From: Rhodopirellula sp.
Lineage (GTDB): Bacteria > Planctomycetota > Planctomycetia > Pirellulales > Pirellulaceae
Direction of reading: 5' to 3'
Assembly (NCBI GenBank): GCA_002701385.1
Contig: NZVD01000079.1
Location: 1 to 64,000, forward strand
Length of the DNA stretch: 64,000 nt
Part shown: one piece after another, positions 1-64,000 of the stretch
Position numbering within the stretch: the stretch's first letter is position 1
How the letters are laid out: every line of letters starts with the position of its first letter
The notes under the pieces: generated by a model
What the model was told of the DNA's origin: nothing
Database searches by the model: none
The model's input: only the letters and a program-made list of their open reading frames with translations
Program-made: the position numbers and the translations under genes

Positions 1-338
1 CCGCCGCCCATGCCCATGCCGCCGCCCATGCCCATGCCGCCCATGCCGCCCATTTGGCCTAGCATAGGGACTCCGGCGAACGCTTCAGGCATACGGACTT
101 TCATCCCTTTATTGGTCTTATTACGGACGATGACGTTGGCAGATTTGCTGTTACGTGGAATGAACATGACGTCAAGGTCGCCACGTTTTTTAGCTTCAAA
201 GAAATCGACAAAGTCCTGCTTAGTTACCGGGCTGGAGTCTCCATTTCGGTTAGAAGCGTTGATTGCGATCGGCAAAGCGATTGCATTTGCAGCAATACCA
301 AATAAAGCAACTCGACGTTTGATTTGGGACTTGGGCAT
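1..338 (-). CDS. Gly/Met-rich secreted protein, 3' end cut by window edge
   Basis: The ATG at 336-338 (minus) opens 112 codons and runs off the window edge. AGGA lies 8 nt upstream of the start. Residues 7-28 are a basic then hydrophobic stretch that resembles a signal peptide. Residues 40-93 form a small charged domain ending in EAFAGVPMLGQ. From residue 95 the chain is almost only Gly and Met (for example GGMGGMGMGGG). I recall similar Gly/Met-tailed exported proteins from planctomycetes, but no function is established that I know of. The Met-rich tail could bind soft metals or be structural; both are guesses. The C-terminus is not visible, so total length is unknown. Confidence 0.7.
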   Translation of the reverse strand, partial: MPKSQIKRRVALFGIAANAIALPIAINASNRNGDSSPVTKQDFVDFFEAKKRGDLDVMFIPRNSKSANVIVRNKTNKGMKVRMPEAFAGVPMLGQMGGMGGMGMGGGMGMGG

Positions 339-558
339 GTTCCGATTCCTATTGGGTTTTGGTAGGCAAAAAGCTAGATGCCTATTTGAGCAAATGGTAT
401 GTAGCGTTCGGAAACACTTTCTACCCAACTGCTAGCTTAGGTTACTTCTTTAATTACAGCATGTTAATTGTACGCACCGAAATGTAGTACGGAAATAAAA
501 CAGACTGCTATAGGTCTTATTCGCCTATTTAAAGCACTCTAAAACAGACTTATTGTGA

Positions 559-1968
559 TTATTTTGAATGAGACACTTCTGTCGGAATGCGAAAACAGAC
601 CAATTTCTCGTCATCCCGGGCGAATATCAGGTCTCCACTATAGGCTGGATGAGCCCAGGTGAAGTCGACAACCGCGTGCCTGCTTATTTCTTTGTAACCC
701 ATTGGCGTTAAAGAGGTTACGACTAATTCTCCGTCGGCGTTTAAGCAGATGGCTCGATCGGTGTCACCGATCCAAACCAAGGTTGCTTGGGGGTTTCGGC
801 CCCGTGGGGTGAGTTGATTTTTATCAGTCCAGGCGACTTTACCGGTTATGAGGTTAAAGCAGACTATACCGTGTTGTTTGTCTAGCAGATAAACAAATCC
901 GTCTCGAAATAGTGGTTGTGACATTAGTCCTCGTAGGAATTCATTCTCCTCCCAGACCAAGGTCGCCTGTTTCAAATTATCCGACAGTTTGATGAGCTTA
1001 GAGCCTTCCCAGTAACCACAGACCAGTACATGCCCCTGTTCAAAGATAGGAGTCGCAATGGCCACACCATAGGTGACGTCATAGGGAATCTTCCATTGAA
1101 TCTCTCCATTGACTGGCGACATGCCCAGCACATGCTTGGGGGTCCAGCCGATGAGTTGTTTATGTCCGTTTTGGCGAATCAGAATTGGAGCCGTATAGCC
1201 TGCGGGGTCATCACCACTGCGCCAAAGTTCTTTTCCGGATTGGCAATCGAAGGCTGCGAAACAACCGTTGGGCTGTAAGGCTGCATGAATGATTAACTCT
1301 GAATCATTGATCACAAGTGGAGAGGCAGAGTATCCCCAGGTGGGTAGTTTCGCTTTTTCCTCAGAGACTAAATCTCTTTGCCAGATTTTTTTACCAGTTA
1401 GTGCATCAAGGCAAGTGAGATGTCCGACGGCTCCGAGTGTGTAAACGCGTCCTTGATGCACGGTCGGAGTAACTCGTGGACCTTTGTTGTAATCGAGTCC
1501 TTTGTAGTGGGCGGCGTAGGAATACTGCCAGAGTTGTTTACCGGTGTTTCGATCAAGGCAGATAACGCGTTCGTTACCAGCCAATGCATCTTCTGGCGTT
1601 TGCCCATTAACCTGACGATCCATTGTGAACACCTGATTCCCGACCACTGTGATTCCACTATAGGAAGCACCTATGGGGTGGCTCCAAATCAACTCTGGTT
1701 TCTGAGTTGACCAGTCAAGTTGAAGATTGGTAGGAGCTTGCCAGCGCCCTGCACCATTCTGGCCTCGCCAGCGCGCCCAATCGAGCTGTGAATCAATTTG
1801 TGGTTTTTCCTGTTGAGCCGTCACTTGTTGAGAACTGAAGGCTACCACGGCGAGTAAACAGGCATTGAAAAAAAATGCATGAACTGAAGTGCTGCGGAGT
1901 TGGAGAGGCATTAGAGTTTGGGAGGAAAGATAAAGCGTGAGCAATAGAAAAAATTGGCCTATTGTCAT
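559..1968 (-). CDS. Secreted PQQ-type beta-propeller protein (BamB-like fold)
   Basis: 469 residues from the first ATG. An ATG at 1911 (450 residues) gives a cleaner signal peptide (MPLQLRSTSVHAFFFNACLL...), and neither start has a convincing Shine-Dalgarno sequence. After an Ala-Gln cleavage-like region the protein opens with WARWRGQNGAGRW, typical of planctomycete PQQ-like repeat proteins. Repeats of the form V-x-G-N-x-V-F-x-x-D and 'CLDxxTGKxLW' recur through the chain (CLDRNTGKQLWQ, CLDALTGKKIWQ, CFNLITGKVAWT), which indicates an eight-bladed PQQ/BamB-type propeller. No catalytic motif of a PQQ alcohol dehydrogenase is evident, so it is more likely a binding or scaffold protein than an enzyme. 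It is extracytoplasmic. It stands alone between the partial gene and hppA, which diverges from it. Confidence 0.8.
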   Translation of the reverse strand: MTIGQFFLLLTLYLSSQTLMPLQLRSTSVHAFFFNACLLAVVAFSSQQVTAQQEKPQIDSQLDWARWRGQNGAGRWQAPTNLQLDWSTQKPELIWSHPIGASYSGITVVGNQVFTMDRQVNGQTPEDALAGNERVICLDRNTGKQLWQYSYAAHYKGLDYNKGPRVTPTVHQGRVYTLGAVGHLTCLDALTGKKIWQRDLVSEEKAKLPTWGYSASPLVINDSELIIHAALQPNGCFAAFDCQSGKELWRSGDDPAGYTAPILIRQNGHKQLIGWTPKHVLGMSPVNGEIQWKIPYDVTYGVAIATPIFEQGHVLVCGYWEGSKLIKLSDNLKQATLVWEENEFLRGLMSQPLFRDGFVYLLDKQHGIVCFNLITGKVAWTDKNQLTPRGRNPQATLVWIGDTDRAICLNADGELVVTSLTPMGYKEISRHAVVDFTWAHPAYSGDLIFARDDEKLVCFRIPTEVSHSK

Positions 1969-2163
1969 GATAAGAAATTCACAAATGCGGTGGTTTTAGA
2001 TTCGTGTAATTACCTCAAAAAAACTTGTAATATTTGATGAGCGAAACAGTTGACCACACGTTTTGCCATTGGCTAGACTACTTTTCCTTGAGAGTTTGGT
2101 TGAGTAAAGCTCTTGTAATAAGACGACCCCCCAAAATAGCAATTGATTGCTAAGGACGCAGGG

Positions 2164-4755
2164 ATGAATTCAATGATAAACGCACTTCGCGGACCCACAT
2201 GGAAGCAGAGTAAGGGACTTTGCAGTATGTTGGTCGTGCTGTTGTCTCTACTTATAACAGACGTTGCTTCGGCTGAAGAAGCGACGGCTGGCGGTTCTAA
2301 TTCGATGGATCCGGTTTATTGGGGAATATGTTTGGTTGCAGCTTTGACTGCACTGACTCAAGCGTATTTGTTTTTCCGCGCGATGATGGCGAGCGATGAA
2401 GGCAATGACCGAATGATCGAATTGGCCGGTCATGTTCGGGATGGTGCTCAGGCTTATCTGACTCAGCAATATAAAGTTGTTATTAAGTTCTTCATTGTCA
2501 TCTTTGTGTTTCTAACTTTGGCTGCCTTTGTGCTAAAAGTTCAAAGTGAGTACGTACCGTTTGCGTTCGTGACCGGTGGACTCTTTTCAGGACTCGCCGG
2601 TTTCTTCGGTATGAAGACGGCTACCTGGGCGAGTAGTCGTACCGCGGCGGGGGCTCAAAAGAGCTTGAACGAGGGACTACGAGTTGCCTTCCGGTCGGGA
2701 GCTGTGATGGGGCTGACCGTAGTGGGGCTTGGCCTTTTGGACATTGTGATCTGGTACGCACTCCTACGGTGGGTCTTTGACTTAAGTCTCTCTCAGCTTT
2801 CGGTCACCATGCTTTGCTTTGGGATGGGAGCAAGTTCTCAGGCCCTGTTCGCTCGAGTTGGTGGAGGAATCTTCACAAAAGCCGCCGATGTTGGTGCTGA
2901 CTTGGTCGGCAAAGTGGAACAGGGAATTCCCGAAGATGACCCTCGTAACCCAGCGACCATCGCGGACAATGTTGGCGATAACGTCGGAGATGTGGCTGGT
3001 ATGGGAGCCGACCTCTACGAAAGTTACTGCGGTTCGATTCTGGCTACGGCTGCCTTGGGTGTTGCGGCATTCCAGAATGAATCCGAACAGATGAATGCAT
3101 TGTTCTTACCCATGTGCATTGCAGCGATTGGGATTTTTCTATCCATCATTGGGATTTATCTAATTAAGAGTGATGACGATGCCAGTCAGTCAGCTTTGTT
3201 AAAGGCGCTTGGAAAAGGGATTAATACTTCGACCATACTAGTGGCGCTCGGGTCAGTAGCGTTAACTTACTGGATCATGGGGCCAGACAAGTGGATGATT
3301 GCACTGAGTGTTATCGTTGGTTTGTCTTCCGGTTGGGTAATCGGTTTTTGGACAGAGTATGTGACGAGTGACGAATATCAACCAACGAAAGATCTATCTG
3401 AATCCGCTCAGATGGGTCCGGCCAATGTCATCATCCGAGGTATTGCCGATGGTATGCAATCGGTCTGGGTGCCCGTATTGGTGATCTGTGCCGCTACGAT
3501 TTTGTCATTTGGATTTGCCAACGGGTTTGAATTTCGAGACGTGGGTGAATTTACCAAAGGATTGTACGGCGTGGGAATCGCCGCAGTAGGGATGTTAAGT
3601 ACGTTGGGGATCACCCTGGCAACGGATGCATACGGTCCGATTGCTGATAACGCCGGTGGAAATGCAGAAATGTCAGGTCTTGAACCCATCGTTCGGGAGC
3701 GTACGGATGCCCTTGATAGCTTGGGCAATACGACAGCTGCAACTGGCAAAGGTTTTGCGATCGGCTCAGCAGCTCTTACGGCTTTAGCGTTACTCGCAGC
3801 TTACGTCGAACAGGTGCGTGATGGTTTTGACCGTTGGGCAGAATCAGCTGTGACGGTGGAAGCAGAAGAGGGTTGGTACAAACTCAACAGCCAGCTGATT
3901 GTTCAGAAGACATCCGATCAGGAAGATGGTCGAGTGGCGTGGTTGGCATTTCCGGATGAAGTGAATAGAGCTGCCAGTTGGCGAGATCTTGCTAGTAGTG
4001 GCGAGACTCCGATTAACGATCAAGCGTTGACTCTGACGGATGATAAAATGACGACGAGTTTGTCAGAGGCCAGTCCAACAGGTGAGCGAATTACCTTAAC
4101 GGCCGATGGTGACGAGATTACTTTGGTTCGTCGTGATAAAGCGACGCTTCCAGATTTTGCTCGATACTATGATGCAACTCTGTTGAATCCCAAGATTCTG
4201 GTAGGGGTCTTTATCGGTTGTTTAGCGACGTTTGTCTTTTGTGCGATGACGATGAACGCTGTGGGTCGCGCCGCGGGTGGAATGGTCGATGAAGTGCGCC
4301 GGCAATTTAAGGAAAAGCCTGGCATCATGGACTACACCGAGACACCAGATTATGCCGAGCCTGTCAGAATCAGTACGGTTGCTGCTCAGCGGGAAATGGT
4401 TGCTCCGTCAATTCTTGGATTGCTGACGCCACTTGCAACTGGATTGGTTTTGGGCGTTGGCGGAGTTCTAGGGATGCTTGTCGGTACTATGACATCCGGC
4501 TTCTGTGTTGCTATCTTCATGTCCAACTCAGGTGGTTCATGGGACAATGCGAAGAAGTACATTGAAACAGGTAAATTCGGCGGCAAAGGCTCCGATGCTC
4601 ATAAAGCCGGAGTTGTGGGAGACACGGTAGGGGATCCATTTAAGGATACGAGCGGCCCAAGCTTAAATATCCTGATCAAACTGATGAGCATGGTGAGCGT
4701 GGTCGTTGCTGGTCTGGTTGTACGCTATAGCCTGGCGGCCTTAGAAATCTTTTAA
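2164..4755 (+). CDS. hppA: Membrane-bound K+-dependent ion-translocating pyrophosphatase
   Basis: 863 residues from the ATG at 2164; AAGGA at 2152-2156 is well placed, so the upstream TTG at 2143 is not preferred. The enzyme hydrolyses PPi and pumps H+ and/or Na+ across the membrane. The family signature [19 protein letters not shown] starts at residue 258. [16 protein letters not shown] has Ala525 and Gly528 where K+-independent enzymes carry Lys and Thr, which points to K+ dependence. Glu286 (ADLYES) sits where Thermotoga Na+-PPase has its transport glutamate, rather than one turn later as in plant H+-PPase, so Na+ or dual transport is plausible. Many transmembrane helices are visible. A hydrophilic insertion of about 90-100 residues lies at about residues 548-663. 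A cleavable-looking N-terminus (residues 18-40) precedes the first core helix. Confidence 0.96.
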
Positions 4756-4780
4756 TCCTCAGTTTTCCCTTCGGTACTCT

Positions 4781-4804
4781 AAAGGTAGCCGGAAAGGTAG
4801 CCGG
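4781..4804. repeat. Tandem 12-bp duplication
   Basis: AAAGGTAGCCGG occurs twice back to back (4781-4792 and 4793-4804) in the spacer between hppA and the ribosome silencing factor gene. It has no obvious role and is probably a slippage duplication. Confidence 0.6.
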
Positions 4805-4900
4805 GAGCGGCAGTCAGAAAAAGCTGTCATGGGAATGTCGCTACAACAGTGTTTCTGCCGGTGACATTTTTCGAATGGGCGAGTAGAATTCGGTATTGGC

Positions 4901-5398
4901 GTGGAAATCCTGCGCTGGTATTTCAATGGGCGAGTGACTGTGACCGAACCAAACAACGAAGACGAGTATCTCCCAAGTTCTGACCGCCTGCCGCGTGGTG
5001 AGGTTCCCAATGAAGCGGAGCGAATAGCCCGTAGCTTAGAACTGGCACGCGCCGCGGCCGAGACGGCGGCTGATAACAGTGGTCGTGATATTGTCATTCT
5101 GGACGTGCGTGAACAATCCACGATGTTTGATTTCTTTGTGCTGGCCACAGGATCCAGTCGTCGTCAACTCCACGCGATGAGTGAAGAGATTGACCATAAA
5201 CTGGAAGACGATCTAAAGGATCGTCGCATTGGCATTGAAGGCTACGCAGAAAGCCGTTGGATCCTGCTGGATTACGGTAGTATCGTGATTCATCTGTTTG
5301 ATGATGAGTCACGCGAATACTACAGCTTAGAGTCGCTTTGGGCAGCTGGCGTCAAAGTCGATATTTCAGACTTAGTGCCAGCCGAACAGCTCGGCTAA
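4901..5398 (+). CDS. rsfS: Ribosome silencing factor (Iojap/RsfS family)
   Basis: 165 residues from GTG 4901. Starts at GTG 4934 or 4940 are also possible, and the true N-terminus is uncertain because no strong ribosome site is seen. The conserved domain covers about residues 45-160: ILDVREQSTMFDFFVLATG, then RQLHAMSEEI, and EGYAESRWILLDYGSIVIHLF. These are the hallmarks of RsfS, which binds ribosomal protein L14 and blocks subunit joining when growth slows. The N-terminal 40 residues are acidic and variable. argS follows 40 bases downstream on the same strand, so the two are probably co-transcribed. Confidence 0.93.
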   Translation: MEILRWYFNGRVTVTEPNNEDEYLPSSDRLPRGEVPNEAERIARSLELARAAAETAADNSGRDIVILDVREQSTMFDFFVLATGSSRRQLHAMSEEIDHKLEDDLKDRRIGIEGYAESRWILLDYGSIVIHLFDDESREYYSLESLWAAGVKVDISDLVPAEQLG

Positions 5399-5438
5399 GT
5401 TGTCCCCCGTATGATCTTAAATACTGACATACAAAGCT

Positions 5439-7418
5439 ATGAATATTCTTGCTGAGTTAAAAAACCGTTTTCGAGATGTGCTTGCCGAAGTGTCTGGCGA
5501 AACGGATGTGCAAAATCTTCTCGACATGATCAAGCCCGCACAGGATGCTCGGTTTGGCGATTATCAGGCGAACTGCGCAATGCCGTTGGGGAAACGCCTC
5601 GGGAAACCTCCGCGAGAAGTCGCTGAGGAGATTTCCAACAAAGTCCGCCTGGATGATTTGTGTAGTCAAACGGACATCGCTGGCCCTGGTTTCATCAATC
5701 TTACGATTGACGATCGGTGGATTACCTCTCAGGTAAATACAGCCAGAAAAGAATCCCGGCTGGGAGTTGCGGTCAATGCTAATCCTCAAACGTTCATCTT
5801 AGATTATTCGTCTCCCAATGTTGCCAAGCCGATGCATGTCGGACATATTCGCTCCACGGTGATCGGTGATAGTTTGGCTCGGACCTTACGATTTCTGGGG
5901 CATCAGGTGATTGCCGATAATCATTTAGGAGATTGGGGCACCCAATTCGGGATGATTATCTATGGTTACAAACACTTTGTGAACGCGGAAGCATACCAGC
6001 AACATGAAGTCCGTGAGCTAAGCCGTCTTTATCGTTTGGTAAATCAACTCATCGATTACTGGAAGAGTAAAGGTGGAGTGGCGGCACAGCAAGAAGAGAT
6101 TGCCCGTCGCGAAACGGTTGTCTCCGAATTAGAAACCGTTGAACCGTCAGGCGACAAGAAAGAGGATAAGAAGCACCGGAAGGCACTTGGTCGAGCTCGC
6201 GACCAACTCACACAGGCTTGCCAGGTGCTAGAGTCCCTGAAGGCAAAAATACAGACGGTGGAAAATGATGAAGTACTTCTTCAACAGGCACAGGCGCATC
6301 CGGAGATTGCTCGAAACGCATTACTGGAGACCGCTCAACTTCACGAAGGTGACGCTACCAATCGTCAGCTGTGGGAAGAATTCCTCCCAAAATGTCGTGA
6401 GGACATCCAACGGGTCTATGCTCGGTTAAGCGTTGAATTTGACGTGGAATATGGCGAGAGCTTCTATCATGAGATGTTACCGGGTGTCGTTTCCGGTTTG
6501 CAGGAAGCTGGTTTGGCAAGTGAAAGTGAAGGTGCTCAATGTGTCTTTCTGGATGATTTCGAAACGCCGATGATCGTACAGAAGAGTGACGGAGCTTTCC
6601 TGTATGCAACCACCGACTTGGCCACTATTGAATATCGGATGCAACAGTGGCAGGCAGACGAAATTTTGTACGTTGTCGATCACCGTCAAAGCGAGCATTT
6701 TCAAAAGCTCTTCGCAGTGGCCAACGCCTGGAATGCACCTCAGGTCCAAATGCACCATATTAGTTTTGGAACTGTGTTAGACGAAAGTGGGCGGCCCTAT
6801 AAAACCAGATCCGGCGATGCCGTTGGGCTGGAAGGATTGTTAGACGAGGCGGTCAACAAAGCATATGAAGTTGTTTCGGCCAATGATGATTCCAAGCCAA
6901 ATGGCTCGGAGCTGAGTGAGGAGATGCGTCGACATATTGCAGACGTCGTAGGGCACGGAGCGATCAAGTATGCCGATTTGTCTCATAATCGTACCAGTGA
7001 TTACGTCTTTAGCTATGACAAGATGATGGCACTTGAAGGTAATACCGCAACCTACATGCAATACAGTTATGCCAGAGTACAAAGTATCTTTCGTAAAGGT
7101 GATGTGGATCTGGATGCATTACGGCAGTCCGAATCTGCGATTCTGTTAGGGCACGCTGCTGAACGAGCGTTGGCAATGATGATCTTGCGATACTCCGAAG
7201 CTCTGGAGCAAGTGGTCGAAGACTATCGCCCGAATCAACTGACCAATTACCTATTCGATTTAGCAAAACGGTTTTCATCCTTTTTTGAACAGTGTCCGGT
7301 TTTGAAATCGGAGGATGAGGCCATCAAACAGAGTCGGCTGAAATTATGCGATTTGACTGGGCGAGTTATCGCTCATGGTTTAGATCTGTTAGGTATTGGC
7401 GTCGTGGATCAGATGTGA
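5439..7418 (+). CDS. argS: Arginyl-tRNA synthetase
   Basis: 659 residues, cytoplasmic, charges tRNA-Arg with arginine using ATP. The N-terminal Add-1-type domain (residues 1-110) is followed by the class I HIGH-type motif HVGH at residues 133-136 within SSPNVAKPMHVGHIRST. The catalytic core resumes with QKSDGAFLYATTDLATIEYR and DHRQSEHFQKLF, and the family's degenerate KMSKS region is represented by YKTRSGDAVGLEGLLDEA. The DALR anticodon-binding domain fills the last 120 residues (YMQYSYARVQSI onward). The protein is longer than the usual 550-590 residues because of a Lys/Glu/Gln-rich, coiled-coil-like insertion at about residues 200-295. The ATG at 5439 keeps the full N-terminal domain. It ends in TGA. 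Confidence 0.97.
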   Translation: MNILAELKNRFRDVLAEVSGETDVQNLLDMIKPAQDARFGDYQANCAMPLGKRLGKPPREVAEEISNKVRLDDLCSQTDIAGPGFINLTIDDRWITSQVNTARKESRLGVAVNANPQTFILDYSSPNVAKPMHVGHIRSTVIGDSLARTLRFLGHQVIADNHLGDWGTQFGMIIYGYKHFVNAEAYQQHEVRELSRLYRLVNQLIDYWKSKGGVAAQQEEIARRETVVSELETVEPSGDKKEDKKHRKALGRARDQLTQACQVLESLKAKIQTVENDEVLLQQAQAHPEIARNALLETAQLHEGDATNRQLWEEFLPKCREDIQRVYARLSVEFDVEYGESFYHEMLPGVVSGLQEAGLASESEGAQCVFLDDFETPMIVQKSDGAFLYATTDLATIEYRMQQWQADEILYVVDHRQSEHFQKLFAVANAWNAPQVQMHHISFGTVLDESGRPYKTRSGDAVGLEGLLDEAVNKAYEVVSANDDSKPNGSELSEEMRRHIADVVGHGAIKYADLSHNRTSDYVFSYDKMMALEGNTATYMQYSYARVQSIFRKGDVDLDALRQSESAILLGHAAERALAMMILRYSEALEQVVEDYRPNQLTNYLFDLAKRFSSFFEQCPVLKSEDEAIKQSRLKLCDLTGRVIAHGLDLLGIGVVDQM

Positions 7419-7469
7419 TTTCATGACATGTGTTTTCATGTCTAAAATGGATTGAGGGCAGAATCGAAA

Positions 7470-8588
7470 ATGGCAAGTCAGGGGTTACAAACGACGCAGC
7501 AGCGTGAGCAGGCTTTGCTGGCACCCTATGCTATGTTTAGCTCTCAAAGTCGGGGTCGCCAGTATTCTGAAGCAGACCATCCCTACCGCAGCCCCTTTCA
7601 ACGCGATCGCGACCGAATCGTACACAGTGCAGCTTACCGTCGCCTGAGTGGCAAGATGCAGGTCTTCACAGGAGACATGGGGGATTACCACCGAACACGA
7701 TTAACCCACACTCAGGAAGTTGCGTCGATTGCTCGCACGATTGGGAGGGCATTGCGTTTGAATGAAGATTTGGTGGAAGCTCTGGCATTGTTTCACGATA
7801 TTGGTCATCCACCTTACGGTCACGCCGGGGAAGATGCCTTGGCAGAATGTCTGGAACAGGATGGCGGGTTTTCTCACAATCAATACGCTCTGACGATCGC
7901 CAAAGAACTCGAGACCCGACATCAGAGTTTCCCCGGATTAAATCTTACTCAGGAAGTCCTCGAAGGTCAGGCGACTCGCGTGGATAAAGAGGCAGGAGAT
8001 CACCACCCTCTACTGGAAGCCCAGGTGGTGGAAGCTGCGGATTCGATGACCTATGATGCTCACGATGTGGATGATGCTCTGAAATTGGGACTGGTTCAGT
8101 TGGACGAAGTGCATCAACAGGAGATGATTAAAATTTGCGTCGCCATCATCGGCGACCGCCGAAGTGAATTAGGTCCGGAAGAATACAAACGTGCTTTAAT
8201 CCACACAATGGTCGATTGCCAGGTGTCCAACGTGTTAGAGAATGCCGGTCCCTATCTTGAATCGTGCCATTGGTCGTCGACACAAGAGGTTCGTCAATCG
8301 GATTACCGGATTGCCACGGTTGGAGAATTGGCAAACGCCAAAAAGGAAATGGAGTTGTTTCTCTATGAGCGGGTTTACCGGCATCCTGAATTAATCAAAA
8401 CTCGGGAACGGGCGCAATCGCAAATTCACAAACTATTTGAGACTTTCGTCAACGATCCGTCCTCGATGCCGCCTCGATTTATCCAGCGGATTGATCAGGT
8501 TGGATTACGTCGTAGTGTTGGAGACTATATTGCCGGTATGACTGATCGGTTTTTCGAGCAGCAATACCTCGGTTTTGTAGGTTCTTAG
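7470..8588 (+). CDS. dgt: dGTPase-like HD-domain deoxynucleotide triphosphohydrolase
   Basis: 372 residues from ATG 7470 (MASQGLQ...); GAGGG sits upstream, and the in-frame TTG at 7452 is less likely. The metal-binding HD signature is present: His80 (RTRLTHTQEVASIART), His109-Asp110 (ALFHDIGHPPYGHAGE), and a downstream Asp in SMTYDAHDVDDAL. The family cleaves dNTPs to deoxynucleoside plus triphosphate and trims the dNTP pool. Length and the opening DHPYRSPFQRDRDRIVHS fit the bacterial 'dGTPase-like' subgroup. The exact nucleotide preference cannot be read from the sequence. It follows argS by about 50 bases on the same strand. Confidence 0.92.
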   Translation: MASQGLQTTQQREQALLAPYAMFSSQSRGRQYSEADHPYRSPFQRDRDRIVHSAAYRRLSGKMQVFTGDMGDYHRTRLTHTQEVASIARTIGRALRLNEDLVEALALFHDIGHPPYGHAGEDALAECLEQDGGFSHNQYALTIAKELETRHQSFPGLNLTQEVLEGQATRVDKEAGDHHPLLEAQVVEAADSMTYDAHDVDDALKLGLVQLDEVHQQEMIKICVAIIGDRRSELGPEEYKRALIHTMVDCQVSNVLENAGPYLESCHWSSTQEVRQSDYRIATVGELANAKKEMELFLYERVYRHPELIKTRERAQSQIHKLFETFVNDPSSMPPRFIQRIDQVGLRRSVGDYIAGMTDRFFEQQYLGFVGS

Positions 8589-8650
8589 AATTTTCTGGAT
8601 TCAAGCTTTATTAACTTCTAGAATACGAGAGTATAATTAAATTGCCATAA

Positions 8651-8674
8651 TCAAAGGTGTTATTCAGCCTTTGA
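8651..8674. other. AT-rich spacer with a 7-bp inverted repeat
   Basis: TCAAAGG (8651-8657) pairs with CCTTTGA (8668-8674) downstream of the HD hydrolase. It is followed by an A/T-rich tract rather than a clean T-run, so termination is only possible. The rest of 8589-8822 is A/T-rich and probably carries the promoter of the PIN-TRAM gene. Confidence 0.35.
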
Positions 8675-8822
8675 AATATATATATCGATTAATTTTATAT
8701 TAATTTATTTACAGAGTGTCCGATTGGGTGCTCCGCATACTTTCCTCATCTATCCGTAATTCATCCGCGATTGCGTGCTGAATTACCCACATTTATTCCT
8801 ATTCATCGAAGGCATTATTATC

Positions 8823-9842
8823 ATGGTTTTATGGGTGCTGCGTGCAGTATTCATGGCGATCGCATTTGGCGCTGGAATATCTATCGTTACGCAAGATACA
8901 GAGAACTCTCAGGGACTCGTCACTGGAGTGACTCTCATTGTTTCCGCTGCCGGCATTGTTTCTTTCGATATTCTGATTCGTAAAAAACCAATTGATGTCA
9001 TATCGTGTAGCTATTTTGGAATCGTCGTTGGTTTATTTCTGACATACATTGTGGGGGTGGCGATTGATCCCATCCTGACATTCTCCAAAGTCGAGGATGT
9101 TGAGCATACACGTGGCATGTTAAACCTTCTATTGGCTATTCCACTATGTTATATCTGCACTTCGTTTTTGCTGCAGACCCGGCATGATTTCCGCTTCATT
9201 ATTCCTTACGTGGAATTCAAAAAGGACGTCAAAGGAAATCGTCCGTTCATTCTGGATACTTCGGTCATCATTGATGGTCGAATTGCCGATCTGGTCGAAA
9301 CGAACATCATAGATGGTCAGCTTATCATGCCTAAATTCGTGTTAGCCGAGTTACAGAATATTGCTGACAGTAGTGACAAAATACGGCGTACGCGTGGACG
9401 GCGTGGGTTGGATATTCTTAAACAGCTCCAATCGAATCCTGACGTAGATCTGCTGATCGATGAACGAGAGAGTGAAGCGATGAGAGGCCAACCAGTGGAC
9501 TCAAAACTGGTTATCCTTGCTAAAGATCTCAATGGAAAAGTCGTAACGGGTGACTACAACCTGAATAAGATTGCGACGATTCAGGAAGTCCAGGTCATCA
9601 ACCTAAACGATATTCTCAATTCCCTGCGTCCGGTGTTCCTTCCTGGAGAAGAATTCAAGGTGAAAATCGTTAAAGAAGGCGAAGGGGAATCTCAAGGAGT
9701 GGGCTATCTGGACGACGGGACGATGATCGTCATCGAAGGCGGTCGTCAGCATCTACAGGAATTGGCAAGCGTGTCTGTGACCAGCGTCCTGCAAACCAGT
9801 GCGGGACGGATGATTTTTGCCAATTACGAAGGTGCTGTTTAG
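8823..9842 (+). CDS. Membrane-anchored PIN-TRAM domain protein (YacL-like)
   Basis: 339 residues from ATG 8823, where GAAGG lies about 12 bases upstream; an in-frame GTG at 8775 would add 16 residues. Four hydrophobic segments occupy residues 1-125. A PIN nuclease domain follows: Asp145 in FILDTSVIIDGRIADL, the acidic VLAELQNIAD, and VDSKLVILAKDLNGKVVTGDYNLNKIA. The C-terminal 60 residues (GEEFKVKIVKEGEGESQGVGYLDDG...) form a TRAM domain, an RNA-binding OB-like fold. The architecture matches YacL-type proteins of Firmicutes and other phyla, which are presumed membrane-tethered RNases. All metal-ligand acidic residues appear intact. The substrate is unknown. Confidence 0.92.
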   Translation: MVLWVLRAVFMAIAFGAGISIVTQDTENSQGLVTGVTLIVSAAGIVSFDILIRKKPIDVISCSYFGIVVGLFLTYIVGVAIDPILTFSKVEDVEHTRGMLNLLLAIPLCYICTSFLLQTRHDFRFIIPYVEFKKDVKGNRPFILDTSVIIDGRIADLVETNIIDGQLIMPKFVLAELQNIADSSDKIRRTRGRRGLDILKQLQSNPDVDLLIDERESEAMRGQPVDSKLVILAKDLNGKVVTGDYNLNKIATIQEVQVINLNDILNSLRPVFLPGEEFKVKIVKEGEGESQGVGYLDDGTMIVIEGGRQHLQELASVSVTSVLQTSAGRMIFANYEGAV

Positions 9843-9844
9843 TC

Positions 9845-9897
9845 AGTGACATCAGGCCCTGCCTGGCTGATAAAACTTGAATCGCTGATGTCACTTT
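9845..9897 (+). terminator. 11-bp inverted repeat after the PIN-TRAM gene
   Basis: AGTGACATCAG (9845-9855) pairs perfectly with CTGATGTCACT (9885-9895), leaving a 29-nt loop that holds a smaller GCC/GGC stem. It starts three bases after the PIN-TRAM stop and is followed by only TTT. It could be a weak terminator, an mRNA-stabilising stem or the start of the uvrA leader. Confidence 0.45.
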
Positions 9898-9908
9898 GGT
9901 ACGTTGAA

Positions 9909-9991
9909 GGATTACCGGGTAAGCACCGGAGTCAATAGGGGGAACCCACCCCTGACAGTCCGCTGTGCTGGTTCTACCAGACGTAATATCC
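9909..9991 (+). promoter_or_regulatory. Predicted multi-hairpin leader upstream of uvrA
   Basis: Three hairpins lie in a row: CCGG 9915-9918 with CCGG 9926-9929; GTCA...GGGG 9931-9941 with CCCCTGAC 9949-9956 (3-nt bulge); CTGGT 9968-9972 with ACCAG 9976-9980. Outer bases GGATTA (9909-9914) can pair with TAATATCC (9984-9991) with a 2-nt bulge, closing a multi-branch structure. It ends ten bases before the uvrA start. It matches no riboswitch class I know. Confidence 0.4.
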
Positions 9992-10001
9992 AGGCAGGAT
10001 T

Positions 10002-12851
10002 ATGGCCACGATTGAAGCTCGCACAACGCGTACGGCGGAGGGGAAAACAGCTCGCCGACAAATATCGATTCGAGGTGCGCGAGTTAATAATTTGAAGGAT
10101 GTCAGTCTTGATATTCCCAGAAATCAACTCGTCGTCATTACTGGCCCCAGTGGTTCAGGTAAAAGCTCTCTAGCTTTTGAAACACTCTATGCAGAAGGTC
10201 AGCGACAGTATATTGAGAGCCTCTCGGTCTACGCTCGGCAATTTCTGAATCAAATGGAACGCCCTGACGTCGATATGATCGAAGGCTTACAGCCAACGAT
10301 TTGTATTGACCAGCGTCAAGGATTACAAAATCCCCGAAGTACCGTGGCTACGGTGACGGAAATCTATGATCATCTGAGGCTTTTGATGGCTCGAATTGGG
10401 GAGCCCATTTGCTATGAATGTGGCGAATCGATACGACAGCAGTCGAATGAGCAGATTCAGGATGCCCTGATGGCTATGCCAGAAGGGACGAAATCTATGA
10501 TTATGGCCCCGATGGTGCGAGGTCGCCGAGGTCAGCATAAAGAAGTCTTGGAACAAATACGGAAGGTCGGATTCGTCAGGGCAAGGATTGATGGTCAAGT
10601 CTACGACGTTGATTCCTTTCCAGAACTGGCACCTCGTAAAGTTCACCACATTGATGCTATTGTGGATCGAGTGATTATTCGTCCAGGCGTGCGGGCGCGT
10701 GTTGGAGAGTCGATCAAACTCGCGTTGGAGTACGGCGAAGGCCTGATGATGCTTTGCTCTTACCACCTTAACGACGAAGATGACGAGGTTGGTGAGTGGC
10801 GGGACACTCTGTTTAGTTCGAGGTATGCCTGCCCGAAATGCAATATCAGCTATGAAGAAGTGGAGCCCAGGACTTTCAGCTTCAATAGTCCCTATGGTGC
10901 CTGTCCGGATTGTGACGGCTTAGGACAATCACAACAGTTTGATCCGGAACAGGTAGTACCCGATGTCGATTTAACGCTGAATGAAGGTGCGGTTGCAGTT
11001 TGGGAAGGTGCGACTCCCAAACGATTACAGCAATACAAAGAGGCAGTGAATGAGTTTTTGATCTCCAAGAAAGTAGATCGAGATTTGCCGATCGGTGAAT
11101 GGCCAACTCGTGTACAAAACCAGTTCTTCAAAGGGGTAGGGAAAAAATACGCAGGCCTCATCGGGATGCTCGAAAAGGAGTATGCCACAACCACCAGTAA
11201 GCCACGTCTTGAGGAACTTGAGTCCTACCGGGATATCGTTGTTTGCTCCAGTTGTGATGGCTCACGTTTACGACCCGAGGCAACCAATGTCAGATTGGGA
11301 GGACTGAATATTCATGAGATTGTCAAAATGTCGATTCATGAATCCAGCGGGTTTTTTGAAGGATTGGAGTTCGAAGGTCAGGATGAATTAATCGGTCGCC
11401 CCATTGTTAATGAAATCATTCATCGTCTTCAATTTCTTGCCAAAGTCGGAGTGGCTTATCTCACACTCGACCGATCCGCAGATACATTGAGTGGTGGGGA
11501 AATGCAGCGAGTGCGGCTTGCTAGTAGTATTGGTTCCGGTCTTGTCGGAGTTTGTTATATTCTGGATGAACCCTCGATTGGCTTGCATCCCCGCGACAAT
11601 GAACGGCTGATACAATCCCTGCGTGACCTTCAGCGTTTAGGCAATACAGTGATCGTAGTGGAGCATGATGAAGCAACGATGCGGGAAGCCGATCAGATTA
11701 TAGATGTGGGTCCCGGAGCCGGGCAAAACGGAGGGAATGTGGTTGCACAGGGAACTCCCACTGAAGTTCAGGCTGATACCGCCTCGGTGACTGGACAGTA
11801 CCTCGTTGGTGAGAAACGAATTGCTGTTCCTGAAAAGCGAAGAAAGGTGAAAGCTCGTAAACAGATTAGCCTTGAACGAGCAACTACCAATAATCTGAAG
11901 AATGTCACACTCAAAATTCCGCTTGAAACCTTCGTTTGTGTTACCGGCGTTTCAGGTTCAGGTAAGAGTTCATTAGTGAACGAAACGTTGGCACGAGCGA
12001 TCACTCGGCACTTAGGGAATAAATGCCCAAAACCAGGATCCTTTAGTGAATTAAAGGGAGTGGGTCATCTCGATAAACTGGTGCAGATCACGCAGGCTCC
12101 GATTGGACGTACGCCGCGAAGTAATGCGGCCACGTATACAGGAGTATTTGATGAGATTCGCAAGGTGTTTGCCCAAACACGGGACGCGAAACAACGAGGT
12201 TACAAAGCGAATCGGTTTAGCTTTAATGTAAAACAGGGGCGTTGCAGCAGTTGCGATGGACAGGGCGTTCAGAAGATTGAAATGAATTTCCTTCCTGACA
12301 TGTATGTCAAATGTGACCAGTGTCATGGTGCAAGGTTTAATCGTGCGACCTTGCAGGTCCGGTATAAAGGGCTGACCATTGCCGACGTGCTGGACCTGCC
12401 AGTGAGCGAAGCAGTTCTGTTCTTTGAAAATCTGGAGAATATCCACCGCACGTTGAAGAGTCTTGAGGATGTTGGCTTAGGCTACCTTAGACTCGGCCAA
12501 CCGTCGACGACGCTTTCGGGAGGAGAAGCCCAACGCGTCAAATTAGCAACACAGTTGGCCCGAGTAGATACAGGAAAGACGTTGTATCTATTAGATGAAC
12601 CTACCACAGGTTTACATTTTGAAGATATCCGAAGATTACTCAGTGTATTAAGCAGGCTGGTCGATAAAGGCAACACGGTTGTGGTAATCGAGCATAATCT
12701 GGATGTGGTGAAGTGTGCCGATTGGATTGTCGATCTGGGACCCGAAGGCGGGACTGGTGGTGGCCAAATTATCGCCACAGGGACTCCGGAAGAAGTGGCT
12801 CGTGATGATCAAAGCTATACAGGACAGTGCTTGCAGGATGTCCTGGTATAA
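10002..12851 (+). CDS. uvrA: UvrABC excision nuclease subunit A
   Basis: 949 residues, the usual UvrA length. It is the DNA damage-recognition ATPase of nucleotide excision repair, and it dimerises and loads UvrB. Both ABC modules are complete: Walker A GPSGSGKSS at 48-56 and GVSGSGKSS at 649-657. Signatures are LSGGEMQRVRLASSIG and LSGGEAQRVKLATQLA, with Walker B ILDEPSIGLHP and LLDEPTTGLHF. Zinc modules are visible as CPKC...CPDC in the first half and CSSCDGQG...CDQC in the second. Start ATG 10002 has AGGAT just upstream and gives the family-typical IRGARVNNLKDVSLDIPRNQLVVITG. crcB begins 26 bases after the stop. Confidence 0.98.
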   Translation: MATIEARTTRTAEGKTARRQISIRGARVNNLKDVSLDIPRNQLVVITGPSGSGKSSLAFETLYAEGQRQYIESLSVYARQFLNQMERPDVDMIEGLQPTICIDQRQGLQNPRSTVATVTEIYDHLRLLMARIGEPICYECGESIRQQSNEQIQDALMAMPEGTKSMIMAPMVRGRRGQHKEVLEQIRKVGFVRARIDGQVYDVDSFPELAPRKVHHIDAIVDRVIIRPGVRARVGESIKLALEYGEGLMMLCSYHLNDEDDEVGEWRDTLFSSRYACPKCNISYEEVEPRTFSFNSPYGACPDCDGLGQSQQFDPEQVVPDVDLTLNEGAVAVWEGATPKRLQQYKEAVNEFLISKKVDRDLPIGEWPTRVQNQFFKGVGKKYAGLIGMLEKEYATTTSKPRLEELESYRDIVVCSSCDGSRLRPEATNVRLGGLNIHEIVKMSIHESSGFFEGLEFEGQDELIGRPIVNEIIHRLQFLAKVGVAYLTLDRSADTLSGGEMQRVRLASSIGSGLVGVCYILDEPSIGLHPRDNERLIQSLRDLQRLGNTVIVVEHDEATMREADQIIDVGPGAGQNGGNVVAQGTPTEVQADTASVTGQYLVGEKRIAVPEKRRKVKARKQISLERATTNNLKNVTLKIPLETFVCVTGVSGSGKSSLVNETLARAITRHLGNKCPKPGSFSELKGVGHLDKLVQITQAPIGRTPRSNAATYTGVFDEIRKVFAQTRDAKQRGYKANRFSFNVKQGRCSSCDGQGVQKIEMNFLPDMYVKCDQCHGARFNRATLQVRYKGLTIADVLDLPVSEAVLFFENLENIHRTLKSLEDVGLGYLRLGQPSTTLSGGEAQRVKLATQLARVDTGKTLYLLDEPTTGLHFEDIRRLLSVLSRLVDKGNTVVVIEHNLDVVKCADWIVDLGPEGGTGGGQIIATGTPEEVARDDQSYTGQCLQDVLV

Positions 12852-12877
12852 ATGGGAAGTGGGAGAAATTTGACCCA

Positions 12878-13267
12878 ATGAAAGCGATCTTATTTGTTGC
12901 TCTGGGGGGCATGATTGGCGCTGTTCTGAGATACCTCGGATCGCTCGGAGCAATCCGTCTACTCGGTGATGGATTTGCCTACGGTACTCTCGTGGTCAAT
13001 GTGATTGGTTGTTTAGGTATCGGATTTCTGGCTGGCTGGGGATTTACTACCTGGACCGAAAACGAGCACGTCAGACTTTTCGTTGTTACCGGATTGCTGG
13101 GATCACTAACCACATTTTCCACGTTTGGCTGGGAAACGGTGCAGTTTCTCCAGGAAGGCCGCTGGCAACTGGCACTTGCCAATGTAGCTCTCAATTTAGC
13201 AGTCGGGCTCATAGCGGTCTCCGGCGGTTTTGGCGTCGGTCATTCAATCATGGGAAAGGCAGTTTAG
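12878..13267 (+). CDS. crcB: CrcB/FluC-type fluoride channel
   Basis: 129 residues from ATG 12878 (MKAILFVALGGMIGAVLRYLGS). Upstream in-frame codons overlap the end of uvrA and are not family-like. Four hydrophobic helices are present. Family hallmarks are GGMIGAVLRY, GTLVVNVIGCLGIGFL (pore Asn) and GLLGSLTTFSTFGWE. FluC proteins are dual-topology dimers that export F- passively. A single copy is consistent with a homodimer. Closeness to uvrA suggests co-transcription. No crcB-type fluoride riboswitch is possible immediately upstream, because that space is uvrA coding sequence. Confidence 0.93.
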   Translation: MKAILFVALGGMIGAVLRYLGSLGAIRLLGDGFAYGTLVVNVIGCLGIGFLAGWGFTTWTENEHVRLFVVTGLLGSLTTFSTFGWETVQFLQEGRWQLALANVALNLAVGLIAVSGGFGVGHSIMGKAV

Positions 13268-13557
13268 TCGACGGGAATACCCCCCAAAAATCTCGGATTA
13301 GACGGTTTATACCGATTCTTGATGATTCTCATTAAATCTAAGGGGCTTATCACCTTATCGACGCTTGCAAGAATTCCATGCTTGCAATAATCTAAACTGA
13401 TTAGGACTTTCATACGTATCTTGATAGGGGTATGGCATAGAATTCAAAGGTAAAACTTGAGTTAGCTTCTGCCCTGTGACCGTGAGTAGGTCATAATTAA
13501 AACGAAGAAACATCGTACGATTACAATCGTTTCCAGAATTGGAGACAGGAGAGAAAA
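13268..13557. other. 290-bp spacer upstream of ilvB
   Basis: No gene is seen. It should hold the ilvB promoter. A small palindrome CGATTACAATCG lies close to the start codon, and AGGAGA precedes ATG 13558. I found no obvious leader peptide with a run of Leu/Ile/Val codons and no T-box. Confidence 0.4.
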
Positions 13558-15327
13558 ATGGCAACCATAGATAAGGCTTCGGAAACGGACTTTATGGCAG
13601 GCTCGGACATTTTGGTCGAAGCTCTGATTCGTAATGGCACCGAAGTCGTCTTTGCCTACCCAGGTGGTTGTAGTATGCCTTTACACCAGGCCTTGCTACG
13701 CAACGAAGATAAGCTCCGTACTATCCTGCCTCGCCATGAACAGGGTGGAGGATTTGCGGCGCAGGGAGTTTCTCGTACGACTGGCGTTCCCGGAGTTTGT
13801 ATTGCAACAAGTGGACCCGGTGCAACTAACTTGGTAACGGCCATCGCAGATGCCAAATTGGATAGTATTCCCATGGTGGCAATTACCGCTCAGGTTCCAA
13901 CTCCTGTCATCGGTTCCGATGCTTTTCAGGAAACCCCGATGGTGGAAGTCTGCCGAGGAATTACCAAGCATCATTATTTGGTTACCGATGTAAATGACCT
14001 GGTTCGAGTGGTTAAGGAAGCATTCCATATCGCCACGACAGGACGCCCGGGACCTGTATTAATCGATATCCCCAAAGACGTACAACTTTCACAATGTCAC
14101 GTCGACTGGGACGTGGACATGAACCTGCCCGGTTATCGCTTTGGCGTCATTGACGAACCGCCGATTGAGCAACTCAATCAGGTTGCTGCAGCGATCAAGC
14201 ATGCCAAGCGACCTTTGATTTATGCGGGCGGTGGGATTATTACCGGAGAAGCCACCAGCGAACTACGTGAATTGATTGCCAAAACTGAGATTCCTACGAC
14301 ATTGACCGTGATGGGACTTGGTGTCTTACCTGCCACCGACCCGCTTTGCATGGATATGCTGGGGATGCATGGCGCTATTTACGCTAACTGGGCTGTCCGC
14401 GATTGTGATCTGCTGATTGGACTTGGCGTTCGATTTGACGACCGCGTGACTGGTAAACTGGAAAAGTTTGCTCCGAACGCCAAGATTGTTCATATCGATA
14501 TCGACCCTTCTGAGCTCAATAAGAACAAACCAGCACATATTCCTATCGTGAGTGATGTGAAAATTGCTCTGCAACGATTGATTCCATTGGTTGAGCACAA
14601 GGATGATATCGATGAATGGCGTGCACAGTGTCGTGCGTGGAAACAAGAAAACCCACTGACTTACGATCATACATTTGATGGAATTCTTCAGCAGCATGCG
14701 ATCGCTGAATTGTCGCGCCTGACTCAGGAACGTGATACAGTCATTACAGTTGGCGTTGGTCAGCATCAAATGTGGGCAGCTCAATTTTATCAATTCAATA
14801 AACCTCGCACCTGGTTGTCCAGTTCAGGTTTAGGGACGATGGGATTTGGCTTGCCAGCTGCCATGGGCGTCCAGGCCGCTCATCCGGATAAGCTTGTTAT
14901 CGACATTGACGGTGATGGCAGTTTTCAGATGAATATTCAGGAACTTGCAACCTGTAGGTGTGAGAATCTACCGGTCAAAGTACTGTTGTTGAACAACCAG
15001 CATCTGGGCATGGTTGTTCAATGGGAAGATCGGTTTATGGAAGGTCGTCGTGCTCATACCTACCTGGGACCGATTGATGACGATGAAGCACGAGGTAAAG
15101 GAAGCAGTGCATATGCCGTCGAGCGATACCCAGACTTCGTTCAGATTGCCAAAGGCTATGGTTGTGGAGCTGCGACCGTTTCCAAGAAAGAAGATTTGGA
15201 AGCAGCCTTAATTGAAATGATCGAATACGACGGTCCATTCGTGCTTGACGTAGAGGTTCCTTATCAGGAACACGTACTGCCGATGATTCCATCCGGTGGT
15301 AGTGTAGATGATATGATTACAGAGTAA
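13558..15327 (+). CDS. ilvB: Acetolactate synthase, catalytic (large) subunit
   Basis: 589 residues. A ThDP enzyme that condenses pyruvate with pyruvate or 2-oxobutyrate, the first common step of branched-chain amino-acid synthesis. The N-terminal PYR domain has the catalytic glutamate Glu61 in [13 protein letters not shown] central Rossmann-like domain follows, and the C-terminal PP domain carries the ThDP/Mg motif GDGSFQMN starting at residue 452, then [18 protein letters not shown], typical of biosynthetic AHAS rather than catabolic AlsS. AGGAGA lies 5 bases before the ATG. No regulatory subunit (ilvN) follows; a strong terminator comes next. Confidence 0.95.
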
Positions 15328-15347
15328 TCAGCGCAGCAGTTCATAAG

Positions 15348-15376
15348 AAACCCGGTCCTGGTGACCGGGTTTTTTT
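15348..15376 (+). terminator. Rho-independent terminator after ilvB
   Basis: AACCCGGTC (15349-15357) pairs with GACCGGGTT (15363-15371) around a 5-nt loop, followed directly by a T-run. It ends transcription of ilvB just before the symporter gene. Confidence 0.92.
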
Positions 15377-15391
15377 ATAGGGTATGGTGAG

Positions 15392-16885
15392 ATGGAAGCA
15401 GTAAAGCAGAGGAAATTTGCATTACATTGGCAGATTCTGATTGGAATGTTGGCCGGTGGGATTCTCGGTGTATTGCTCAATATGAATGGCCGGGAACACT
15501 CAATCACTTTACAGGGAGGCGATGCAGGATCTTTTTCTAAAGTGGAGATGCAAGACGTCAATGGCATGATTCTGATCACCTCTCATGCCGGGACGGAAAA
15601 ACAGAATGACTATGTGATTGGTAATTCACCGGCGTATTCGCTCATCACCCACAAAAATCTTTCCAGTTTTCAAAAAGATGAGCCTGAATTGCACCGTTTG
15701 TTTCAAGAGCATGGTCGTAGCTGGGCCCGCTGGGTGAGTGACTGGACGAAGCGTTTCGGAGATCTCTTCCTAAGGATGTTGAAAATGGTAGCTATCCCGT
15801 TGATTGTCTGTTCATTAACCACAGGTGTTCTGGGGTTGGGGAAAGCCGATCGTATCGGGAAGATGTTTGGGCGTACCATGGCGTATTATTTGTGTACCAG
15901 TTTCCTGGCCATCCTTACCGGCTTGCTACTGGTTAATATCATTCAGCCGGGCAATCGATCGGACCTTGCGATCACAGTGGCAACAGACAGTGTTGTGAAG
16001 TCGGCGGAGCCGATTTCGGTAATGCTTTTTTCACAAGTTGAAAAGATGATTCCCACCAATCCACTACAAGCACTGGCCGAAGGAGATTTTCTTTCGATCA
16101 TCAGTTTTACCCTGATGTTCTCGCTGAGTGCTCTGTTAGTTGGAGGAAAGACGCTCGCGACGGTACGCGATGGAGCACAAGCTGGATTTCAAGTCATGAT
16201 GAAGATGACTATGGCAGTGATTGCATTGGCGCCTGTCGGAGTGTTATTCCTAATGCTCAATGCAACTGCGTTAAATGGCACGGAAGTGTTTCAGCCATTA
16301 GCCTGGTACATGTTAACGGTTTTACTAGCCTTGCTATTCCACGCCTGTGTCACTCTGCCGCTGATTGTTAAATTCCTGGCTCGTCGTAATCCTGTTGAAT
16401 TCGCCCGTGCCATGAGCCCCGCATTACTGACGGCATTCAGCTCAGCTTCAAGTAACGGAACATTACCGTTGACGATGGCCAGTGTGGAGAAACGCGCTGG
16501 GGTAAAGAATGAGACGAGTTCCTTTGTTTTGCCTTTAGGAGCCACCATTAATATGGACGGCACGGCACTGTATGAAGCCGTAGCAGTATTGTTCATTGCC
16601 CAACACACATTGGCAGAACCGTTGTCATTAGGTTTACAGATCACGGTTGCCTTGACTGCATTGTTGGTGAGTATCGGAGCTGCTGGTATTCCTCATGCCG
16701 GGTTGGTCATGATGGTAATCGTATTGCAGGCTGTTGGACTACCGTTGGAAATGCAGGGATTAATACTGGCTGTTGATCGCGTTCTGGATATGTTTCGTAC
16801 GAGTGTCAATGTGTGGAGCGATTCTTGCGGTTGTGCTGTGATTGATCGTTTCAGTGACGGAAATACGGGAACATCGGCCACTTAA
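15392..16885 (+). CDS. Dicarboxylate/amino acid:cation symporter (DAACS family)
   Basis: 497 residues, inner membrane. A Glt-type transporter that takes up dicarboxylates or acidic amino acids with Na+ or H+. Helix 1 (HWQILIGMLAGGILGVLLNM) is followed by an unusually long soluble loop (residues 32-120) before FLRMLKMVAIPLIVCSLTTGVLGLG. The family signatures are present: the HP1 serine-rich loop (SSASSNGTLPLT), the NMDGTALYE motif in helix 7, and DRVLDMFRTSVNVWSDS in helix 8. The substrate cannot be fixed from sequence. It begins right after the ilvB terminator, so it has its own promoter or depends on readthrough. Its stop overlaps the convergent Kelch gene by four bases. Confidence 0.92.
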   Translation: MEAVKQRKFALHWQILIGMLAGGILGVLLNMNGREHSITLQGGDAGSFSKVEMQDVNGMILITSHAGTEKQNDYVIGNSPAYSLITHKNLSSFQKDEPELHRLFQEHGRSWARWVSDWTKRFGDLFLRMLKMVAIPLIVCSLTTGVLGLGKADRIGKMFGRTMAYYLCTSFLAILTGLLLVNIIQPGNRSDLAITVATDSVVKSAEPISVMLFSQVEKMIPTNPLQALAEGDFLSIISFTLMFSLSALLVGGKTLATVRDGAQAGFQVMMKMTMAVIALAPVGVLFLMLNATALNGTEVFQPLAWYMLTVLLALLFHACVTLPLIVKFLARRNPVEFARAMSPALLTAFSSASSNGTLPLTMASVEKRAGVKNETSSFVLPLGATINMDGTALYEAVAVLFIAQHTLAEPLSLGLQITVALTALLVSIGAAGIPHAGLVMMVIVLQAVGLPLEMQGLILAVDRVLDMFRTSVNVWSDSCGCAVIDRFSDGNTGTSAT

Positions 16886-18030
16886 GGTTTGATCATAAAG
16901 ACTCTTCGTGATCGAACACGTGGTCTCACTTCCCCGCAGGCAATCACTGCGTGTCCCTGCCATTGTGTGACATTGGTAACCACCGGTGGCCAGACGCCGG
17001 CATGAGGGTTAGTATCAGGCGCCATTCCAACCGCTTTGGGAAATGGCCGCGATTCTTTCCATACATCCTCGTTGGAGTGGTATGAGAGCACGCTGGCTGG
17101 GAATCCAGGATGCTTGTCTTTGAGCGTATCGGTCTGTGCTGCATACTCTCCGTGGTCTCCAGAGACGACCAATAAGCTATGGTTGAATGTTATTGCCGGA
17201 GTTGGTGCTGCTACAGCAGGTCGAGGTAGCGAGGCAGTCTGCGTCCAGCGATTTTTATTCAGATCGAATTTGAATCCGTCAGTTAGATATTTGCGAGTGA
17301 TCTTGGCGTCTTGATCTAACACAAGATCAGTACCTGAAAACAGATAAATGGAATCATCCACCACACCAGCAACAGCCAACATACGGGGAACTCCCGGCCA
17401 TGTGGTCAGCTTTTCCCACTCACGGTGAGCGATAGGTTTGGATAGATCCAGACGCCAAAATACCTTGGCAGTCCTAGTGGCATCGGGAGCATGTAATCCT
17501 CCTAATACATAGACACTGCCACGGTGTAAGACTCCGGTAGCATTGGCCAGTGGTGCTGGGAGTGATGGCATGGCAGTTGTTTTGACTCGATTACCTTTGA
17601 GTGACAATACAAAGCAGTCGGAAACATGCTCTCTGCTATCACCCCCGCCAATACAAAGAACTCCATGCGGAATATCCCTGGCAAGCGATGAATCTGCCTG
17701 GGAGAGATTAAAGGAAAGGCCATATGCCAATGGCCGAGGTAGTTTGCTGATGGATTTTCGCCATTGTCCATTTGGCGAGTCTAAAATGTAGATCGAGTCG
17801 TACCAGACCTTGTCAGTTTCCCAGCGGGGTTGATGGGGAAAGTTAGCTCCGCCGGCTACGATTAGGCTGCCATTGCTTACGCCAACATACGGAGCTGCAA
17901 AGCCCTCTGCATCTGCGATAGGGGTTAACTCATGAAACGTCTGAGCGAAGCCTGACTGGTAGCACGCCAGACTGATCATTAGGCTAAGTAGGAATGGTAA
18001 TCGTTGAAAGATCTGATTCAAGTGGTTCAC
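16882..18030 (-). CDS. Secreted Kelch-repeat protein (NanM / cyclically permuted mutarotase-like)
   Basis: 382 residues from GTG 18030, chosen because MNHLNQIFQRLPFLLSLMISLACYQSGFAQ is a good signal peptide and an AAAGAA precedes it; the frame is open to 18105. Kelch blades with paired Gly-Gly and aromatic positions recur: LIVAGGANFPHQPRW, VLCIGGGDS, VYVLGGLHAPD, IYLFSGTD, LLVVSGDHGEY, AVIACGEVRPR. The family is typified by N-acetylneuraminate epimerase, which interconverts sialic-acid anomers in the periplasm. Whether this copy has that activity is unknown. It overlaps the upstream gene for a small helical protein by 47 bases, so the two are translationally linked. Confidence 0.8.
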   Translation of the reverse strand: MNHLNQIFQRLPFLLSLMISLACYQSGFAQTFHELTPIADAEGFAAPYVGVSNGSLIVAGGANFPHQPRWETDKVWYDSIYILDSPNGQWRKSISKLPRPLAYGLSFNLSQADSSLARDIPHGVLCIGGGDSREHVSDCFVLSLKGNRVKTTAMPSLPAPLANATGVLHRGSVYVLGGLHAPDATRTAKVFWRLDLSKPIAHREWEKLTTWPGVPRMLAVAGVVDDSIYLFSGTDLVLDQDAKITRKYLTDGFKFDLNKNRWTQTASLPRPAVAAPTPAITFNHSLLVVSGDHGEYAAQTDTLKDKHPGFPASVLSYHSNEDVWKESRPFPKAVGMAPDTNPHAGVWPPVVTNVTQWQGHAVIACGEVRPRVRSRRVFMIKP

Positions 18031-18451
18031 GGTATTCTTTCTTTTCAATAGGTACGGAACGAGCAAGGTCGAGATCCTGTTTTGTTTTGGCCGAATCCCC
18101 CGCAAGACTATAGGATCTCGCTAAGGCTTCGTAGCCAAAAGCAAGGTCCCAATCCTGGAGACCAATTTCCTTACAAAGGGAGAGGCAGCGAGTGGCGTGA
18201 TACAAGGCTGGTTCGCTTCGCTCTGCCACGACATAGACGCGGGATATTTGCCAATGTCCACGAGCCTGATTGGCAGGTTCGCCTCCTCGTAGCCAGTGGT
18301 AGCTGGAGGCATAAGCACTGTGAATCATCTCATCAATATGGTCAGGGGTTCGTTGCTTCAGGTCGATCAGGGACCAAGTGTGATTGAATAATTCGATGGC
18401 CATCTTCCGGTGTTCCGGAATGCTTTTAGGATCGGTAGATTCATCACTCAT
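17984..18451 (-). CDS. Small helical (TPR-like) cytoplasmic protein of unknown function
   Basis: 155 residues, no signal peptide or membrane segment. Alternating amphipathic helices, such as EHRKMAIELFNHTWSLIDL, QARGHWQISRVYVVAERSEPALYHA and DWDLAFGYEALARSYSLAGD, have tetratricopeptide-like spacing (A-x-G-x-W, A-L-Y-H-A, L-A-R-S-Y). No catalytic motif is recognised. The 3' end overlaps the Kelch gene start, suggesting a two-gene operon. The ATG at 18451 is the only good start. I have the impression that similar short proteins occur across planctomycetes but cannot verify it. Confidence 0.75.
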   Translation of the reverse strand: MSDESTDPKSIPEHRKMAIELFNHTWSLIDLKQRTPDHIDEMIHSAYASSYHWLRGGEPANQARGHWQISRVYVVAERSEPALYHATRCLSLCKEIGLQDWDLAFGYEALARSYSLAGDSAKTKQDLDLARSVPIEKKEYREPLESDLSTITIPT

Positions 18452-18543
18452 GAATTGAACGTGTCCTTCTCTTAAACTCAGCTAGCATTATAACTCAATC
18501 GATGAGCCAAATTGATGTAATGGAGAAGGGAAGCAAAGACCAT

Positions 18544-18581
18544 AAAAAAACTCCTCCACAATCAATGATTGTGAAGGAGTT
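18544..18581 (-). terminator. Rho-independent terminator of the sugar dehydrogenase-like gene
   Basis: On the minus strand, a 15-bp stem (18567-18581 with 18549-18563, one G-U pair, 3-nt loop) is followed by seven T residues at 18544-18550. It ends the transcript that runs from 19801 and probably from the FKBP gene. Confidence 0.93.
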
Positions 18582-18601
18582 GATTTGAGTGGATGTCGTC
18601 T

Positions 18602-19801
18602 CTAGTTCTGTTTGAACTTAAAGATCTCACCGCCTCGCAACTGGGTGGTGAAGTAAACTTCGCCATCCTGGTCTTCCCCAAAGGTGATCAATGGGATGTT
18701 TTCACCTGCAGGGGACTTGTTAGGAATCTCATGATTGGCGATCACTTTGCCGGATTTATAATCATGTTCCAAAGCCCAGATTCGACCGGAGACGTAGTCT
18801 GCGTAGACGTACATGCCGTTCAGCTTTGGAGCAGCTAGGCCTCGGTAAACCACGCCACCGGTAATCGACTTACCGGTTTCATGATCGTATTCGAAGATCG
18901 GATCGATCAGATCTTCACGAGGGCCAGATCCTTTTTCACCGGATTCGGTAACGTAAGGATGATTTCCTTCACGTAAATTCCATCCGTAATTCCCACCGCG
19001 TTTGACGATGTTGATTTCTTCCCAGAGTTTTTGGCCAACGTCAGCGGCATAGAAAGTACCAGTGACCCGGTCGAATGACAGACGCCAGACATTTCGGAAT
19101 CCATAAGCGTAAATCTCAGGCTTTGCATCTTTGGTTTTTACGAATGGATTCGATTTTGGTATAGCATAGTTCTTACCTTCGTCTTTGTTGTCGACGTCGA
19201 TTCGCAGAATGCTACCGTTGAGCGTACTTAGGTTTTGCCCGTTCTTTAGTGGGTCTCCACCTTTTCCACCATCTCCAAGAGCGATATACAGATAACCATC
19301 CGGACCAAAAGCGAGAGTCCCACCATTGTGGTTCCAGAAAGGCTGAGGAATTCGAATTAGCTCTTCTTCGTAAGTAGAGTCCGCTTTGTTGGGATCATCT
19401 TTGGATACCCGAAATCGACTCACGACCGAGGTGTGTTCAGCATCACTGGTCGTATAGAAGAGGAAGAACTCGCCGTTTTCCTTGTAATTGGGATGCATGG
19501 CAAAACCGAGCAACCCTTCTTCGTTTTCTTTATCCTTGTAAGTAACCTGCTCTTCATGGTCAAAGAAAACATCCGCTTCTTCCACTTCTGAATTCTTGTC
19601 AAAGACATGAACTGAACCTAATTGAGAGGCAACAAAGATTCGGTTGCTTCCGTCACCAGCGTGGGTTACCACGATGGGTCGAGCGATTCTCAGATTGGGA
19701 AAGGCAGATTCAATCGATACGCCTAAATCGGCAGCCTGAGTTGCAGTCGTGGCGATCAACATAGCCGCAACGGCCATAAATTTCATAGTCAAACTACGCA
19801 T
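18602..19801 (-). CDS. PQQ-dependent sugar (glucose/sorbosone) dehydrogenase-like secreted protein
   Basis: 399 residues with a signal peptide (MRSLTMKFMAVAAMLIATTATQA). GAGGA lies 9 bases before the ATG. The six-bladed propeller of the soluble GDH/Hip family is clear: RIFVASQLGSVHVFD, EEGLLGFAMHPNY, NHNGGTLAFGPDGYLYIALGDGG, YGFRNVWRLSFD, DVGQKLWEEINIV and GGNYGWN. The His in WNHNGG corresponds to the base seen in quinoprotein glucose dehydrogenases, and YGFRNVWR is the usual PQQ-contacting segment. Electron transfer from an aldose to PQQ in the periplasm is the likely role, though substrate and cofactor occupancy are inferred. The FKBP gene lies 30 bases upstream on the same strand. Confidence 0.88.
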   Translation of the reverse strand: MRSLTMKFMAVAAMLIATTATQAADLGVSIESAFPNLRIARPIVVTHAGDGSNRIFVASQLGSVHVFDKNSEVEEADVFFDHEEQVTYKDKENEEGLLGFAMHPNYKENGEFFLFYTTSDAEHTSVVSRFRVSKDDPNKADSTYEEELIRIPQPFWNHNGGTLAFGPDGYLYIALGDGGKGGDPLKNGQNLSTLNGSILRIDVDNKDEGKNYAIPKSNPFVKTKDAKPEIYAYGFRNVWRLSFDRVTGTFYAADVGQKLWEEINIVKRGGNYGWNLREGNHPYVTESGEKGSGPREDLIDPIFEYDHETGKSITGGVVYRGLAAPKLNGMYVYADYVSGRIWALEHDYKSGKVIANHEIPNKSPAGENIPLITFGEDQDGEVYFTTQLRGGEIFKFKQN

Positions 19802-19831
19802 GGAATGATGTCCTCGTAAGAAATGTGCTTG

Positions 19832-20536
19832 TTAGTCGTCAACTTTAATGAGTTCGATTTTGAAAATCAGAGTTTCATTTGGTCCGATCGGGCCACCTGG
19901 TCGTGGATTTGCACCGTATGCCAATTCAGAAGGGATATACAATTCCCATTGATCTCCTTCTTTCATTAACTGCAGGGCTTCGGTCCAACCAGCGATAACC
20001 TGATTTACACCGAAAGTCGCAGGAGTTCCTCGTTTGTAGGAACTATCAAAAACCGTGCCATCGATCAAAGTTCCTTCGTAATGCGTGGTCACGCTGGAAG
20101 TGGCTGCAGGAGTTTTACCGTCACCTGATTTGATGACTTTATATTGCAAACCACTCTTGGTTACTTTGACGCCTTCCTTCTTTGCGTTAGCTACGAGATA
20201 GGCTTCACCCTTCTTTTTGTTTTCTTCTCCAGCCTTAGCAGTTTTTTCGGCAGCCATTTTTTGGAGTGCCTGTTGAAAAGCGATGAAGGCAGCCTGAAGT
20301 TCCTCGTCTGACTTCTCGACTTTATCGCTCGCCGAATCGTTGACACCCAGCATGAATGCTTCGAGATCAAGTTCGATTCCCTGAGATTTCATGTTATTCA
20401 TGAAATTGACACCAAATGCGTAACTACCCTCTTTCACTACATCCCCTTTGGCTGCTGGCTTTTCTTCGTCCTGTGCCACGGCAATAACACTGAGAACGCT
20501 CAGCATCAGACATGACATGATAAATCGATTAAACAT
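19832..20536 (-). CDS. Exported FKBP-type peptidyl-prolyl cis-trans isomerase (FkpA/Mip-like)
   Basis: 234 residues. Signal peptide 1-21 (...MLSVLSVIAVAQ), then a helical N-terminal dimerisation domain (about residues 34-125: YAFGVNFMNNMKSQGIELDLEAFMLGVNDS...). The FKBP domain follows from LQYKVIKSGDGKTP to the end, with VTTHYEGTLIDGTVFDSSYKRG, VIAGWTEALQLMKEGDQWELYIPSELAYG and LIFKIELIKV. The active-site aromatic residues (Tyr, Phe, Trp) are present. It acts as a periplasmic folding catalyst and chaperone. AAGGA precedes the ATG. Upstream, a bulged hairpin at 20656-20695 may belong to its 5' region. Confidence 0.94.
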   Translation of the reverse strand: MFNRFIMSCLMLSVLSVIAVAQDEEKPAAKGDVVKEGSYAFGVNFMNNMKSQGIELDLEAFMLGVNDSASDKVEKSDEELQAAFIAFQQALQKMAAEKTAKAGEENKKKGEAYLVANAKKEGVKVTKSGLQYKVIKSGDGKTPAATSSVTTHYEGTLIDGTVFDSSYKRGTPATFGVNQVIAGWTEALQLMKEGDQWELYIPSELAYGANPRPGGPIGPNETLIFKIELIKVDD

Positions 20537-20655
20537 GAGTTTTCCTTTCTTTGTCGAAATATATAAATTCCGACGTTTGGTTTCTTGATGAAACCGATTT
20601 GAATATGTGAATGCAGCCTAGGCCGGAGGACTTAGTAATGCATGTAATCTATGCG

Positions 20656-20695
20656 TTTGCCTACCCAATATGAGTTGCTTACTGGTAGGTGCAAA
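20656..20695. other. Bulged inverted repeat in the FKBP/kinase spacer
   Basis: TTTGCCTACC (20656-20665) can pair with GGTAG-GT-GCAAA (20684-20695), with a 2-nt bulge and an 18-nt loop. It lies about 120 bases upstream of the FKBP start and 60 bases beyond the kinase stop. No T-run follows; role unknown. Confidence 0.3.
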
Positions 20696-20752
20696 CCTGT
20701 ATTCTACGGCAGGATTGGGTGAAAATCTACGAGATAGACCTGTTAATAGTCA

Positions 20753-22429
20753 TCAACGTGGGGAGGCACTTTTTTGCCAATGGTATTGAAGTCCAGGCAC
20801 AAAAAAACAAATTGCTGACACGACACCAAAGAGAATTAGGCTATATCTGGGGAACATGGCCATGAGTACTGAGGTTAGGAATAATGCGACGGATTGGGAG
20901 TAGAATTTACCGGTTAGAATTCCTGCTTTAACCATGAACACCATGCCACTGATCAGACCGATCACCGGAGCGGCTTCCAGGACCTCCAGTCCCATCAGAT
21001 ATTCGATTGGAAAGAGCAAGGCGATGGCAATGAGGCTTGCGGCCCAGGCATGGGCTATTTGTCGTTCCACAAACAGCACCGGTCCGGATTTTTGCCGAAG
21101 TTTCCAGAAGACCGCTGCCCATGCCCCTAACCCTAAAGTCCACATGGCTGAGTAGTAGAGACGATTTTCAACATCCGAAAGAAACATGATATTTGTGACG
21201 ACACAGGCTACTAATAAGATCAAACTGTGCCACATCCAAAGGACGCCCCAGTTTTGTAGGACGGTGGCATGATGTGTTTCCCCAAGCCAACGGGCAATCA
21301 CGTGCCCAAAACGCCCCGAGCTAGCCTGGATAGGTTGATGATTTAAAAATGCCTCCAGGTCATCGGCGAGTTGCCTCGCAGTTGTATAACGTAGATCCAC
21401 CGGTTTTTGCAGACACTTCAAAATGATCATTTCCAGTCGACGATCAATGGCCGGGTTAATGACCCGCGGTGCCACTGGTTCCTGCTCTAAAACCATCATG
21501 ATCGTGTCCATTGGCGAAGCTGCCTGAAAGGGCGGCCGGCCGGTTACCATGTAGTAAAGCATTGCACCGAGAGAATAGATGTCTGAATGTACTCCGACAT
21601 CACCGCGTGAACCTGCTGCCTGTTCTGGAGCCATATAGGAAGGTGTTCCGAGAATCGCGCCCGTTTGCGTGAGATCAGAATTTCGCGTGGCATGTTTGGC
21701 TAATCCGAAGTCGGTAATATGTGGTTGCCCCTGCCGGTCCAAGAGGATGTTAGATGGTTTTAAATCTCGGTGTAGAATGCCCTGGTTGTGGGAGTAGTGA
21801 ATTGCGCGGGTGATTTTCAAGACGATCTCGGCAGCCGGGTTGGAGGCATACAACTCTTGTCGAACACATTCTGTGATCGTCTGACCATCCACGAACTTCA
21901 TTGAAAAGTAAGGGCATTCTTCCAATTCACCCACTTCGTAGACCGGAACAATGCCAACGTGGTCCAGTCGACCCGCCGCTTCTGCTTCCTGTTGGAAGCG
22001 TTCCCGTTGTTCTTGACTTGCCAAACGACCAGGAAGAATCATCTTTAAGGCGACTTCTCGTTGCAGGCTGATCTGTCTTGCTCGGTAGACCACTCCCATT
22101 CCACCTCGCCCAATCTCTTCCTGTAACTCAAAATCTCCTAGTGTGTACGGTAGATTGAAATTTGGAAGTACGTCCAGAGAAGGCTCTTCTTGCCCACTAA
22201 GATCTTCCAGTCGATAAAAACTACCGGCAACATTGGCAACCAGCATGACCGGTACTAATGCTCGTAAGTCGCTAGCAAACGCGGGATGTTGATGGTAAAG
22301 GTCTTCGGGATTAACCGATTTACCAGCAGAGATTTGATGCTGTACGTCCTCAAGGACGCTGACAAGTTGTTTTTCTTGCCCCACCGTCGTGCCCTCGAGA
22401 TCGTCGTACTGTTCAGAATGGTCTGTCAC
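20753..22429 (-). CDS. Transmembrane Ser/Thr protein kinase (PknB-like)
   Basis: 558 residues. The kinase domain (about residues 98-365) is complete: glycine loop IGRGGMGVVYRA at 106-117, Lys129 in VALKMI, HRDLKPSN beginning at 220, DFGLAK at 240-245, then GTPSYMAPEQ and DIYSLGAMLYYMVTGRPPF. The C-terminal 170 residues hold several hydrophobic helices and no recognised sensor domain. The first 95 residues resemble the short acidic leaders of planctomycete kinases. Its ATG overlaps the stop of the upstream ECF sigma factor gene by four bases (22426-22429), indicating translational coupling and probably phospho-control of, or with, that sigma factor. Confidence 0.95.
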   Translation of the reverse strand: MTDHSEQYDDLEGTTVGQEKQLVSVLEDVQHQISAGKSVNPEDLYHQHPAFASDLRALVPVMLVANVAGSFYRLEDLSGQEEPSLDVLPNFNLPYTLGDFELQEEIGRGGMGVVYRARQISLQREVALKMILPGRLASQEQRERFQQEAEAAGRLDHVGIVPVYEVGELEECPYFSMKFVDGQTITECVRQELYASNPAAEIVLKITRAIHYSHNQGILHRDLKPSNILLDRQGQPHITDFGLAKHATRNSDLTQTGAILGTPSYMAPEQAAGSRGDVGVHSDIYSLGAMLYYMVTGRPPFQAASPMDTIMMVLEQEPVAPRVINPAIDRRLEMIILKCLQKPVDLRYTTARQLADDLEAFLNHQPIQASSGRFGHVIARWLGETHHATVLQNWGVLWMWHSLILLVACVVTNIMFLSDVENRLYYSAMWTLGLGAWAAVFWKLRQKSGPVLFVERQIAHAWAASLIAIALLFPIEYLMGLEVLEAAPVIGLISGMVFMVKAGILTGKFYSQSVALFLTSVLMAMFPRYSLILFGVVSAICFFVPGLQYHWQKSASPR

Positions 22430-23076
22430 TGTGGAGTCGTCTGTCCTGAAGAGTCTTCGGATGGAGGCATTAAGTGACTACGCAATTTACGCAAGGCTCG
22501 TAAATAACGCATGCTCGCTGCCGCCGGTTTTAGGTCGAGCGTCTTGGATACTTCATCATTAGATAACTGTTCATAATGACGCATAAAGATAATGTCTCGG
22601 TCAACTTCATTGAGTTCCAGCAACGCGTCTTCCATGCGATGTGCCATTTCCTTGCGTGTTGCCTGAGCGACTGGAGTCAGGTCCTGATCACGGAGTTGTG
22701 CGGCAAGATTCATCGTACTGTGATCGATGCAGCCTCCCTGATGTAGCCGGTATTCACGATCCACACTGCGTTTAGCCGTAGCTCGATGACGGCGATGGGC
22801 ATCGATGATGCGGTCTTTTGTGATTTGGCGAATCCAAAGGTGAAATTCGATACCTGGGTTGTCAAGATAACGATCAATACGCCGATTGGCTTCGATCATG
22901 ACATCCTGAACGACGTCGCTGACTCCGATTCGCTGGCGTATGCGATTGTCTAGTCTCATTTGCACCAGACGCAGTACTGCGGAACGATGACGTTGCAAAA
23001 GCAAATTCCAAGCGGTTTGATCACCAGATTTGCGGCGGTTCAGCAAATTCTGAGTCTGTTCATTCTCTGGCCACAT
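22426..23076 (-). CDS. ECF-type RNA polymerase sigma factor
   Basis: 216 residues from ATG 23076, preceded by AAAGAG; the frame also allows a TTG at 23091. Region 2 covers about residues 20-90 (RRKSGDQTAWNLLLQRHRSAVLRLV, IGVSDVVQDVMIEANRRIDRY, FHLWIRQITKDRIIDAHRRH). Region 4 is at 155-210 (LLELNEVDRDIIFMRHYEQLSNDEVSKTLDLKPAAASMRYLRALRKLR), a helix-turn-helix that reads the -35 element. The gene overlaps the kinase gene downstream by four bases; such sigma/kinase pairs are common in planctomycetes. No anti-sigma gene is adjacent. The C-terminal tail (SEDSSGQTTPQ) is rich in Ser/Thr and could be a phosphorylation target, which is a guess. Confidence 0.92.
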   Translation of the reverse strand: MWPENEQTQNLLNRRKSGDQTAWNLLLQRHRSAVLRLVQMRLDNRIRQRIGVSDVVQDVMIEANRRIDRYLDNPGIEFHLWIRQITKDRIIDAHRRHRATAKRSVDREYRLHQGGCIDHSTMNLAAQLRDQDLTPVAQATRKEMAHRMEDALLELNEVDRDIIFMRHYEQLSNDEVSKTLDLKPAAASMRYLRALRKLRSHLMPPSEDSSGQTTPQ

Positions 23077-23206
23077 AGAATGCTCTTTCAAAACAGGTAA
23101 CGTTGGTTATCTGCTGTCTTACCCGCTATTGTAATCGCCCATTAACAGAAAAAATCTGATTTGGTCGATTCGAAATCTCACCACTTCAGCTAATACGGTG
23201 GATTAC

Positions 23207-23833
23207 TTAGTTATTGGTGCAATTTGCATGTCGAGCTTCTGTGGCTTGCTTGATTGCGCGTCCTGCTAACCGTCGGAATTTCTGCTGCTGAAGCAACATA
23301 TAGGGTTTACCTAACCAGGCTAGCAAAGAACCTGGTCGAGCAAACACGACGATCCGAAAGTACACGTCATCGGTGGCTTGATTCCAATCCACCATAAATA
23401 ATTCCTCACCCACTGCGATGTGCCCTTGCGTCGTCCCGTAGGCGAAACCAGATTGTAAGTACTGCCCCTGTTGCCTGCATTCGTCCAGGCGATAGATGAT
23501 TCTGGCTGGATTGATCGTCCAAAGCCCCATCGTTCCAAAGAGGACAGACACGGTATTTCCATTTTCAATTTGAGGGGAGAGGTACCGGAGATCCGCCATC
23601 GGGTGATTGAACATCTCCCAGTCATTTACTGCGGCAGAAGCGGCCTCAAACGTCACTCTTCCCTGGCCCAAATGATGAGCCGAACGATCCAGGCGAAAGC
23701 CCTGTGGGGCTTCCCCAGTGTCTATTAAGTCCCGTGTCTTCCCAACATACGGATAGTTGAAGTCCAGCGTTTGACAGTGACGGATGTAGTCCTCAATCGC
23801 TTTGTCATTTGGTTTCTTCCCAAATCGAATCAT
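23207..23833 (-). CDS. DUF1990 family protein
   Basis: 208 residues, no signal peptide. The sequence fits DUF1990: LDFNYPYVGKTRD near the start, RLDRSAHHLGQGRVTFEAASAAVNDWEMF, then GTMGLWTINPARIIY, SGFAYGTTQGHIAVGEELFMVDW, and the closing VYFRIVVFARPGSLLAWLGKPYMLLQQQKFRRLAGRAI. The family has a START/SRPBCC-like look but no proven function. The gene lies 96 bases downstream of the ABC permease gene on the same strand and may share its transcript. Confidence 0.85.
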   Translation of the reverse strand: MIRFGKKPNDKAIEDYIRHCQTLDFNYPYVGKTRDLIDTGEAPQGFRLDRSAHHLGQGRVTFEAASAAVNDWEMFNHPMADLRYLSPQIENGNTVSVLFGTMGLWTINPARIIYRLDECRQQGQYLQSGFAYGTTQGHIAVGEELFMVDWNQATDDVYFRIVVFARPGSLLAWLGKPYMLLQQQKFRRLAGRAIKQATEARHANCTNN

Positions 23834-23929
23834 GGTGTAGCGATGCTTTGTAGAAAGAGCCTGTTAGGTAGTCCAGTGATTTAACCGAGAGTTCTCGCGG
23901 GATAACACACCCAGAATGAAACAAAAACA

Positions 23930-24892
23930 TCAGATTGGAGCGGGAAGGTCTCGACGACTAAATCGCCAACTCCCAATCAGATAGCACAGCAAACCAAACC
24001 CCAGAAGAATGCCGTGGCATCCTAATCCACTAAGACGAATAGTTCCTTGCATTCCATACTGCCAAAACTGCCAGTATTGCTCGTAGTCTTCATTGAATAC
24101 GTTGACTAACCCTTCGGGATCAAATGGATTGAAAAATGTGAAATTGAGTAGATAGTTATATTCGGGTTTAGAAATCGCTAGTATTCGCATTGTCTGCTGG
24201 AGGATGACGAATCCAACCGCAATCCCAACGGCTCGCCAACGATAACGATCGAAGCTGGAAATCATCGAGGAGAATCCGGCAACAAAAACGCCCATCGCGA
24301 AGATAATTGTCAGTGCTGGTAAAAAGTCCATGACGTCCACAAAGTCACTCATCGGTTTTTCGACAATAGTTGGCTCGGCAGTCGATAGAGGTATTTCCAG
24401 TGGGACAAACGGGATCTCCAGAGTGGGAGGCTTGATAACCTCCTGTACAGTGTTGAGGTGAACGCTGACGACCATGCCAAGCCAAGCCAGACTCGCCAAT
24501 GCCAGTGTTCCGACGGTCGTCACGAGGAATTGAGACCAATAAACACAGCGACGTGAGACCGGATTACCCAGCAGCATTTCCATGGTGCCTCGATTGAGTT
24601 GCCCAGCGACAGTATCCGAGCCTCGTGAGATCGTCCAAATTAATACGACAAACAAGACGATGGGTTCATTGAATGTGCGAGCCACGCGACCTGTATAGGT
24701 GATTAACTGTGAAAATGGTACTGGTGAGAATTTTTCAAAGTCCTTGAAATGTTTGATGATCTCTCGGAATTCCTCACTACCCAAAAGTGTGATGCTCCAG
24801 ACTCGAAGAAGCATAAAGGCAAATATGGCTAACGCGCAGGACAGGAATACAGTCCGGCCTTGCAGGATGTAGCGAGACAGCATGGATTTCAT
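23930..24892 (-). CDS. ABC-2 type transporter permease
   Basis: 320 residues with six hydrophobic segments. The layout is typical of ABC-2 exporters with a large extracytoplasmic loop: N-terminal helix TVFLSCALAIFAFMLLRVW, then RGSDTVAGQLNRGTMEMLLGNPVSRRCVYWSQFL, where the Glu-Met-Leu-Leu-Gly and Pro-Val-Ser-Arg cluster is the cytoplasmic coupling region. The ATG overlaps the stop of the ATPase gene by four bases (24889-24892), so the two form one complex. The substrate is unknown. Confidence 0.88.
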   Translation of the reverse strand: MKSMLSRYILQGRTVFLSCALAIFAFMLLRVWSITLLGSEEFREIIKHFKDFEKFSPVPFSQLITYTGRVARTFNEPIVLFVVLIWTISRGSDTVAGQLNRGTMEMLLGNPVSRRCVYWSQFLVTTVGTLALASLAWLGMVVSVHLNTVQEVIKPPTLEIPFVPLEIPLSTAEPTIVEKPMSDFVDVMDFLPALTIIFAMGVFVAGFSSMISSFDRYRWRAVGIAVGFVILQQTMRILAISKPEYNYLLNFTFFNPFDPEGLVNVFNEDYEQYWQFWQYGMQGTIRLSGLGCHGILLGFGLLCYLIGSWRFSRRDLPAPI

Positions 24893-25782
24893 ACCTCCAT
24901 CTCCTGTCTCTCTGGGTGAATTTCTTCATACAGGCTACGGAGTCTAGCAGGTTCAATAGAGATGTTGTCGATGCCGGTGGATTGCAGCCATGTAAGGGCA
25001 TTTAAAATATCCCCCGTGATTTCGAAAGTGAGATTTGTACCATCCTTTTCAATGATCTTGATTTGCTCAGTTAAAGAATCAGGGATAGCCGGGAATATAC
25101 CGCTGATAGTCCCTGTGACACGATGATTATTACGTAAAGTGCTTAGGTCAGCCGTGGTGATCATTTCGCCATGTTTTAAGAAGGCGACCGTGTCGCTGAT
25201 GGATTCGACTTCTTCGAGAATGTGGGAGGAAAACAAAATGGTCTTCCCTTCATCTCGTTTTCGTCTGAGTAGCCCAAGGATCTGTTGCCTTACGGTGGGG
25301 TCAAGATTCGCTGTTGGTTCGTCAAGGATTATGAGTGGTGCCTGATTCGCTAATGCGATAGTGACTGCTAGTTTTTGACGCATGCCTGTCGACATAGATC
25401 CGACCTTACGGCGTAGATCTAATTCCAGGTAGTCGGCCATTTCCAGTGCTTGTTGCAACGATCCATCCGATCGTAAACCTGTAAACAACTTTAGTACTTG
25501 TTTTCCCCGGTATTGACGATCCAATCGTGCGTCGCCAGGAAGATAAGAAGTTAGTTGCCGTACCTGTAGAGATTGCCTATGACAATCCAGTCCACTGATT
25601 TGAGCATGTCCTTCACTGGGAGTCATGAATCCCATCAGTAGACGTATCAGTGTGCTTTTCCCGGCACCATTTGGTCCGAGTAACCCAAAGACCGATCCCT
25701 GTTCAATCTTTAATGAGCACTTGTTAAGCGCAGTGAAAGAGCCAAAACTCTTTGACAGTTGATAGGTTTCAACAAATGCCAT
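24889..25782 (-). CDS. ABC transporter ATP-binding protein
   Basis: 297 residues. Walker A GPNGAGKST at 36-44, Q-loop around GFMTPSEG, a CcmA/NatA-type signature (STGMRQKLAV), Walker B LIILDEPT and the switch His in SSHILEEVESISD. The C-terminal 80 residues form the extra domain common in ABC-2 drug/polysaccharide exporters. It powers the permease encoded directly downstream with a 4-base overlap. It begins 43 bases after the DUF1549 protein gene, so the exporter probably shares an operon with the two haem-motif proteins. Whether it exports something for them is not shown. Confidence 0.93.
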   Translation of the reverse strand: MAFVETYQLSKSFGSFTALNKCSLKIEQGSVFGLLGPNGAGKSTLIRLLMGFMTPSEGHAQISGLDCHRQSLQVRQLTSYLPGDARLDRQYRGKQVLKLFTGLRSDGSLQQALEMADYLELDLRRKVGSMSTGMRQKLAVTIALANQAPLIILDEPTANLDPTVRQQILGLLRRKRDEGKTILFSSHILEEVESISDTVAFLKHGEMITTADLSTLRNNHRVTGTISGIFPAIPDSLTEQIKIIEKDGTNLTFEITGDILNALTWLQSTGIDNISIEPARLRSLYEEIHPERQEMEV

Positions 25783-25825
25783 GGAGCTTTGACTCTTTGA
25801 ATTCTTGGAAGTGTCTTGCGAATGA

Positions 25826-28800
25826 TTAGCGATTGAACAGAAATGCCGGGTTGTTAATCAATGCCCAAGCAAGGTCCTGTAAACCGGTAAGTCGCTTGTT
25901 GTCGTACTGCGGTTTGGCGGCGGCGACAACGGACATTAAATCAGAATACTCTCGATCGGTTTCGACATACTTCGCTCGCAATAGGGCCTTTTGCTCGTCA
26001 TTGCGCTGATCCACTGGGATTTTCAATAGAGCGGCCAGATCGGCAGGTAGGGTATTGAGTGTTACTGGGCGAGGTGAGTCAGACACAGAGAGACGGAATT
26101 TACCAAGTTGGTGTTTGTCATCACCATGGTTGTTCAGAATCGTGACCGTCAATAAGCTACCGCCTTCTCCACCAACCTGACCTTCTGTTTGGAAGACAGC
26201 TGTCTGGCTTTTACCGGTTTCTGGTGAAATTGCCCAACCTGTATTTGGGTTGGAGTCGATCGCCATCGAGACGGCATAACCCGCTTGATTAAAGGTGGCT
26301 GTGGGACTCACGAGCTTGACTGGAAGTGCGTCTCCATCACCGGAGGCATTTTGAACAGTCACATTGAATTCACTGACTACGAAGTTTCCGTTATCGGGGC
26401 GTCCGGGGCCTTTCGAAGGAAGGCGGTCGTCGGTCAGTGCTTCGAGGCGAATGGCCGTGACATTGGCCAGGTCGGTTTTTAGTTTGACCGTGTAGGTTGC
26501 CCGTTCATTCTTGCCAGTGGCCAGAAGGGCTCCGTCAGCCTGAAGCTCAAGCTTGGCTTCTTTGTCGGTTTCAGCAGATACCACTTCGGCCGGATACCAG
26601 TTATTGACTTTTTGTAGTCCTGCTTCCCAGCTAGCCTGTCGTGCCGGAATTTGATTTTCCAATTCGTCAAGTTCGGCTTTCAGTTCCAGGTAATCAGAAC
26701 CAGCTTCAAGCAAAGCTAACTTACCAATTTTGATTTCCTCTTCAGTTGGATAGCGAGCGAGGAATCGCAGGAATACTTCTTCAATCAACAAATCGTCGTC
26801 TTTAATCTCAGCTTCGAGTTTAACGATATCGTTGGAAGCATCTCCAATTGCATTGGCGACGGTTGGACCATTGACGAGTTTCATGATTGGGCCAAGCACC
26901 ATACTACTGGAACGTTCACATTCACAGGCGCTTTCTCGAACTGGTCTTCCAAAGTCATCTAGGAATGGCACGGCCACGCCGACGTCAGGTAGCTCGGCCG
27001 CACGGAACCCTCTAGGTACCCCGGCAATGGCTGGAATGGAGCCGCAAGCGACATGGATGGAGTCAAAGAGAACTTCTGCAGGCAATCGTCGAGCGATGGC
27101 ATGCGAGTAGTTAATCTGGTCGTCTTCATTCCACTGATTCGTATTGACCGAATGCTGATAGGTACGTGACTTCAGGATTGTCTTAAGAATGTTTTGTACA
27201 TTGAATCCACTATCGATAAAGTCAGTCGTCATCGCATTCAGTAATTCCGGATTGGTGGGAGGATTCCCAGCCCGAATATCATCAATCGGTTCAATGATTC
27301 CGCTGCCGAACATGTATCCCCACAAGCGATTTACATAGCTCGAAGCAAAGTACTGATTTTCAGACGAGGTCATCCACTGAGCCAATTGATCCAGGCGAGG
27401 AGCGGATGGTTCAAGCACATCTTCATGCTCATAAGGAAATGATGGAGGGGAGACTTGGCCGGTGAGTGCATGATTGATTTCACCACTACCGCGGTCAAAG
27501 ACTACTTCTACCAACGGTGTTGCACCTTCAACGGCTGAACCACCAATTCGCTGTCCCTGAAAGGAAGGGTCCTCTTTGCGGCCAATCTGAGCAAAGTAGG
27601 CAGCTAGATTGTAGTACTGGTCTTGCGTCCAGCGTTCGAACGGATGATCGTGGCATTTATTACAGTTAAAGCGAACAGCCAGGAATAAGTGAGTGGTGTT
27701 TTCCATCAACGTTTCCGGGTCACGAATAACTTTGTAGTAGGACGCGGGTGGGTTTTCGATGGTGGATCCGTTGGCCGTCAAAACTTCCTGAGCAAATTGA
27801 TCGTACGCCTTATTGGTGGCGATGGAGTGTTTGATCCAGTTCCGTAATGAAATGGCTCCCTGCTCTCCGAGGAATTTACGATTGACCTGCAGCAGGTCGG
27901 CCCATTTGTTGGTCCAATGTTCCACGTATTGTTGGCTACCGACAAGTGAATCGATCAACGCATCACGTTTATTCCTGGACGGACGCATATCTCCAAGGAA
28001 CTCACGAACCTGATTAGCCGTTGGTGGGAGTCCCGTTACGTCGATATACACCCGACGAACAAATTCTTCATCTGTACAGATGTCACTTGGTAACACTTTC
28101 ACGCGTTGCAGTTTGCTGTACACGTGTTTGTCAATGTAGTTGTAATGCTCGGGTTCTTCCCAGACAAAACCAGAACGGTCACCCATGACGGTCAGGGTCG
28201 TCGCTGCGTAGTTTCCTTCGTAACGAATGAGGACTGGTCCTTCACCTCGGCGTAGAACAGTCAGCAGTCCACTGGGGTCTGCTTCGATGACTTCAATATT
28301 TCCACTTTCGATAAATGCTTCGCGGGATACATCACGGACGGTTCCATCGGCGAAGGTAGCCATGACGGTCATTTGTTGCTTCATGCCGGCTCGAGGGATG
28401 ATCGGATTCTTAGGAAAGACATCGATCGAGGTGACGCGTGGGACATCCTGTTCGAGTTTCGCTCCACCGGTGATCCAGGAGCGAATAGTTTTGTAGTATC
28501 GTGAGTCCACATCTGTACGCACGCCGCCCACATGTGGGATAGATCCGGTTGCTTTGAGCAGCATTAGGCTTTGGTCCGGAGCTGCACGATTAAATCGACG
28601 TGCTCCGATGTCATCGGTAAATGCTCGATGGTCATAAAGTTCGTCATAACCGCGTAGCGATAACTTGAAGCCACCTTTTCCATCTTTAGCACCATGACAG
28701 GTACCCGCATTACAACTCATTTTTGACAGAACTGGTTGGACGTCCTGAACGAAATTGGCCTGAGGCATGGCCGTGGAAGAAACGGTTGCATTCAGATCAA

Positions 28801-29128
28801 CGTTTAATTCGCCATAGCGGAAAATGATCTTTTCCGTTCCTTCACTGATCGGAGTGATTAGCCCATCGGCTGACACGGCGACGTGTTTTGGATTTCCTTC
28901 CACGACAGCCATCCGAGTTAAGTCAGCGATTTGCCCACTTTCCAAATGACCTAGAATTAGTACCTGACGGTAGTCCTGACTGCTAGTGAGTTCGATCGAC
29001 TTGGGAAAGACTTCCACTGCCTGAATCGTCAGCCCTGCAGGAAGCGATTCCACGGCAGTGTCTTCGACTGCACTTAAAAGTCCACTGAAAATATATAGTA
29101 ATGCGAAGGAAAGGCTTAGCTTCTTCAT
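25826..29128 (-). CDS. Large secreted DUF1549/DUF1553 protein with Ig-like and c-type haem motifs
   Basis: 1100 residues with a signal peptide ([20 protein letters not shown]). Residues 30-115 are a bacterial Ig-like region. A cytochrome-like segment carries CNAGTCHG (Cys139, Cys144, His145), a CX4CH spacing. A second Ig-like piece (about 230-315) is followed by DUF1549 ([19 protein letters not shown]...) containing CNKCHDHP (Cys489, Cys492, His493), a normal CXXCH. DUF1553 follows ([35 protein letters not shown]...), and a C-terminal region resembles a carbohydrate-binding or discoidin fold (about 860-1030). Such proteins are a planctomycete hallmark with no proven activity; a role with redox or polymer degradation is presumed. 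It is paired with the WD40/cytochrome protein 65 bases upstream. Confidence 0.9.
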   Translation of the reverse strand: [1100 protein letters not shown]

Positions 29129-29193
29129 GATGACTGGGGAGCCCTTAAGACATTCTGTGTTTGAGTAGTTGAAACAAATTGCCGTGTCAGTGT

Positions 29194-30627
29194 TTATTCT
29201 TCAGCAGCACCGGCAACTGCAGTTTGTATCGTCACGGGGACAAATGATTTAATAATCTTGCCAGTCGCCGCTTCAATTAGGTGGACTTCACCGCCAAATC
29301 CTGCTGCGGCGACGGTGTTGCCATTGGGGTGAAAGGCAACGGAGAAAATCCCTCCGTCAAGATCGACCGAAGATAACTCCTTGCCGTCTTCGTAGTTAGC
29401 CACTTTGACTTGTCCGACACCATTAAAACTACTGCCGGAAACCACTTTCGTTCCATCTTTGCTGAACTGGGTACTGAAAATCCGTCCTTGCAAGGCGGGG
29501 TAAGCTCGGATGAGATTGAAATCGTCACCGATCTTACGTGCCTTGTCACGGAACATCTTATAGACTTTCGGCACGCCATCCGCTCCACCGCAAAGTAATT
29601 CATCTTTCGTTGGATGGCGGTCAACACTGTTAAGTCCGCCTTTTAAGGCGCCTGGCGTGATACTGGTTACGTTGTCGATAAACCGTTGCGTAGGGACATT
29701 GATGAGCTTCATACTACGGTCTCGACTTACCGTCACAAGGTGGTCACCGTTTACTGAGAAAACGGTATCGAGGACCCATCCATCATGAGCTCCGTTAAAG
29801 AGCACTTCCTTACCATCCTCAACGTTTAATGCGTGGGATGTATTGTCCGGGCAACCGTAGGAGATCAGTTTTCCATCGGGTGACCAGTTAGCCCCGTACA
29901 AGGTGTCATAACCGATCGTCTTGGCGAAAAGTAAACTGTTGTCGCTGACGTTCCAAACCTGCAGTTCACCCATCCGCCCGGGGGATCCTCCAGTCACAGC
30001 GATTTTTGTTGAGTCAGGAGAGAACCGAGCCGTTTCAATGCGTTCGGACATTCCGACCAACCTTGCTGCCAGCCCACTCCCGTCAGAGTGATGAATCAGT
30101 ACTTCGTGGTATCCGGAGACAGCTAGGTATTTTCCATCCGGTGAGAAATGCAGTGACGTGATAACTGGTGCTGCATTGTAGACCGGAGGGTTATCGGCAG
30201 AAAACTTAGGTTGAGTAGATGCCGGAGCATCATTTTCGGCGCCCTGTTCAATCCACTTGCGGACCAGATCAACTTCGACACTAGATAGTGGCTTCGTGCC
30301 TTTGGGCATTTCAGCTTCACCATCGACTGGTGTGATCAGACTGATCAGGTAACTTTCATCCGGTTTCCCCGGTACGATTGCCGCTTCCTGAGATTCTCCT
30401 CCTCGGAGAAGCTGACTAAAGTCAGTCATGACATACTCGCCGCCCTTTTTGGCTGGCTGATGGCACCCCTGACAGTGGCTTTGGAAAATAGGACGAATAT
30501 CTTTGTAGTAGCTTACGCCGGACTCGGCAGGACTCGCTTGGTCGTCAGCCATTAGCGAGACGTTCAAAGCACACAGGGAAAAGAGTGTGGTGGCTGTAAG
30601 GAAATGAGTAAAACGGCGAGAGGACAC
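29194..30627 (-). CDS. Secreted cytochrome c / WD40-repeat fusion protein
   Basis: 477 residues from GTG 30627. Signal peptide MSSRRFTHFLTATTLFSLCALNVSLMA. A planctomycete cytochrome c domain follows: YYKDIRPIFQSHCQGCHQPAKKGG with Cys52, Cys55, His56 as the CXXCH haem site, and EAEMPKGTKPLSS with a candidate axial Met. From residue 155 there are six or seven WD40-like blades (SLHFSPDGKYLAVSG, ARFSPDSTKIAVTGG, NWSPDGKLISYG, VFSVNGDHLVTVSRDRSMKLIN, QFSKDGTKVVSG, AFHPNGNTVAAAGFGGEVHLIE). It is likely periplasmic and acts with the DUF1549 protein encoded next. The start codon is weakly supported by a ribosome site but no in-frame alternative keeps the signal peptide. Confidence 0.88.
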   Translation of the reverse strand: MSSRRFTHFLTATTLFSLCALNVSLMADDQASPAESGVSYYKDIRPIFQSHCQGCHQPAKKGGEYVMTDFSQLLRGGESQEAAIVPGKPDESYLISLITPVDGEAEMPKGTKPLSSVEVDLVRKWIEQGAENDAPASTQPKFSADNPPVYNAAPVITSLHFSPDGKYLAVSGYHEVLIHHSDGSGLAARLVGMSERIETARFSPDSTKIAVTGGSPGRMGELQVWNVSDNSLLFAKTIGYDTLYGANWSPDGKLISYGCPDNTSHALNVEDGKEVLFNGAHDGWVLDTVFSVNGDHLVTVSRDRSMKLINVPTQRFIDNVTSITPGALKGGLNSVDRHPTKDELLCGGADGVPKVYKMFRDKARKIGDDFNLIRAYPALQGRIFSTQFSKDGTKVVSGSSFNGVGQVKVANYEDGKELSSVDLDGGIFSVAFHPNGNTVAAAGFGGEVHLIEAATGKIIKSFVPVTIQTAVAGAAEE

Positions 30628-30850
30628 AGGTTAGACGCTTCTATTAAGTGGAATAAAATACGAAAACAACACGGGAATCGACTCTTTAATATACCCAGAA
30701 AATGAGGGTTTCACAATTAAACAGTACACCATAGTGACATATCAGGAATTGAAAAACTCACCAAAATAGTATGTCATTTTGCGTTAATTGTTATCACGAA
30801 TTCTGGTGGATTATTAAGCTACGAATGTTTTTTAAAAAAGGGGAGAAAGT
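30628..30850. promoter_or_regulatory. Divergent promoter region
   Basis: This 223-bp A/T-rich spacer separates the divergent WD40/cytochrome gene (minus) and an ECF sigma factor gene (plus) and must hold both promoters. GGGGAGAAAGT at 30840-30850 is the ribosome site of the sigma gene. I cannot assign -35/-10 boxes with confidence. Confidence 0.5.
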
Positions 30851-31411
30851 ATGACTGATTCTTCACATGCTGATATATCCGACTCGATTTGTCAGTGGCT
30901 TACCAAAGAATTAACAGGGTTGGCACGCGTCTCTACCAATGTCGCACTAGCACGGCAATTTGATTCGGTCGATTTAGTTCAAATGACGTGGCAGTCGGTA
31001 TTAAGGAATCACCGAAGTGTGTTGCGAAGCTGGAAACGCGACCGCATTCGAGCTTTTCTACGAGGGATTATGGTCAATAAACTCAGGCAAGTTCATCGCG
31101 ATTATCTGGATGTTGAGAAGCGGGATATGCGGAGGGAATTACGACTTGAGTTGGATATCGACTCAGACAACCAGTCCAACCAACTGTTACAGCAGCATGA
31201 TTCTCGGGAGTGTCGCTCTCAAAGCCATGTCGTCTTCGTACAGAAGATGCTCATTGAGCTAGAAGGAGCCGAACGGGAAGTTCTGGTACTTAAATTAAAA
31301 GGGTTCTCCAATGCCCAAATCTCTTCCAGCTTGGGATTGCATCGCCGTAGCGTACAAAAGGCGATCCAGAGAATCCGAACTAGGTTTGAGAATCGATGGC
31401 GAAATAACTAA
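30851..31411 (+). CDS. ECF-type RNA polymerase sigma factor
   Basis: 186 residues, ATG with a strong ribosome site. Region 2: ALARQFDSVDLVQMTWQSVLRNHRSVLRSWKRDRIRAFLRGIMVNKL. Region 4: LIELEGAEREVLVLKLKGFSNAQISSSLGLHRRSVQKAIQRIRTRF, a helix-turn-helix that contacts the -35 box. No anti-sigma factor or kinase is encoded next to it. The divergent WD40/cytochrome-DUF1549-ABC operon is a natural candidate target, but that is inference. The beta-CASP nuclease gene follows after 61 bases and is probably co-transcribed. Confidence 0.9.
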   Translation: MTDSSHADISDSICQWLTKELTGLARVSTNVALARQFDSVDLVQMTWQSVLRNHRSVLRSWKRDRIRAFLRGIMVNKLRQVHRDYLDVEKRDMRRELRLELDIDSDNQSNQLLQQHDSRECRSQSHVVFVQKMLIELEGAEREVLVLKLKGFSNAQISSSLGLHRRSVQKAIQRIRTRFENRWRNN

Positions 31412-31472
31412 TAATGGAAGCAATGGTGAAAGGCCCGGGCGATATTTACAACGATTATGGAGTTTGCTTTTG

Positions 31473-32876
31473 ATGAGAATTCACTTCTTAGGCGCTAATC
31501 GCCAGGTGACCGGTTCCTGTTATTGTCTGGAAGCTGCAGGTCAGCGGTTACTGGTTGATTGCGGATTGTATCAGGAACGTCCCTATCTGCATCGAAACTG
31601 GGAACCTTTGCCAATTGCCGCTGAATCTCTCAATGCGATGGTGCTAACGCATGCTCATATCGATCATATTGGGCTGTTACCGAGACGCGTTTCAGAAGGA
31701 TTAAATGCTCCATTAGTCATGACTCGTCCGACCGCCGCCTTAGCTGATATTATGTTGCGTGATTCAGCAAAAATTCAGTCAGAAGATGCCAAGCAAAAGA
31801 AAAAGCGGCATAAACGCGAGGGCCGCACCCCACCGCACGAAGTTGTTCCTCTTTATACCGAAGAGGACGTCGAACGTACTTTGCCCATGATTGAAGCAGC
31901 TCCCTATAACCAACCTCAGTCGTTGTGCGGAGGTGTTTTTAATGTGCGTTTTAAAGAAGCCGGGCATATTCTCGGTTCGTCCATGCTTGAGATTGATGTT
32001 TTCGAAAACGGCGAGAACCAAAAAGTTATATTCTCAGGTGATATTGGCCAGTGGGATAAACCCATTATTCGTGACCCGACTATGTTTGATCAGGCAGATT
32101 ATGTGGTTATGGAGTCGACTTATGGAGACCGTAATCACAAAGACTATGGAGGCTGTGAGGATCAGTTAGCGGATGTGGTTAACCGAACCATCGACCGCGG
32201 CGGTAACGTCATTATTCCGACCTTTGCCGTGGAACGCAGTCAGGAACTAATTTATCACTTGAGTCGACTCAATCAGTATGGACGGATGCCCCAAGTCCCG
32301 GTCTTCCTTGATAGTCCGATGGCGGTTGATGTGACGCGAGTCTTTCAACAACACAAAGACTGCTTTGATCAGGATGCCTGGGATATGGTGATCGAAGGGA
32401 AGTCTATTTTGGATTTTCCCGGTATGCAGCTCTGCCGCTCGCGACAGGAATCCAAGATGATCAATGAGTGCAATCAACCATGTATCATCATGTCGACCTC
32501 GGGAATGTGTAATGCCGGACGGATTAAATACCATCTTCGGAGCAACATCTCTGACGCCCGCAATTCAATTGTCTTTGTAGGCTACCAAGCTCACGGAACG
32601 CTCGGGCGAGTCATCTCAAGTGGTACCAATCCAGTTCGAATCCACGGACGAGAATACGAGGTACGTGCGGAGATAGTCCAATTATCTGGATTTTCCGGCC
32701 ACACAGATCAACAGGGGTTGATGGATTGGGTGGGGAATTTCAAACAGACGCCTAAAAAAGTGTTTTTATGTCACGGAGATGAAGATGCCGCTCAGGAATT
32801 GTCCGATAGGATTTCCAATGAATATCAACTAGATGTGGTAATCCCAGAATTCCAACAGACTATCGAGTTGCTCTAG
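31473..32876 (+). CDS. MBL-fold beta-CASP RNA-processing nuclease
   Basis: 467 residues from ATG 31473 with GGAG 11 bases upstream; the frame is open further upstream but overlaps the sigma factor gene. Metallo-beta-lactamase motif HAHIDH (residues 60-65), plus GHILGSSMLEI, FSGDIG and the C-terminal GFSGHTDQ. The beta-CASP cap is present (MESTYGDR, IPTFAVERSQELIYHL, SPMAVDVT, IIMSTSGMCNAGRI). A Lys/Arg-rich insertion (KQKKKRHKREGR, about residues 105-120) may bind RNA. The family includes CPSF73-type endonucleases and RNase J. It is likely an RNA endonuclease or 5'-3' exonuclease with two zinc ions, cytoplasmic. Confidence 0.93.
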   Translation: MRIHFLGANRQVTGSCYCLEAAGQRLLVDCGLYQERPYLHRNWEPLPIAAESLNAMVLTHAHIDHIGLLPRRVSEGLNAPLVMTRPTAALADIMLRDSAKIQSEDAKQKKKRHKREGRTPPHEVVPLYTEEDVERTLPMIEAAPYNQPQSLCGGVFNVRFKEAGHILGSSMLEIDVFENGENQKVIFSGDIGQWDKPIIRDPTMFDQADYVVMESTYGDRNHKDYGGCEDQLADVVNRTIDRGGNVIIPTFAVERSQELIYHLSRLNQYGRMPQVPVFLDSPMAVDVTRVFQQHKDCFDQDAWDMVIEGKSILDFPGMQLCRSRQESKMINECNQPCIIMSTSGMCNAGRIKYHLRSNISDARNSIVFVGYQAHGTLGRVISSGTNPVRIHGREYEVRAEIVQLSGFSGHTDQQGLMDWVGNFKQTPKKVFLCHGDEDAAQELSDRISNEYQLDVVIPEFQQTIELL

Positions 32877-32951
32877 TTGCTTGCTGATTAGAATAGACTA
32901 GCGTGGCAAACAAGAGATTCAGCATTCTTCTAACAGAGAACATGCAGACCC

Positions 32952-33521
32952 ATGGCAGATTGGTATTATCAGACGGAAAAAGGGACAGAAGCCGGTCCAA
33001 TATCAAACTCAGAACTCAAGAATCTTGTGAGCAGTGGAGCTGTGACTCCTGCGACATTGCTGCGTAAGGATGATGCCAAGTGGGTCAAGGCGTCGGCAGT
33101 TGGCGGCTTATTTGAAGCGGTTCAGGAAGAAGAGGTACGTAATGTTTGTCCGTACTGTAATGCCACAGTTATTCGAGTACCTGGAAAGTGCCCCTCGTGC
33201 AATCGTGAGATCACGGTTTCGTTAAAAACTAGAGCCAGTCAACAAAGAGGGCCGGCTCCGAATTCGCAGGATGCCAGTGCTGTCGATTCTATGAATCCCA
33301 TTCTTCGGAAGGAGTCTCTGACGGAACGACGCTACATTGTAATATTCGCTATCCTCTGTACTTTGCATCTTCCCATTGGCGCCTGGTTGTTGCATGCGAT
33401 CGAGGATGGTTATACAACTTTATCCTGGTGCGTCGGTGGAATTCTAGTCGTGATTAATGTCGCGGCGGTCATCACGTTTTTGCGTGCTAGGAAAATGGCG
33501 CAGCAGGAAATACAATCCTGA
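32952..33521 (+). CDS. GYF_2-domain protein with zinc ribbon and two membrane helices
   Basis: 189 residues. The N-terminal GYF_2 (DUF4339) domain is WYYQTEKGTEAGPISNSELKNLVSSGAVTPATLLRKDDAKWVKAS. Then a short zinc ribbon, CPYCNATVIRVPGKCPSC (residues 67-84), a variable linker, and two transmembrane helices at about 127-147 and 158-178. The C-terminus is short and basic. GYF_2 domains occur in many bacterial membrane proteins as presumed adaptor modules; no enzymatic function is known. Its stop lies four bases from that of the convergent ABC permease gene. Confidence 0.88.
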   Translation: MADWYYQTEKGTEAGPISNSELKNLVSSGAVTPATLLRKDDAKWVKASAVGGLFEAVQEEEVRNVCPYCNATVIRVPGKCPSCNREITVSLKTRASQQRGPAPNSQDASAVDSMNPILRKESLTERRYIVIFAILCTLHLPIGAWLLHAIEDGYTTLSWCVGGILVVINVAAVITFLRARKMAQQEIQS

Positions 33522-33525
33522 CTTC

Positions 33526-34443
33526 TTACAGCGTTTCACCGACGTGGTATTCGCGATTTCTCAATAAGATATTGGCGGCAAAAAGAAAACTGAAAGTAAG
33601 AAGACCGACAAAGATTAAATCCCAACTTGTTGAGCTTTGACTTAAAAAATTAGGATTTTCGAACAACGCTTTCAGGACCGGTTGTTCGAATTCGAGTCCC
33701 ATAATTCGGACGTAGATACTACGCAGATAGAAATTGAGAGTTAATCCATTCGCCACGACCGGCAGAAACGAAATAATCACCTCTACGATTAGTGTGTAGA
33801 TGATTGCGATAATCATTGGCCGTTTATACATAATAGTCCCCAGCAGACAAAATAATGAGGAATAACAGATGCTGCTAAGGGCGACAATGCAAACTAATGC
33901 CAGCCAAAGTGGATAACCTTGACTGGCATTGAGGTCTTCGGTCTTAGTATTAAGTGATAATTCAGTATTTTCTGTAATTGTCTCTTCTGAGTCTGGTGAG
34001 GTAACTGAAGGGGCAAGCGTATCAACTGTTTCAAAGGGTTGAGGAAAGTCGATATTAAGTTGATTAAGGCTTGTGGACGGGAAGATTATTGCAATGGCAA
34101 GGAGGCCTGCTATTAGCGATCGGGTAACTGCTACAAGGTATTTGCCGAACATGATGGCAGTGCGCCCGTAAGGTCGAGTCGCTACATATGGCCACAAGTT
34201 CCCTTCCAATTCCGCACTTAGGTAAGGTGTCATCGCCACGAGTATGGTTATTAGGCAAACTGCGCCCGGAATCATTGCTGCCAAGATCGTTGCTGACAAA
34301 TCAAGCGTTGTGACAAAGTATTTATCAATCAGCAATTGTAAAATTGTCGGAAAGAGAATTACAAAAAGCCAGAATATCGTCGTGCCGATACCAAAAGATT
34401 TTCTTAGCTCATATCTAAAAACTGTCAAACTACTGGAAATCAT
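33526..34443 (-). CDS. ABC-2 type transporter permease (last gene of a four-gene operon)
   Basis: 305 residues with about six membrane helices and a large acidic loop (about residues 135-180, SVTSPDSEETITENTELSLNT). N-terminus MISSSLTVFRYELRKSFGIGTTIFWLF, then YLSAELEGNLWPYVATRPYGRTAIMFGKYLVAV, the usual coupling region of ABC-2 permeases. It follows its presumed ATPase gene by 16 bases. The substrate is unknown. Confidence 0.87.
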   Translation of the reverse strand: MISSSLTVFRYELRKSFGIGTTIFWLFVILFPTILQLLIDKYFVTTLDLSATILAAMIPGAVCLITILVAMTPYLSAELEGNLWPYVATRPYGRTAIMFGKYLVAVTRSLIAGLLAIAIIFPSTSLNQLNIDFPQPFETVDTLAPSVTSPDSEETITENTELSLNTKTEDLNASQGYPLWLALVCIVALSSICYSSLFCLLGTIMYKRPMIIAIIYTLIVEVIISFLPVVANGLTLNFYLRSIYVRIMGLEFEQPVLKALFENPNFLSQSSTSWDLIFVGLLTFSFLFAANILLRNREYHVGETL

Positions 34444-34459
34444 CTTTAATCTGCCTCCT

Positions 34460-35395
34460 CTAAGATTCCCCTCGATGCAAATTCAGCAGCTTTTCAAAAA
34501 CCGAATCTAGTGAGTCGTCGTCACTTTCCATTTCAACAATCCTCAGTTTTTGTTCAATCAGAATGCTAGGTAGAGCCCTATAAAAATCATTAGGAGCTGT
34601 AGTTCTCACATCAATTCCACCTTGGTCTTCGTGGAAATCAATACCAATGATATGCTCGAGAGATTGGAGTGTTACTGCAATTTGGGGTGCGTCAGGTGTA
34701 CGAATCCAGATCTTCTTTGGTACGTTTTTCATTAGTTTATGAATTTCTTGAATCGTTCCTGATGCCAGTAAACGACCAGTCATCGTAAGCAGAAAACTGT
34801 CACAGATAGATTCTAACTCATGGAGGATATGGCTAGAAATCAGTAAGCCACGTCCTTCTTCTACCCAATTGGTAAGTATTGTCGTCAGCTCGAACCGTGC
34901 AATTGGATCTAGCCCAGCGAACGGTTCATCCAGCAGGAGTAACTCAGGTTCATGGGCAATCGCCTGAGCAATTTTGCAACGTTGCTTCATACCCCGAGAA
35001 TATTGATCGATTCCGCGTTCACGATCCGTTCCGGAGAGTCCTACTCGATCTAAAGCCTTATGGGCCATGTCCACAGCTACTTTATGACGGAATCCGAGCA
35101 TTTCCGTATATAACGTTACCCATTCCAATCCCGTAGTTTTGGTTTGCAAAATATCTAAAGCACTAGAAAAGCCAATCCGTTTCATGAGGACATTGTTTTT
35201 CCATGGCCTTTCTCCCAAAACTTCAACTTGACCAACAGTTGGTTTCAATTGACCTGTAATCAGATTTAGTAGAGTTGTTTTTCCAGATCCATTGGGACCT
35301 AAGAGGCCATAAGCTCCTTTGGGTAAGTCCACGCTCATATCGTTAACACCAATGACGATGCCGTACAGCTTTGTGAGGTTTGAGATTTTAAGCAT
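34460..35395 (-). CDS. ABC transporter ATP-binding protein
   Basis: 311 residues. Walker A GPNGSGKTT at 33-41, signature YSRGMKQRCKIAQAIAHEP, Walker B LLLLDEPFAGLDP and switch His in SSHILHELESICD. A C-terminal domain of about 90 residues follows (KIWIRTPDAPQIAVTLQSLEHIIGIDF). It pairs with the permease gene immediately downstream. The whole four-gene set (ATPase, permease, ATPase, permease) is tightly packed, suggesting one exporter built from two half-systems or two related exporters. Confidence 0.93.
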   Translation of the reverse strand: MLKISNLTKLYGIVIGVNDMSVDLPKGAYGLLGPNGSGKTTLLNLITGQLKPTVGQVEVLGERPWKNNVLMKRIGFSSALDILQTKTTGLEWVTLYTEMLGFRHKVAVDMAHKALDRVGLSGTDRERGIDQYSRGMKQRCKIAQAIAHEPELLLLDEPFAGLDPIARFELTTILTNWVEEGRGLLISSHILHELESICDSFLLTMTGRLLASGTIQEIHKLMKNVPKKIWIRTPDAPQIAVTLQSLEHIIGIDFHEDQGGIDVRTTAPNDFYRALPSILIEQKLRIVEMESDDDSLDSVFEKLLNLHRGES

Positions 35396-35410
35396 GGTGC
35401 AGAATCTGGC

Positions 35411-36799
35411 TTATACTCGGATAGGTGAAGTAATTCTCCGGCGGAGTATTGCTAGACAAATAATACAGACTATTCCTACGACTAAGAACGATACATCAAT
35501 ATTACCGACTTCTCTATCAATACCAAAAACAGACGATTGTAAGTTTTCCAGTGTTTTCATGGGGGACAGCCAACTCCAATTTCCAGCCTGTCGAGCTTCG
35601 GCTTCAAATAAGCTTTTAGAAAACGTATTTGCTGAATCGTTTGCGTTCATGGTCACTCTAAACTCAGTTTCCATCCATGTAAGTAACTCGTACCCCAATT
35701 GTCCGAGAATCCAGATAGAAAACCATCCAAAGGAAGCAAGACGACTCTCACGCGTAAGTGAACTTAACATCAATGCAAACAAAGTTGTTGGAATGCACAG
35801 GATCATACTTGCGATGATTATTTTTATGGGCAAAGTCCAGGTAACATATAAAACCGAAATGTCTGGCGATAATGAAATACCTACGATGTAAAGTAGCAAT
35901 GCCGGCATCGTGGTTAATCCCGCCAGAAAAGTCCAAACGATTGCACATTTTCCAAGAAGATATTGGGACGGTGCGATAGGTCGAGAGTAATACAGCAGGA
36001 AGGAACGATTCTTCATGTCCCGACTTATCAACTTAGGAGCGATCATTCCAATTAAGATGATTACCGAGAAAGCTTGTGGAAGGCCAAGGAAAAGAAATAG
36101 TACTTCTGACCATAACGCCGGTCTTAGATAATCAACAAGTTCTGCAAATTCGATCACTTCACTGTTGTTTAAATCGTAGTCGAGAAGTTCTTTGGCAACA
36201 GTTTGGGCATAGGTCATTTTTTCCATTGAAAGCTTGTAACGCGGCACCGCAGGGCCTCTTCGATTAAGCTGAATGGAGCGGCGTAATGTGTTTAAATTCT
36301 TATTGTTAAGGAAGGTCAATGCTGCCCGCAGTTGTTGGTCAGACATATTGGAGATGAATTGAAGATCTTTGACCTCGAAGTCGATCCCCGATCTCATGAA
36401 TTGTCTAACGCCTTTGCTCGAAGGGACGTTACCTAATTCCTCCTTACCACTTTCAAGGAAGTTCGAGAATAGATCGTTTACTCCGTTAGCCAGCTTAGAA
36501 ATCTGAGTTAACTCCATCAAGTTTCTAATTTCTGGTCGTTGATAAACAAAGCCTGAGACGGCAAATCTTCCAATATTCGCGGGGAAATCATCCGAGTCGA
36601 TATCTTGAATTGATTGTTCCACCATGAACAATATAAAGCCCATTACAAAAACTGGTATCCAGGCGGCAATAAAGATTCGCTGTAACCATTTGCTACGCCA
36701 AGCAACACTTATGCCGAAGCTCGCAATAGTTTTCCATTGTCCACTATTGTTCTTAGGTTCTAGTCGCCACTGGCGGTAACCTAGATTATTGATTCCCAC
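35411..36799 (-). CDS. ABC-2 type transporter permease (large)
   Basis: 462 residues from GTG 36799. GGGAG lies 6 bases upstream, which makes this start better than the frame's first codon at 36832, deeper inside the ATPase gene. It overlaps that gene's end by 14 bases. The first helix (WLQRIFIAAWIPVFVMGFILFMV) is followed by a large extracytoplasmic domain (about residues 75-225) and then five further helices with SRDMKNRSFLLYYSRPIAPSQYLLGK as the coupling region. The big loop is unusual among ABC-2 permeases and may bind cargo. The substrate is unknown. Confidence 0.85.
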   Translation of the reverse strand: MGINNLGYRQWRLEPKNNSGQWKTIASFGISVAWRSKWLQRIFIAAWIPVFVMGFILFMVEQSIQDIDSDDFPANIGRFAVSGFVYQRPEIRNLMELTQISKLANGVNDLFSNFLESGKEELGNVPSSKGVRQFMRSGIDFEVKDLQFISNMSDQQLRAALTFLNNKNLNTLRRSIQLNRRGPAVPRYKLSMEKMTYAQTVAKELLDYDLNNSEVIEFAELVDYLRPALWSEVLFLFLGLPQAFSVIILIGMIAPKLISRDMKNRSFLLYYSRPIAPSQYLLGKCAIVWTFLAGLTTMPALLLYIVGISLSPDISVLYVTWTLPIKIIIASMILCIPTTLFALMLSSLTRESRLASFGWFSIWILGQLGYELLTWMETEFRVTMNANDSANTFSKSLFEAEARQAGNWSWLSPMKTLENLQSSVFGIDREVGNIDVSFLVVGIVCIICLAILRRRITSPIRV

Positions 36800-37733
36800 T
36801 TTGCACTCCCTGAACAATTTGGAGGAAGACATCCTCCATGCTCACTTTTGCCGGAACCACACTTTGGATACCAACTTTTGCTGTTTGAGCCCATTGCCAT
36901 ATCATGGTTTCATCGATACCGTTTGAGGATTGGAGCGTAATAACCCCGATAGGGCTTACCGATGTGGTTAGGCCGTTAAGCTCGGCGATTTCAATAAAAT
37001 GATCCGAATTTCCGGCTAAAACAATTTGATATGAAGGAGTACGCGGCCGACGAAGGTTTTCTACAGTTTCCACGACGGGAATCGTTCCGTCGACTAATAC
37101 GGCTGCATAATCACAGACTTGTTGGACGTCTTTGAGAATATGTGTACAGATTATTACCGACATATCGGTACGTTTACCAAGTAAATCAATTCGTTTAAGC
37201 ATCGCTAGCCGTTCTTCGGGATCTAGACCACTTGTAGGCTCATCTAAGATCAGCAATTGAGGAGAATGAACGATAGCCTGCGCGAACTTCAGCTTTTGTC
37301 GCATCCCGGTCGAATAGGTTTCCACTTGCCGGTAACGTTCTTGTCCGGTACCACAAAAATCTAAAACTTCGTGAGCTCTTTGAAGAGAGTGTAGTGGAGG
37401 ATAACCGGTCAATTGTGCTGCGAGTTGCACCATCTCGACTCCGGCAATCCCTTCGATGAAACAATCATCTTCAGGCATGTAACCGATGTTACGACGAATC
37501 AAGCGATAGTTTTTGGGAGTAACATTGTAGTCAAGTATCCGTGCCTGCCCTTCTGTTAGTGCAGCCAGTCCCAGAAGTGTTTTGATGAGGGTACTCTTAC
37601 CGGCCCCATTAGGTCCTAGCAGTCCAATAACACCTGTCGGTATTTCTGCGGTGATGTTATCGAGCGCCAGGAAACTCCCGTAACGTTTGGTGACGTTTTG
37701 TAGCGAAATGAGAGATTCGGAGGAGTTTGACAT
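36786..37733 (-). CDS. ABC transporter ATP-binding protein (first gene of the four-gene operon)
   Basis: 315 residues. Walker A GPNGAGKST at 40-48, signature YSTGMRQKLKFAQAIVHSP, Walker B LLILDEPTSGLDPE, switch His in CTHILKDVQQVCDYA. C-terminal extension from residue 225. It is distinct in sequence from the second ATPase of the operon, so the two are not a recent duplication. The downstream permease starts inside its last codons. Confidence 0.93.
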   Translation of the reverse strand: MSNSSESLISLQNVTKRYGSFLALDNITAEIPTGVIGLLGPNGAGKSTLIKTLLGLAALTEGQARILDYNVTPKNYRLIRRNIGYMPEDDCFIEGIAGVEMVQLAAQLTGYPPLHSLQRAHEVLDFCGTGQERYRQVETYSTGMRQKLKFAQAIVHSPQLLILDEPTSGLDPEERLAMLKRIDLLGKRTDMSVIICTHILKDVQQVCDYAAVLVDGTIPVVETVENLRRPRTPSYQIVLAGNSDHFIEIAELNGLTTSVSPIGVITLQSSNGIDETMIWQWAQTAKVGIQSVVPAKVSMEDVFLQIVQGVQSGNQ

Positions 37734-37867
37734 TACGATGAAATCTTAGACTGCTTAAACGGCATCGAGAGGAAGAGTAGCAACAATTTACTGCTTACGT
37801 ATCGAACCTAAGTATTATGAACTCGTAATGCCTTAGCCTCAACGAGAATGTGAGATTATATCGGCGA

Positions 37868-37889
37868 GAGCAGGTTTTTCGACCTACTC
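37868..37889. terminator. Possible terminator hairpin between gltD and the ABC operon
   Basis: GAGCAGGT (37868-37875) pairs with ACCTACTC (37882-37889), including one G-U pair, around a 6-nt loop. It lies 34-55 bases past the gltD stop on the minus strand. No T-run follows on that strand, so it is a weak call. Confidence 0.35.
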
Positions 37890-37922
37890 TAACTCCACTG
37901 TTCCTGTAGATATGATTTAGTC

Positions 37923-39431
37923 TTAGCTAGGTTGTAACGGGCTGCCCATGGTTGTTCCAGGAGCTGGCAGTGTACTTTGGCCTACCAGATATCCATCGAT
38001 TGCACGAGCGGCACCTCGCCCTTCATTGATGGCCCAAACGACGAGAGACTGGCCACGACGGCAGTCGCCGGCAGCAAATAGTCCATCGACGCTCGTTTTA
38101 AACTCACCGTGATCCGCTTTGTAGTTGCTGCGTGGATCTGTTTCCACACCTTCTCCGAAGGCGTCCAGAATGTACTGTTCCGGACCCAGGAATCCCATCG
38201 CCAAAAGAACCAGGTCAGCCTCAATGATCTTTTCACTTCCTTCAACGCGGGAGAATGGAGGACCGTTTTCCACAGGTTTAGACCAGTCGACCTGAGCGAC
38301 TTTAATCGCTTTGACATTGCCGTTGTCATCGGCAATGAATTCTACGGATTCGACGGAGTAATCCCGAGGGTCCTCGCCCCATTTGGCAGCCACTTCTTCG
38401 TGCCCGTAGTCTACGCGGTAAATGCGAGGCCACTGTGGCCATGGGTTATTGTCGGCACGACCTTCAGGCGGTCGAGGGACAATTTCGAGATTGACGATAC
38501 TGGTGGCACCATGACGAAGGGAGGTTGCAATACAGTCAGTCCCTGTATCTCCTCCACCAATAACCACTACCTTTTTGCCTTCGGCTGAGATGAAATTACC
38601 ATCTTCCAAATTGCTGTCCATCAGGCTCTTTGTATTGGCCGTAAGGAATTCCATCGCAAAGTGGATTCCGTTGAGTTCACGTCCCGGGATTGGCAGATTA
38701 CGAGGATTGGTCGCACCGGTCGCCAGTAGGACGGCATCGTTGTTGTCCATGAGTTCTTTCGGGCAGACATCGACCCCAACGTTTGCGTTGGTGACGAACT
38801 TGACTCCCTCTTCTTCCATCAGCCCGACCCGTCGCAGGACATCGTTTTTCTCAAGCTTCATGTTGGGGATGCCGTACATGAGTAGCCCACCGATTCGGTC
38901 CGCTCGTTCATAGACAGTTACTTCATGGCCAACACTGTTTAATTGGTCAGCAGCTGCCAGACCGGCAGGTCCGGATCCAACAACGGCCACTTTCTTCCCC
39001 GTGCGGCTCTCAGGTGGTTCCGGTTTGATCCACCCATTGTCGAAGCCGCGATTAACGATCGTACTTTCGATATTCTTGATGGTGACCGGTGGATTGGTAA
39101 TTCCCAAAACACAAGCACCTTCACATGGAGCAGGACAGACCCGCCCGGTGAACTCCGGAAAGTTATTCGTCTTCTGCAACCGCTCTAACGCTTCTTCCCA
39201 ACGCCCTCGATACACAAGATCATTCCACTCGGGAATCAGATTGTCGATTGGACAGCCGGTCGTGGACTGACAAAACGGAACGCCGCAATCCATACAGCGA
39301 GCGCCCTGTGTTGCAAGGTGTTCATCGGATGGAGTGGTGTAGATTTCCTGATAATCGTCAATGCGTACCAGTGGCAGACGATAGGGAATCGTCTCACGTT
39401 GAAATTCTTTAAAACCAGTTGGTTTTCCCAT
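37923..39431 (-). CDS. gltD: Glutamate synthase, small (beta) subunit
   Basis: 502 residues. It transfers electrons from NADPH to the large subunit for glutamate formation. N-terminal Cys-rich FeS region [16 protein letters not shown] and [10 protein letters not shown], which bind two 4Fe-4S clusters. FAD-binding [17 protein letters not shown] and NADPH-binding [22 protein letters not shown]. Length is close to the family norm. It lies 91 bases downstream of gltB. Confidence 0.97.
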
Positions 39432-39522
39432 TAGTATTTACCGTTTTGATTGTTATTTAATCCCTGTCTTCCAGGGAGGATTTGTTGTTAAATTCGACGA
39501 AGGCCAAGTATCCATTCGCCAG

Positions 39523-42500
39523 TTAATTGGTCTGAGCTGCTTGTTTCGCCTTTTGCTCTTCCAATACTCGCTTGTAGTCGGTGGGCATCACTTTAACCAA
39601 CTGACTCAGGAAGTTATCCCAATCAGCTAAGATTGATTCCGCGACCGGCGATTGCGTGAAGGCTTGATGTTTTTCAATCAGTTCACGCACTTCGGCGATA
39701 TCATCGGGGTCTTCAACTTTTTCAAGTTGGACCAATTCCAGATTACATTTCAGATTGAAATCACCTTCCCGATCCCAGACATAAGCGATCCCGCCGGACA
39801 TGCCAGCAGCAAAGTTTCTCCCGGTCGGTCCAAGAATGACAGTGCGTCCACCTGTCATATATTCACAGCCGTGGTCACCAACGCCTTCGACGACCGTACG
39901 TGCACCGGAGTTTCTAACACAGAATCGTTCCGCTACCTGACCTCGGAAGAAGGCTTCACCGGAAGTGGCTCCATAGAGGCAGACGTTGCCACTGATGAAG
40001 TTTTCTTCGGCATTAAATGTACTGGACTCTGGAGGGTAAACTGCCAGACGACCGCCGGATAGTCCTTTGCCAACGTAGTCATTGGCGTCCCCTTCAATTT
40101 CCATAAAGATCCCCTGTGCCAGAAAGGCTCCAAAGCTTTGGCCGGCTGAACCATTGAACTTAATCCGGATGGTGTCTTCAGGCAGGTGGTTTCCTCCGAT
40201 GGCTTTGACCAGAGTATGGCTGAGCATGGTTCCAACTGTCCGGTTGGTATTCACGATCGGTAGCTGAATATCAACCGCTTCCTGATTTTCGATGGCTGGC
40301 TTGGCCAATTCGATCAGTTGGTTATCCAAAGCATCTTCCAAACCATGATCCTGTGTAATCGTGCAAATCACGTCGACGTCATCATGGGGTTTAGGAGCAG
40401 GAGCAAGTACAGAGGATAGATCCAGTCCGTCGGCCTTCCAGTGATCGATCGCGGCTTTGGTTTCCAAACAGTCGACTCGGCCGACCATTTCATCAATCGT
40501 GCGGAAGCCCAGACTGGCCATGATTTGTCGAGCTTCTTCGGCTACCATGAACAGGTAATTCACTACATGTTCCGGTTTGCCGTTGAATTTATTGCGAAGC
40601 TCTGGGTCCTGAGTGGCGATTCCAACCGGGCAGGTATTGAGATGGCATTTACGCATCATAATACAGCCCAAAGTAATCAGTGGAGCAGTAGAGAACCCAA
40701 ATTCTTCGGCTCCAAGTAAGGCAGCGATGGCTACGTCACGTCCGGTACGCAACCCCCCGTCTGTTTGCAACACGGTTCGGCTTCGCAGGTCATTCATAAC
40801 CAGAGTTTGGTGCGTTTCGGCAATTCCTAACTCCCACGGGAGACCGGCGTGCTTAATACTGGTCAGTGGCGAGGCACCGGTACCACCATTGTGGCCGGAA
40901 ATGAGAATATGATCGGCATGTGCTTTGGAAACCCCCGCGGCAATGGTACCGACACCGACTTCCGAGACAAGCTTCACGCTGATTCTGGCACTTGGATTAG
41001 AGTTTTTGAGGTCGTGAATTAACTGAGCCAGGTCTTCGATCGAATAAATGTCGTGGTGAGGAGGTGGGCTAATCAGTCCCACTCCTGGTGTCGAGTAGCG
41101 AATACGAGCGATGTTGTCGTCGACTTTTCGTCCCGGCAATTCACCTCCTTCTCCTGGCTTGGCTCCTTGTGAAATCTTGATCTGAATTTCGTCAGCATTG
41201 GCCAGATACCAGATCGTTACACCAAATCGACCGGAAGCGACCTGTTTAATTGCCGATCGTTTTGAGTCACCATTTTCCAGTGGGTTAAATCGTTCAGGAT
41301 CTTCTCCCCCTTCTCCGGTGTTACTTTTTCCTCCCAGACGATTCATAGCGATTGCCAGAGTCTCGTGGGATTCGGCTGAAATCGAGCCAAAGCTCATCGC
41401 TCCGGTGACAAAGCGTTTCACAATTTCACTGGCGGGTTGAACTTCTTCCAGGTCTATCGCATCGCCATTGGCACCTGGTTTGAATTCAAGCAATCCACGT
41501 AAGGATGCTCGCTTACGCTCTTCGTTGTTGATGTGCTCGGCAAATTTCCAGTAATCGTCGCGGTTGTTTGTACGGGATGCTACCTGAAGGTTGGCGATGG
41601 AGACAGGATCCCAAGCGTGTCGCTCTCCTTCGGCTCGCCAGTGAAATTCACCCGGATTGGCAAGAATCGGTAACCCTTCTTCTTCACGTTCCGGGAATCC
41701 AAGGTTGTGACGGCGAACGGTTTCTGTTGCCAGTACGCTGAAATCAACGCCCTGAACCCGGCTGGCTGTGCCAACAAAACAGCGATCAACAACTTCGTCC
41801 TGAAGGCCAATGGCTTCAAAGATCTGAGCACCCTTATAAGATTGCAGAGTCGAAATTCCCATCTTCCCCATGACCTTGAGCATGCCTTTGGCGACTGCTT
41901 TTTTGTACAGGGCAACGACTTTGTCATCATCCACAATGTGGTCATTGAGCAAGTTATCTCGACGTGCCTGCCAAAGTGACTCGAATGCCAGATATGGATT
42001 AATGGCATCGATACCATAGCCGATCAAGAGGCAGTGGTGATGGACTTCGCGTGCTTCACCAGACTCAAGGACAAGCCCGATCTGAGTACGCTTTGCTTGT
42101 TTGACCAAGTGGTGATGGACAGCTCCGGTTGCCAGAAGCGAACTAACTGGAATGCGGTCGCCACTGACGTTGCGGTCAGAGAGAACAGCGATGCTGTAGC
42201 CGTCGGCAATCGCTTGCTCGACTTCCTGACAAATACGGTTTAAGGCAGGGGCGAGACCATCGGCTCCTTCACTGCGAGGGTACGTGATGTCAATCTTTCT
42301 GGACTTCCATCCGCGATGGTCCATGTTTGAAATCGCATCCAACTCTTCATTGGTGAGGATCGGATGTGGAATGAGCAGGCGGTTGGCATGTTCCGGAGTG
42401 GTTTCCACTAGATTTTTTTCCGGACCGATGTAACATTCGAGAGACATGATAATGCCTTCCCGAATCGAATCCACAGCAGGATTGGTGACCTGAGCAAACA

Positions 42501-44088
42501 GTTGTTTGAAGTAATCGTAGATCATTCGTGGCTGATCGCTGAGGCATGCCAGTGCTGCGTCATTACCCATTGAACCAACGGGATCCCGTTCCTGGTGTAG
42601 CATCGGGATTAGCATGAATTGCATCGTTTCCGTGGTATATCCGAATGTCTGCATCCGTGGTAGCAGATTGTCCGGCTGGAAAGACTTGAAGTCGGCCTGG
42701 GGAGCCAAATCAGAAATTTGAATTCGATGGTCTTTGAGCCACTGAGCATAGGGGTGACGTCCGGCAAATTCTTCCTTGAGTTCGGCATCTGGGATCAGAC
42801 GACCTTCTTCAAAATCAACCAGGAACATTCGTCCTGGTTGCAGGCGTCCTTTGTATTTCACGTTGGCAGGATCGATCTTCAGTACACCCACTTCACTGGC
42901 CATGATCACACGATCATCGTGAGTCAGGTAAAAGCGGCTGGGGCGTAAACCATTTCGGTCAAGGATCGCTCCAATATATTTTCCGTCGGTGTACACGATC
43001 GATGCCGGACCGTCCCAAGGTTCCATCAGGCAACTGTGATATTCATAGAAAGCACGTTTGTTTTCGCTCATTGTGTCGTGCTTCTGCCAGGCTTCTGGAA
43101 TCATCATCATGACGGCTTCCTGAAGCGTTCGTCCTGACATGAGAAGGAATTCCAGAGCATTGTCAAAGTTACCCGAGTCCGAGCAGTCAGCTTCAATGAT
43201 CGGGAACAGTTTTTCTAGGTCATCTCCAAACTGGTTGGTTTCAATGACACCCTCACGGGCGGCCATCCAGTTGACGTTTCCACGCAAGGTATTGATCTCA
43301 CCGTTATGGGCCATGAAACGGCAGGGTTGAGCTCGGTCCCAACTTGGAAAAGTATTGGTGGAGAATCGCGAGTGAATCATCGCCAGGTGAGTGGTATAGT
43401 CCTCACTTTGAAGATCATAGAAGAACGGGACAACCTGATACGTCGTCATCATTCCCTTATAGATCATGACTTTTGAGGAAAGCGAGCAAACGTAGAACAG
43501 CTTGGACTCGCTCATGGAGTCATTGTCGCGCAATACATGGCTTGCGCGTTTACGAATGATGTATAGTTGCCGCTCGAAATCCTCGTGCTCGACACCATCC
43601 GCTGCGGCAATGATCAAATGCTCAAAAACGGGCATTGCTGACAGAGCCGTGGGACCGATGTTGGCTCCGGTTGGATCGGTTGGAATCGTACGCCAGCCGA
43701 CGAGTACCTGCCCTTGTTCTGTAATGATCTGCTCAACAGTTGCTTTACACTGAGCACGTTGATCATCATCTTGTGGCAGGAAGACGACACCAGCTCCAAA
43801 ACGACCTTCCTCCGGAAGGTCTGCATTCAATTCATCTTTGGCAACTTTGCGCATGAAGTCATAAGGAAATCCAGTGAGCATTCCGGCACCGTCACCTGTA
43901 TTGGCTTCACAGCCACAAGCGCCACGATGCTCCATATTCATCATGATTTCGTTGGCATCCAACACGATCTGATGACTACGTTGGCCTTTGATGTGGGCAA
44001 CAAAACCGACACCACAAGCGTCTTTTTCAAAGGCTGGGTCGTATAAACCTTGCTTTTCAGGTAATCCAAACTTGGCAATGTTATTCAT
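39523..44088 (-). CDS. gltB: Glutamate synthase, large (alpha) subunit
   Basis: 1521 residues. It makes two glutamates from glutamine and 2-oxoglutarate. Cys25 (FEKDACGVGFV) would become the N-terminal nucleophile of the class II glutaminase domain after removal of a 24-residue propeptide. The central and FMN domains follow (GEGGEDPERFN; IKISQGAKPGEGGELPG; SVKLVSEVGVGTIAAGVSKAHADHILISGHNGGTGASP). The 3Fe-4S cluster Cys residues are in MMRKCHLNTCPVGIATQ. The C-terminal GXGXG beta-helix domain ends the chain (KFNGSAGQSFGAFLAQG). A LysR gene is 33 bases upstream and gltD follows. Confidence 0.98.
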   Translation of the reverse strand: MNNIAKFGLPEKQGLYDPAFEKDACGVGFVAHIKGQRSHQIVLDANEIMMNMEHRGACGCEANTGDGAGMLTGFPYDFMRKVAKDELNADLPEEGRFGAGVVFLPQDDDQRAQCKATVEQIITEQGQVLVGWRTIPTDPTGANIGPTALSAMPVFEHLIIAAADGVEHEDFERQLYIIRKRASHVLRDNDSMSESKLFYVCSLSSKVMIYKGMMTTYQVVPFFYDLQSEDYTTHLAMIHSRFSTNTFPSWDRAQPCRFMAHNGEINTLRGNVNWMAAREGVIETNQFGDDLEKLFPIIEADCSDSGNFDNALEFLLMSGRTLQEAVMMMIPEAWQKHDTMSENKRAFYEYHSCLMEPWDGPASIVYTDGKYIGAILDRNGLRPSRFYLTHDDRVIMASEVGVLKIDPANVKYKGRLQPGRMFLVDFEEGRLIPDAELKEEFAGRHPYAQWLKDHRIQISDLAPQADFKSFQPDNLLPRMQTFGYTTETMQFMLIPMLHQERDPVGSMGNDAALACLSDQPRMIYDYFKQLFAQVTNPAVDSIREGIIMSLECYIGPEKNLVETTPEHANRLLIPHPILTNEELDAISNMDHRGWKSRKIDITYPRSEGADGLAPALNRICQEVEQAIADGYSIAVLSDRNVSGDRIPVSSLLATGAVHHHLVKQAKRTQIGLVLESGEAREVHHHCLLIGYGIDAINPYLAFESLWQARRDNLLNDHIVDDDKVVALYKKAVAKGMLKVMGKMGISTLQSYKGAQIFEAIGLQDEVVDRCFVGTASRVQGVDFSVLATETVRRHNLGFPEREEEGLPILANPGEFHWRAEGERHAWDPVSIANLQVASRTNNRDDYWKFAEHINNEERKRASLRGLLEFKPGANGDAIDLEEVQPASEIVKRFVTGAMSFGSISAESHETLAIAMNRLGGKSNTGEGGEDPERFNPLENGDSKRSAIKQVASGRFGVTIWYLANADEIQIKISQGAKPGEGGELPGRKVDDNIARIRYSTPGVGLISPPPHHDIYSIEDLAQLIHDLKNSNPSARISVKLVSEVGVGTIAAGVSKAHADHILISGHNGGTGASPLTSIKHAGLPWELGIAETHQTLVMNDLRSRTVLQTDGGLRTGRDVAIAALLGAEEFGFSTAPLITLGCIMMRKCHLNTCPVGIATQDPELRNKFNGKPEHVVNYLFMVAEEARQIMASLGFRTIDEMVGRVDCLETKAAIDHWKADGLDLSSVLAPAPKPHDDVDVICTITQDHGLEDALDNQLIELAKPAIENQEAVDIQLPIVNTNRTVGTMLSHTLVKAIGGNHLPEDTIRIKFNGSAGQSFGAFLAQGIFMEIEGDANDYVGKGLSGGRLAVYPPESSTFNAEENFISGNVCLYGATSGEAFFRGQVAERFCVRNSGARTVVEGVGDHGCEYMTGGRTVILGPTGRNFAAGMSGGIAYVWDREGDFNLKCNLELVQLEKVEDPDDIAEVRELIEKHQAFTQSPVAESILADWDNFLSQLVKVMPTDYKRVLEEQKAKQAAQTN

Positions 44089-44121
44089 ATTCTTGTTTCT
44101 ACTTCTCGATTCAGGTCTGCA

Positions 44122-45087
44122 TTACTTTGCAGATGGTACAAATCCGGAACGGACTTCCGTATTTGTTTGTAAGGTTTGGGAAGTGGCATGCATTGCTGAT
44201 GGTGCTTGCACATCTTCGATTAAAAGTTCGATAAAGCTTTCGGTGTTTTTACCGAGCTTAATATTGTCGCGGTGAATGATTCCCACAGGTCGAACCAATG
44301 AATTGTCACTCACCGTAACGGCAGTTAAAGTCCCCGCAGAGACTTCACGTTGAACGTGAGCTTGTGGCAAAATGCTGAACCCGGCATTGATTTCAATGGC
44401 ACGCTTTAACGTCTCAATATTGTCAAATTCCATGACAACGTTTGGGGTCGCATTGGCATTCGCCAGCACGCGGTTGATTTCCTGCCCAATCCGTAAGTTC
44501 TGATCAAAACCGACCATATCGAATCCATTCAGATCATTCAGGGATACTTCGTGGTCACTTGCCAGTGGATGATCCGGAGAGATTACGATGGACATTTTTT
44601 CTTCACGCCAGGGAATCACGGCGACCGAGTTAGTCGCAGTAGGGTAACTCAATAGTCCCAGATCTGCATCGCCCGACTTCACCAGATTGTAAACTTCGCT
44701 GGGGTGATGATATTCAAGCTGCACATTGATCTGCGGATTCAGCTCCGTAAACCGTTGTACAAACTGCTTCATATAGCTCAGCCCGACCGAATAGATTGAC
44801 GCTACTCTGACAGTATCAGATGAATGACTGTGAAGATTGCTGAGCCTGGACTCAAGCTCCTCAAATTGGCGAACCAGTTTGACGCAATGGTCAAAACAGA
44901 CTTTGCCTTCTTCTGTCATCACGAATGGGCGTTTGGACCGGTCCAAAAGCTTGACTCCGAAATGACTTTCTATCTGGTGTATGGTCTGGCTAGCAGCAGA
45001 TTGTGTTATTCCGTTGTCGTCAGCGGCTTTCGAAAAGCTCTTCCGAGTGACAACGTCACAAAATACCTTTAATGCACGGATTTGCAT
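44122..45087 (-). CDS. LysR-family transcriptional regulator, probable gltBD regulator
   Basis: 321 residues. N-terminal winged helix-turn-helix (residues 1-60): MQIRALKVFCDVVTRKSFSKAADDNGITQSAASQTIHQIESHFGVKLLDRS. The effector domain follows (VRVASIYSVGLSYMKQFVQRF, GDADLGLLSYP, MSIVISPDHPLA, FSILPQAHVQREVSAGTLTAV). It precedes gltB by 33 bases in the same direction, so it is likely co-transcribed and controls glutamate synthesis, as GltC does in Bacillus, although GltC is divergent there. The function is inferred from position. Confidence 0.9.
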   Translation of the reverse strand: MQIRALKVFCDVVTRKSFSKAADDNGITQSAASQTIHQIESHFGVKLLDRSKRPFVMTEEGKVCFDHCVKLVRQFEELESRLSNLHSHSSDTVRVASIYSVGLSYMKQFVQRFTELNPQINVQLEYHHPSEVYNLVKSGDADLGLLSYPTATNSVAVIPWREEKMSIVISPDHPLASDHEVSLNDLNGFDMVGFDQNLRIGQEINRVLANANATPNVVMEFDNIETLKRAIEINAGFSILPQAHVQREVSAGTLTAVTVSDNSLVRPVGIIHRDNIKLGKNTESFIELLIEDVQAPSAMHATSQTLQTNTEVRSGFVPSAK

Positions 45088-45488
45088 GCTAAAACCAATA
45101 TTCTCAATATTCTTGGATCAAATCACCTTCAGTACGGTGATCTAATTATTTAGTTATTAATATAAAGGCCTCTAATACTTATGGCCAATCATTCAAAATA
45201 TCCCTGTATTTAAGTACCGTCAACGGGACATGGACCAGATTTAACAGAATACACACGGTTCTTTATTAGTAAAACTAATGGAGTTTGGCAAATACGCTGT
45301 ATACTCGCGAATTCACGGTTTTCATTGAGTCATTTCTGTCATGGACACAGGCAAAAGCAGCCTAAAGACACGCTCTAGGGATTAAGAGCGAAGTAGATAT
45401 GGAAACCGGTAAATCGAGCCGGTTATAAACAGGGTAAATAAGCGTCTTTGCTATAGGGGGGACGTATAAGAGGAAAACTGATACTTTC
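45088..45488. promoter_or_regulatory. 401-bp gene-free region upstream of lysR-gltBD
   Basis: No gene is found. Just before the LysR start, CAATATTCT is repeated in tandem (45096-45104 and 45105-45113), an operator-like arrangement. ATCACC (45122-45127) with GGTGAT (45136-45141) forms an inverted repeat, and AACCGG/CCGGTT forms another near 45400-45425. The rest is A/T-rich. This is the likely promoter and control region of the lysR-gltBD operon and the 3' flank of the amidohydrolase gene. Confidence 0.5.
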
Positions 45489-46937
45489 CTATTTTTGTGC
45501 AGGTTTCCGGTAGTCCAAAGGTGGTCTTTGCCCTGGGACCATTAAAGTCTTGTAGGGATGTCCACCAAGGCGTTGTCGGAGTTCTGCTTGAGCCGCCTGT
45601 ATGATTTCCGGTGCTGTGTACAGGTCATAGGCTGTGGCGGCGATTACTCTTGCCGCCAGATTCATTCCCTTTCGGGCAATGGTTGTTCCGCCACTGGCGA
45701 CAGCCTGCCAGCTGTGTCCCGGAGTTCCAGGTACGAAACAGGCCGTATTAAATCCGGTTGTCGGGACAACCCAGCTTACGTCGCCAACGTCAGTCGAACC
45801 CATACCAATCGTGCCACTGACATCCACGACTTCAGATATTGATGACAGTGGAATTGGAGCGTCTAGCGTATTCTGAATTCTAGCAGCGAATTTGACTTCG
45901 TCGTCATCCCACTGCAAAGTATTCAGGCCTCGTAGATTACGTAAGGTGATGTCGGCCAAAACGTTGTTTGGAAGGATTTCAACGATCCCACCCTGGAAGT
46001 TTATCTCTAGTTTGGTTTCTGTTGCTAACGCCCCGGCTTGAGCACATTTAACCAGTCGGGCATACAGGTCACGCACAACATCTGACTTCGGATGACGGAT
46101 ATAGTAGTAGACTTCCGCGAATTCCGGCACGACGTTCGGGGCTCCGCCTCCGGCGGTGATGACATGATGGATTCGTGTTCCGTCTGGAGTGTGTTCTCGG
46201 AGCAACTGAGCAGCAAAGTTGGTTAGCTCGACGGCATCCAGCGCACTACGGCCCAACTCCGGTGCACCGGCGGCGTGAGCTGCTTTACCATGGAATCGAA
46301 ACTTGACGGCATTACGAGCAAGCGTGCTGCGGTCACCAGCTGAATTTACGCTACTCGGGTGCCAGTGCAACACGGTAGCGCAATCCTTAAACAGGCCCGC
46401 TTGAACCATGAAAACTTTAGCACTACCCCCTTCTTCGGCAGGGCAACCATAAAATCGTACGGTCCCTTTTAGCGTCCCAGCTTTAATCTGTTGTGCTATA
46501 GCGACGCAGGCTTCGGCCGATGCTACTCCAAACAGATGATGCCCGCAGCCATGACCATAATCCGTCTCGCTATCTTCCAATCGCGCTCGTTCAGCCGATG
46601 CCTGTTGGTTCAGCCCGGGTAATGCATCGAACTCGCCCAGCACTCCTATGACAGGTTCTCCTTCACCATACGTTGCGGTAAAGGCGGTTGGAATGCCGGC
46701 GACCTCTTGTTTGATTTTGAACCCTGCTGCTTTTAGATCCTCCGCCAATAGCTTACTACTTTTGACCTCCTGATAGCCTGGTTCTGCCCATTTCCAAATC
46801 TGCCGAGCTCGTTCCCAGGCCTGGTCGCTACGTGAATCAATGGTTTCAAACAGTTGTTCTTTTTGAGCTTCAGCACGGTCTTGCACCAGAAGGAAACAGG
46901 ACAGGGCTACGAACAGAGAGATAACGCGAGGGAACAT
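45489..46937 (-). CDS. Exported M20-family amidohydrolase (AbgB-like)
   Basis: 482 residues with a signal peptide (MFPRVISLFVALSCFLLVQDRAEA). The M20D peptidase motifs are present: GVLGEFDALPG, then YGHGCGHHLFGVASAEACVAIAQQ, CPAEEGGSAKVFMV with the catalytic Glu-Glu pair, and VLHWHPSS. The dimerisation domain covers about residues 210-330. The best-known relative is p-aminobenzoyl-glutamate hydrolase subunit B, though M20D proteins also cleave other N-acyl amino acids. Two metal ions are expected. Export is unusual for AbgB itself. The gene stands alone on the minus strand. Confidence 0.88.
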   Translation of the reverse strand: MFPRVISLFVALSCFLLVQDRAEAQKEQLFETIDSRSDQAWERARQIWKWAEPGYQEVKSSKLLAEDLKAAGFKIKQEVAGIPTAFTATYGEGEPVIGVLGEFDALPGLNQQASAERARLEDSETDYGHGCGHHLFGVASAEACVAIAQQIKAGTLKGTVRFYGCPAEEGGSAKVFMVQAGLFKDCATVLHWHPSSVNSAGDRSTLARNAVKFRFHGKAAHAAGAPELGRSALDAVELTNFAAQLLREHTPDGTRIHHVITAGGGAPNVVPEFAEVYYYIRHPKSDVVRDLYARLVKCAQAGALATETKLEINFQGGIVEILPNNVLADITLRNLRGLNTLQWDDDEVKFAARIQNTLDAPIPLSSISEVVDVSGTIGMGSTDVGDVSWVVPTTGFNTACFVPGTPGHSWQAVASGGTTIARKGMNLAARVIAATAYDLYTAPEIIQAAQAELRQRLGGHPYKTLMVPGQRPPLDYRKPAQK

Positions 46938-47165
46938 ATCAGGGCCCAGTTGAAGGAAACGTTGATTCGTTTTGCTTCAGTATACCACTTGGTAGAATTG
47001 ACGACTCAGTCAAACCGATCAGACAGCGATTGGCAGTCGACCTACTGTAATTGTCCGTTGTCAAAAGGTAGATTGAATATTGGTGATCGCATGGCCCCAG
47101 AGTGCACTTGGGTATAATAAGACCCGTTTCAGAGTGCGTATTCATGAATTGACAGGAATAAAACA

Positions 47166-48146
47166 GTGTTAGCAGCTGAGATATACGGTGAAAAGCAAAT
47201 TCGCATGATTGACGTTGAAGAACCTACGCTTCAGGGAAGCGACGGGGGAGACATCATCTTTCAGCCTGAACTGGCGTGCCTTTGCGGTTCCGACCTATTG
47301 TACTTTGAAGCGGACAATCCGGCTTATAAGCCGGAGATCGGTCATTCGTTACATGAGATGATTGGAACGGTGGTTGATACCAACGGAAGTAGGTTCCAGA
47401 TTGGTGAGCAGGTGTTATGCGTTCCCTATAAACAAATGGGACTCCAAGAACGGTTTATATGCACGGAAAAACAGGCGATCTCAGTGGATACTCGGCCCGA
47501 CCTTCGGGAAGCTCTGTTGGCACAACCGCTGGGCACCGTTCTATTTGCAACGCGGCGCCTGCCGAATCTACTAGGACTCAATGTGGCTGTCATTGGTCAG
47601 GGCCCTATGGGACAGTTGTGGAATTGTACTCTGAAACAACTCGGTGCAAGACAAATCGTCGGAGTCGATCTCAATGCGGAACGCCTCAAGGTATCGCCTC
47701 AAATGGGAGCCACCGATACATTGCAGGTCAGTGCCGACCAGACGGACGAAGACATCTCAGCAGAAATTCAAAAAGTGTTGGGAGGTCAACGACCTGATCT
47801 AGTCATTGAATGTGTCGGGCACCGAGAGCAGGTTGTCAACCTTTGTTTGGAAATCTGCAAAGAGCATGGCAGTGTGTTTTTCTTTGGTGTTCCAACGCAG
47901 GCCTTACAGCAAATCAGTCTTTTCAAGTTGTTTTGGAAGAATATTACGCTGTACGCGAGTGTGGTCCCCGACTTCGAAATCGACTTCCCCTTAGCTATGC
48001 GATGGATTGCAGAAGGACGTGTTGATGTCGCTCCAATCATCACACATCATATGAAGTTGGCTGATATTCAGGAAGCGTTTGATGTATTCAGTCAGCGTCA
48101 GGATGGAGCCTTAAAGGTATTTCTGGACTTTCCAGCCCGAGGATAG
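47166..48146 (+). CDS. Zinc-type medium-chain dehydrogenase/reductase lacking the structural zinc site
   Basis: 326 residues from GTG 47166 with AGGA 9 bases upstream. Catalytic Cys40 in CLCGSD and His/Glu in GHSLHEMIGTVV (His60 or His63, Glu64) fit a zinc MDR. The four-Cys structural zinc loop is absent: only one Cys lies in the corresponding stretch. Rossmann motif VAVIGQGPMGQLWNCTLKQLGA with VGVDLNAERL suggests NAD preference. It probably oxidises or reduces a polyol or aldehyde; the substrate is unknown. A terminator follows. Confidence 0.85.
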   Translation: MLAAEIYGEKQIRMIDVEEPTLQGSDGGDIIFQPELACLCGSDLLYFEADNPAYKPEIGHSLHEMIGTVVDTNGSRFQIGEQVLCVPYKQMGLQERFICTEKQAISVDTRPDLREALLAQPLGTVLFATRRLPNLLGLNVAVIGQGPMGQLWNCTLKQLGARQIVGVDLNAERLKVSPQMGATDTLQVSADQTDEDISAEIQKVLGGQRPDLVIECVGHREQVVNLCLEICKEHGSVFFFGVPTQALQQISLFKLFWKNITLYASVVPDFEIDFPLAMRWIAEGRVDVAPIITHHMKLADIQEAFDVFSQRQDGALKVFLDFPARG

Positions 48147-48168
48147 TTTGCCTCTTCGATGAATCACC

Positions 48169-48204
48169 AAAAAAAGCTTCGACCTTCCGGCCGAAGCTTT
48201 TTTA
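48169..48204. terminator. Bidirectional terminator
   Basis: AAAAAAGCTTCG pairs with CGAAGCTTTTTT over an 11-nt stem-capping region. The A-run on one side and T-run on the other serve both the MDR gene (plus) and the convergent redoxin gene (minus). Confidence 0.9.
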
Positions 48205-48241
48205 TATGGACTCAGCTTATATGAGTTAAGGTGAGCTTAGG

Positions 48242-48838
<597 letters not shown>

Positions 48839-48909
48839 GGTGAAAATCCTGTATTAGCTTGAGTGGAAGAAGACTCATATCCGAGTCTTAATTGATCAAT
48901 ACAGTGATT

Positions 48910-49227
48910 CTATTCTTTTGGAATCTCTACGACAAACCGGGTGATCCCAATTCGCAATTCATCTCCGGACTCAATTGTCGTCTCGTTGATCTGCGATTCG
49001 TTAACGTAGGTGCCGTGTTTTGATCCCAGATCCCGAATGATCAACGTGCCATCGGTAACGTCGATTTCACAATGGTTACGGCTTAGCCATCGATCGTCTA
49101 ATTGAATATCGGCTGAGTCACTTCGTCCCAGACGGACGGGATACTTCTGAATGCGCAGCGGGCGATCCAATTCGGTGGAGGCAGGAACCAGCAGTGCTGG
49201 GAAATTAATTGGGTAGGTGGGTTTCAT
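48910..49227 (-). CDS. FHA-domain phosphothreonine-binding protein
   Basis: 105 residues that are almost entirely one FHA domain: VRLGRSDSADIQLDDRWLSRNHCEI, RDLGSKHGTYVNES. The phospho-binding residues Arg35, Ser49, Arg50, Asn51 and His52 are present. FHA domains bind phosphothreonine and so connect to Ser/Thr kinases such as the one in this window. The gene is separated from its neighbours by about 70 and 215 bases, so it is its own transcription unit. Confidence 0.9.
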   Translation of the reverse strand: MKPTYPINFPALLVPASTELDRPLRIQKYPVRLGRSDSADIQLDDRWLSRNHCEIDVTDGTLIIRDLGSKHGTYVNESQINETTIESGDELRIGITRFVVEIPKE

Positions 49228-49443
49228 GAGTGCCCGTGGGGTGGGGTGTCGCGTCGTCCTGACTTTGGTCGTGATTACTTCATATAATCAACGTCGCAAA
49301 TGCGCACTCGTAGGTGGGACTGTTCAAACTATTCTCTTGCGACTCTTGAGTCAATAACCAAGGCGCTGTTTTCAAGTAGCTTCCAAGCGTTCATTCAATG
49401 CCGCCGTTTGCATTCACCCTCTCAGGTTCAACGGCAGGAGTGC

Positions 49444-50868
49444 TTAGGCCAGTAATTTATCAACGACATGGCCATGGACGTCGGTGAGCCGGAAGTCCCG
49501 ACCCTGAAACTGAAACGTCATGTGTTCATGATTTATACCTAACAGGTGTAGCATGGTAGCGTGCAGGTCGTGTACCGAAACCACGTCTTCCACGGCGTTA
49601 TAACCGAGATCGTCAGTGGCTCCCACGGTCGTGCCAGGTTTAATGCCACCGCCGGCCAGAAAGATCGAATACCCTTTAATGTGATGATCACGGCCATTCC
49701 CTTGTGCCATTGGAGTTCTTCCAAACTCGCTGGCGAACACTATGAGTGTGTCGTCAAACATGTCACGTTGTTTGAGGTCTTTGATCAATGCCGTGATTCC
49801 CTGGTCGATAAGTTTTGCCGTATTCTGACTCGCTCCTTTCACGTTTCCGTGGTGATCCCATCCGCGATGATAGAGTTGAATAAACCGGCATCCGCGTTCC
49901 GCCAGTCGTCGGGCCAGCAGGCAGTTGGCAGCAAAAGTTCCGTCTGCTCCTTTCGTGCCATAAAGATCCATGGTCGCCTGAGTTTCGTCACTGGTATCCA
50001 TCAAACCGGGCACGCTGGCCTGCATTCGGAAGGCCATTTCATACTGACTGATGCGAGTGGTGATTTCCGGATCGTTGACAACCTCACCTCGAATCTGATT
50101 CAGCTGCTGAACAGCTTTGACGATGTCGGCCTGTCCATTCCGATCCACTCCCGGAGGATTGTTTACGTACAGGACTGGGTCGCCCTGGCTGTGGAAATGC
50201 ACACCTTGAAAGCGACTTGGTAAAAAGCCACTATGCCATTGCCGTGAAGCAATCGGTTGATCCTGTCCACCACCGGAGGAAGTCAGCACGACAAACCCTG
50301 GGAGATTTTCTGTCTCGGCGCCCAGTCCATAGGTAAGCCAGGAACCCATTGATGGTCGGCCACTTATCGTTGTGCCGGTGTTCATAAATGTATGAGCCGG
50401 GTCGTGATTGATCGCTTCGGTCTTAAGCGACCGGACAATGGCAATATCATCTGCCACACTTCCCAGGTGCTCCCAGATCGCTGACAGTTCATTTCCTGAT
50501 TCACCATGCTTTTTAAATTCATGTTGTCCGCCGAGACATTTCAATTCACGGTTTTGCAATTGAGCAATGGGTTGACCTTTGGTGTAGGATTCAGGCATTG
50601 CCTGCCCGTCCAATTCACGCAGTTTGGGCTTGTTATCGAAAGTCTCTAAGTGGCTCATGCCACCTGCCATCGTTAAAAAGATAACTCGTTTCGCCTTGGC
50701 TTCCCGATGTAATTGACCATTGAGGATGCCCGGCCAACGAGGAACTTTCACCTCGGTATCAGCAGCCTGTGTCTGATTCATGAGAGAAGCAAGCGCATAG
50801 ACACCGATGCCCTGTGCACCGTGGCCTAGAAAACAACGACGGTTTAATGAAAATGAGTTATTAGCCAT
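49444..50868 (-). CDS. DUF1501 family secreted protein
   Basis: 474 residues from ATG 50868, where GGAG is 9 bases upstream; the ATG at 50877 directly abuts that GGAG. The N-terminus has a twin-Arg-like signal (SLNRRCFLGHGAQGIGVYALASLM). The family fold resembles sulfatases and alkaline phosphatases. Family sequences include KAKRVIFLTMAGGMSHLETFDNKP, FKKHGESGNELSAIWEHLGSVADDIAIVRSLKTEAINHDPAHTFMNTG, WDHHGN and FGRTPMAQGNGRDHH. In planctomycetes it is encoded together with DUF1549/DUF1553 proteins, as here (36 bases downstream of one). No activity is proven. Confidence 0.92.
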   Translation of the reverse strand: MANNSFSLNRRCFLGHGAQGIGVYALASLMNQTQAADTEVKVPRWPGILNGQLHREAKAKRVIFLTMAGGMSHLETFDNKPKLRELDGQAMPESYTKGQPIAQLQNRELKCLGGQHEFKKHGESGNELSAIWEHLGSVADDIAIVRSLKTEAINHDPAHTFMNTGTTISGRPSMGSWLTYGLGAETENLPGFVVLTSSGGGQDQPIASRQWHSGFLPSRFQGVHFHSQGDPVLYVNNPPGVDRNGQADIVKAVQQLNQIRGEVVNDPEITTRISQYEMAFRMQASVPGLMDTSDETQATMDLYGTKGADGTFAANCLLARRLAERGCRFIQLYHRGWDHHGNVKGASQNTAKLIDQGITALIKDLKQRDMFDDTLIVFASEFGRTPMAQGNGRDHHIKGYSIFLAGGGIKPGTTVGATDDLGYNAVEDVVSVHDLHATMLHLLGINHEHMTFQFQGRDFRLTDVHGHVVDKLLA

Positions 50869-50903
50869 TGGAATCATCTCCGGATGGTCATGCCGTAAAG
50901 ACT

Positions 50904-53843
50904 TTAGTTTCGGGTAATGGTTTCATGAAGATTGAGAATAATACGAGCGATGGATGTCCAGGCAGCCAATTCGCTCTTATCCAGATTCTCCGGTACAGCT
51001 CGACGTCCTACGCTTAAGTACTCATCTGCAGCCTGTGTGTTTGCTTTATATAATTCCACGTGCTTTGAAAGGACGTTTAGCAAGACATTGGCTTCATTTG
51101 GATTAACGTTTCGTGATAAAGCTGATTGATAGGCCCAGTTCAGGCGGCTGGACTCATTTGCTCCACCTTCCAGCAAGATCCGTTCAGCAAAGGCACGGGC
51201 TGCTTCCACATAGGTGGGATCATTGAGTAATACCAAGGCCTGCTGTGGGGTATTGGAACGAGGACGACTCACCGTGCATTCTTCACGGCTGGGAGCATCA
51301 AAAGCTAACAGCGACGGATGAAGGAACATGCGTTGCCAGTGAGTATAAAGTCCTCGACGATATATTTCGTTGCCACCGGACAACTGCCAGGTCCGTTTGG
51401 GGAAATTCATATGCTTCCAGTATCCTGCGGGCTGATAGGGTTTTACGCTTATTCCTCCCACTTCGGCATTAAGCAAACCGCTGATCGAGAGTGCTGTGTC
51501 CCGGATCATTTCCGCTTCCAGACGGAATTGAGACTGCCGAGCATATTTGTGATTGTATGGGTCTAAGGCAGCTAATTTTTCAGTCAATCCTGAAGATTGC
51601 TGGTAGGTATTGGAGGAGACAATCAGGCTGACAATATGCTTTACATCCCAGCCGCTCTCTACAAATTCAACAGCCAACCAGTCCAGTAATTCGGGGTGAG
51701 TCGGACGCGTTCCCTGTGCACCGATGTCGTCGAGAGGTTCTGCCAGGCCGTGACCAAAGAAGACTTTCCACAAGCGATTGACCAACACTCTGGAAGTCAA
51801 CGGGTTATCCGGATCAACCATCCAGTTCGCGAGGTCCAGTCGGTTAGGTCGACGTCCTTCAATGGCAAGCGGTTTCATGAATCCGGGGACAAGTGGAGAA
51901 GCCTCCGCACCCGAATCGTCCATCCAGTTTCCTCGTGGAAGTACTCGGATCATACGGGGTTCACGCGTGCGTGTCATGAGTGTCTTAGGAGCGGAATCAT
52001 TGAGTTGCTTTAGTTGTTGTTGTAGTTGAGCAATTTCGTCTCGTTGTGGTTTTAATTCACTACTATTGTCACGGTAGTAATCCGACAGTTTGTTCTGTTC
52101 GGCATCGGCACGGTCTGCCAGAGGTTTCGCGACGATTGCTGCAACGTCTGCTGGAACACTACTATTGCTATGCGTGTAGTAGAAACCAGCGCCGCCTGCT
52201 CCCTGCGAGATTTTGAGCAGGATTTGGTTTTTACCTTCCAGCAGATCAACAACGACCTTTTCCTGATCGGCAGCAGGACCTCGGGAAACTTTATTGTTGA
52301 GGACTTCTTTTTGGTTTACCCAAACTCGAATTCCGTCATCACTTCCGAATTTCAGTTCGACCTTAGTTGCGGCCTTTACTGTCAGCGTTCTCAAGAGGTA
52401 GTGTGCTGCATTGGGAGTTTGATCCAACGCGTGGATGGTGCCGTCTGCGAATTCTTTTTCAGACCATTTTTTGTCGCCAATGGCAACGGTCAGATCAATG
52501 GCCTCCGCTTCGTTAACAAAAGACTTGTCATGAGCCTCGTCGAAGCTTGTCGCTGAAATAGGGCCGATGTACTGCCATTTGCCTGCAGTAATGCTTGTAT
52601 CTGCTTGCTTTGCCAGTTCAGCTTCCCAGGCCTTACGAGTATCATTAAGTTCACGAGAGATAGCATTCAAAGCTCCTTGCTTGTCAGCAATGTCCTTTGT
52701 TTTGTTGGCAATCTGGTCAGCCAACATTCCTGCGATGACAGGGAAGGCAGGTGCATTACCGACCCCGACTTCATTGACGTCTGCAAAGAATGAGGCAAAG
52801 TTGTAGAAGTCCTGCGTGGTGAACGGATCATACTTATGATCGTGGCACTCAGCACAGCCCAAGGTGACTCCCAGAAAAATCGATGCCGTATTACGGACTC
52901 GATCTGCCGAGTATTTGGCTAGGTATTCCTTTGCCTGAGCCCCGCCTTCATCGGTAGTTTGCAGCAACATGTTGAACCCGGAAGCGACTTGCTGTTGGAG
53001 CGTGGCGTCTTTCATTAGATCCCCTCCTAATTGCTCTCGAACAAACTGATCGTAGGGTATGTTGGAGTTAAAGGCGTTGATAACGTAGTCACGATAAGGA
53101 GCAATTTGACGCGTTTTGTCCGCATGATAGCCATTACTGTCGGCATACCGAACGATATCCAGCCAGTACATTGCCAGCCGTTCACCGTATTGAGGTTTGT
53201 CTAGCATCCGTCGAATCAGATTGGCATAGGCATTGGGGTCTTTGTCGTTGACGAAGGTGGAAACTTCTTCGGTACTTGGTGGCAGTCCGAGTAAGTCAAA
53301 ACTGAGTCGACGAATTAAGGTAACTCGGTCTGCGGCTGAACTCATATTGAGTCCTTCGCGGGAAAGTTCAGCCAATATAAAGTTATCAATGGAGTTGCTG
53401 GTCTTACTTTTGGGAGCTTGTGGTACTGCAGGGCGATTGGGAGCGGTCCAGGCCCAATGTTGTTTCCACTCTGCTCCCTGATCAATCCAGTTTTTTATGA
53501 GTTCAATTTGATCGTCTGTTAGCTTTTTACGAAAACCAGCCGGAGGCATCATTTCGTTTTCATCGGTGGATGAGATGCGTCGAAAGAGTTCGCTGGCACT
53601 GGATTTTCCCGGTGTTATTAGAGGAGTGTCGCGATCTGAGAAAACACTATCCTTGTCATCCAGACGCAATTCCGCTTCTCGTGTGTTTTGATCCGGACCG
53701 TGGCAGGCAAAGCAATTGTTAGACAGTATTGGACGAATGTCCCGATCAAAGTCCACTTCTTGCGCCTGTAGCAGCGAGCTTGAAAAGGCAGCGATATAAA
53801 GTCCAATGGAGACAGAGAGAATACGGCGAGTAATCATCTTCAA
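50904..53843 (-). CDS. Large secreted PSCyt1/DUF1549/DUF1553 protein with c-type haem motifs
   Basis: 979 residues with a signal peptide (MKMITRRILSVSIGLYIAAFSSSLLQAQ). Planctomycete cytochrome c domain PSCyt1: VDFDRDIRPILSNNCFACHGPD (Cys44, Cys47, His48). DUF1549 begins at about residue 145 and contains a second CXXCH (CAECHDHKYDP). Residues 440-560 form a PA14 or jelly-roll-like insertion (GSDDGIRVWVNQKEVLNN). DUF1553 ends the chain (NRLDLANWMVDPDNPLTSRVLVNRLWKVFFG...). It forms a two-gene unit with the DUF1501 gene. It shares architecture, but little overall sequence, with the haem-motif protein at 25.8-29.1 kb. Confidence 0.93.
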   Translation of the reverse strand: MKMITRRILSVSIGLYIAAFSSSLLQAQEVDFDRDIRPILSNNCFACHGPDQNTREAELRLDDKDSVFSDRDTPLITPGKSSASELFRRISSTDENEMMPPAGFRKKLTDDQIELIKNWIDQGAEWKQHWAWTAPNRPAVPQAPKSKTSNSIDNFILAELSREGLNMSSAADRVTLIRRLSFDLLGLPPSTEEVSTFVNDKDPNAYANLIRRMLDKPQYGERLAMYWLDIVRYADSNGYHADKTRQIAPYRDYVINAFNSNIPYDQFVREQLGGDLMKDATLQQQVASGFNMLLQTTDEGGAQAKEYLAKYSADRVRNTASIFLGVTLGCAECHDHKYDPFTTQDFYNFASFFADVNEVGVGNAPAFPVIAGMLADQIANKTKDIADKQGALNAISRELNDTRKAWEAELAKQADTSITAGKWQYIGPISATSFDEAHDKSFVNEAEAIDLTVAIGDKKWSEKEFADGTIHALDQTPNAAHYLLRTLTVKAATKVELKFGSDDGIRVWVNQKEVLNNKVSRGPAADQEKVVVDLLEGKNQILLKISQGAGGAGFYYTHSNSSVPADVAAIVAKPLADRADAEQNKLSDYYRDNSSELKPQRDEIAQLQQQLKQLNDSAPKTLMTRTREPRMIRVLPRGNWMDDSGAEASPLVPGFMKPLAIEGRRPNRLDLANWMVDPDNPLTSRVLVNRLWKVFFGHGLAEPLDDIGAQGTRPTHPELLDWLAVEFVESGWDVKHIVSLIVSSNTYQQSSGLTEKLAALDPYNHKYARQSQFRLEAEMIRDTALSISGLLNAEVGGISVKPYQPAGYWKHMNFPKRTWQLSGGNEIYRRGLYTHWQRMFLHPSLLAFDAPSREECTVSRPRSNTPQQALVLLNDPTYVEAARAFAERILLEGGANESSRLNWAYQSALSRNVNPNEANVLLNVLSKHVELYKANTQAADEYLSVGRRAVPENLDKSELAAWTSIARIILNLHETITRN

Positions 53844-53976
53844 TTACCAGATCTTGAATGTGGAGTTTAACCAGATTGATTTAGTAAGCTAGGGAGTTGA
53901 GGTAAAGTAATTCCCTGTTACTTGAAGGGTTATTATAGCTCACGAACGGGCATGCGTGTTAGGGAAGCCGAGTGGA

Positions 53977-54603
53977 CTAGAGAGCTTCTGTGTGTCCGTC
54001 GGATTCATACACTCGCAAATGCTGATTGGCTTCAATGTCAATCAGTTTGGTTTCTTCACCGGAAGGCCACGCAATGGTGATGGAATCAACTTGTTGATGC
54101 TTCTGAAGACCTATGTGCACTTTTGCCTGAGCTTGCGACAGGAAGTTTACGACGGGGAAGAGTTCCCGTTGGACGGTCAAATCTCCAGCTTTGACGATGA
54201 TTTTAGCCCCGATGCCAGCCGAATTACTTTGTTCACCCCGAAGTGAAATAGCCAGCCAGTTTGTTTTGGGGAAGTTGTTTTTATAGACAACCAGAGCGCC
54301 ACCTCCGACCTGTCGCACAAACAACTCCGGCATGCCGTCTCGATCGATATCTGCACCAACTACCGTACGGGAATCTCCGCGGTTATCGCTGCCAGACAGA
54401 TAGGAGATATCTAAGAAAGAGCCGTTGCGATCATTGAGAAAGCACCCGTTTCTTTCATAGGCACTGAGGTTCTCTTTGACGTTTGAAAACTTAAATGGAT
54501 TACCCACCCAGAACTCGCCATTGTCTTCATCGACATCCCGTAGCTCGGGAACAGAGGCAGTGCAACTAAAAGGCTGTGACACGACAGCCAGCCAGACGCA
54601 ACG
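53977..54603 (-). other. Downstream, same-frame continuation (ASPIC/UnbV part) after the TGA
   Basis: After the TGA, seven codons (RCVWLAV) lead into GTG 54582 and 201 further residues ending in TAG. If translated alone it would be a cytoplasmic half-propeller plus ASPIC domain, which is not a known stand-alone architecture. Confidence 0.7.
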
Positions 54604-56388
54604 TCAGCCATCCGACTTGTCTTCGGTGACACTTTGGAAGCCTACTGGAGCATAGATTTCCTGATAACCGTCACCGTTTAAGTCGATAGCTCCTGTTCCA
54701 TAGGCCCAGCCGACATCATTGACTCCTACGTCTCGCCCAATGCGTACGAAGGTACCGTCTCCTTGATTGTGATAGAGTTCGTTACCCGACACGAATTCTT
54801 CGAGCTGTGTTTGGATGTCGTGTTCAAAGTCGTCATAGAGACCTGAACGGATATTGCCGACGATACGCTCTCCTGCTTTGGAGTACATATTAGCCAGATA
54901 GGGGTCACCAAATCCGTCGTTATCGATATCCGCAACCGTGATACCCATTGAAAATCCGCCATGAGACCCTGGGAGTTCAGCCAGCGTAAAGGTTCCGTCT
55001 CCGTTATTCAGGAAGTAATCGTTTTGTCCGAATTCACAGGCAGTCATGTAATCCGGCCAGGAATCACCATTGGCATCGAACCAAACAGCAGAGAACGCTC
55101 CGGTGCCTAATCCAATTGTCCCGGATGACTCGGTAACGTTTTCAAATTTGAAATTCCCAAGGTTTCGCCAGAGCCTGTTTTCGGAAGCTCGTTCCCCATC
55201 GGTTTCTGCATTTATCCAGCCATGTGCTCCTTCTTTGACAACCACTCCGACTTCCATAAAGTCCAACAGACCGTCTTTGTCAAAATCAACCAGTGTGATA
55301 CTACCGAGTTGCTTGGCTAAGGGGACGTCAAATTCCTCTTCGGTCAGTTTTCTAAACTTTTTACCTGATTCATTGACGTACATGGCCTGCCCGATGATTA
55401 GGTCCTCAAAGGTGTCATTGTTGAAGTCAGCGACAACGGCTACTGGTTCTTTAATGAATCGCTGCAGACCGACTTGCATCGTCTGCTCCTCAAACTTCCC
55501 AGTCCCGTCACCTACGTAGAAGAATAGTCCATCCAGATCGGTTAACAAGAAGTCTGTATTACCGTCCTGATTGAAGTCATTAGCGAAAATTCCTCCGGTC
55601 ACGAACGGACGCATCTGCCCTTCGGGGTAATCGTGTTTCCAGTTGTCACGCAGTCCTAAAGTGGTCATGCCTGTTTGGTTGGTAATATCCTGCATCAGGT
55701 AGTCATTGGAGTTTCCGTATTTCCCTTCGTAGGGCGAACAGCTCAGAATGTATTCCTTCAGGTCAGGTGTATCCTCTGAGATAGCTGCAATCCGACAGTT
55801 GAATTTGAGGGAAATGAAAGCAACTTTTCCCTGAGCGTCTTTTCCGGATAAGGATAATTTGAAACTTCCCTGCCAGGGTTCGTCGAACTTGCCGTGGGAT
55901 TCCGGCATCATTTGCATGACCTTAAAGCCGGAACGCTCTAGAGTTTGAAATCGTTCACGCAATTCACGAATAGCTGCAACAAATTCCGATTTGTTCAAGC
56001 TGTCCTTAGGTGACTCGGAATTCCAATTTTTGAAATGTGCAAAGTCGAAATCGCTCTCTTTTCCGTTTTCCCAAACAAATAATTGGCCTTCAAAATCCGG
56101 GGCAAAGAAGGTGCTGAACCGTTCCCAGTGTTCTTTTTCAATCGCTTGATTGATCTTAGGAAAAGCCAGGTCTCCTAATACAAATCCACCAAAATGCTCG
56201 ACGTCCTGCAGGTACTTGGCATCTTCCTCAGAAATTGCCAGGGATTCCGTTTGTTCGGGGGTCGAAGAATCCTGAGAGGTGATAATGACTTCCGAATTTG
56301 TATTTGATTTGTTACCTGGATCGTCCGAATTACATCCTGAAATCAGGATGCCAAGAAAACAGACTATGAGTAAGCGTGAGGTAGACAA
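53977..56388 (-). CDS. FG-GAP/VCBS-ASPIC/UnbV (CRTAC1-like) lipoprotein with an in-frame TGA; candidate selenoprotein
   Basis: Read through the TGA at 54604-54606, the frame encodes about 803 residues. The start is probably TTG 56388 and is uncertain. A lipobox (LISGC, Cys19) marks an exported lipoprotein. A 230-residue N-terminal domain is followed by FG-GAP blades (DFNQDGNTDFLLTD, DFDKDGLLDFMEVG, DIDNDGFGDPYLAN, DLNGDGYQEIYAPV). At residue 595 the codon is TGA, followed by Arg-Cys (U-x-C). The same frame continues with the last blade (ADIDRDGMPELFVR) and an ASPIC/UnbV domain (NSAGIGAKIIVKAGDLTVQRELFP), the usual C-terminus of this family. No base insertion is needed to join the parts. Alternatives are a nonsense mutation, or a second gene starting at GTG 54582 that would lack its own export signal. 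Confidence 0.75.
54572..54606 (-). promoter_or_regulatory. Candidate bacterial SECIS element following an in-frame UGA
   Basis: On the minus strand, TGA (54606-54604) is followed after 20 nt by the loop of a hairpin. GGCTGT (54589-54584) pairs with ACAGCC (54577-54572) around loop CGTGTC (54583-54578). Bacterial SECIS elements have a short stem, a loop 16-37 nt after UGA and a G in the first two loop positions. All three conditions hold here (G is the second loop base). Confidence 0.55.
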
Positions 56389-56499
56389 GATTAAAATCGG
56401 TGTTAAGGTATGGAACGCTATAATAGGTATATAACATTCAGCCTAATTAGGCCCGAGGAAAATACAATCTATTCTGACAAGCCGAGTTACTTGGAGGAA

Positions 56500-57309
56500 T
56501 TACTTGGAGAGGTCGACACGATTTGAACCAGAGGTGTACTTTCTGTCCAAATGAGTGTAGCCACCATCGACGTAGTGAATTTGTCCGGTTGTATGCAGTG
56601 ACCGTTGAGAACTGAGGAAGACCACCATGTCAGCAATCTCCTGGCTTGTAGTAAACCGTTGCCCCAAGGGGATAATGTCCTCGATTTGTCTTTTGGCTGC
56701 GGATGGATCTTCGGATTGCTCGATGAGTTCGGCGTAAAGGGGAGTCCATGTTTCCGCCGGTACGACGGTGTTTACACGGATATTGTCAGCGGCCAGATCT
56801 AAAGCCCATTCACGTGTCAGTCCGTTGATGCCACCTTTGGAAGCGGCGTAACCACTCGTGCCACCTTGCCCAGTTGCAGCGACCTTACTACTGATATTGA
56901 TGATCGCTCCTTGCGATTGCTTTAACGCATCTAAGGCATAATGAGCCATTGCATAGTAGTGGATAAGATTTCTTTCTAACGATCCAATAAAGGCTTCGGG
57001 ACCGTCCGAAAGTGAGATGCCATCATTGACACCGGCATTGTTAACGAGCACATCGATGCGGCCAAAAACATTCAGTGTCTTTTCCACTGCCTGCTTGCAG
57101 GCGTCGAGGTTAGTCAGGTCTCCCTGAATAAACAGACATTGTTGCCCCTGGGCAGCATATTCAGCCTCTAAGGCTTCTCCTTCGGCCGTCGAGCGATTGA
57201 TATTGGCGACTCTGGCACCTTCTGCCATGAAGGTACGAGTAATGGCTTCGCCAATTCCCTTCGAACCACCGGTAATAAGAACAACTTTACCCTCTAATCC
57301 TAGATCCAT
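56500..57309 (-). CDS. Short-chain dehydrogenase/reductase (SDR)
   Basis: 269 residues. Rossmann motif VVLITGGSKGIGEAITRTF (TGxxxGIG), NNAG at about residue 92, Ser in INISSKVAATGQGG and the catalytic Tyr-x-x-x-Lys in SGYAASKGGINGLTREWALDLA. The C-terminus has the usual HYVDGGYTHLDR. GAGGA precedes the ATG. The substrate is unknown. Its position directly downstream of the CehA-type gene (12 bases) suggests a shared catabolic pathway. Confidence 0.93.
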   Translation of the reverse strand: MDLGLEGKVVLITGGSKGIGEAITRTFMAEGARVANINRSTAEGEALEAEYAAQGQQCLFIQGDLTNLDACKQAVEKTLNVFGRIDVLVNNAGVNDGISLSDGPEAFIGSLERNLIHYYAMAHYALDALKQSQGAIINISSKVAATGQGGTSGYAASKGGINGLTREWALDLAADNIRVNTVVPAETWTPLYAELIEQSEDPSAAKRQIEDIIPLGQRFTTSQEIADMVVFLSSQRSLHTTGQIHYVDGGYTHLDRKYTSGSNRVDLSK

Positions 57310-57320
57310 TTCAATTCCTC

Positions 57321-59801
57321 TTATTTCGCGTCAATGTCGATCCCTAGATTATCGTTATTGAATTCAAATCCATTTCCGTCAATATCCACAAATATCGGAT
57401 TGGCAACGGCTGCAGGTTCAAGAACGCCCCAACGGTCTCCTTGAACCGGGCCCATCTCCAACCCCTCTCTGAGGGTGGCCACGATAATATGAGTGTCTTC
57501 GGTTAATGACAGTTCGAACGTTTCACTAAATCGGGTTACCGAAGTTGCTGGAAACATTTTTGCGTTGTTACGCCGCGTGTAATTCAAATCGGAAGCCGTT
57601 CGTCCGTTAAGGAAGATCTGAACGCGATTAATGTCAAACCAGTTTGGACATTGCACACTGATATCCACTTTGACTTTACCACTCAGACTTACGAGATCAT
57701 CACCGGGCCAGGCAAAGGCTCGCTTTTCCCCTCGGACTTTTACTTTAAGGAAGGGGCCATTGGTCATAACAATGTTGCCCTGTTTACAAGCCGAGACAAT
57801 ATTTCCGGTTTTGATACGGCCAGGATTATCGGTAGGCGACAGGATATAATTTCGCAGGTATCCGGAATCATGGTTGTTGTAATGGCAGTCAGAATTGACG
57901 ACTCCAGGAATGCGGTAACCTTTATTCAGTAGCTGCATCCAATAGAACATGACTGGTTCACGGCTCTTGGCGGTTGGTGGTAATTCCTCCGGCACTTGGA
58001 ATATAGACTGTGGAGGATGGACTTCCATGGTGTCCATATAGTTGAGCATTTCGCGAAAACCGCCGTCAGCTTGATTGTCGCGATCTTTGTCCCGCCAAAT
58101 CTGCATGAGTGTGGGGTGATCTTCCTGCACAATTTTATTGGCGTCGTTATCCCACCGCTTGAGCTTCTTAATTTGAGTGACAGGATTGTCTTCGATGGTG
58201 GGGCCTCCGCCATCCTGAGTTCTGGGTTTATGAATCAGTGGAAATGCGTTTTGGTGATTTACAGGTAGCTCGCGACCGGTCAATTCCATCCCTGGCACTG
58301 TCCCCATTAAATGCTCTGCTTTGAGCTGTTTTAGGATCGGACTAAACGAATCGATGCGTTGGTGCTCGGTGGCTGGTGAATACTCGATATTTTCAGCCAG
58401 TAGTGTAAGGATTCTTCCAAACTGATCGGTTGTGTTATCACCCGATGGTGAACTGTGCGTGTGGAAATCAGCGCTGATCCATCCGTCTGAGTCGATGACC
58501 TGCTTCAGAGAAACATTAAGTTCTGTTGTTTCGCCTTCCTGAATGACGACATCTTGAACGGCGGCATTAAACTCCGGGCCGTGACTGATAAAGACTCGGT
58601 AACTACCTGGAAGTAGAGGATGATCCACTTTACCCCGGGTTGCGTAAAAGAGATTCTCTGCAAAAACCGCGTTTTGCTTCGGAGCAAAGTTGGGTGTGGC
58701 GGTATCTTTGAGTCCTTGAAATGAGAGTTTGGCATAGATGGGTCTTCCTTGACCATCGGTTACCTTGCCTTGCAGGTAGCCTGCCTGATTCAACTCAATA
58801 CCCAGATTGAAGGCTTCACGCACATCCAATGCTAATTCTTGGGGCGGGCGACCTGCTGCATTGACGATTGCGGTGTACTTGCCTGGCTCCAGGGAAAATT
58901 GACAAAGGCCTTGGGTATTCGTTCGGATGTCTCCAATGGTTTCCTCTCCCTGTTTAATCGTGAGCAAGGCATTTCCAATGACTCCATCCTGATCAAAAGT
59001 TTTGAGCGAAACCTGAAATTGTGAGAATTTGTTGAGCGAGTTGAAGATACTCTTAAGTTCCAGTAGGCTTCCGGCCGGAATTAATTCTCTTAGAAATACC
59101 TCATGCTGCTTCGGTTCCAGCTCAAAACTGGAGTTTCCGTCGTTGGTTGGATATTCCAGTATTCGCCCCCCACTACCTGTTCGCTTGATCTCTCGTTCCT
59201 GTGTCCAGACTCCGTACGCTTGTCGAAACCACTGATCGTTGGCCCAAAATGAATTCTTGTTTCCGCCTAAAACAAATGGACTGTCCGCTCGGATGGAATC
59301 CTGCAGACGGAGCGTAATCGTTTCGTCAGAAGTGTTTGCATACTGAGTAATGACCCGTAGCGTCTGATCTCCGTCGGCAAGTGAATACACTAAGCGAGCC
59401 AGACTTCCGTCCTCATTCTTGAGACTGGTCATATGAATGGCGACGCCCTCACCGCCGTCGACGAGATTGATTGACTCAGGGTTTGTGAATGAGTACTGCT
59501 GTGCCGTTGGGTAGAAACAACCGAGCTGGTCGTTATTGGAGTCGTGGCGTGTTAGATCCAGTACACAGCCACCGACTTCCCGTATCGTCAGGTTGGCATT
59601 GCGAGTGGGAGTGGGGTTGGCGATAACAGCCGTCAGGATGTCATTTCGCAAAACGTAATCACCATAGATGGCATCCACTTCCTTTCCGGCAGGAATCAGT
59701 TCATCCCAGTTTGCCGGAGTGAGTTGATGGACTTCGGCCCCTGTAGCAGGGTGGTACAAAAATAGAGTCGCGATAATGGAGCAGAGCGTTACTATTCGCA
59801 T
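57321..59801 (-). CDS. Secreted CehA/McbA-type PHP metallohydrolase
   Basis: 826 residues with a signal peptide (MRIVTLCSIIATLFLYHPATGA). The N-terminal half holds beta-rich and carboxypeptidase-regulatory-like repeats (GNALLTIKQGEETIGDIRTNTQGLCQFSLEPGKYTAIV; GYLQGKVTDGQGRPIYAKLSFQG). The PHP-type metal centre begins at about residue 445 (WISADFHTHSSPSGDN), with EYSPATEHQRID and NSDCHYNNHDSGYLRN downstream. CehA/McbA proteins hydrolyse carbaryl-type esters in other bacteria. The substrate here is unknown. It lies between the SDR and sulfatase genes in one minus-strand run. Confidence 0.9.
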   Translation of the reverse strand: MRIVTLCSIIATLFLYHPATGAEVHQLTPANWDELIPAGKEVDAIYGDYVLRNDILTAVIANPTPTRNANLTIREVGGCVLDLTRHDSNNDQLGCFYPTAQQYSFTNPESINLVDGGEGVAIHMTSLKNEDGSLARLVYSLADGDQTLRVITQYANTSDETITLRLQDSIRADSPFVLGGNKNSFWANDQWFRQAYGVWTQEREIKRTGSGGRILEYPTNDGNSSFELEPKQHEVFLRELIPAGSLLELKSIFNSLNKFSQFQVSLKTFDQDGVIGNALLTIKQGEETIGDIRTNTQGLCQFSLEPGKYTAIVNAAGRPPQELALDVREAFNLGIELNQAGYLQGKVTDGQGRPIYAKLSFQGLKDTATPNFAPKQNAVFAENLFYATRGKVDHPLLPGSYRVFISHGPEFNAAVQDVVIQEGETTELNVSLKQVIDSDGWISADFHTHSSPSGDNTTDQFGRILTLLAENIEYSPATEHQRIDSFSPILKQLKAEHLMGTVPGMELTGRELPVNHQNAFPLIHKPRTQDGGGPTIEDNPVTQIKKLKRWDNDANKIVQEDHPTLMQIWRDKDRDNQADGGFREMLNYMDTMEVHPPQSIFQVPEELPPTAKSREPVMFYWMQLLNKGYRIPGVVNSDCHYNNHDSGYLRNYILSPTDNPGRIKTGNIVSACKQGNIVMTNGPFLKVKVRGEKRAFAWPGDDLVSLSGKVKVDISVQCPNWFDINRVQIFLNGRTASDLNYTRRNNAKMFPATSVTRFSETFELSLTEDTHIIVATLREGLEMGPVQGDRWGVLEPAAVANPIFVDIDGNGFEFNNDNLGIDIDAK

Positions 59802-59828
59802 ATTAAATTTCTTTCAACAATGGGTGTG

Positions 59829-61475
59829 TTAATTGTTGCGTTCTTTTGCCAGAGTCCCCGGAGGAATGCGGCCCCAGTAGTTGAGGTTCTTTCGATCGTT
59901 TTCCTGTTGTGGTCCAGGTGTACTACGACCATTGGCGAATTGGGTATTCATCAGAGCGAACATCTTTTGGACGATTTCAGGATGCTTTAATGCCAGGTCA
60001 TGTTGTTCTTCTAAATCATCCTTCAGATTGAATAACTGGACAAAGGGAGCTTCCAATAACTGATCTCTGGTAGGTTGCTTCCCAAATTCCTTCACTGCGG
60101 CAGCCCAGGCGTCCATCGGTTTGGGGACATTACCATAGACTCCCACTGCACCGCTGCCTGGGCAAAGACAGAGTTTCCAGTCACCCATTCGGTAAGCCCA
60201 TCCATGCGTCCCCTGAATTTGAAGATTCGTCCTGATGGCGTCGCCTTGAGGATTACTCAGAAGAGGTAGATAGCTAATGGAATCGACTGCCTGATCGGTT
60301 GATAATTCGGAATCAGTAATGTCCGCGACTGTGGCTAACAGATCGTTGAGTCCGATCAGTCGGTCACAAGTTGTTCCGGGTTTGATTTGTTTGGGCCATT
60401 TAATCAGGAAGGGGATGCGAGTCCCTCCTTCGTAGACAGAAAACTTGTAGCCGCGAAGTGGACCAGCCGGATAATGTCCTTGGGCTTCGAGTCCTTTGAC
60501 ATTGTCGTAGGTTGCTTTCAGGATATTACCTGCATAGGGAGCAGGGCCATGATCTGAGGTGAAGATGACGATGGTGTTGTGGTCTAAGCCATGTTTTTTC
60601 AGAGCATTCAAGGTAGAGACGATGCAATGATCCGTCTCATAGACAAAGTCTCCGTAGACACCAATGTCCGTCTTCCCCTGAAAGTCAGGATGAGGGCTTG
60701 TGGGTGTGTGGGGAGAGGTCAGTGCGAAGTAGAGAAAGAAGGGGTTACCGGACTTCGCCGCTTTAGCATTGCGGGCAATGAACTGATTGACTTCACCCCG
60801 GAAGGTTTGCAACACTTCGTAATCTTCGAAATGTTCTTCGGTGGGACCAACACGGTTAAACGCACTCCAGCCACGTTGTTTGTTGACTCTCCCCAAAAAA
60901 CTCTGATTACGTAAATAGACATACGGATACATGTCGAGTGAACCGGGAAGAATGAAACTGTAATCAAATCCATGATCGTTTGGCCCGGCTTTTACCGGCT
61001 TGGCATAGTCCACGTTACCGATTGTCTGCGTCTTGCCGTCGGTGGTTACCATCTTTAGCCCGAGGTGCCATTTACCGATATAGCCGGTTTGATATCCAGC
61101 ATCATTTAATAGATGTGCCAACGTATGATGCCCAGGTGTAAATCGCGGAGCGATAAATCCCCAGGGGCCGCTGCCAGACTGCCCTTCAATGCGCCAAGGA
61201 TATCGACCGGTCATAATCGCTAGTCGACTAGGGACACAAACCGAGGCAATGGAGTGTGCATCGGTGAATCGCATTCCTTCTTTAGCAAGTTGCGTCATCC
61301 CGGGTGTGGGGACTTTACTTCGTTCCAGACCAAAAGGCGCGGCGTCACCATAGCCCAGGTCATCTGCCATGATGTAAATGATGTTAGGTCTGTCAGTGTC
61401 GGCTTTAATCGCAGGCGCAATGACAGCCGGCATGGTCAGGCATGTAATAACAGCGATGAATCTCTTATAGGTCAT
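59829..61475 (-). CDS. Secreted sulfatase of the formylglycine type
   Basis: 548 residues from ATG 61475, chosen because it gives a compact signal peptide (MTYKRFIAVITCLTMPAVIAPAIKA); the frame begins at 61538. Metal-binding Asp-Asp in NIIYIMADDLGYGDAAPFG and the formylglycine signature CVPSRLAIMTGRYPWR (Cys80). Other sulfatase blocks are TGYIGKWHLG, FFLYFALTSPHTP, TIVIFTSDHGPAPYAG and GPLRGYKFSVYEGGTRIPFLIKWP. It hydrolyses sulfate esters, probably of a polysaccharide, outside the cytoplasm. A sulfatase-modifying enzyme is not encoded nearby. Confidence 0.95.
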   Translation of the reverse strand: MTYKRFIAVITCLTMPAVIAPAIKADTDRPNIIYIMADDLGYGDAAPFGLERSKVPTPGMTQLAKEGMRFTDAHSIASVCVPSRLAIMTGRYPWRIEGQSGSGPWGFIAPRFTPGHHTLAHLLNDAGYQTGYIGKWHLGLKMVTTDGKTQTIGNVDYAKPVKAGPNDHGFDYSFILPGSLDMYPYVYLRNQSFLGRVNKQRGWSAFNRVGPTEEHFEDYEVLQTFRGEVNQFIARNAKAAKSGNPFFLYFALTSPHTPTSPHPDFQGKTDIGVYGDFVYETDHCIVSTLNALKKHGLDHNTIVIFTSDHGPAPYAGNILKATYDNVKGLEAQGHYPAGPLRGYKFSVYEGGTRIPFLIKWPKQIKPGTTCDRLIGLNDLLATVADITDSELSTDQAVDSISYLPLLSNPQGDAIRTNLQIQGTHGWAYRMGDWKLCLCPGSGAVGVYGNVPKPMDAWAAAVKEFGKQPTRDQLLEAPFVQLFNLKDDLEEQHDLALKHPEIVQKMFALMNTQFANGRSTPGPQQENDRKNLNYWGRIPPGTLAKERNN

Positions 61476-61538
61476 GTTGTCGTCGCGTGGGTCATGAGGA
61501 GCTGATTTCGCAAAGTGCTTATCGTTTATCGTACACAT

Positions 61539-61663
61539 TTGATGAGTGACCTATGAAGTATTTGTGAGGTACGAATACTAAATTCACTCTTCGCCCTCCC
61601 ATCTTGTAGAATGAAAAGTTCAATTTTGTTAACCAACGTTGTTTACAGGAAAGTCCAGACATC
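61539..61663. promoter_or_regulatory. Divergent promoter region between two catabolic gene runs
   Basis: This 125-bp spacer lies between the minus-strand sulfatase gene (first gene of its run) and the plus-strand 2-hydroxyacid dehydrogenase gene. AGGAAAG lies upstream of ATG 61664. Both promoters should be here; I cannot fix their boxes. Confidence 0.45.
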
Positions 61664-62626
61664 ATGGCGAAGATTGTAGTAACCGACTACACATTTGAGG
61701 ACCTTGCTCCAGAACGAGCAATTATCGAGGCTGCAGGGCACGAACTGATTGGTGCAAAATGCGAGACGCAACAGGAACTAGTTGAATTATGTGGCGATGC
61801 AGATGTTGTGATCACACAATTCGCTCAGGTGGATTCCACGGTGGTGGAGGCAATGCAATCAGCCAAGGCCATCGTCAGGTATGGCATAGGCTATGACAAT
61901 GTTGCCTTTGAAGCAGCGGCTCAACGAGGGATTCCTGTTTGCAATATCCCTGATTACTGCATCGATGAAGTCGCGGATCATACTCTGGCTTTTATACTTG
62001 GCGTTACCAGAGATGTGCGAGCCAATAATGCATTGATTGCCGAAGGAAGTTGGGGGCTGGCTAATGGTGTTTCCACCATGGTGGCATTGAGCGATCTGAC
62101 GATCGGTGTCATCGGTTTGGGGCGTATTGGCAGAGAGGTTGTTGCGAGACTACAGCCATTCAAATGCAGGATTGTTGCTGCCGATCCGATCGTCACACAA
62201 CAACAGGCTCTGGAATTGGGCTGTGAATTGGTATCGCAAGAAGAAGTGTTTGCTCAGGCAGATTTACTAACTCTGCATTGTCCGTCCCTGGAGTCAACCA
62301 AGAATATGGTGAATGCTGCATCCCTGTCGACCATGAAGCAGGGAGCCATGATTGTGAATGTTGGCCGTGGAGATTTGATTGATCTGGAGGCCCTTGTCGC
62401 GGCACTGGATTCCGGGCAAATCCTTACGGCCGGATTGGACGTTTTCAGTACAGAACCACTGCCAAGCGACCATCCCGTTCGGAATATGAAAAATGTTCTG
62501 GTCTCGTCTCATGTCGCTTCGGTCAGTCCTAAAGCGATCAAGAAACTCCGGGAGTCGGTAGCTGAAATTGCTCTCGCTGCGATATCAGGCGATGAATTAC
62601 CTAATGTGGTGAATGGCGTAAATTGA
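61664..62626 (+). CDS. D-2-hydroxyacid dehydrogenase (CtBP/SerA-like)
   Basis: 320 residues. NAD-binding GLGRIG at 151-156, with catalytic Arg235 (VNVGRGDLID), Glu264 (LDVFSTEPLP) and His283 (SSHVASVS). The N-terminal substrate-binding half carries VRYGIGYDNVAFEAAAQRGIPVCNIPDY. It interconverts a 2-oxoacid and a D-2-hydroxyacid. No ACT domain follows, so it is not a standard regulated 3-phosphoglycerate dehydrogenase. It is the first gene of a run with the epoxide hydrolase and Ldh2-type genes. Confidence 0.92.
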   Translation: MAKIVVTDYTFEDLAPERAIIEAAGHELIGAKCETQQELVELCGDADVVITQFAQVDSTVVEAMQSAKAIVRYGIGYDNVAFEAAAQRGIPVCNIPDYCIDEVADHTLAFILGVTRDVRANNALIAEGSWGLANGVSTMVALSDLTIGVIGLGRIGREVVARLQPFKCRIVAADPIVTQQQALELGCELVSQEEVFAQADLLTLHCPSLESTKNMVNAASLSTMKQGAMIVNVGRGDLIDLEALVAALDSGQILTAGLDVFSTEPLPSDHPVRNMKNVLVSSHVASVSPKAIKKLRESVAEIALAAISGDELPNVVNGVN

Positions 62627-62627
62627 A

Positions 62628-63842
62628 ATGGCCGTTGATATTACACCTATGACGATCGACGTTCCGGATAGTGTCTTGCAGGATTTGCAAACACGTTTGG
62701 AAATGACTCGGTTTCCAAATCAGGTTTCGGGTACCGGTTGGGAGCGAGGTGTTGACCTTGATTACATGAAAGAGTTGGTGGATTACTGGCTGCATGAATA
62801 TGACTGGCGTGAACAGGAACGACGCCTAAATGCATTCCAGCATTTCAAGGCAGACGTTGAGGGCCTGGGAATTCACTTCATCAAGCAAGAAGGTAAGGGG
62901 CCTAACCCGATGCCGTTGTTCATGATGCACGGTTATCCATGGTCTTTTATTCTGCTGCTTAAAATACTCCCGATGTTGACGGATCCTGAGAGTTTTGGGG
63001 GGGATCCGGAAGATGCATTTACCGTCGTGATCCCGTCCATTATTGGCTATGGATTTTCGGACTACCCGGATCAACAGGGGTTTGGGTTTCAGCATCATCC
63101 TGAAAAGTATGACAAACTCATGACGGAAGGCCTGGGATTTGAGAAATACGGAATTGAAGGGGGTGACTGGGGTGGTTTTATTACGGCGCCTTACGGATTT
63201 CATCACCCAGAGAATCTCACCGGTATTCATCTCAATTGTCTATTTCCTCGATTAGGGGATGAACGTCCTGAACAGGATAAAGATCCTGATTTTTTGCGTG
63301 GGTTGGGCATGAAGTGGGCACCTATCAAGCCGGAAGATCCGGAAATGCTACAGTACTGGAAAAATGTTGAACAGTATTGGATTGATGAAGGAGCTTATTG
63401 TCATCAGCAAATGACACGTCCCCAGACGCTGGCTATGGCCATGGCTGACTCGCCGGTCGGGTTGGCCGCCTGGATTATTGAAAAATGGAGGAACTGGTCG
63501 GGGTGGTATGAAGACTTCGAAGAGTTGTTTCCAAGGGACATGCTGATCACAAACGTCATGTTGTATTGGGTGACCAATTCGTTTTGGTCAGCTATTCGGC
63601 TTTACAGTGAATCCTATTACAACGGCTGGGAACTTCCTCCCGGACAACGCATTGAAGTTCCTACCGCGGTCGCTGCATACCCCCATGAACTGGCGCCGAT
63701 CGTACGGAAACGAGCCGAGATGTATTACAACGTCGTGCATTACAACGACTATGACGCTGGTGGCCATTTTGCAATTCATGAACGTGCTGAAGAGATGGCC
63801 CGTGACTTGCGAGAATTTTTTAGACCCCTTCGAAACCAATAA
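62628..63842 (+). CDS. Epoxide hydrolase (EHN-type, alpha/beta hydrolase)
   Basis: 404 residues. The N-terminal epoxide hydrolase domain (VPDSVLQDLQTRLEMTRFP, WREQERRLNAFQHFKADVEGLGIHFI) precedes an alpha/beta hydrolase core. Oxyanion-hole segment HGYPWS at 101-106, nucleophile Asp180 in GGDWGGF, and the C-terminal His in GGHFAIHE. It opens epoxides to diols, as in xenobiotic or juvenile hormone-type substrates. Its ATG is one base after the preceding stop, so translation is coupled. Confidence 0.93.
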   Translation: MAVDITPMTIDVPDSVLQDLQTRLEMTRFPNQVSGTGWERGVDLDYMKELVDYWLHEYDWREQERRLNAFQHFKADVEGLGIHFIKQEGKGPNPMPLFMMHGYPWSFILLLKILPMLTDPESFGGDPEDAFTVVIPSIIGYGFSDYPDQQGFGFQHHPEKYDKLMTEGLGFEKYGIEGGDWGGFITAPYGFHHPENLTGIHLNCLFPRLGDERPEQDKDPDFLRGLGMKWAPIKPEDPEMLQYWKNVEQYWIDEGAYCHQQMTRPQTLAMAMADSPVGLAAWIIEKWRNWSGWYEDFEELFPRDMLITNVMLYWVTNSFWSAIRLYSESYYNGWELPPGQRIEVPTAVAAYPHELAPIVRKRAEMYYNVVHYNDYDAGGHFAIHERAEEMARDLREFFRPLRNQ

Positions 63843-63902
63843 GGCAATGACTTGTGAAAAGGTTGTAGTCATTAGCTTAGATAGATTGTGCTGGAGAGCA
63901 GA

Positions 63903-64000
63903 GTGAATCCTACATTTGATGAATTAAAATCGTATACCCAAACCGTCCTTCAGGCCGTGGATCTGTCAGAATCAGATGCAGCAGCGACGGCGGAAGTGTT
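63903..64000 (+). CDS. Start of a malate/L-lactate dehydrogenase (Ldh2-type) gene, cut by the window edge
   Basis: GTG 63903 with GGAGAG about 7 bases upstream opens MNPTFDELKSYTQTVLQAVDLSESDAAATAEV, which matches the N-terminus of the Ldh2 family of NAD-dependent dehydrogenases. Only 32 residues are visible, so the call is tentative. It follows the epoxide hydrolase gene by 60 bases on the same strand. Confidence 0.5.
   Translation, partial: MNPTFDELKSYTQTVLQAVDLSESDAAATAEV

Follow-up and report, generated by a model that had tools for sequence, protein, structure and literature searches.

A lipoprotein frame with one in-frame TGA

The window, by which we mean the whole 64-kb stretch of DNA analysed here, carries on its minus strand a frame of 594 codons (56388-54604) that begins with TTG, encodes a lipobox (ISGC) and is terminated by TGA at 54606-54604. 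Beyond this TGA, a further 208 codons are open in the same frame until TAG at 53979-53977, so that the TGA is the sole interruption of an FG-GAP/ASPIC-UnbV lipoprotein frame spanning 56388-53977. The two codons directly 3′ of it are CGT and TGC, and reading the TGA as selenocysteine (Sec, U) would give U-R-C. The features of the locus are as follows.

53977..56388, minus strand: putative selenoprotein gene, coding for 803 residues if the TGA is read through, from TTG at 56388 to TAG at 53977-53979 (homologues with the same single TGA)
56332..56388, minus strand: signal peptide and lipobox (LISGC, Cys19) of a predicted exported lipoprotein (sequence inspection; Cys in the lipobox region in 39 of 52 aligned homologues)
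55687..56229, minus strand: alpha+beta domain at the N-terminus, residues ~54-234, perhaps of the NTF2/ketosteroid-isomerase type (fold matches weak; probable extent)
54244..55596, minus strand: FG-GAP beta-propeller with calcium-binding DxDxDG, residues ~265-715, split by the Sec insert (Pfam, alignment, structure model, CRTAC1 structure 9etn as best match)
54448..54648, minus strand: Sec-bearing insertion within one propeller blade, residues ~581-647 (secondary structure of the model)
54604..54606, minus strand: putative UGA selenocysteine codon, residue 595 (aligned TGA in homologues)
54598..54600, minus strand: Cys597 codon, the U-x-C partner, invariant in subfamily A, defined below (alignment of homologues)
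54572..54589, minus strand: putative SECIS hairpin with a 6-bp stem and the 6-nt loop CGUGUC (base pairing, fold, conserved codons)
54016..54216, minus strand: ASPIC/UnbV domain, residues 725-791, wholly 3′ of the UGA (Pfam)

The original prediction, made from the letters of the DNA, had placed an in-frame TGA at 54604-54606 in an FG-GAP frame, followed by Arg and Cys codons (U-x-C) and, in the same frame, by the missing final blade and the ASPIC/UnbV domain. Coordinates and frame proved exact, CGT TGC is read after the TGA, and Pfam places UnbV_ASPIC wholly after it. In the read-through product, Pfam detected FG-GAP (PF13517, 3.5e-38) and UnbV_ASPIC (PF07593, 7.4e-17). In a codon-position comparison with homologues, differences 3′ of the TGA fell mostly at third codon positions; judged by this comparison, the 208 downstream codons are under purifying selection.

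Selenocysteine machinery of the genome

The source genome has a gene for tRNA-Sec (65.8 bits; SeC(tca) in ARAGORN). Its SelD itself contains Sec, with a TGA in the CxxU motif (SCAGUAGK; L019:1399-2451, G000:C23). Both of these genes had been expected under the original prediction. As for selA and selB, in the 100-contig assembly the two genes were below the cut-off and only the first codons of selB were present.

A likely explanation for this absence came from the relative G006, whose ortholog of the gene is 97% identical and in which intact selA and selB lie adjacent on an 8.2-kb contig. Just two pieces of this contig were matched in the source genome, C66:22457-23035 and C42:1-159. The former runs up to the final base of contig C66. 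The latter starts with base 1 of contig C42, which lies inside the 5′ end of selB (MNNGPPATD...). The gene for tRNA-Sec is on the same contig C42 at 8.9 kb, and a similar distance from selB to tRNA-Sec was seen in G001, G002 and G005. Because both flanking pieces end exactly at contig ends, there is a strong case from these alignments that the selA-selB locus of the source genome falls in an assembly gap between C66 and C42. Lack of Sec machinery, as suggested by selA and selB being below the cut-off, was rejected once this gap had been located.

Among the matches listed, the TGA-containing gene was present in 18 of 25 genomes with Sec machinery and in 2 of 15 without it (p=0.0008), figures that are approximate since the genomes are related. 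Two genomes with the TGA gene, G004 (69% complete) and G008 (91%), had neither selB nor tRNA-Sec detected. Some Sec-decoding relatives had no TGA copy among the matches listed.

Conservation of the TGA codon in homologues

We searched 118 relatives for homologues, with stops read through and with Cys at the Sec site of the query. Nearly all full-length homologues, including every same-genus copy that covers the site, have exactly one TGA. This pattern persists at 30-40% identity, and in the loci that we read the TGA falls in a single column of the codon alignment. The gene is also carried by a cultured relative, strain K23_9 (L135). Alignment at this codon, proposed earlier as a check on the prediction, thus gave TGA, with Cys instead in one side branch, together with a conserved hairpin. 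Conservation of the TGA and the hairpin across phyla is far beyond chance.

The homologues fall into three subfamilies. Members of subfamily A, to which the gene in the window belongs, have about 800-880 amino acids and the motif DG-U-x-C-x-W-x-AVV[ST]QP. Members of subfamily B are longer (about 1250-1450 amino acids) and have the motif DL-U-S-F-x-W-R-[QRH]-V; in many cases an AhpC-TSA/TlpA-like domain with WCxxC comes next, together with TPRs. They have no U-x-C partner, which means that another residue has to do the resolving; 16 of 18 have an NC[CA] motif further on. In subfamily C (8 sequences), Cys takes the place of Sec, within the motif D[YH]C[ST]xxW[CR]HD. In one relative, G024, in which selB was not detected, the Sec column is Ala.

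For subfamily A, GTDB species genomes were searched with a pattern in which the amino acids around the UGA are fixed and the third codon positions are free. At least 115 loci were found in Planctomycetota, Verrucomicrobiota and one Acidobacterium. Almost all of them lie in frames that extend hundreds of codons upstream and, where the contig permits, about 200-220 codons downstream. In 392 Planctomycete genomes, the reversed control patterns gave no matches, while the true patterns gave 8 copies in 6 genomes for A and 60 copies in 38 genomes for B. Copies with the B-type motif numbered 15 in G011 and 12 in G070, and there were none in three relatives without detected Sec machinery. These counts suggest, at the level of sequence, unusually large selenoproteomes in some Pirellulales such as G011 and G070. 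The original prediction was silent on the spread over several phyla and on this multi-copy, often thioredoxin-fused second branch.

These comparisons bear on the possibility of a pseudogene, in which a nonsense mutation or an error of sequencing would have put the TGA into a normal CRTAC1-like gene. Reading with genetic code table 11 does give a truncated gene. Two loci of one species, L027 and L113, also carry an unexplained second in-frame TGA elsewhere in the gene. Against this explanation, independent assemblies from many genera and three phyla agree on TGA for this codon, the 208 downstream codons are under purifying selection, and the aligned homologues have TGA, Cys or, in a single case, Ala there, but never Trp or Arg. 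There is practically no chance of a pseudogene or sequencing error, which the conservation of the TGA and of the downstream codons refutes.

The second TGA of L027 and L113 is at codon 454 of the L027 frame, where it replaces a Ser codon in DANGDSWPD. It is absent from L097, a near-identical gene from another assembly. It could be an error, a sign of decay or another site of recoding.

Selection on the RNA hairpin

The original prediction had also included a SECIS-like hairpin, and every element of it was exact on recount: a 6-bp stem formed by GGCUGU (54589-54584) and ACAGCC (54577-54572) and a 6-nt loop CGUGUC (54583-54578) with G as its second base, the stem starting 14 nt and the loop 20 nt after the end of the UGA (54604). 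A local RNA segment of 47 nt folds at -15.5 kcal/mol with the hairpin stem. The published model of bacterial SECIS elements has a stem of 4-16 bp, a loop of 3-9 nt with G in its first two positions, a spacing of 16-37 nt between UGA and loop, and a minimum free energy of -7.5 or lower (PMC13188914). The hairpin agrees with it in stem (6 bp), loop (6 nt, second-base G), spacing (20 nt) and energy (-15.5 kcal/mol). The z score of the fold was only -1.2, so the fold alone is weak evidence and we relied on comparative tests. In Rfam, no SECIS family matched the hairpin, and the only match was a chance one to mir-34.

The codons that form the hairpin are nearly invariant at their third positions. 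Among the matches listed for the subfamily A pattern, these were as in GCT in 137 of 139, GTC in 136, GTG in 136, xCA in 133 and CAG in 136. Residue conservation here is circular, because the search pattern picks the residues; codon choice is not. We measured codon entropy over 73 homologues of less than 80% identity (mean 37%) with 94 conserved columns. The hairpin codons GCT-GTC-GTG-xCA-CAG had 0.10-0.11 bits, and the four lowest entropies of the 94 columns were theirs. The remaining conserved columns had a mean of 1.38 bits and a minimum of 0.68, and the adjoining Pro codon, with its third base beyond the stem, had 1.96. Near-invariance at these synonymous sites implies selection on the RNA itself.

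Base changes in the stem are in line with this. In subfamily A, a C-G pair is replaced by U-A in Verrucomicrobial members, a compensatory change. The stem of subfamily B has another sequence and position, and all six of its pairs form in 46 of 48 distinct sequences; one of them alternates in a compensatory way between A-U (30) and G-C (17), moving with residue changes Q/R and V/A/T.

Two A copies of the Gemmataceae type (L127:2814-2848 and L161) keep the TGA with the usual stem broken. Their altered hairpin codons are GCG GTC GTG TCT CAG in L127 and GCG GTC GTC TCC CAG in L161. We propose a decaying or an alternative SECIS element for these two loci.

Reassignment or leaky reading of UGA, as Trp or another amino acid and without selenium, would also produce the long protein, since the frame stays open under any read-through. 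This is extremely improbable. Among TGA-joined frames with halves of at least 70 codons each, this gene is the only one in the 64-kb window free of overlap with other long ORFs, which argues against a global reassignment. The genome has tRNA-Sec, a Sec-containing SelD and the start of selB, the hairpin fits the SECIS model and is selected at synonymous sites, and subfamily C substitutes Cys, not Trp.

The reading as a selenoprotein is supported by tRNA-Sec, the TGA-containing selD and the conserved TGA and hairpin in homologues. Of the refuting conditions named with the original prediction, none that could be examined by sequence analysis went against it. As far as sequence comparison can tell, the gene almost certainly encodes a selenoprotein, in which Sec would be inserted at UGA 54606-54604 to give an exported lipoprotein of 803 residues, for which a mass near 88 kDa is calculated.

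Predicted structure

A structure model based on an alignment of 61 sequences (pLDDT 91, pTM 0.90) consisted of an N-terminal alpha+beta domain, a propeller and an ASPIC domain. Sec595 opens a helix (595-604) in the blade insertion, and is thus placed in a propeller and outside any thioredoxin fold. Ordinary FG-GAP blades presumably have no such Sec-bearing insert. The only conserved cysteines in the aligned homologues are the lipobox Cys and Cys597 (U+2).

A propeller of FG-GAP repeats followed by an ASPIC/UnbV domain is the common plan of CRTAC1/ASPIC-UnbV proteins. Murine CRTAC1 (PDB 9etn) was the best PDB match both by sequence (E 8e-8) and by fold (E 2e-22, TM 0.70 over the target). It has no Sec, and its alignment at the Sec site is only loose. 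Compared to CRTAC1, the bacterial protein has two additions, the Sec-bearing blade insertion and the N-terminal domain. The Pfam domains, the ISGC lipobox and the fold match to 9etn agree with the initial description of a CRTAC1-like FG-GAP lipoprotein.

UGA/Sec codons generally compete with termination. The truncated propeller of 594 residues might therefore be an intended second product at low selenium, and it retains most of the FG-GAP blades. It lacks, however, part of a blade and the whole ASPIC domain, and we saw no feature that would make it useful. We consider such a selenium-dependent switch unlikely.

Possible function of the Sec residue

The fused TlpA-like domain in subfamily B is the main clue to function. 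The protein is probably an extracytoplasmic selenium-dependent oxidoreductase acting on thiols/disulfides or peroxides, for three reasons: Cys597 is the only conserved Cys besides that of the lipobox, Sec begins a helix in the model (pLDDT 91), and AhpC-TSA/TlpA-like domains with WCxxC are found in many members of subfamily B. SelB on the SECIS hairpin would bring Sec-tRNA(Sec) to UGA 54606-54604. The Sec selenolate would attack the substrate and Cys597 would resolve it as a selenenylsulfide. A thioredoxin-like protein, a partner often fused in subfamily B, would then re-reduce Sec-Cys597.

FG-GAP propellers bind calcium. It is conceivable, though rather doubtful, that Sec and Cys597 form a binding site for metal or selenium, with a structural or transport role in place of redox catalysis. 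We found no assayed member of the family, and subfamily B has the NC[CA] motif further on instead of U-x-C, both of which leave room for such a site. Redox cycling is the better fit to a Sec that begins a helix and is followed by Cys at +2, and to the fusion of thioredoxin domains seen in many members of subfamily B.

Taken as a whole, the results are very likely best explained by Sec recoding that yields a probable extracytoplasmic Sec-dependent oxidoreductase built on a propeller. A wider proposal, to which we give an even chance, is that these proteins form the first beta-propeller class of selenoenzymes. They would be surface or periplasmic CRTAC1-like proteins with a catalytic Sec that regains its reduced state from a TlpA-like thioredoxin, either cognate or fused. 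With an expansion to at least 15 copies in some Planctomycetes, extracytoplasmic redox chemistry on propellers would dominate the selenoproteome there.

Relation to known selenoproteins

A review of May 2026 catalogued 119 families/subfamilies of prokaryotic selenoproteins, of which most characterised members have a thioredoxin-like fold (PMC13188914). The present family shares with them the in-frame UGA, a SECIS element in the coding region, SelB/tRNA-Sec and Sec/Cys replacement, but is a beta-propeller. No FG-GAP/CRTAC1/UnbV family is in that catalogue, and its text mentions neither those domains nor Planctomycetes or Verrucomicrobia. The nine new families of deep-Sep do not include an FG-GAP/ASPIC selenoprotein. 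No NCBIfam model, those for selenoproteins included, was over the cut-off for A, B or the Verrucomicrobial member tested. The literature searched on selenoproteins in Pirellulales/Planctomycetota or in UnbV/FG-GAP/CRTAC1 proteins contained no description (supplements, preprints and most subscription papers were outside its scope). The earlier statement that no selenoprotein was described in this family stands against the 119-family catalogue of 2026 and NCBIfam.

There is also a likeness to UGC-containing TlpA/ResA-like selenoproteins, which are thioredoxin-like redox proteins with Sec. In subfamily B, by contrast, the thioredoxin domain is separate and its WCxxC has Cys only, while Sec is in the propeller. 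For Porphyra-associated Planctomycetes, a full Sec machinery and several predicted selenoproteins were reported; FdhA, FmdB and antioxidant enzymes are named in the parts of that report considered here, and an entry for the present family might stand elsewhere in it (PMC4807772). This is apparently a new, uncatalogued selenoprotein family that uses canonical bacterial Sec decoding.

The family adds widespread, multi-copy selenoproteins on a fold unusual for selenoproteins in phyla hardly covered by selenoproteome surveys. The standard code reads these genes as truncated, and therefore the Sec motif and the ASPIC domain would be lost in automatic annotation. CRTAC1 is the animal member of the ASPIC/UnbV FG-GAP proteins, for whose function the Sec/Cys pair and the fused thioredoxin provide a testable handle. 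With their different SECIS hairpins, subfamilies A and B provide a natural experiment on how RNA constraint shapes the sequence of an active site.

Gene neighbourhood

A conserved operon partner was absent from most of the 115 loci listed, and no neighbour in them pointed to a substrate. Recurrent, though not universal, neighbours were FG-GAP/ASPIC paralogues (22 loci), TPR proteins (18) and PSCyt1/PSCyt2/PSD1 proteins (11). In the window, the downstream neighbours (49444-53843) are a PSCyt1/PSD1-like gene (DUF1549/DUF1553) and a DUF1501-like gene.

The TPR protein is often only 1-23 bp from the A-type gene (L060, L087, L119, L125, L158 and others), sometimes beside an FG-GAP/ASPIC paralogue. 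Since subfamily B often fuses thioredoxin and TPR to the propeller, the TPR protein may be part of the system. In three Verrucomicrobiales loci (L059, L061 and L166), selB lies 2-19 bp from the subfamily A gene in convergent orientation.
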